Shown here: one piece after another, positions 1 to 14,967 of the stretch
How positions within the stretch are numbered: position 1 is the stretch's first letter
How the letters are laid out: every line of letters starts with the position of its first letter
Position numbers and translations under genes: made by a program
Source of the DNA: Nitrososphaerota archaeon
GTDB taxonomy: Archaea; Thermoproteota; Nitrososphaeria; Nitrososphaerales; CADDZS01
Direction of reading: 5' to 3'
Length of the DNA stretch: 14,967 bases
Assembly: GCA_027886785.1 (NCBI GenBank)
Contig: JAPCJV010000009.1
Coordinates: 1-14,967, forward strand
Notes under the pieces: model-generated
Told to the model about the DNA's origin: nothing
Seen by the model: only the letters and a program-made list of their open reading frames with translations
The model's database searches: none

Positions 1-154
1 CCCAAAAACCCAATTGATCAGCCTCTGGGACCGCTTTTTCTATTGTGCTCCATTCCCGAAACCAGTTTCCAGCTTGCAAAATGAATTTCATTATTTCTTC
101 AACCCAATGGAAAAATTCCGGATCTAACTCTCTTAGAGATTTTTGCTCAATAAA
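1..154 (-). other. possible partial reading frame running off the left edge
   Basis: On the minus strand a frame stays open from just after a TGA (155-157) to the window edge, about 51 codons. The only ATG in it is at 91-89, leaving about 30 codons inside the window. The translation is rich in Trp, Phe and Glu and I do not recognise it. Too little is visible to say whether this is the 5' end of a gene, a gene remnant or chance. Confidence 0.22.
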
Positions 155-195
155 TCAAACCGTGTGAATTTCGGACTAAAATTTCGGAGACCGCA

Positions 196-261
196 TAAGT
201 TTGGCGGATTGGGCCAGTGGGAGGCAATCGGACTAAATCCGCACGGCAATTCTCAAACTTA
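196..261. repeat. nested inverted repeat, candidate structured RNA or operator
   Basis: TAAGTTTG (196-203) is the exact reverse complement of CAAACTTA (254-261). Directly inside it, GCGGATT (204-210) is the exact reverse complement of AATCCGC (236-242). The two left arms are contiguous, while the right arms are separated by 11 bases, giving a 15-bp stem with a one-sided bulge. GATTG (207-211) can instead pair with CAATC (225-229), so two inner folds compete. The strand, if transcribed, is unknown. Confidence 0.45.
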
Positions 262-380
262 GGCATGCATCCGCACGATCTCTGCTAATCTCTTGTGAAT
301 TTGACCATGAAACTCAAGACTGCCTTCCTTACAAAAGTAATCTTCTTTACCGGAAGTTAGAACATTCGTCTGATATAGAT

Positions 381-412
381 AATAACTTGCAAGCTTTCGT
401 AATAACGTGCAA
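381..412 (+). repeat. 12-bp direct repeat at 20-bp spacing before a small gene
   Basis: AATAACTTGCAA (381-392) and AATAACGTGCAA (401-412) differ at one base and start 20 bases apart, about two helical turns. The second copy ends 11 bases before the ATG at 424. Same-face spacing next to a start codon is what tandem operator or upstream-activator sites look like, but it may be chance. Confidence 0.35.
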
Positions 413-423
413 ATGCAGATCCA

Positions 424-684
424 ATGTACAGGTGTCAATTTTTGTTAGAAGAGATATTTCCGACAAATCCGACTGAGCGGCAGTTAATCGATAATCTTCT
501 CCATTCGACAATCGAAATTGATCAGTTGATAGTCTTAGACGTGGGGATCGTCCAAGACGTTATCAAAGTAGGCGAGGCGGAGGATCAAGCGCTTACACCT
601 TTTCTCTCGAAAATATTGTCGTATGCGCAACAACATTCGGATAAGGTACGGGAAGCAAGGAAGCTGCTTCGCGAATTGCAATAA
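424..684 (+). CDS. hypothetical small protein (86 aa)
   Basis: I do not recognise this protein. It reads from ATG to TAA as 86 residues, acidic in the first two thirds and basic and helical at the C-terminus (roughly residues 58-86). It has no signal peptide, membrane segment or Cys cluster; the only Cys is at residue 4. No clear Shine-Dalgarno motif precedes the start. An AT-rich stretch (372-383) and a 20-base-spaced direct repeat (381-412) lie upstream and could be its promoter and operator. It stands alone and converges with the membrane gene downstream. Base composition and length are compatible with a real gene, but the repeat-rich neighbourhood makes this uncertain. Confidence 0.5.
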   Translation: MYRCQFLLEEIFPTNPTERQLIDNLLHSTIEIDQLIVLDVGIVQDVIKVGEAEDQALTPFLSKILSYAQQHSDKVREARKLLRELQ

Positions 685-761
685 CCTTGCTCTAAATGTT
701 ATCACTAAGCCTTGCTCGTGACATTGTCTTTGAAGCTCGGAAGAATTTGCTCCTTTTCTTG

Positions 762-1094
762 TTAGCTGCGCAAATGCTCTTTTCCTAACTTTCCATAGGA
801 GTATCCCAAAACAAATCCGAAAAAAATCGAACTGACTATGCCTATTAGCACATTTTCAACCAACCCTGTCGCACCGCCAGAGAGTGCGACTAAGTTCAAC
901 ACCATCCCAATGCTACCAAGAACCAAACCAAAAATGACTCCCCTCAAAAGAAAGCTACTCGTTAACAAGAACTTGTTCACTGCAGCAGCAAAAACTATTC
1001 CAAAAATCAAGCCGTAAATTACCCTAATTGCCGGGAATATTGGGAACGTATCCAAATCGGAATTCACAGACGAAGAAGATCCAGCGCTAAGCAA
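762..1094 (-). CDS. small membrane protein, probably the 3' part of a longer gene
   Basis: The intact frame begins at TTG (1094-1092) and gives 110 residues with about three hydrophobic Gly-rich segments (approximately residues 23-40, 50-72 and 82-98) and a basic tail. A GTG near residue 14 is an alternative start. The TTG is weak: it has no good ribosome site, and the preceding bases in the two other frames encode what looks like the missing N-terminus (see the pseudogene entry 762-1225). I do not recognise the family with confidence; Gly-rich small membrane proteins of this type are common in archaea. As it stands it may be a truncated or silent product. Confidence 0.5.
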   Translation of the reverse strand: MLSAGSSSSVNSDLDTFPIFPAIRVIYGLIFGIVFAAAVNKFLLTSSFLLRGVIFGLVLGSIGMVLNLVALSGGATGLVENVLIGIVSSIFFGFVLGYSYGKLGKEHLRS

Positions 1095-1225
1095 TACGGT
1101 GATAACCTGCCCACGAGAAACCAGCTATGAGACCAGCCTTTGCCCCAAGAATATAGTCCAACTTCGCCTTCAATATAACGCGGAACTGAATTCGATATGT
1201 TATTTTTTGGCTTTAAGTTAGCCAT
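762..1225 (-). pseudogene. frame-broken membrane protein gene
   Basis: An ATG at 1225-1223 opens a frame encoding MANLKPKNNI and continuing to VPRYIEGEV near 1160. Shifting by one base there, at TTG 1161-1159, gives LDYILGAKAGLIAGFSWAGY, a natural membrane-segment continuation, until TAG at 1089-1087. The third frame then carries the three-helix remainder (762-1094). The three frames read in order as soluble N-terminus, first membrane helix, then three more helices. This suggests one ancestral protein of about 150 residues broken by two indels; sequencing error is the other explanation. The inference rests on continuity of protein character, not on an alignment. Confidence 0.5.
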
Positions 1226-1257
1226 TATGTTGAACTACAAGTTCGTAGAAGAAACAT

Positions 1258-1391
1258 TGGGCCAGGCCGGATTTGAACCGACGACCCACACCGTGTAAGG
1301 GTATGACCGCAATCTTGAGAAATTGCTGTTGTCCTAACCAGGTTGTCCGAGCGTGAGCATGCTCCTCATGGAATCCCTAGACGACTGGCCC
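1258..1391 (-). tRNA. tRNA-Val (anticodon UAC) with two non-canonical introns
   Basis: On the minus strand GGGCCAG (1391-1385) pairs with CTGGCCC (1265-1259), followed by discriminator A (1258); CCA is not encoded. The T arm is GTCGG-TTCAAAT-CCGGC. The anticodon arm is ATACC-CTTACAC-GGTGT, giving anticodon TAC with a 7-base loop and no intron at the usual 37/38 site. The D arm is only complete after removing about 34 bases from the D loop (about 1376-1343), which restores GTCTAG-CCTGGTTAGGAC. A second insert of about 25 bases (about 1330-1305) sits between the D arm and the anticodon stem. The mature length would be 75. Exact splice sites are uncertain by a base or two. Confidence 0.88.
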
Positions 1392-1418
1392 GATAATCAC
1401 AGAGAATATGAATAACCG

Positions 1419-1428
1419 CTTTTAACTT
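1419..1428 (-). promoter_or_regulatory. TATA-like box for tRNA-Val
   Basis: On the minus strand the AT-rich element AGTTAAAAGC lies about 33 bases before the first tRNA base. That is a fitting distance for an archaeal box A with a leader of only a few bases. Confidence 0.4.
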
Positions 1429-1456
1429 TAACACTCGTTGAAAAAGAGAAACTTTC

Positions 1457-1777
1457 CTAGATTTTCGTTGAATCCAAGCTTTCAATATAGTTTCTAACAG
1501 AAATCAATGAAGATCGAATCTGAGGGTCGTTGTTGGTCTTTACTCCAATCGTCAACCTGTTGACATAAGTTTGTAAAATCTTCACGTCAACGTTCGATTC
1601 TTTCGGGCCTCTCGCAAGCTGCCCAATCCTGTGATTCAACCGATTGATTTGCTGAAGTGCGAGGATCCGGGATTCGTCCTTGGAGATCGCACTCGGAGGA
1701 TCTTTTGATACAAGTGGCACCAGATATTTCTCTACTTGCGCAAAAATATCCTTTAGACTGGAGTCCATTCTTTCCAT
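1457..1777 (-). CDS. hypothetical helical protein in the MetRS gene cluster
   Basis: I do not recognise this 106-residue protein. It is soluble and mostly helical, rich in Leu, Ile, Ser and charged residues, with no Cys, signal peptide or membrane segment. Its ATG (1777-1775) directly abuts the TAG of the MetRS-beta-type gene (1780-1778), with no bases between, so the two are almost surely co-transcribed and translationally coupled. An in-frame second ATG lies three codons in. The context suggests a job connected with methionyl-tRNA synthesis or translation, but that is inference from position only. It ends shortly before the tRNA-Val promoter. Confidence 0.72.
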   Translation of the reverse strand: MERMDSSLKDIFAQVEKYLVPLVSKDPPSAISKDESRILALQQINRLNHRIGQLARGPKESNVDVKILQTYVNRLTIGVKTNNDPQIRSSLISVRNYIESLDSTKI

Positions 1778-2146
1778 CTAGGTTACTTTGGCGCCGGCGT
1801 TGAGGCTTCTATCCAAAGTAAGAGCGGAAATTTCAGGACCGTCAGCCGCTGCGAGCAACATGACTTCGGAAACCAGCCCCATCAAACTCCTGGGCTTCAT
1901 ATTCATAACAACGACAATCAATTTGTCCTTCAGCTGATCGGGTTCGTATTGGGCGCCGATTCCCGCTATACACTGCTTTTCGATTCCACCTACGTCCAGT
2001 TTCAATTTCAAAAGGCGGACCGAGTTCGGGACTCTCGAAACCTCAAGCACCTTTGCCACCCTCAAATCAATTCTTTGGAATTCATCGAAAGACACTTCCG
2101 GAATTAAGGTACTTTCTTTCTTATCTTCAGATGTAGACCCTTCCAT
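1778..2146 (-). CDS. MetRS beta-type tRNA-binding OB-fold protein
   Basis: This 122-residue protein matches the tRNA-binding OB-fold domain found at the C-terminus of bacterial MetRS, in Arc1p/EMAP-II, and as a separate MetRS beta subunit in archaea. After a short charged leader, residues 18-33 carry the family signature FDEFQRIDLRVAKVLE. Later come the LKLKLDVGG strand, QCIAGIGAQY and the M-K-P-R-x-L-M-G-L-x-S-E-x-M-L region near residues 84-98. It should bind tRNA non-specifically and raise MetRS affinity. It lies 55 bases downstream of the MetRS gene on the same strand, supporting a two-chain alpha/beta enzyme. The ATG start leaves a normal family N-terminus. Confidence 0.93.
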   Translation of the reverse strand: MEGSTSEDKKESTLIPEVSFDEFQRIDLRVAKVLEVSRVPNSVRLLKLKLDVGGIEKQCIAGIGAQYEPDQLKDKLIVVVMNMKPRSLMGLVSEVMLLAAADGPEISALTLDRSLNAGAKVT

Positions 2147-2201
2147 GCGCTTTCAGACCGGACTAATCCTAGAGATGAAATTTTAGTTGATAAACAAAGA
2201 C

Positions 2202-3881
2202 TTAGGAAGTGCGAATCGTTTCAAGCTTCTCCTTAAGCTCTTCAGAATTGACTTTGGCAAAAATGGGCTGCACATCTCGGGTCACTATGGGAAGATCCTC
2301 CTCCAAAGATGTTTCGTCCCACATAGGAATTCCTTTGGTATTCTTGAAAATTCCTGCCTGATGCGTGATCTTTAGAGTGGTTTCTGGTATGATTGGATTG
2401 AGCTCTATAGATAGGATCTTCAACGCAGACAGGGCCACGTACAAGATCTGCATAGCCTTCATTCTATCTTGCTTGACTACTTTCCACGGTTCGGTAGAAC
2501 TGAGAAATTTGTTCGCATCGTACCCCTGTTCTACGATCGTTCTGCAGGCCAGCTGCAATTCAACCTTCTCGAATAGCTCCCTGACTACGCCATGTCTTTC
2601 TTGAGCCCTGCGTATGATTTTAGAATATTCCTCTGGAAGATCTTCCATTCGCAGCTCAAAATTGTTATTCGCAAATCTGGATACTCCGACAAGGGTTCGG
2701 TTAACAAAATTCCCGATAGTATCGTTCAGGTCGTTATTCACCTTTTCCGAAAAAGATTCCCATCCAAAATTCACATCGCTCGCTTCGGGCCTCAAAGAAA
2801 TTAGGGCAAACCTCCAGTAATCGGCAGGAAGCAATGCTAGCGCCTCGTCAGTCCAGATGCCCACTCTTCTGCTTTTGGAAAATTTCTGTCCCTCGAAATT
2901 CAGAAACTCTGTCGAACTGATCAGGTTTGGTTCGTTGTAATCCCGACCGGAAGCTTTCAGGAGAGAGGGGAGGATAATGGCGTGAAAGGGTATGTTGTCC
3001 TTGCCGATGAAAAAGGAGGTCTTCGTTTCATGGTTCAACCAAAATTCTTTCCACCTTTCCGGTTCGCCTCTTTTCTCGAAATACTCTATTACAGCAGATA
3101 CGTACCCGAGGACCGCGTCCATCCAGACATAGATTGTTTTGTCCTCTGCTCCCGGGAAGGGCGCCTTTATCCCCCATTTCGAATCTCTAGTTATGGATCG
3201 AGGCCGCAATCCGTCTTTTATCCAACCTCGGCAAAAATTGATTACATTCGTCGAGAGCTCCGCTCTCGATAGAAAGTCAGAAATGTAGTCGGACATTTTA
3301 GGAAGATCGAAAAACCACTGCTTTGTTTCCCTTAACTCGGTTCGGTGATGACAGATGACGCAATACGCGTCAATGAGCTTTTCTGCGTCAAGAGGTCTTC
3401 CGCAATTGTCGCACTGGTCCCCTCTGGCTCGATCGTACCCGCAGAACGGACACTTGCCCTCTACGAACCGATCCGGCAAGAAACGCTGGTCGTTCGGGCA
3501 ATAGTGAATGCGCTCGATCTGAGTGAAGATGTAGCTGTCGTTGTTGTAGATTTCGGTGTACAGCTCTCGCGTGAATTTCCAGTGGGCTTCAGAATCGGTC
3601 CTTGTGTAATTATCGTATGAAATGTTCCACTGTCTGAAAATCTCGGAAATTCGTCGGTGGTTTTCGTCAGCCAGTTGCTTAACCGGAATTTTTCTCTTCA
3701 GAGCTTCTACTTCGAGTGGAGTTCCGTGCTCATCTGACCCAGACACAAACACAACTTCGTTTCCCACAAGTCGGTTGAATCTCGCAGAAACGTCCGCCGA
3801 CAAGACGGAGCCGATCATATTACCGAGATGTGGAATGTCCGAGGAGTACGGCCATGCAGATGTGACGACCCATCTTGTCAA
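2202..3881 (-). CDS. metG: methionine-tRNA ligase (MetRS)
   Basis: MetRS charges tRNA-Met with methionine for initiation and elongation. The Rossmann catalytic domain shows HLGN (residues 18-21, class I HIGH motif) and KFSKS (333-337, KMSKS loop). Between them the zinc insert has Cys at 128, 144, 147, 157, 160, 174 and 177, fitting two metal-binding knuckles. An anticodon-binding helical domain follows. At 559 residues it lacks the fused C-terminal OB domain, which is encoded separately downstream. The start is TTG (3881-3879): an in-frame TAA directly precedes it, and GGAGATG (3894-3888) sits six bases upstream. That ribosome site overlaps ATGAAATAA, a two-codon frame ending right at the start codon. 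Confidence 0.97.
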   Translation of the reverse strand: MTRWVVTSAWPYSSDIPHLGNMIGSVLSADVSARFNRLVGNEVVFVSGSDEHGTPLEVEALKRKIPVKQLADENHRRISEIFRQWNISYDNYTRTDSEAHWKFTRELYTEIYNNDSYIFTQIERIHYCPNDQRFLPDRFVEGKCPFCGYDRARGDQCDNCGRPLDAEKLIDAYCVICHHRTELRETKQWFFDLPKMSDYISDFLSRAELSTNVINFCRGWIKDGLRPRSITRDSKWGIKAPFPGAEDKTIYVWMDAVLGYVSAVIEYFEKRGEPERWKEFWLNHETKTSFFIGKDNIPFHAIILPSLLKASGRDYNEPNLISSTEFLNFEGQKFSKSRRVGIWTDEALALLPADYWRFALISLRPEASDVNFGWESFSEKVNNDLNDTIGNFVNRTLVGVSRFANNNFELRMEDLPEEYSKIIRRAQERHGVVRELFEKVELQLACRTIVEQGYDANKFLSSTEPWKVVKQDRMKAMQILYVALSALKILSIELNPIIPETTLKITHQAGIFKNTKGIPMWDETSLEEDLPIVTRDVQPIFAKVNSEELKEKLETIRTS

Positions 3882-3887
3882 TTATTT

Positions 3888-3894
3888 CATCTCC
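3888..3894 (-). promoter_or_regulatory. ribosome binding site deciding the MetRS TTG start
   Basis: On the minus strand GGAGATG lies six bases before the TTG at 3881. The ATG inside it leads to TAA after one further codon, so it cannot start MetRS; the site serves the TTG. Confidence 0.6.
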
Positions 3895-3982
3895 TGAATT
3901 TCGATAGTAAGTATCCCTGGAAAAACAAAGAAAATGATCTTTTTCGCATAAAGTAATAACCCTATTCCCTGAAAAGATCTAA

Positions 3983-5239
3983 TCAAAAAGAATGAGAGTA
4001 CTGCAGCTGTTCTTCTGTTAAGCTGTCAATGCTCAAACCAAACCCTTTCAATGCAAAGTCGGCGACAAGAGAATCGATCTCGCCTGGAAAGGGAAGGAAC
4101 TTTGATTCGCTATCCGAGGGTTTCCTTTCGCTTGTTAGGAGGTGGTGAATGGAAAGAAGCTGGTTCGCGAAGGAAAGTTGCATTACCTCGGGAGGATGCC
4201 CTTCGGCCGCCGCAAGATTGACCACGCGACCCTCGCACAGAAGATAAATTTCCTTAGGGTCTTGTTCGGGCCCTAGTTCGAGTTTAGTAATATTCTCTCT
4301 AACATTTTCTGACCGACGGCTCAATGCGAATAATTTCTTCACGTCGATTTCTCGATCGAAATGCCCTAAGTTGCCTAATATCGCGCCATCTTTTAGAATT
4401 CCAAAGTGTTGCCCACCCACCACGTTGACCTGTCCCGAGCATGTGAGGACGATATCCGCAAATTGAACTGCCTCAACCATTCTATGGACTGAGAACCCAT
4501 TAAGATGAGCCTCAAGCGCTTTGATTGGATCTATTTCAGTTACGATGACCTTTGCTCCCATTCCACTTAGCCTCAGGGCCACTCCGCGACCGACCCAGCC
4601 GTAACCCACAACTAAGACGGTTTTTCCTGCAACTAAAAGCCCCGTTGCTCTAATCAATCCATCAAGAGCGCTCTGACCGGTACCGAACATATTATCAAAG
4701 ATGTGTTTGGTGGCGGCTTCGTTCACCGGAATAACCGGATAGCGCAATTTCCTTTCGGCATCGAGTGCTCTAAGACGAACTGTTCCGGTGGTTGTTTCAT
4801 CTGTTCCGCCTGCACAACTATCGTGCGTACCATTAGCGTAGGTTACATGGAGCTCTCCGCCATCATCCAGAATGAAATTGGGCGAAGAATGCGATGCTAT
4901 ACGGATGTGCTCCGAGTACGTTTCTGTGGCTTCTCCCTTTTGCCCCAAAACCTTGATCCCTTTTGACATCAGAAAAGACGCAATCTCGTCTTGACTTGAA
5001 AGTGGATTTGCGGCTACGAGAAGGATTTCGAAACCGAAATCATGAAGCGAATTTATCAGAACTGAGGTTTCTTTTGATATATGCAGGCAGGCAGCAAGTT
5101 TCAATCCTTCAAACGGATTGCCCTCAATCTTGATTTTGGATTTCACAAAATTTTCTGCCAGACGAAAGACTGGCATGTGGTCGCTGGCCCAATCATGCGC
5201 TGATTTGCCAGCATCAATTCTAGAAGATTGAGCCTGCAA
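3983..5239 (-). CDS. ahcY: adenosylhomocysteinase
   Basis: The enzyme splits S-adenosylhomocysteine, the product of SAM-dependent methylation, into adenosine and homocysteine using bound NAD+. The 418 residues fit the shorter archaeal form. Visible motifs are HMPV (21-24), ACLHISKET (50-58), DDGG (125-128), DETTTG (147-152) and VNEAATKHIFDN (172-183), which holds the catalytic Lys178/Asp182 pair. GTGQS (186-190) and the NAD-binding GYGWVGRG (212-219) follow. The start is TTG (5239-5237): an in-frame TAG lies four codons upstream and the next ATG falls inside the conserved region. A TATA-like box about 30 bases before the TTG predicts an almost leaderless transcript. MetRS lies downstream on the same strand after a gap of about 100 bases. 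Confidence 0.97.
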   Translation of the reverse strand: MQAQSSRIDAGKSAHDWASDHMPVFRLAENFVKSKIKIEGNPFEGLKLAACLHISKETSVLINSLHDFGFEILLVAANPLSSQDEIASFLMSKGIKVLGQKGEATETYSEHIRIASHSSPNFILDDGGELHVTYANGTHDSCAGGTDETTTGTVRLRALDAERKLRYPVIPVNEAATKHIFDNMFGTGQSALDGLIRATGLLVAGKTVLVVGYGWVGRGVALRLSGMGAKVIVTEIDPIKALEAHLNGFSVHRMVEAVQFADIVLTCSGQVNVVGGQHFGILKDGAILGNLGHFDREIDVKKLFALSRRSENVRENITKLELGPEQDPKEIYLLCEGRVVNLAAAEGHPPEVMQLSFANQLLSIHHLLTSERKPSDSESKFLPFPGEIDSLVADFALKGFGLSIDSLTEEQLQYSHSF

Positions 5240-5265
5240 TTTTTTGATAGTCTAGAATTATCTCC

Positions 5266-5276
5266 GTATAAAATTA
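5266..5276 (-). promoter_or_regulatory. TATA box of ahcY
   Basis: On the minus strand TAATTTTATAC is centred about 32 bases before the TTG start of ahcY. This places transcription start within a few bases of the start codon. Confidence 0.55.
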
Positions 5277-5346
5277 ACAACAGCCCGAATCTTTCATCGA
5301 GTCATGGATAGGATCCTTGTAGCTTCTGGACGCATCCTGAGAAATC

Positions 5347-5354
5347 GATAAAAG
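5347..5354 (+). promoter_or_regulatory. TATA-like box of the four-Cys protein gene
   Basis: CGATAAAAG-like sequence lies about 27 bases before the ATG at 5378. This would give a leaderless transcript starting at or near that ATG and favours it over the upstream TTG at 5360. Confidence 0.4.
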
Positions 5355-5377
5355 AGGACTTGCAGGTCAAAGAAAAT

Positions 5378-5629
5378 ATGGCCGAAGAGCCCGAACTACA
5401 AAAAACTCTGAAACGGATAACTTGGCAGTACGAGAACTGTCTTTCTTGCGTGTATTTTCACCCGAATGATATTTTGAATGCGGATTTGTTTGAACGTGGG
5501 GAATGTACTCATCCGAAAATGAAACCACTCGGACTGATAGTTTCTGGCCGTGATTGGTGCAACCTCTTCAAGGAGATTCCCCAAAAGATGATTGATGCAC
5601 TACAAACGCATGCATCAAAAGAATCCTAG
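5378..5629 (+). CDS. small four-cysteine protein, possible metal or Fe-S binder
   Basis: I do not recognise the family by name. From ATG 5378 the protein has 83 residues (TTG at 5360 would add six). It carries a C-x2-C pair in ENCLSCVYF, a third Cys in GECTHP 18 residues later and a fourth in DWCNLF after 17 more. Four regularly spaced Cys with aromatic neighbours suggest a [4Fe-4S] or zinc site, somewhat like the C-x2-C-x16-C-x13-C layout of high-potential iron-sulfur proteins; that comparison is only by pattern. It is cytoplasmic, with no signal or membrane segment. It is the only plus-strand gene between ahcY (divergent) and apt (convergent), so it has its own promoter. Confidence 0.75.
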   Translation: MAEEPELQKTLKRITWQYENCLSCVYFHPNDILNADLFERGECTHPKMKPLGLIVSGRDWCNLFKEIPQKMIDALQTHASKES

Positions 5630-5683
5630 GATTTCGCGAATCCTCTTGATTTTCTGGAGTCGAAACAGAGTGATGAATCTCGG

Positions 5684-6229
5684 TTATTTTTCATAATGAA
5701 CTAGAGTAAGCAAATCGTAACCCTCCAATTTCTTACGACCTTTCAGAAAGTCGAGCTCCACAACAAAGGCTAGCCCGACCACTGTCCCATGCATTTTCTC
5801 GGCGAGCTCCACCGTAGCCTCGGCTGTACCACCGGTCGCCAAAAGATCGTCGATGATTGCGACTCGCTGCCCTCTTTTGAGGGCGTCCCGGTGCATCTCC
5901 ACATATTCAGCCCCGTATTCCAAAGTATATTCCATAGAAAATTTTCTAAAAGGCAGCTTTCCTTTTTTTCTGGCTGGAACAAAAGCTACACCCAATTCAT
6001 ATGCAACCGGCGCGCCGAATATGAAGCCTCGCGCTTCGATTCCGACTATGCAATCTAGTTTCTTTCTGCGAAAGTGATTTGCGAGAATCTTGACGACGGA
6101 TTGAAAAGCTTCTGGATCCTGCAGCAAAGTAGTGATATCAATGAAATTAACCCCCTTTTTTGGCCAGCCGGGAATTACGCGAAGTTTAGACTTTAGTTCA
6201 GCTTCGGTCGGAAAGTGCGATTTCTGCAA
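5684..6229 (-). CDS. apt: adenine phosphoribosyltransferase
   Basis: The enzyme converts adenine and PRPP to AMP and pyrophosphate. The 181 residues match the family. Residues 17-38 show the typical RVIPGWPKKGVNFIDITTLL opening, VGIEARGFIFG lies at 62-72, and VAIIDDLLATGGTA (123-136) is the PRPP-binding motif. The start is TTG (6229-6227): an in-frame TAG lies two codons upstream and the next ATG is past residue 98. It lies 47 bases downstream of the MTA phosphorylase gene on the same strand, so the adenine released there can be taken straight to AMP. It converges with the four-Cys gene. Confidence 0.96.
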   Translation of the reverse strand: MQKSHFPTEAELKSKLRVIPGWPKKGVNFIDITTLLQDPEAFQSVVKILANHFRRKKLDCIVGIEARGFIFGAPVAYELGVAFVPARKKGKLPFRKFSMEYTLEYGAEYVEMHRDALKRGQRVAIIDDLLATGGTAEATVELAEKMHGTVVGLAFVVELDFLKGRKKLEGYDLLTLVHYEK

Positions 6230-6276
6230 ATTCTATTTCCGGTTTCGGAAATGCCCTATCTAAAAATTAAGGCACG

Positions 6277-7077
6277 TCAAATGATCGCCCCAGAAAGCGC
6301 AGCTCCGCAGTTGCAAGTTCTTTCTTCCGGGAGAGCCGCGAGGGTTCTTAAGATGAGTTTCTTGGCGTTAGCTACGTTTTTGCCCATGACAGCGGAGACT
6401 TCCTGTGCTGAAACTGGCTTCTCCGCCCAAACGTCGTAATCTGTGACCATACAGATGGAGGAATAGCAAATTTCCGCCTCCCTGGCTAGAATGCATTCTG
6501 GGTATAGAGTCATCCCGACAATGTCGGCCCCCCATTGGCGAAAGAGTTTCGACTCAGACCTTGTTGAGAATCTTGGGCCCTCTATGCACACGTAAGTTCC
6601 TACACTATGATGAGACAGCGATTCCTTTCTAGAAACATTTGCAAGAATTCCATTGATTTGCGGGCAAAAAGGGTCCGCTGAAGAAACATGCGCAACGAGT
6701 GCCCCGTCGTAAAATGTGTCTGGCCTGTTTTTCGTTCTATCAATGAACTGGTCCGGAAATACGAATTCTCCTGGTTTCAATTCTTCCTTCAGACTTCCAA
6801 CGGATGATACTCCGATTATCCGTTTTATCCCGAGATCTTTTAGGGCAAAAATATTTGCTCGGTAATTTATTCTGTGAGGAGGAATCGAGTGATCCGTCCC
6901 GTGTCTCGGTAAGAACGCAACACTTCGGTCGTTGAACTTCCCGACAAAAAGAGAAGGCGATGTCGGACCGTATGGTGTGGAAAGCTTTGCTTCTCTAGTG
7001 TTTTGAAACAGATTCGGATCATAGACCCCGGTTCCACCTATGATAGCTAGCTCAGCACTAGGGGTGCTCCTATTCAA
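6277..7077 (-). CDS. mtnP: S-methyl-5'-thioadenosine phosphorylase
   Basis: A member of the PNP/MTAP family, it splits methylthioadenosine with phosphate to adenine and 5-methylthioribose-1-phosphate. Residues 9-20 give ELAIIGGTGVYD, with the phosphate-loop start. LPRHGTDHSIPPHRINYRAN comes near residues 56-75, and IEGPRFSTRSE, GMTLYPECILARE and VTDYDVW follow. The Asp in TDYD fits 6-aminopurine nucleosides. The C-terminus ends CNCGAALSG. The 266 residues fit archaeal hexameric MTAP. The start is TTG (7077-7075): TAG lies seven codons upstream in frame and no ATG lies before the conserved loop. A TATA-like box is about 50 bases upstream. The gene is followed by apt and is divergent from the DUF424 gene. 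Confidence 0.95.
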   Translation of the reverse strand: MNRSTPSAELAIIGGTGVYDPNLFQNTREAKLSTPYGPTSPSLFVGKFNDRSVAFLPRHGTDHSIPPHRINYRANIFALKDLGIKRIIGVSSVGSLKEELKPGEFVFPDQFIDRTKNRPDTFYDGALVAHVSSADPFCPQINGILANVSRKESLSHHSVGTYVCIEGPRFSTRSESKLFRQWGADIVGMTLYPECILAREAEICYSSICMVTDYDVWAEKPVSAQEVSAVMGKNVANAKKLILRTLAALPEERTCNCGAALSGAII

Positions 7078-7124
7078 AATCGTTTCTGCCAGTTTCTAGA
7101 TTGCTCATTTAGAATTACCGTTTC

Positions 7125-7133
7125 CTTTATATT
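7125..7133 (-). promoter_or_regulatory. TATA-like box of the mtnP-apt pair
   Basis: On the minus strand AATATAAAG lies about 50 bases before the TTG of mtnP, implying a leader of about 25 bases. It lies within the 113-base divergent spacer shared with the DUF424 gene. Confidence 0.45.
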
Positions 7134-7190
7134 GAAAATAGGTCCTTAGTAAATTAATTCACAGAAACTTAGAATTAAGGTAGCGGTGTA

Positions 7191-7511
7191 ATGCAGTCAA
7201 CTTCTGAAAAACAGTACATAGCCCGCACTATAAGAAGAGAAAGGGACATCCTAGTAAACATCTGTGATGAGGAGCTCCTCGGACAGACAATCAGAGGAGA
7301 AAAAGTAGAGATGGAAATCTCGCGCGAGTATTTTGGGGCGGAAAAAGTAAGCGAGCATCAAGCAATTAGCCTAGTGCGAGATGGGAGTATTATCAATTTG
7401 GCGGGCTCTCGGATAGTGGGAAAAGTTGTAGGCGAGAAGCTTGCTTCGGAGAGAGCTGTGAAAAAAATAGGATCTGTAGACTTTCTCTTGATTTACAAGT
7501 TCTCCCGTTAG
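7191..7511 (+). CDS. DUF424 family protein
   Basis: This 106-residue protein fits the archaeal DUF424 family of small cytoplasmic proteins of unknown function. Recognisable parts are the DEELLGQTIRGEKVEMEISREY stretch in the middle, followed by the SEHQAISLVRDG helix. A NLAGSRIVGKVV segment comes next, matching the family's N-L-x-G-x-x-x-V pattern. DUF424 genes often sit among translation and ribosome-assembly genes in archaea, and here RIO1 follows after 86 bases. The ATG start at 7191 has only weak GGT-type ribosome-site similarity upstream. A hairpin plus T-run (7532-7555) downstream suggests it is transcribed separately from RIO1. Confidence 0.88.
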   Translation: MQSTSEKQYIARTIRRERDILVNICDEELLGQTIRGEKVEMEISREYFGAEKVSEHQAISLVRDGSIINLAGSRIVGKVVGEKLASERAVKKIGSVDFLLIYKFSR

Positions 7512-7531
7512 TAAACTAAACTCCCTGTCCG

Positions 7532-7555
7532 ACCAAGCAAGTTTTTTTCCTTGGT
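7532..7555 (+). terminator. hairpin with T-run after the DUF424 gene
   Basis: ACCAAG (7532-7537) is the exact reverse complement of CTTGGT (7550-7555), and seven T lie in the loop (7542-7548). Archaeal polymerase stops at T-runs, so this likely separates the DUF424 transcript from RIO1. Confidence 0.45.
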
Positions 7556-7597
7556 TGTTCACTATAGCTAACAAGACATGCGGATGAAGCTCCTCTA

Positions 7598-8452
7598 ATG
7601 AAATACGTGAGAGAAAGGGATGAGCAGGGAGAACCAGACCTCCAAAAGTTTCACAAGGCAGCGGAGCGAGTAGACAAAAGGGACAGGGTCATCCTCAAGA
7701 ACGAAGAGGAGCGATCCGTATTCGAAGAGGTCTTCGATCGGAAGACCTTGATGATCCTGTACGATTTGTCCAACAGCGGCACCTTTGCGTACCTGAACGG
7801 GGTAATCAGCTCCGGAAAGGAGGCACGCGTTTACTGGGGAGTCAAAAAAGATAATACGGATGTAGCCGTTAAGATCTATCTAGTCTCGTCCTCAGATTAC
7901 AAGAAACGCCTGCAGTACGTGGAGGGAGATCCTCGTTTCACAAAGATTCGGAAAGATAGCCGAGGCATCGCTGAGGTCTGGGCGAGAAAGGAGTTCATAA
8001 ATTTGAAACAAGCCTTCAATGCGGGCGCCCCGGTTCCTCAACCCTTTGATTTTAAGGGAAATGTAGTGATCATGCAGTTCATTGGGACGGAAGGAATCCC
8101 AGCTCCTCGCCTAATCGATGCGAAAGCTACAAAGAAAGACTACACTACAATAGTGAATGCGATGGAGCTTATTTATCAGAAAGCAGAGCTGGTTCATTCT
8201 GATCTTTCTGAATATAATGTCATGAAACTGGACAACAAGGTTATTCTTTTTGACTTTGGCTCTGCCGTGTCCTCCAGACATCCCTCTGCGGAGGAATTTT
8301 TGAAAAGGGACATCACTAATGTAAATCGATTTTTCCAGAAAAGAGGAGTCTCTGTTACAGATGAGGCAAAACTGTTGAAGAGAATCTCGGGTGATTCTTT
8401 CGAAAAGGATGATGAGCCCGCGAAAAGGGAGGAGATCGGTCTTGAGTTCTGA
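7598..8452 (+). CDS. rio1: RIO1-family atypical serine kinase
   Basis: RIO1 kinases act in late small-subunit ribosome maturation. The 284 residues hold the RIO fold: an N-terminal helical region, SSGKEARVYWG (71-81, the RIO nucleotide loop S-x-G-K-E-A), VAVKIY with Lys92, the catalytic loop VHSDLSEYNV (199-208) with Asp202, and FDFGSAV (218-224) with metal-binding Asp219. The S-D-L-S-E-Y-N loop is typical of RIO1, not RIO2, and there is no N-terminal winged helix. The ATG at 7598 has no good ribosome site, but a TATAGC element about 30 bases upstream suggests a near-leaderless transcript. The KH gene downstream overlaps its end by 11 bases. Confidence 0.96.
   Translation: MKYVRERDEQGEPDLQKFHKAAERVDKRDRVILKNEEERSVFEEVFDRKTLMILYDLSNSGTFAYLNGVISSGKEARVYWGVKKDNTDVAVKIYLVSSSDYKKRLQYVEGDPRFTKIRKDSRGIAEVWARKEFINLKQAFNAGAPVPQPFDFKGNVVIMQFIGTEGIPAPRLIDAKATKKDYTTIVNAMELIYQKAELVHSDLSEYNVMKLDNKVILFDFGSAVSSRHPSAEEFLKRDITNVNRFFQKRGVSVTDEAKLLKRISGDSFEKDDEPAKREEIGLEF
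8427..8434 (+). promoter_or_regulatory. ribosome binding site deciding the KH-protein TTG start
   Basis: GGGAGGAG lies inside the end of rio1, seven bases before TTG 8442. It is the strongest Shine-Dalgarno motif I see in the window, and it selects this TTG over the in-frame ATGs at 8391, 8409 and 8412. Confidence 0.7.
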
Positions 8453-9023
8453 GCAGGTAATTCGGGTTCCGCTGGAAAGGGTTGGAGCTCTCGTGGGTAA
8501 AGATGGTCTAGTCAAGAGTGAGATCGAAAGAAAGTGTGGAGTAAGCCTTGAAATCGACGGGAAAACGGGAGAAACTCGAATCAGTTTTCAGCCTGAAGCT
8601 CTTATTGTAGCCAATCCCTTCAAAGCCTTTGACATCGTTTCGGCGATTGCTAGGGGATTTTCGCCGCAGCGGGCGTTTTCGCTTTTGCAGGAGGAAAAAG
8701 TCTTGAGTCTCATAGATCTGCGAGATTATGCCGGGAAATCGGAAAATGCTATGATCCGGATCCGGAGCAGATTGATCGGAACTGAAGGCAAAGCGAGGAA
8801 GATTATCGAAGAGCTCTCCGGTTCCGAAATTTCGATCTATGGACACACTGTGGCAATCATAGGCGAACCTGAGGAATCAAAAATCGCCAAGGAAGCCATT
8901 GACAAACTAGCAAAGGGAGGGACTCATAAGTCCACGTACGAAATGTTACAAAAGTACAGAACCAAACAAAAATTGGATAGAATGCAGCTTTGGGAGTCGC
9001 AAAAACCCCCGGATGAAAATTGA
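8442..9023 (+). CDS. two-KH-domain ribosome assembly protein (Pno1/Dim2-like)
   Basis: This is an RNA-binding protein with two KH domains, related to eukaryotic Pno1/Dim2, which binds the 3' region of small-subunit rRNA during maturation. From TTG 8442 it has 193 residues. The first KH has the GKDG loop (19-22) in RVGALVGKDG; the second has GTEG (113-116) in SRLIGTEGKARKIIEEL, followed by ISIYGHTVAIIG. A basic C-terminal tail follows. The start was chosen for its strong ribosome site. The 11-base overlap with rio1 implies translational coupling, consistent with both acting on the same pre-40S-like particle. The pairing rio1-KH is well known in archaea. Confidence 0.93.
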   Translation: MSSEQVIRVPLERVGALVGKDGLVKSEIERKCGVSLEIDGKTGETRISFQPEALIVANPFKAFDIVSAIARGFSPQRAFSLLQEEKVLSLIDLRDYAGKSENAMIRIRSRLIGTEGKARKIIEELSGSEISIYGHTVAIIGEPEESKIAKEAIDKLAKGGTHKSTYEMLQKYRTKQKLDRMQLWESQKPPDEN

Positions 9024-9146
9024 AAAGAAATTTCGATCTCGAAATAGCGGGAACATTTTTATCTTCGGCCAAGAAAGCTTGCGCGTCTACCTTATTGCGT
9101 TTCTCAACGGGGGAATTGTTGCGTCCAGCTTGGAGTATCGCCTAAA

Positions 9147-10820
9147 TTGGTCGCTGGTTCTCAACAAAAAGTAACTTACTCTGAGATTTCACCGAGTGAG
9201 TTTTTCTATAGAAATCGTGACCTGGCTGGATTCAGCAACCCCTCCAGAGCGCTCTACACGTCAGTCCGGGAGCTTGTCGAAAACAGTCTGGATGCCTGCG
9301 AGCAATTCCAGATTTTACCCGAGATTTCTGTCAAAATAGAGCTCTCCCCCGATGGAACAAAAGCTGGAGAACAAATAGCGTATACCCTGACGGTTAAGGA
9401 CAACGGTCCCGGAATTGAAGCTAAGCATCTCCCCAATGCCTTCGGCCGAGTATTTTATGGTTCAAAATACAAGCTAAAGCAGTCCCGCGGCATGTTTGGA
9501 ATGGGAGGTACCATGGCCATTCTCTATGCACAGATCACCACGAACAAGCCGGTAACCATTTCCTCTTCATTCGATGGCAAAACAGACCACGTTATGGACA
9601 TGCTCATCGACATTCAGGAAAACAAGCCAGTCATATTGAAACACGATTCCAGACCCACTACGGAAACCGGGACCTCGGTGCAACTGACCATGATGGGCGA
9701 CTACTTTAGAGCGGGACAAAAAATCCAGGATTATTTCAAACAGACCGCTCTGGTCACTCCTTATGCAAACATTACTTTGATCGACCCGGATTCGAAAACC
9801 ACCACGTACCTGAGGGGTACGACGACGGTGCCCCCTCCCCCGGTCGAGACTCTGCCTCACCCCTACGGGATAGATGTGGAGGCCCTGAGACGTTTAGTGA
9901 AGCAGGCTCAAGACCCGAATCTCATAAAATTCATGACCAATAACTTTCATCGGGTCGGGGAACGCACTGCGGAAAAATTTCTCAAGTTCGCTGGCTTTGA
10001 GAAGGACGCTAAACCCAAGTCTCTGGGAAACGTCGAAGCAGTCCAGTTCGTAAACGCGCTTCACCAATTCGACGAATTTCTTTCTCCCGATGCTTCCTGC
10101 CTTTCTCCGCTGGGAGAGGAAATCATGCAAGCGGGAATTATGAAAGAACTATCGCCCGAGTTTGTCGCCATGTGCGTCAGACCTCCATCGGCTTACTTGG
10201 GCTTTCCCTTCATAGTAGAAGTGGGTGCCGCATATGGTGGAAAATCGATCTCGCCGGGAATCAGAGTGCTTAGGTTTGCAAATCGAATTCCGCTTCTGTA
10301 CGATGAAGCAAATGATGTTGCATACCGTATTATCAAGGATGAAATCGACATGAAGAGATATAAGATCTCGCAAGACGCACCTTTGGCAATTATTACTCAC
10401 GTTTGTTCCACTAAAATTCCATACAAGACGGTCGGCAAAGAGTATCTCGCAGATCCGCCCGAGTTAGAGAGGGAGCTAAAAAATGGAGTACGCGAAGTGA
10501 TGCGAAAACTTGCAGCGTATGTGTCTCGAAAAGGATCGATGGAGTTTCAAAAGAAGAGAATGAACATTTATGGCAGATATCTTCCGCTAATTGCGAAATT
10601 TTCGACGGAGCTATCGGGTAGAAGAAAAGCTCCCAGTTACCGGAAGCTCTTGGGAAATGAGGTGGCAATTGAGCCCGGATCGGAATCAGATCAGGCGATC
10701 AGCGAAGAAACTGCGAAGGAAGTAGCCGAAACGGTTGCAAAGGATGAGTCCCGTTCGAAGAAAAAGGTGAATGGAGAGAATGCCCAGCAAAGCCTCGAAG
10801 AATTTGGCGGCAGCCCGTAG
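9147..10820 (+). CDS. top6B: DNA topoisomerase VI subunit B
   Basis: This is the ATPase subunit of the type IIB topoisomerase that relaxes and decatenates DNA. The GHKL fold shows the N-box ELVENSLDAC (42-51), KDNGPGI (84-90) and GMFGMGG (115-121); a helix-two-turn-helix and transducer domain follow. The last 60 or so residues are charged and low in complexity. The 557 residues are typical. The start is TTG 9147: no ATG, GTG or TTG lies in frame back to about 9063, and homologues begin shortly before the ISPSEFFYRNRD segment, as here. A T-rich element at 9055-9062 may be the promoter. The end overlaps top6A by about 50 bases. Confidence 0.97.
   Translation: MVAGSQQKVTYSEISPSEFFYRNRDLAGFSNPSRALYTSVRELVENSLDACEQFQILPEISVKIELSPDGTKAGEQIAYTLTVKDNGPGIEAKHLPNAFGRVFYGSKYKLKQSRGMFGMGGTMAILYAQITTNKPVTISSSFDGKTDHVMDMLIDIQENKPVILKHDSRPTTETGTSVQLTMMGDYFRAGQKIQDYFKQTALVTPYANITLIDPDSKTTTYLRGTTTVPPPPVETLPHPYGIDVEALRRLVKQAQDPNLIKFMTNNFHRVGERTAEKFLKFAGFEKDAKPKSLGNVEAVQFVNALHQFDEFLSPDASCLSPLGEEIMQAGIMKELSPEFVAMCVRPPSAYLGFPFIVEVGAAYGGKSISPGIRVLRFANRIPLLYDEANDVAYRIIKDEIDMKRYKISQDAPLAIITHVCSTKIPYKTVGKEYLADPPELERELKNGVREVMRKLAAYVSRKGSMEFQKKRMNIYGRYLPLIAKFSTELSGRRKAPSYRKLLGNEVAIEPGSESDQAISEETAKEVAETVAKDESRSKKKVNGENAQQSLEEFGGSP
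10766..10770 (+). promoter_or_regulatory. ribosome binding site of top6A inside top6B
   Basis: GGTGA touches the first ATG (10771) directly but sits nine bases before the second in-frame ATG (10780). Spacing therefore favours the second ATG as the real top6A start. Confidence 0.45.
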
Positions 10821-11877
10821 AGAACAGCTGCTTAACGAGCTGAAGCAGCTTGGAAATAAGACGTACGAGGATCTGGATCTTCCGAAATTTCCAGAGTTTT
10901 CCTTTCCCAGCAGATCCGTTAGCAACATCGTCTATGACCCTAAACTGAAACAGTATATTCTGGACAAGGTCAATGTCAAGAGATCTGCGGGTAACATAAA
11001 GCACATTCGCCCTTTTACTCAAATGCTCTGGCTTGCCTATTTTGCAGACAGACTCGTAAGGCAGGGGAAGACGAGTACTCTCCGAGATGCGTACTATTCT
11101 TCCCAGGCGGACGCGATGGAGTTTGTAGATCAAGCGGAATCGGACGAAATCATTACTGATTTGGAGACGGTGCTGTCCAGGGCAAGAGAAGAATTCAAGA
11201 TTTACCCTGAAGAGAGAAGCGCCATATTCGGAGACCTTACGATCGAGTACACCGTCCCGAGATTTGAGGGCAGACGCCTAAATCTTTCTTCCCATCCTGA
11301 CGGATATCTGATAGGTCCTTCTCTAAGCACAGCTGAGTTTGTTGACACCTCCGCAGAAATGGTCATCGCTGTCGAGAAGGGAGGAATATTCACCCGCTTT
11401 GTGGAGGAGCAGGTCGAGAAAAAATACAAGGCCATTCTCATCGATACGTCCGGTCAGGCGCCTAGATCTACAAGGTATATGCTCAAGCGACTAAACAAGG
11501 AGTTGAACTTACCCGTTTATGTGATGACGGACGGCGATGTGTATGGAGAGCATATCGCGATGGTGATCATCTCTGGATCTGCGAATGCCGCGCATCTTCG
11601 CGATTTGACGGTACCCACCGCGAAGTGGATTGGCGTCTGGGCCTCAGACATTGTTCGATACAAGCTCCCCACAGATCCGATGACTGAAACGGATGTCAAA
11701 CGAGCTCAGGAGCTGAAGAAAGATCCGAGATATCATGGTGGAGTGTGGCAGAGAGAACTGGATATTTTCTTGAAGATCAAACGGAAGAGCGAGCTTGAAG
11801 CTTTCTCAAAGTTCGGTCTGACTTTCATCGTAGATCGGTACTTGAAAGAGAAAATGGAAGAAGCGAGATCCTTGTGA
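10771..11877 (+). CDS. top6A: DNA topoisomerase VI subunit A (Spo11-like)
   Basis: This is the DNA-cleaving subunit of Topo VI and the archaeal relative of Spo11. The CAP-like domain carries TLRDAYYSSQ (103-112), whose Tyr pair holds the catalytic tyrosine. The Toprim domain shows VIAVEKGG with Glu202 and VMTDGDVYG with Asp254 and Asp256, the metal ligands. The 368 residues match the family. The gene begins inside top6B in another frame, with about 41-50 bases of overlap, so the two subunits are probably made in equal amounts by coupled translation. The second ATG (10780) is better spaced from GGTGA (10766-10770) and may be the true start, shortening the protein by three residues. Confidence 0.97.
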   Translation: MERMPSKASKNLAAARREQLLNELKQLGNKTYEDLDLPKFPEFSFPSRSVSNIVYDPKLKQYILDKVNVKRSAGNIKHIRPFTQMLWLAYFADRLVRQGKTSTLRDAYYSSQADAMEFVDQAESDEIITDLETVLSRAREEFKIYPEERSAIFGDLTIEYTVPRFEGRRLNLSSHPDGYLIGPSLSTAEFVDTSAEMVIAVEKGGIFTRFVEEQVEKKYKAILIDTSGQAPRSTRYMLKRLNKELNLPVYVMTDGDVYGEHIAMVIISGSANAAHLRDLTVPTAKWIGVWASDIVRYKLPTDPMTETDVKRAQELKKDPRYHGGVWQRELDIFLKIKRKSELEAFSKFGLTFIVDRYLKEKMEEARSL

Positions 11878-11949
11878 TCTCCAGTCTCTCTTAATCAAGT
11901 AAAAGTTATTATCCCAATTCCAATAGTTTAGCAAATTGCCGGCCAAACA

Positions 11950-11954
11950 GAGGA
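11950..11954 (+). promoter_or_regulatory. ribosome binding site of the two-helix membrane protein gene
   Basis: GAGGA lies six bases before ATG 11961 and favours it over the out-of-frame ATG at 11956. Confidence 0.5.
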
Positions 11955-11960
11955 TATGCG

Positions 11961-12164
11961 ATGTCCAAGTCCCTGAGTAATTCTCAGCAAAGAATTAGCG
12001 CACTCATTAGAGTGATCGCTCTTATCTGCATTCTTTTGGGCGGAGTGTTTGCGTATTACATTTCCCAGACATCCTTGATTCCTCAGCTCATTCCCATTTT
12101 TTACTTCATGGCAGGACTGATGATTTTTGTGGGTGCAGTTGTAATGATCGCACGTTTTGAATGA
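11961..12164 (+). CDS. small two-helix membrane protein
   Basis: I do not recognise this 67-residue protein. Residues 1-15 are polar, then two hydrophobic helices (about 16-36 and 40-64) are joined by a short loop around SLIPQ; it ends in ARFE. With a positively charged N-terminus it should lie in the cytoplasmic membrane with both ends inside. The ATG is well supported by GAGGA (11950-11954), six bases upstream, and an AT-rich element lies at about 11903-11915. It stands 77 bases before the S26e gene, which has its own TATA box. Confidence 0.75.
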   Translation: MSKSLSNSQQRISALIRVIALICILLGGVFAYYISQTSLIPQLIPIFYFMAGLMIFVGAVVMIARFE

Positions 12165-12206
12165 TCCAGGTACTCGGTTGCTCTAGATCGGTTTCGAACT
12201 CCAAAG

Positions 12207-12213
12207 TTTAAAG
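12207..12213 (+). promoter_or_regulatory. TATA box of the S26e gene
   Basis: TTTAAAG is centred about 32 bases before the ATG at 12242, giving a leader of only a few bases. Confidence 0.5.
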
Positions 12214-12241
12214 CCTAGCAAGTGCAACTGGGCCTAAAGCC

Positions 12242-12520
12242 ATGACAAAAAAGCGAAAGAGTAGGGGTCGCTCAAAGGGTGGAAAGGGCGCCTCTGGCAC
12301 AGTTCAATGCAGCAATTGCGGTAGACAAACGCCGATCGACAAGGCAAAGAAGATGACTTCGCGGGTAAGTTTGGTGGAACCGACCCTTGCAAGAGAGTTG
12401 AGAGCTGCTGGCGCCTACATAGCATCTCCGACTACCATCAAGTACTATTGCGTTTCATGCGCAGTACATTACGGTCTGGTAAAAGTTAGAGCCAAAGACG
12501 AGCGGCGCCAAGCATATTAG
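12242..12520 (+). CDS. rps26e: small ribosomal subunit protein eS26
   Basis: eS26 binds near the 3' end of small-subunit rRNA at the mRNA exit. The 92 residues begin with the Lys/Arg/Gly-rich MTKKRKSRGRSKGGKG tail. The zinc site is formed by C-x2-C at 23 and 26 (VQCSNCGR) and C-x2-C at 70 and 73 (YYCVSCAVHYG), followed by the basic VRAKDERR end. The family is known from Eukarya, TACK and Asgard archaea, so it is the best taxonomic marker in this window. The ATG start is supported by the family N-terminus and by the TATA-like box just upstream. Confidence 0.96.
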   Translation: MTKKRKSRGRSKGGKGASGTVQCSNCGRQTPIDKAKKMTSRVSLVEPTLARELRAAGAYIASPTTIKYYCVSCAVHYGLVKVRAKDERRQAY

Positions 12521-12553
12521 CTGACTAAAGCCTCCGTTGGCCTGGGTCTTCGA

Positions 12554-12811
12554 TTGGCTGGGAACCTTCCTAAAGTTCTCATAACTACTGTCACTCTGGG
12601 GCTAGTCAGCATCTTTCTTTTTGGCGTTTGGGGAATTTTCAGTTCCTTTGAAATTGGAACTCAGTATTGTGTTTCTTCTCTCGTTATGTGCAGCTTCAGC
12701 GGCTGGGCGTTGGGAGCAGAGATTGCGGGAATCGCCTCTATTGGAATCGTTCTTACTATAGCTTCAGGCATGAAGTGGTTCGGAATGTTCCATCTGACGA
12801 AAGAACTTTAG
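12554..12811 (+). CDS. hypothetical small membrane protein
   Basis: I do not recognise this 85-residue protein. It has two hydrophobic segments, about residues 8-30 and 52-74, separated by a loop that holds two Cys (YCVSSLVMCSF) which could form a disulfide outside the cell. The start is TTG 12554, 33 bases after the S26e stop; no ATG lies near and no clear ribosome site is seen, so the true start is uncertain. Short spacing suggests read-through transcription with the S26e gene. It converges with the CDP-alcohol phosphatidyltransferase gene. Confidence 0.6.
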   Translation: MAGNLPKVLITTVTLGLVSIFLFGVWGIFSSFEIGTQYCVSSLVMCSFSGWALGAEIAGIASIGIVLTIASGMKWFGMFHLTKEL

Positions 12812-12865
12812 AATTAACAAACTCTCCGCCTAATTGGCGAACACACCCTCTGAACTCGTCTCTTT

Positions 12866-13474
12866 CTACGAGAGCTTGACTCTTCTAGTAATCCCGTAAT
12901 ATCTCTGCAGAAAGGTGACAAAGGCAAGGATCAGAACGATGTCGATCCCCAGCCATACAAACCCGATCAAAGAAAAAATGACAAGCACGATGAGGCGTTC
13001 AGCCCGTTCTCCTATTCCAATCCCAGAAACTGTAACCCCGAGTGATTCTCCTTTTGCTCTTTCATAACTCACCAATAAAGAAAAACTGAGCGCTAGTAGA
13101 ACTAAGACCGGAGAGTCATATCCACCATAGATAATGCCTGCGTAGATCGCAATTTCCGCGAGGCGATCGAGGATCGAATCGTTGAAAGATCCTATCTTCG
13201 ATATTTTGTTTGTGGCCCGGGCGACTGCTCCGTCGAGAACGTCGAAGACCCCAGAAATCAGAATGGATATCCCCGCCAAATACGGTTGACCGGGTCTCAA
13301 CGCGTACAACACTCCTGCTACTACTGCGAATGCAAAACCAACAACGGTCCAAAAATTTGGGGATAAGCCGGTTCCACCGAGAGTTCTTCCTATGGAATTT
13401 ACCACTGGCTCAACTTGGCTGCGAATCCGGTTTAGCACCAAATGAATCGCAGCTCCATTTTCAGATCCCGTCAT
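12866..13474 (-). CDS. CDP-alcohol phosphatidyltransferase, likely archaetidylinositol phosphate synthase
   Basis: This integral membrane enzyme joins a CDP-archaeol lipid to a polar head-group alcohol. The family signature D-G-x2-A-R-x8-G-x3-D-x3-D is complete: Asp81, Gly82, Ala85, Arg86, Gly95, Asp99, Asp103. About six hydrophobic segments follow the amphipathic N-terminus. SYERAKGESLG and IGERAERLIVL resemble archaeal archaetidylinositol phosphate synthases more than PgsA or CdsA-type relatives; that subfamily call is from memory of the family and is moderate. The ATG (13474) sits about 22 bases after the centre of a strong TATA box, so the transcript would be leaderless. A GTG at 13438 is a possible alternative that would better match the short N-terminus of relatives. 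Confidence 0.88.
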   Translation of the reverse strand: MTGSENGAAIHLVLNRIRSQVEPVVNSIGRTLGGTGLSPNFWTVVGFAFAVVAGVLYALRPGQPYLAGISILISGVFDVLDGAVARATNKISKIGSFNDSILDRLAEIAIYAGIIYGGYDSPVLVLLALSFSLLVSYERAKGESLGVTVSGIGIGERAERLIVLVIFSLIGFVWLGIDIVLILAFVTFLQRYYGITRRVKLS

Positions 13475-13490
13475 CGTTCGTAATTGCTAT

Positions 13491-13500
13491 ACTTTTATAG
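13491..13500 (-). promoter_or_regulatory. TATA box of the CDP-alcohol phosphatidyltransferase gene
   Basis: On the minus strand CTATAAAAGT is the best TATA match in the window. It is so close to the annotated ATG (13474) that transcription should start at or just inside that codon. Confidence 0.6.
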
Positions 13501-13555
13501 AGTGTGCGACTTGTGTTGAGTTTGCTGAACAAATTAGGTCGAACTACAAAAGACT

Positions 13556-13560
13556 GGTGA
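13556..13560 (+). promoter_or_regulatory. ribosome binding site of the small Cys/His protein gene
   Basis: GGTGA lies seven bases before TTG 13568. It supports this TTG; no ATG occurs at the start of the conserved protein. Confidence 0.5.
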
Positions 13561-13567
13561 GAGGTTT

Positions 13568-13774
13568 TTGGGTAAGATTGGGAAGGGAGTAAATTGTTCA
13601 GTAACGGGATGCAAAAACCAAGCAGAGCGATCAATCAGCAGAGACAAGGTTGGTTCGAGCGGCCTCAGCTTGACGGGTGACGATCGTCGCGTTTATCTTT
13701 GTCACGAGCATTACAAGGTCTGGAAAAAAACGACCAAAAAAGACCGCGAGCTCGACAGGGTTCGATTTCAGTAA
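13568..13774 (+). CDS. small Cys/His (zinc-finger-like) basic protein
   Basis: I do not know a named family for this 68-residue protein. It has C-x4-C (Cys10 and Cys15 in NCSVTGCKNQ) and C-x2-H (Cys45 and His48 in YLCHEHYK), a plausible single zinc site, plus a strongly basic Lys/Arg-rich C-terminus (about residues 50-68), which suggests binding to RNA or DNA. The start is TTG with GGTGA seven bases before it. The ThrRS gene begins 55 bases downstream on the same strand, so the two may share a transcript and the protein may act in translation; that is inference from position. Confidence 0.75.
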   Translation: MGKIGKGVNCSVTGCKNQAERSISRDKVGSSGLSLTGDDRRVYLCHEHYKVWKKTTKKDRELDRVRFQ

Positions 13775-13829
13775 TTCCGGTCTGAAAAAACGGTTCGCTT
13801 TTCGGACTAAAGGGAGAAAAGTAGGTCAT

Positions 13830-14967
13830 ATGAGAATACTTCAACTTCATTGCGATGAGGTGGAATACAAGCCCGTTAAGAAAGAAATTCCCTCTGCTGA
13901 AGAAACAACTACCGAGGCTCGAACAATCCGGAATTGTGTTTTACTCTTAGCGAGCGTGGAAAAAGCTGATGACTTGAGCGTAGTTAGCCAGGCAGTTGTC
14001 GAAATCCAGAAAGCTCAAGCACAACTGGGGACCAGTACCTTTGTACTTTATCCATACGCTCATCTAAGCTCAGAACTCTCTTCACCCGATTTAGCTAAAG
14101 AAATCCTGCAAAAAATAGAGAAAGCCACTTCAGAGTTGGGGCTAGCGGTTCATCACGTTCCATTCGGTTGGAATAAGGCACTTTCTCTCAAAGTTAAAGG
14201 CCATCCTCTCGCAGAGCAAGCCAAAGTTCTGAAACCCACTTTAGATATTGCCCCCGCGCCCAAGAAGAAGGAAAAAGAAACCGAGATTGTGTCCGCAGCC
14301 CTAAAGGCCGAGAACACTATGAAGTCTCAGTGGTTCATAATTGATCTGGATGGAAATCTCGCTTCAGTCAGCAGTTATGATTTCTCAAAGTCTAAAGCTC
14401 TGGAGAAATTGAAAAACTACGAAATGTCGAAAGTTAGGGCGGTTTCGCAGGCGCCGCCTCACGTCAGTCTGATGAAAAAGCTAGGACTCGTAGATTACGA
14501 ACCAGCTTCAGATCCGGGCAACATGCGTTTTTACCCAAAAGGCCGATTTATCAAATCCTCAGTTGAAAGGTACGTCACACAGCGTGTTTTGGAATACGGA
14601 GGAGTCGAGGTCGAGACACCCATTATGTACGATCTGGAACACCCCGCTCTGGCAAGTTATCTGAATAGATTTCCAGCAAGGCAGTACCTCGTAAAGTCAG
14701 ATGAGAAGGAATATTTTCTGCGTTTTGCAGCATGTTTTGGTCAGTTTCTGATAGCTAAGGATCTTCTGCTAACTTACAAACATCTGCCCTTGAAGTTGTA
14801 CGAGCTCACGCGGTATTCCTTCAGGAGGGAAAAGAGTGGCGAATTGGTCGGCCTGAGAAGGTTGCGGGCCTTCACCATGCCTGATTGTCACGCAATAGTC
14901 CGGGACCTCGATCAAGCTAAGGAAGAGTTCCCAAAGAGGTTTGAACTTTCGCAAAGTGTACTCAAGG
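13830..14967 (+). CDS. thrS: threonine-tRNA ligase, 5' part (runs off the right edge)
   Basis: ThrRS charges tRNA-Thr. The first 379 codons are present with no stop. Residues 1-140 or so form the archaeal editing domain, related to D-aminoacyl-tRNA deacylase, which removes mischarged Ser: MRILQLHCDEVEY, YPYAHLSSEL and LKVKGHPLAEQ are its landmarks. A charged linker follows, then the class II catalytic core. This shows LRFAACFGQF with the zinc-ligand Cys near 302, motif 2 in YSFRREKSGELVGLRRLRAF, and FTMPDCHAI with the likely ligand His near 354. Editing and catalytic domains are fused, unlike the split enzymes of some Crenarchaeota. The ATG is preceded by an AGGT four bases upstream and by GGGAG further up. 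Confidence 0.95.
   Translation, partial: MRILQLHCDEVEYKPVKKEIPSAEETTTEARTIRNCVLLLASVEKADDLSVVSQAVVEIQKAQAQLGTSTFVLYPYAHLSSELSSPDLAKEILQKIEKATSELGLAVHHVPFGWNKALSLKVKGHPLAEQAKVLKPTLDIAPAPKKKEKETEIVSAALKAENTMKSQWFIIDLDGNLASVSSYDFSKSKALEKLKNYEMSKVRAVSQAPPHVSLMKKLGLVDYEPASDPGNMRFYPKGRFIKSSVERYVTQRVLEYGGVEVETPIMYDLEHPALASYLNRFPARQYLVKSDEKEYFLRFAACFGQFLIAKDLLLTYKHLPLKLYELTRYSFRREKSGELVGLRRLRAFTMPDCHAIVRDLDQAKEEFPKRFELSQSVLK

What the first reader, a model, noticed from the sequence alone, without database searches (positions are those of the whole stretch)
1258..1391. tRNA-Val(UAC) with two introns, both away from the canonical site
The acceptor, T and anticodon arms pair perfectly around anticodon TAC with no insert at 37/38. 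A full D arm needs removal of about 34 bases from the D loop and about 25 bases between the D arm and the anticodon stem. Non-canonical archaeal tRNA introns are established knowledge (cut by splicing endonuclease at bulge-helix-bulge motifs), but two in one tRNA, both upstream of the anticodon, is uncommon and needs the broad-specificity enzyme type.
Basis: partly seen in the sequence, partly recalled or inferred. Interest (0 to 1): 0.72.

Follow-up and report, generated by a model that had tools for sequence, protein, structure and literature searches.

The report
Valine tRNA gene with two introns
A valine transfer-RNA gene of an uncultured archaeon is interrupted by two short inserts that are most likely spliced out, one in the D loop and one in the anticodon stem; relatives show these sites filled or empty, which makes it a sound new example of a known kind of archaeal intron.

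Summary
On the minus strand (1391 to 1258) lies a 75-nt tRNA-Val(UAC) in three exons. Intron 1 (34 nt, 1343-1376) sits in the D loop between G15 and C16. Intron 2 (25 nt, 1303-1327) sits inside the anticodon stem between C28 and A29, not between D arm and anticodon stem. Nothing is inserted at 37/38. Seven orthologues were found in the nine held genomes of one Nitrososphaerales family. Six carry inserts at both sites; two of those six also have one at 37/38. The seventh lacks both inserts and keeps only the 37/38 one, so it shows the joined exons. Exons are identical in 6 of 7 (one change in the other), while introns are 44-71% identical. Both introns fit relaxed bulge-helix-bulge motifs cut at the inferred junctions, conserved in register over 10 sequences, though these are not the lowest-energy folds. 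Relatives encode a two-subunit splicing endonuclease with the lysine linked to broad specificity. No second tRNA-Val(UAC) was seen in them. Multi-intron tRNAs, also in Thaumarchaeota, are published, so this is a new member of a known kind. Splicing itself is inferred, not shown.

The parts
1377..1391 (-). 5' exon of tRNA-Val(UAC), positions 1-15 (acceptor 5' strand, 8-9, D-stem 5' strand, A14 G15)
   Evidence: identical in 8 of 8 sequences (window and 7 relatives); coordinates
1343..1376 (-). intron 1, 34 nt, D loop, between G15 and C16
   Evidence: absent in L014, present with other sequence in 6 relatives
1379..1382 (-). helix H of motif 1, 5' strand GUCU (D-stem 10-13); pairs with 1345-1348 (GGAC) in intron 1
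   Evidence: 4 of 4 pairs in window; 32 of 40 over 10 sequences, next best register 21; not in the minimum-energy fold
1349..1375 (-). intron-internal helix h' of motif 1 (1372-1375 with 1349-1352); 3 of 4 pairs in window
   Evidence: 36 of 40 over 10 sequences, next best register 21
1328..1342 (-). middle exon, positions 16-28 (rest of D arm, 26, A27, C28)
   Evidence: identical in 8 of 8
1303..1327 (-). intron 2, 25 nt, anticodon stem, between C28 and A29
   Evidence: absent in L014, present with other sequence in 6 relatives
1330..1333 (-). helix H of motif 2, 5' strand GACA (positions 23-26); pairs with 1305-1308 (GGUC, one A-G mismatch) in intron 2
   Evidence: 3 of 4 in window; 38 of 40 over 10 sequences, next best register 22
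1309..1326 (-). intron-internal helix h' of motif 2 (GCAA 1323-1326 with UUGC 1309-1312, longer in the fold)
   Evidence: 4 of 4 in window; 37 of 40 over 10 sequences, next best register 25; also in the fold
1258..1302 (-). 3' exon, positions 29-73 (anticodon arm, variable loop, T arm, acceptor 3' strand, A73; no CCA encoded)
   Evidence: identical in 7 of 8; L001 differs at one base
1295..1297 (-). anticodon UAC (34-36)
   Evidence: ARAGORN on the joined exons: tRNA-Val(tac)
1457..1777 (-). 106-aa ORF just upstream of the tRNA, conserved neighbour without a Pfam match
   Evidence: tblastn hit in 7 of 7 family loci; no Pfam family at E 0.001
2202..3881 (-). methionyl-tRNA synthetase (catalytic ORF), synteny anchor
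   Evidence: Pfam PF09334; same contig and strand as the tRNA in 7 of 7

Best explanation
This is the working tRNA-Val(UAC) gene of an archaeon in a Nitrososphaerales family in whose nine held genomes no amoA was found. It is transcribed as a precursor that holds this 134-nt stretch. In the precursor the 5' strand of the D stem (GUCU) pairs with a decoy GGAC near the 3' end of intron 1, and nucleotides 23-26 (GACA) pair with GGUC in intron 2. Each pairing plus an intron-internal hairpin makes a relaxed bulge-helix-bulge (HBh') motif. An (alpha beta)2 splicing endonuclease cuts between G15 and intron 1, intron 1 and C16, C28 and intron 2, and intron 2 and A29. A ligase joins the exons, and the freed D-stem and anticodon-stem strands then pair with their proper partners. 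Shown: the gene, the exon junctions by comparison, conservation of the motifs, and the enzyme subunits in relatives. Inferred: transcription, cleavage, ligation and their order.
For: Exon/intron structure: 7 orthologues in 9 family genomes, same neighbours in 7 of 7. Exons are identical in 6 of 7 with one substitution in the other; introns are 44-71% identical to the window's, flanks 52-62%. L014 (G067) lacks both inserts and gives the joined sequence; Rfam scores it as a tRNA (50 bits). Motifs: at the predicted register H is 32/40 and h' 36/40 for intron 1, and 38/40 and 37/40 for intron 2, against at most 21, 21, 22 and 25 at ten other registers. Dealing the h' halves out among sequences reaches the observed sum in 13 and 102 of 20000 permutations. 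Two further D-loop introns (L138, L140) fit with H 3/4 and h' 4/4 each. Shuffled window introns reach the observed sum in 1756 and 717 of 200000. Enzyme: PF01974 in 8 of 9 genomes, two paralogues in 7. The 8 alpha subunits keep Tyr, His and Lys and the loop lysine, with Lys or Arg two residues on; the role of that lysine is from PMC6379350 and PMC12397907 (passages).
Against: The minimum-energy folds do not support the motifs well. All predicted pairs of motif 1 are in that fold in 0 of 10 sequences (window 0 of 6 pairs), and of motif 2 in 1 of 10 (window 5 of 8). Forcing motif 1 costs 6.7 kcal/mol in the window (1.2-7.5 over the ten), motif 2 costs 2.3 (0-4.7). The minimum-energy fold of the joined 75-nt RNA has acceptor, anticodon and T stems but not the D stem. 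Three local stretches fold no better than shuffles. In the window, motif 1 has 3 of 4 h' pairs and motif 2 an A-G mismatch in H; 8 of 10 sequences have only 3 of 4 pairs in H of motif 1. By eye no outer helix h was found for motif 2. The motif rule was read off these sequences by eye before it was counted on them, and some are close kin, so the counts are not independent. The window's own genome and endonuclease were not available. There is no RNA evidence.
Confidence: 0.9

Rival explanations
1. Decayed or silent tRNA pseudogene with two chance insertions; another gene supplies tRNA-Val(UAC).
For: ARAGORN and Rfam do not recognise the gene, and the window's own genome could not be searched.
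Against: Exons are unchanged or change at one base across seven relatives whose MetRS is 64-83% identical to the window's (the 64% is an 80-residue piece). Inserts sit at the same two sites in six relatives, and the locus is syntenic in 7 of 7. No second Val(UAC) by pattern in the nine family genomes; the 21 other matches do not read as Val(UAC) by eye.
Confidence: 0.03
2. The inserts are not spliced; the tRNA works with an enlarged D loop and an extra arm between D and anticodon stems.
For: The minimum-energy fold keeps acceptor, T and an anticodon-like arm with the inserts in place.
Against: The anticodon stem formed with the second insert left in place mispairs in 5 of 6 relatives, while ACACC:GGUGU across the junction is perfect; L014 lacks both inserts. 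Insert lengths vary from 20 to 45 and 16 to 35 nt in the Val(UAC) genes that have them.
Confidence: 0.02
3. Two real introns, but intron 1 is cut at slightly different bonds or from a different fold (the CUAGG:CCUGG helix of the minimum-energy fold), so the D loop of the mature tRNA differs by a nucleotide or two.
For: The CUAGG:CCUGG helix is in the minimum-energy fold of the window, and motif 1 forced costs 6.7 kcal/mol.
Against: The joined form L014 gives an exon sequence that fits only this pair of cuts in the window (by eye); the 15/16 register pairs best over the ten sequences, and two further introns agree.
Confidence: 0.05

Closest known systems
Multi-intron tRNA genes of Thermoproteales (tRNA-Pro(UGG) of Pyrobaculum islandicum: 25/26, 56/57 and a canonical intron)
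   Same: Several introns in one tRNA, some outside 37/38, at bulge-helix-bulge or relaxed motifs (PMC4090602, passages; PMC4390854, passages)
   Different: Other phylum, other isotype, other sites; here both introns lie before the anticodon and the 37/38 site is empty in the window
Non-canonical tRNA introns of Thaumarchaeota recorded with tRNAscan-SE 2.0 (107 non-canonical introns, own covariance model; multiple introns noted)
   Same: Same phylum in the older naming and same kind; some tRNA genes there carry several non-canonical introns (PMC8450103, passages)
   Different: The passages seen do not name tRNA-Val, the 15/16 or 28/29 sites or this family; the paper's supplementary tables could not be read here, so this very arrangement may be listed there
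D-arm and anticodon-stem introns of Aeropyrum pernix and Sulfolobus tokodaii, cleaved by recombinant EndA
   Same: Intron in D arm or anticodon stem, borders at a bulge-helix-bulge-like structure, shown by cDNA and by enzyme (PMC4307357, passages)
   Different: The passages describe one such intron for each of those tRNAs, of other isotypes; here two in one gene and no experiment
tRNA-Thr(GGU) of Caldiarchaeum subterraneum (introns 24/25 and 45/46, with a one-intron form)
   Same: Two-intron tRNA with a relative that lacks one intron (PMC3293823, passages)
   Different: Other isotype, other sites; a mobile element is implicated there, which was not looked for specially here

Membership tests
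Archaeal bulge-helix-bulge tRNA introns (non-canonical) | Removal restores a normal tRNA | tested here: met
   75-nt joined exons called tRNA-Val(tac) by ARAGORN; the same exons uninterrupted at both sites in L014
Archaeal bulge-helix-bulge tRNA introns (non-canonical) | Splice sites in 3-nt bulges beside a 4-bp helix, cut between 2nd and 3rd bulge residues (strict or relaxed hBH / HBh') | tested here: met
   HBh' at both junctions; register counts 32/40, 36/40, 38/40, 37/40. Caveats: motif 1 is not in the minimum-energy fold (0 of 10), motif 2 wholly in 1 of 10; one mismatch in each motif of the window
Archaeal bulge-helix-bulge tRNA introns (non-canonical) | Strict hBHBh' motif with outer helix h | tested here: not met
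   Only relaxed HBh' seen: by eye no outer helix for intron 2, and a 2x3 internal loop before a CCAG:CUGG helix for intron 1 in the window (sequence)
Archaeal bulge-helix-bulge tRNA introns (non-canonical) | Host has an endonuclease of broad specificity ((alpha beta)2 or epsilon2) | tested here: inconclusive
   Met in relatives only: alpha and beta paralogues in 7 of 9 genomes, loop lysine in 8 of 8 alphas; the window's genome is not held, and assembly and specificity of the enzyme are inferred
Archaeal bulge-helix-bulge tRNA introns (non-canonical) | Spliced RNA or excised intron observed | not testable with these tools
   no RNA data
Self-splicing group I / group II introns | Catalytic intron core, hundreds of nt (recalled), Rfam match | tested here: not met
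   34 and 25 nt; no Rfam family at gathering score in the window, none of the intron families up to E 10 around the gene
Split or permuted tRNA genes | tRNA parts encoded apart or in swapped order | tested here: not met
   all parts contiguous and in order, 1391 to 1258

The most novel reading that the evidence does not exclude
The pair of introns is an old, mobile unit of valine tRNAs in Nitrososphaerales lineages without detected amoA. The D-loop intron works as a D-stem decoy that holds the tRNA misfolded until it is cut. The pair passed between Val(UAC) and Val(GAC) genes: lineage G048/G056/G063 has both inserts in Val(GAC), while in the two of these genomes where Val(UAC) was found it has only the D-loop one. 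Within one family the gene has been both filled up to three introns and cleanly emptied of two.
Probability: 0.25. Interest if true: 0.5.

Novelty: new member of a known kind. Interest (0 to 1): 0.32.

Why it matters
It gives a natural series in one syntenic gene: three introns, two, or only the canonical one, with nearly identical exons. That makes gain and loss of tRNA introns, and possible passage between isoacceptors, testable outside Thermoproteales, the group that the reviews read here treat as richest in them. It also shows that ARAGORN and Rfam's tRNA model miss such a gene, or mislabel it (as Leu), which matters for tRNA counts of archaeal genomes; tRNAscan-SE 2.0, which has a Thaumarchaeota intron model, was not run.

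Tried and rejected

Bulge-helix-bulge with the 4-bp helix strand inside the intron at the 5' site: my first hand trial used the wrong handedness and gave no conserved pairing. The review text (PMC4090602) says that the anticodon side, that is the 5' exon, pairs with the intron, and with that orientation both introns fit.

Minimum-energy folding: three local stretches uninformative, whole precursors mostly without the motifs. ARAGORN and Rfam on the window: nothing; the three matches are far below gathering scores.

Second Val(UAC) copy: searched by DNA and by pattern in nine family genomes, none seen. The pattern gave 27 matches in 8 of 9 genomes (7 for the reversed control); 6 are the Val(UAC) gene, the other 21 were judged by eye not to be Val(UAC). 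G001's copy is too long for the pattern and came from the DNA search. G053's contig ends before the locus, and in G027 neither MetRS nor the gene was found. A diverged second copy with other T-arm letters would be missed.

Spread: an exact pattern for the D-loop insert plus the start of intron 2 matched 6 of 400 sampled genomes of the class. It demands exact exon letters and limits intron length; it missed G012, which has both introns but a 45-nt intron 1.

Print search: seven paper searches. None of the passages seen names this gene or the 15/16 plus 28/29 pair, but two base papers (PMC1852824, PMC1370505) are not held and supplements could not be read, so I do not claim that it is unpublished.

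Full report
What is there. The window's minus strand from 1391 to 1258 reads GGGCCAG...CTGGCCCA. ARAGORN finds no tRNA in the window and Rfam nothing at gathering score. Taking out 34 nt (1343-1376) and 25 nt (1303-1327) leaves 75 nt that ARAGORN calls tRNA-Val(tac); with introns allowed it misreads the intact gene as tRNA-Leu(caa). No CCA is encoded. tRNA position numbers here follow the usual scheme, from memory.

Relatives. The window's own genome is not held. A scan of genome contigs with the window's methionyl-tRNA synthetase gave 5 loci; the best is a Nitrososphaerales MAG (L001, 83% identity). Its contig holds the orthologous tRNA with three inserts. A DNA search of 151 genomes of the order matched 30; those matches outside the family that I read were other tRNAs. 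Reading the loci and searching all 9 held genomes of the family gave 7 orthologues: L001, L014, L015, L016, L017, L018, L019. In the other two genomes the locus is beyond a contig end or not found. The tRNA lies on the same contig and strand downstream of MetRS in 7 of 7, with the 106-aa ORF and the tRNA_bind ORF between them in 7 of 7. amoA was found in 0 of 9 family genomes, in 0 of 3 of another lineage and in 2 of 2 genomes included as likely positives; how complete the genomes are is not told.

Filled and empty sites. Six of seven relatives have inserts at both sites. L001 and L015 have a third at 37/38. L014 has neither of the first two and only the 37/38 one, so it spells out the joined exons GTCTAG-CCTGGTTAGGACAAC-ACCCTTAC. 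The exons equal the window's in 6 of 7 relatives; L001 differs at one base. Intron 1 ranges over 20-45 nt and is 44-71% identical to the window's; intron 2 over 16-35 nt and 54-65%; the 60-nt flanks are 52-62% (downstream not counted for L015). Exons under selection with free introns are what a working spliced gene shows, not decay.

Order of events. In the MetRS tree the window is sister to G001 (100/99), with G012 next (88/88). In the EndA tree G067, the genome of L014, groups with G001 and G027 (100/99). The simplest reading is that both non-canonical introns are old in the family and were lost cleanly in G067, and that the window lost a canonical intron that G001, G012 and G067 keep. This rests on small trees; G067 was left out of the MetRS tree because only its C-terminal piece matched, and G012 is missing from the EndA tree.

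Splice motifs. With the published orientation (5' exon strand in the central helix, PMC4090602; cuts between the second and third bulge residues, PMC4307357; passages seen), intron 1 gives H = GUCU (D-stem 10-13) with GGAC, bulge AG^G, and bulge AA^C. Intron 2 gives H = GACA (23-26) with GGUC, bulge AC^A, and bulge AU^A. Over 10 sequences (7 Val(UAC) including the window, plus 3 Val(GAC) of another lineage), the number of pairs at this register is 32 and 36 of 40 (H and h', intron 1) and 38 and 37 of 40 (intron 2). The best other register within five bases gives 21, 21, 22 and 25. Dealing h' halves out anew reaches the real sum in 13 and 102 of 20000 trials. The sequences are related and the rule was first read from them, so these numbers overstate independence. 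Two Val(UAC) genes of the other lineage, L138 and L140, not used before, fit with H 3 of 4 and h' 4 of 4 each. Against: motif 1 is wholly in the minimum-energy fold of 0 of 10 sequences and motif 2 of 1 of 10; forcing them costs 1.2-7.5 and 0-4.7 kcal/mol (window 6.7 and 2.3), and the minimum-energy fold of the joined RNA lacks the D stem. Three local folds are no better than shuffles. Relaxed motifs held by the enzyme may well be of this sort, but that is inference.

Enzyme. PF01974 matches 8 of 9 family genomes, with two paralogues in 7. The 8 alpha sequences keep Tyr, His and Lys of the active site (which residues these are is recalled) and the sequence GKPxGxxKP[KR]. The copy of L001's genome aligns without gaps in that loop to 3p1z_B, which I recall as Aeropyrum pernix EndA; counting along the printed alignment puts its lysine at 44 and an arginine at 46. 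That loop lysine is reported as needed for broad specificity, and K44 with a positive residue at 46 as conserved (PMC6379350, PMC12397907, passages). The beta sequences shown (5 of 7) lack the His by eye, and the one searched matches solved endonucleases. That they form an (alpha beta)2 enzyme is inference.

Another lineage. G048, G056 and G063 have tRNA-Val(GAC) with inserts at the D-loop site and in the anticodon stem. In G056 and G063 the Val(UAC) gene has the D-loop insert only; in G048 it was not found by the pattern. The family's own Val(GAC) genes, seen in 7 of 9 genomes, have only an insert beside the anticodon. The D-loop intron is thus older than the family or has moved; which of the two is not settled. 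An exact pattern for the arrangement matched 6 of 400 sampled genomes of the class and missed at least one carrier, G012.

Known or new. Up to three introns per archaeal tRNA, and non-canonical introns in Thaumarchaeota with a dedicated model, are in print (PMC8450103, passages). The site list printed in PMC4090602 (20/21, 22/23, 25/26, 29/30, 30/31, 45/46, 53/54, 56/57, 59/60, 'etc.', and 3/4) does not name 15/16 or 28/29, but it is open-ended. I file this as a new member of a known kind.

Noticed in passing
L056, L057, L062-L065, L069 (also within L052, L053): tRNA-Ile(GAU) of the same family carries a long D-loop insert and an insert beside the anticodon (by eye), so multi-intron tRNAs may be common in this family.
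   Followed up: no
window 1457-1777 (-): 106-aa ORF without a Pfam match, conserved (39-63% identity) between the tRNA_bind ORF and tRNA-Val in 7 of 7 family loci.
   Followed up: partly
L020, L027, L030 and L138, L140: Val(GAC) in three genomes of another lineage has inserts at the D-loop site and in the anticodon stem, while Val(UAC) of two of them has only the D-loop insert.
   Followed up: partly
L058, L050 (G027), L068 (G053), L070 (G045): Other tRNA-like genes with several long inserts in D and anticodon arms (by eye); isotypes not assigned.
   Followed up: no
L051 and L060 (G060): The same Val(GAC) gene appears on two contigs of one genome, one at a contig end, probably an assembly duplicate.
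   Followed up: no
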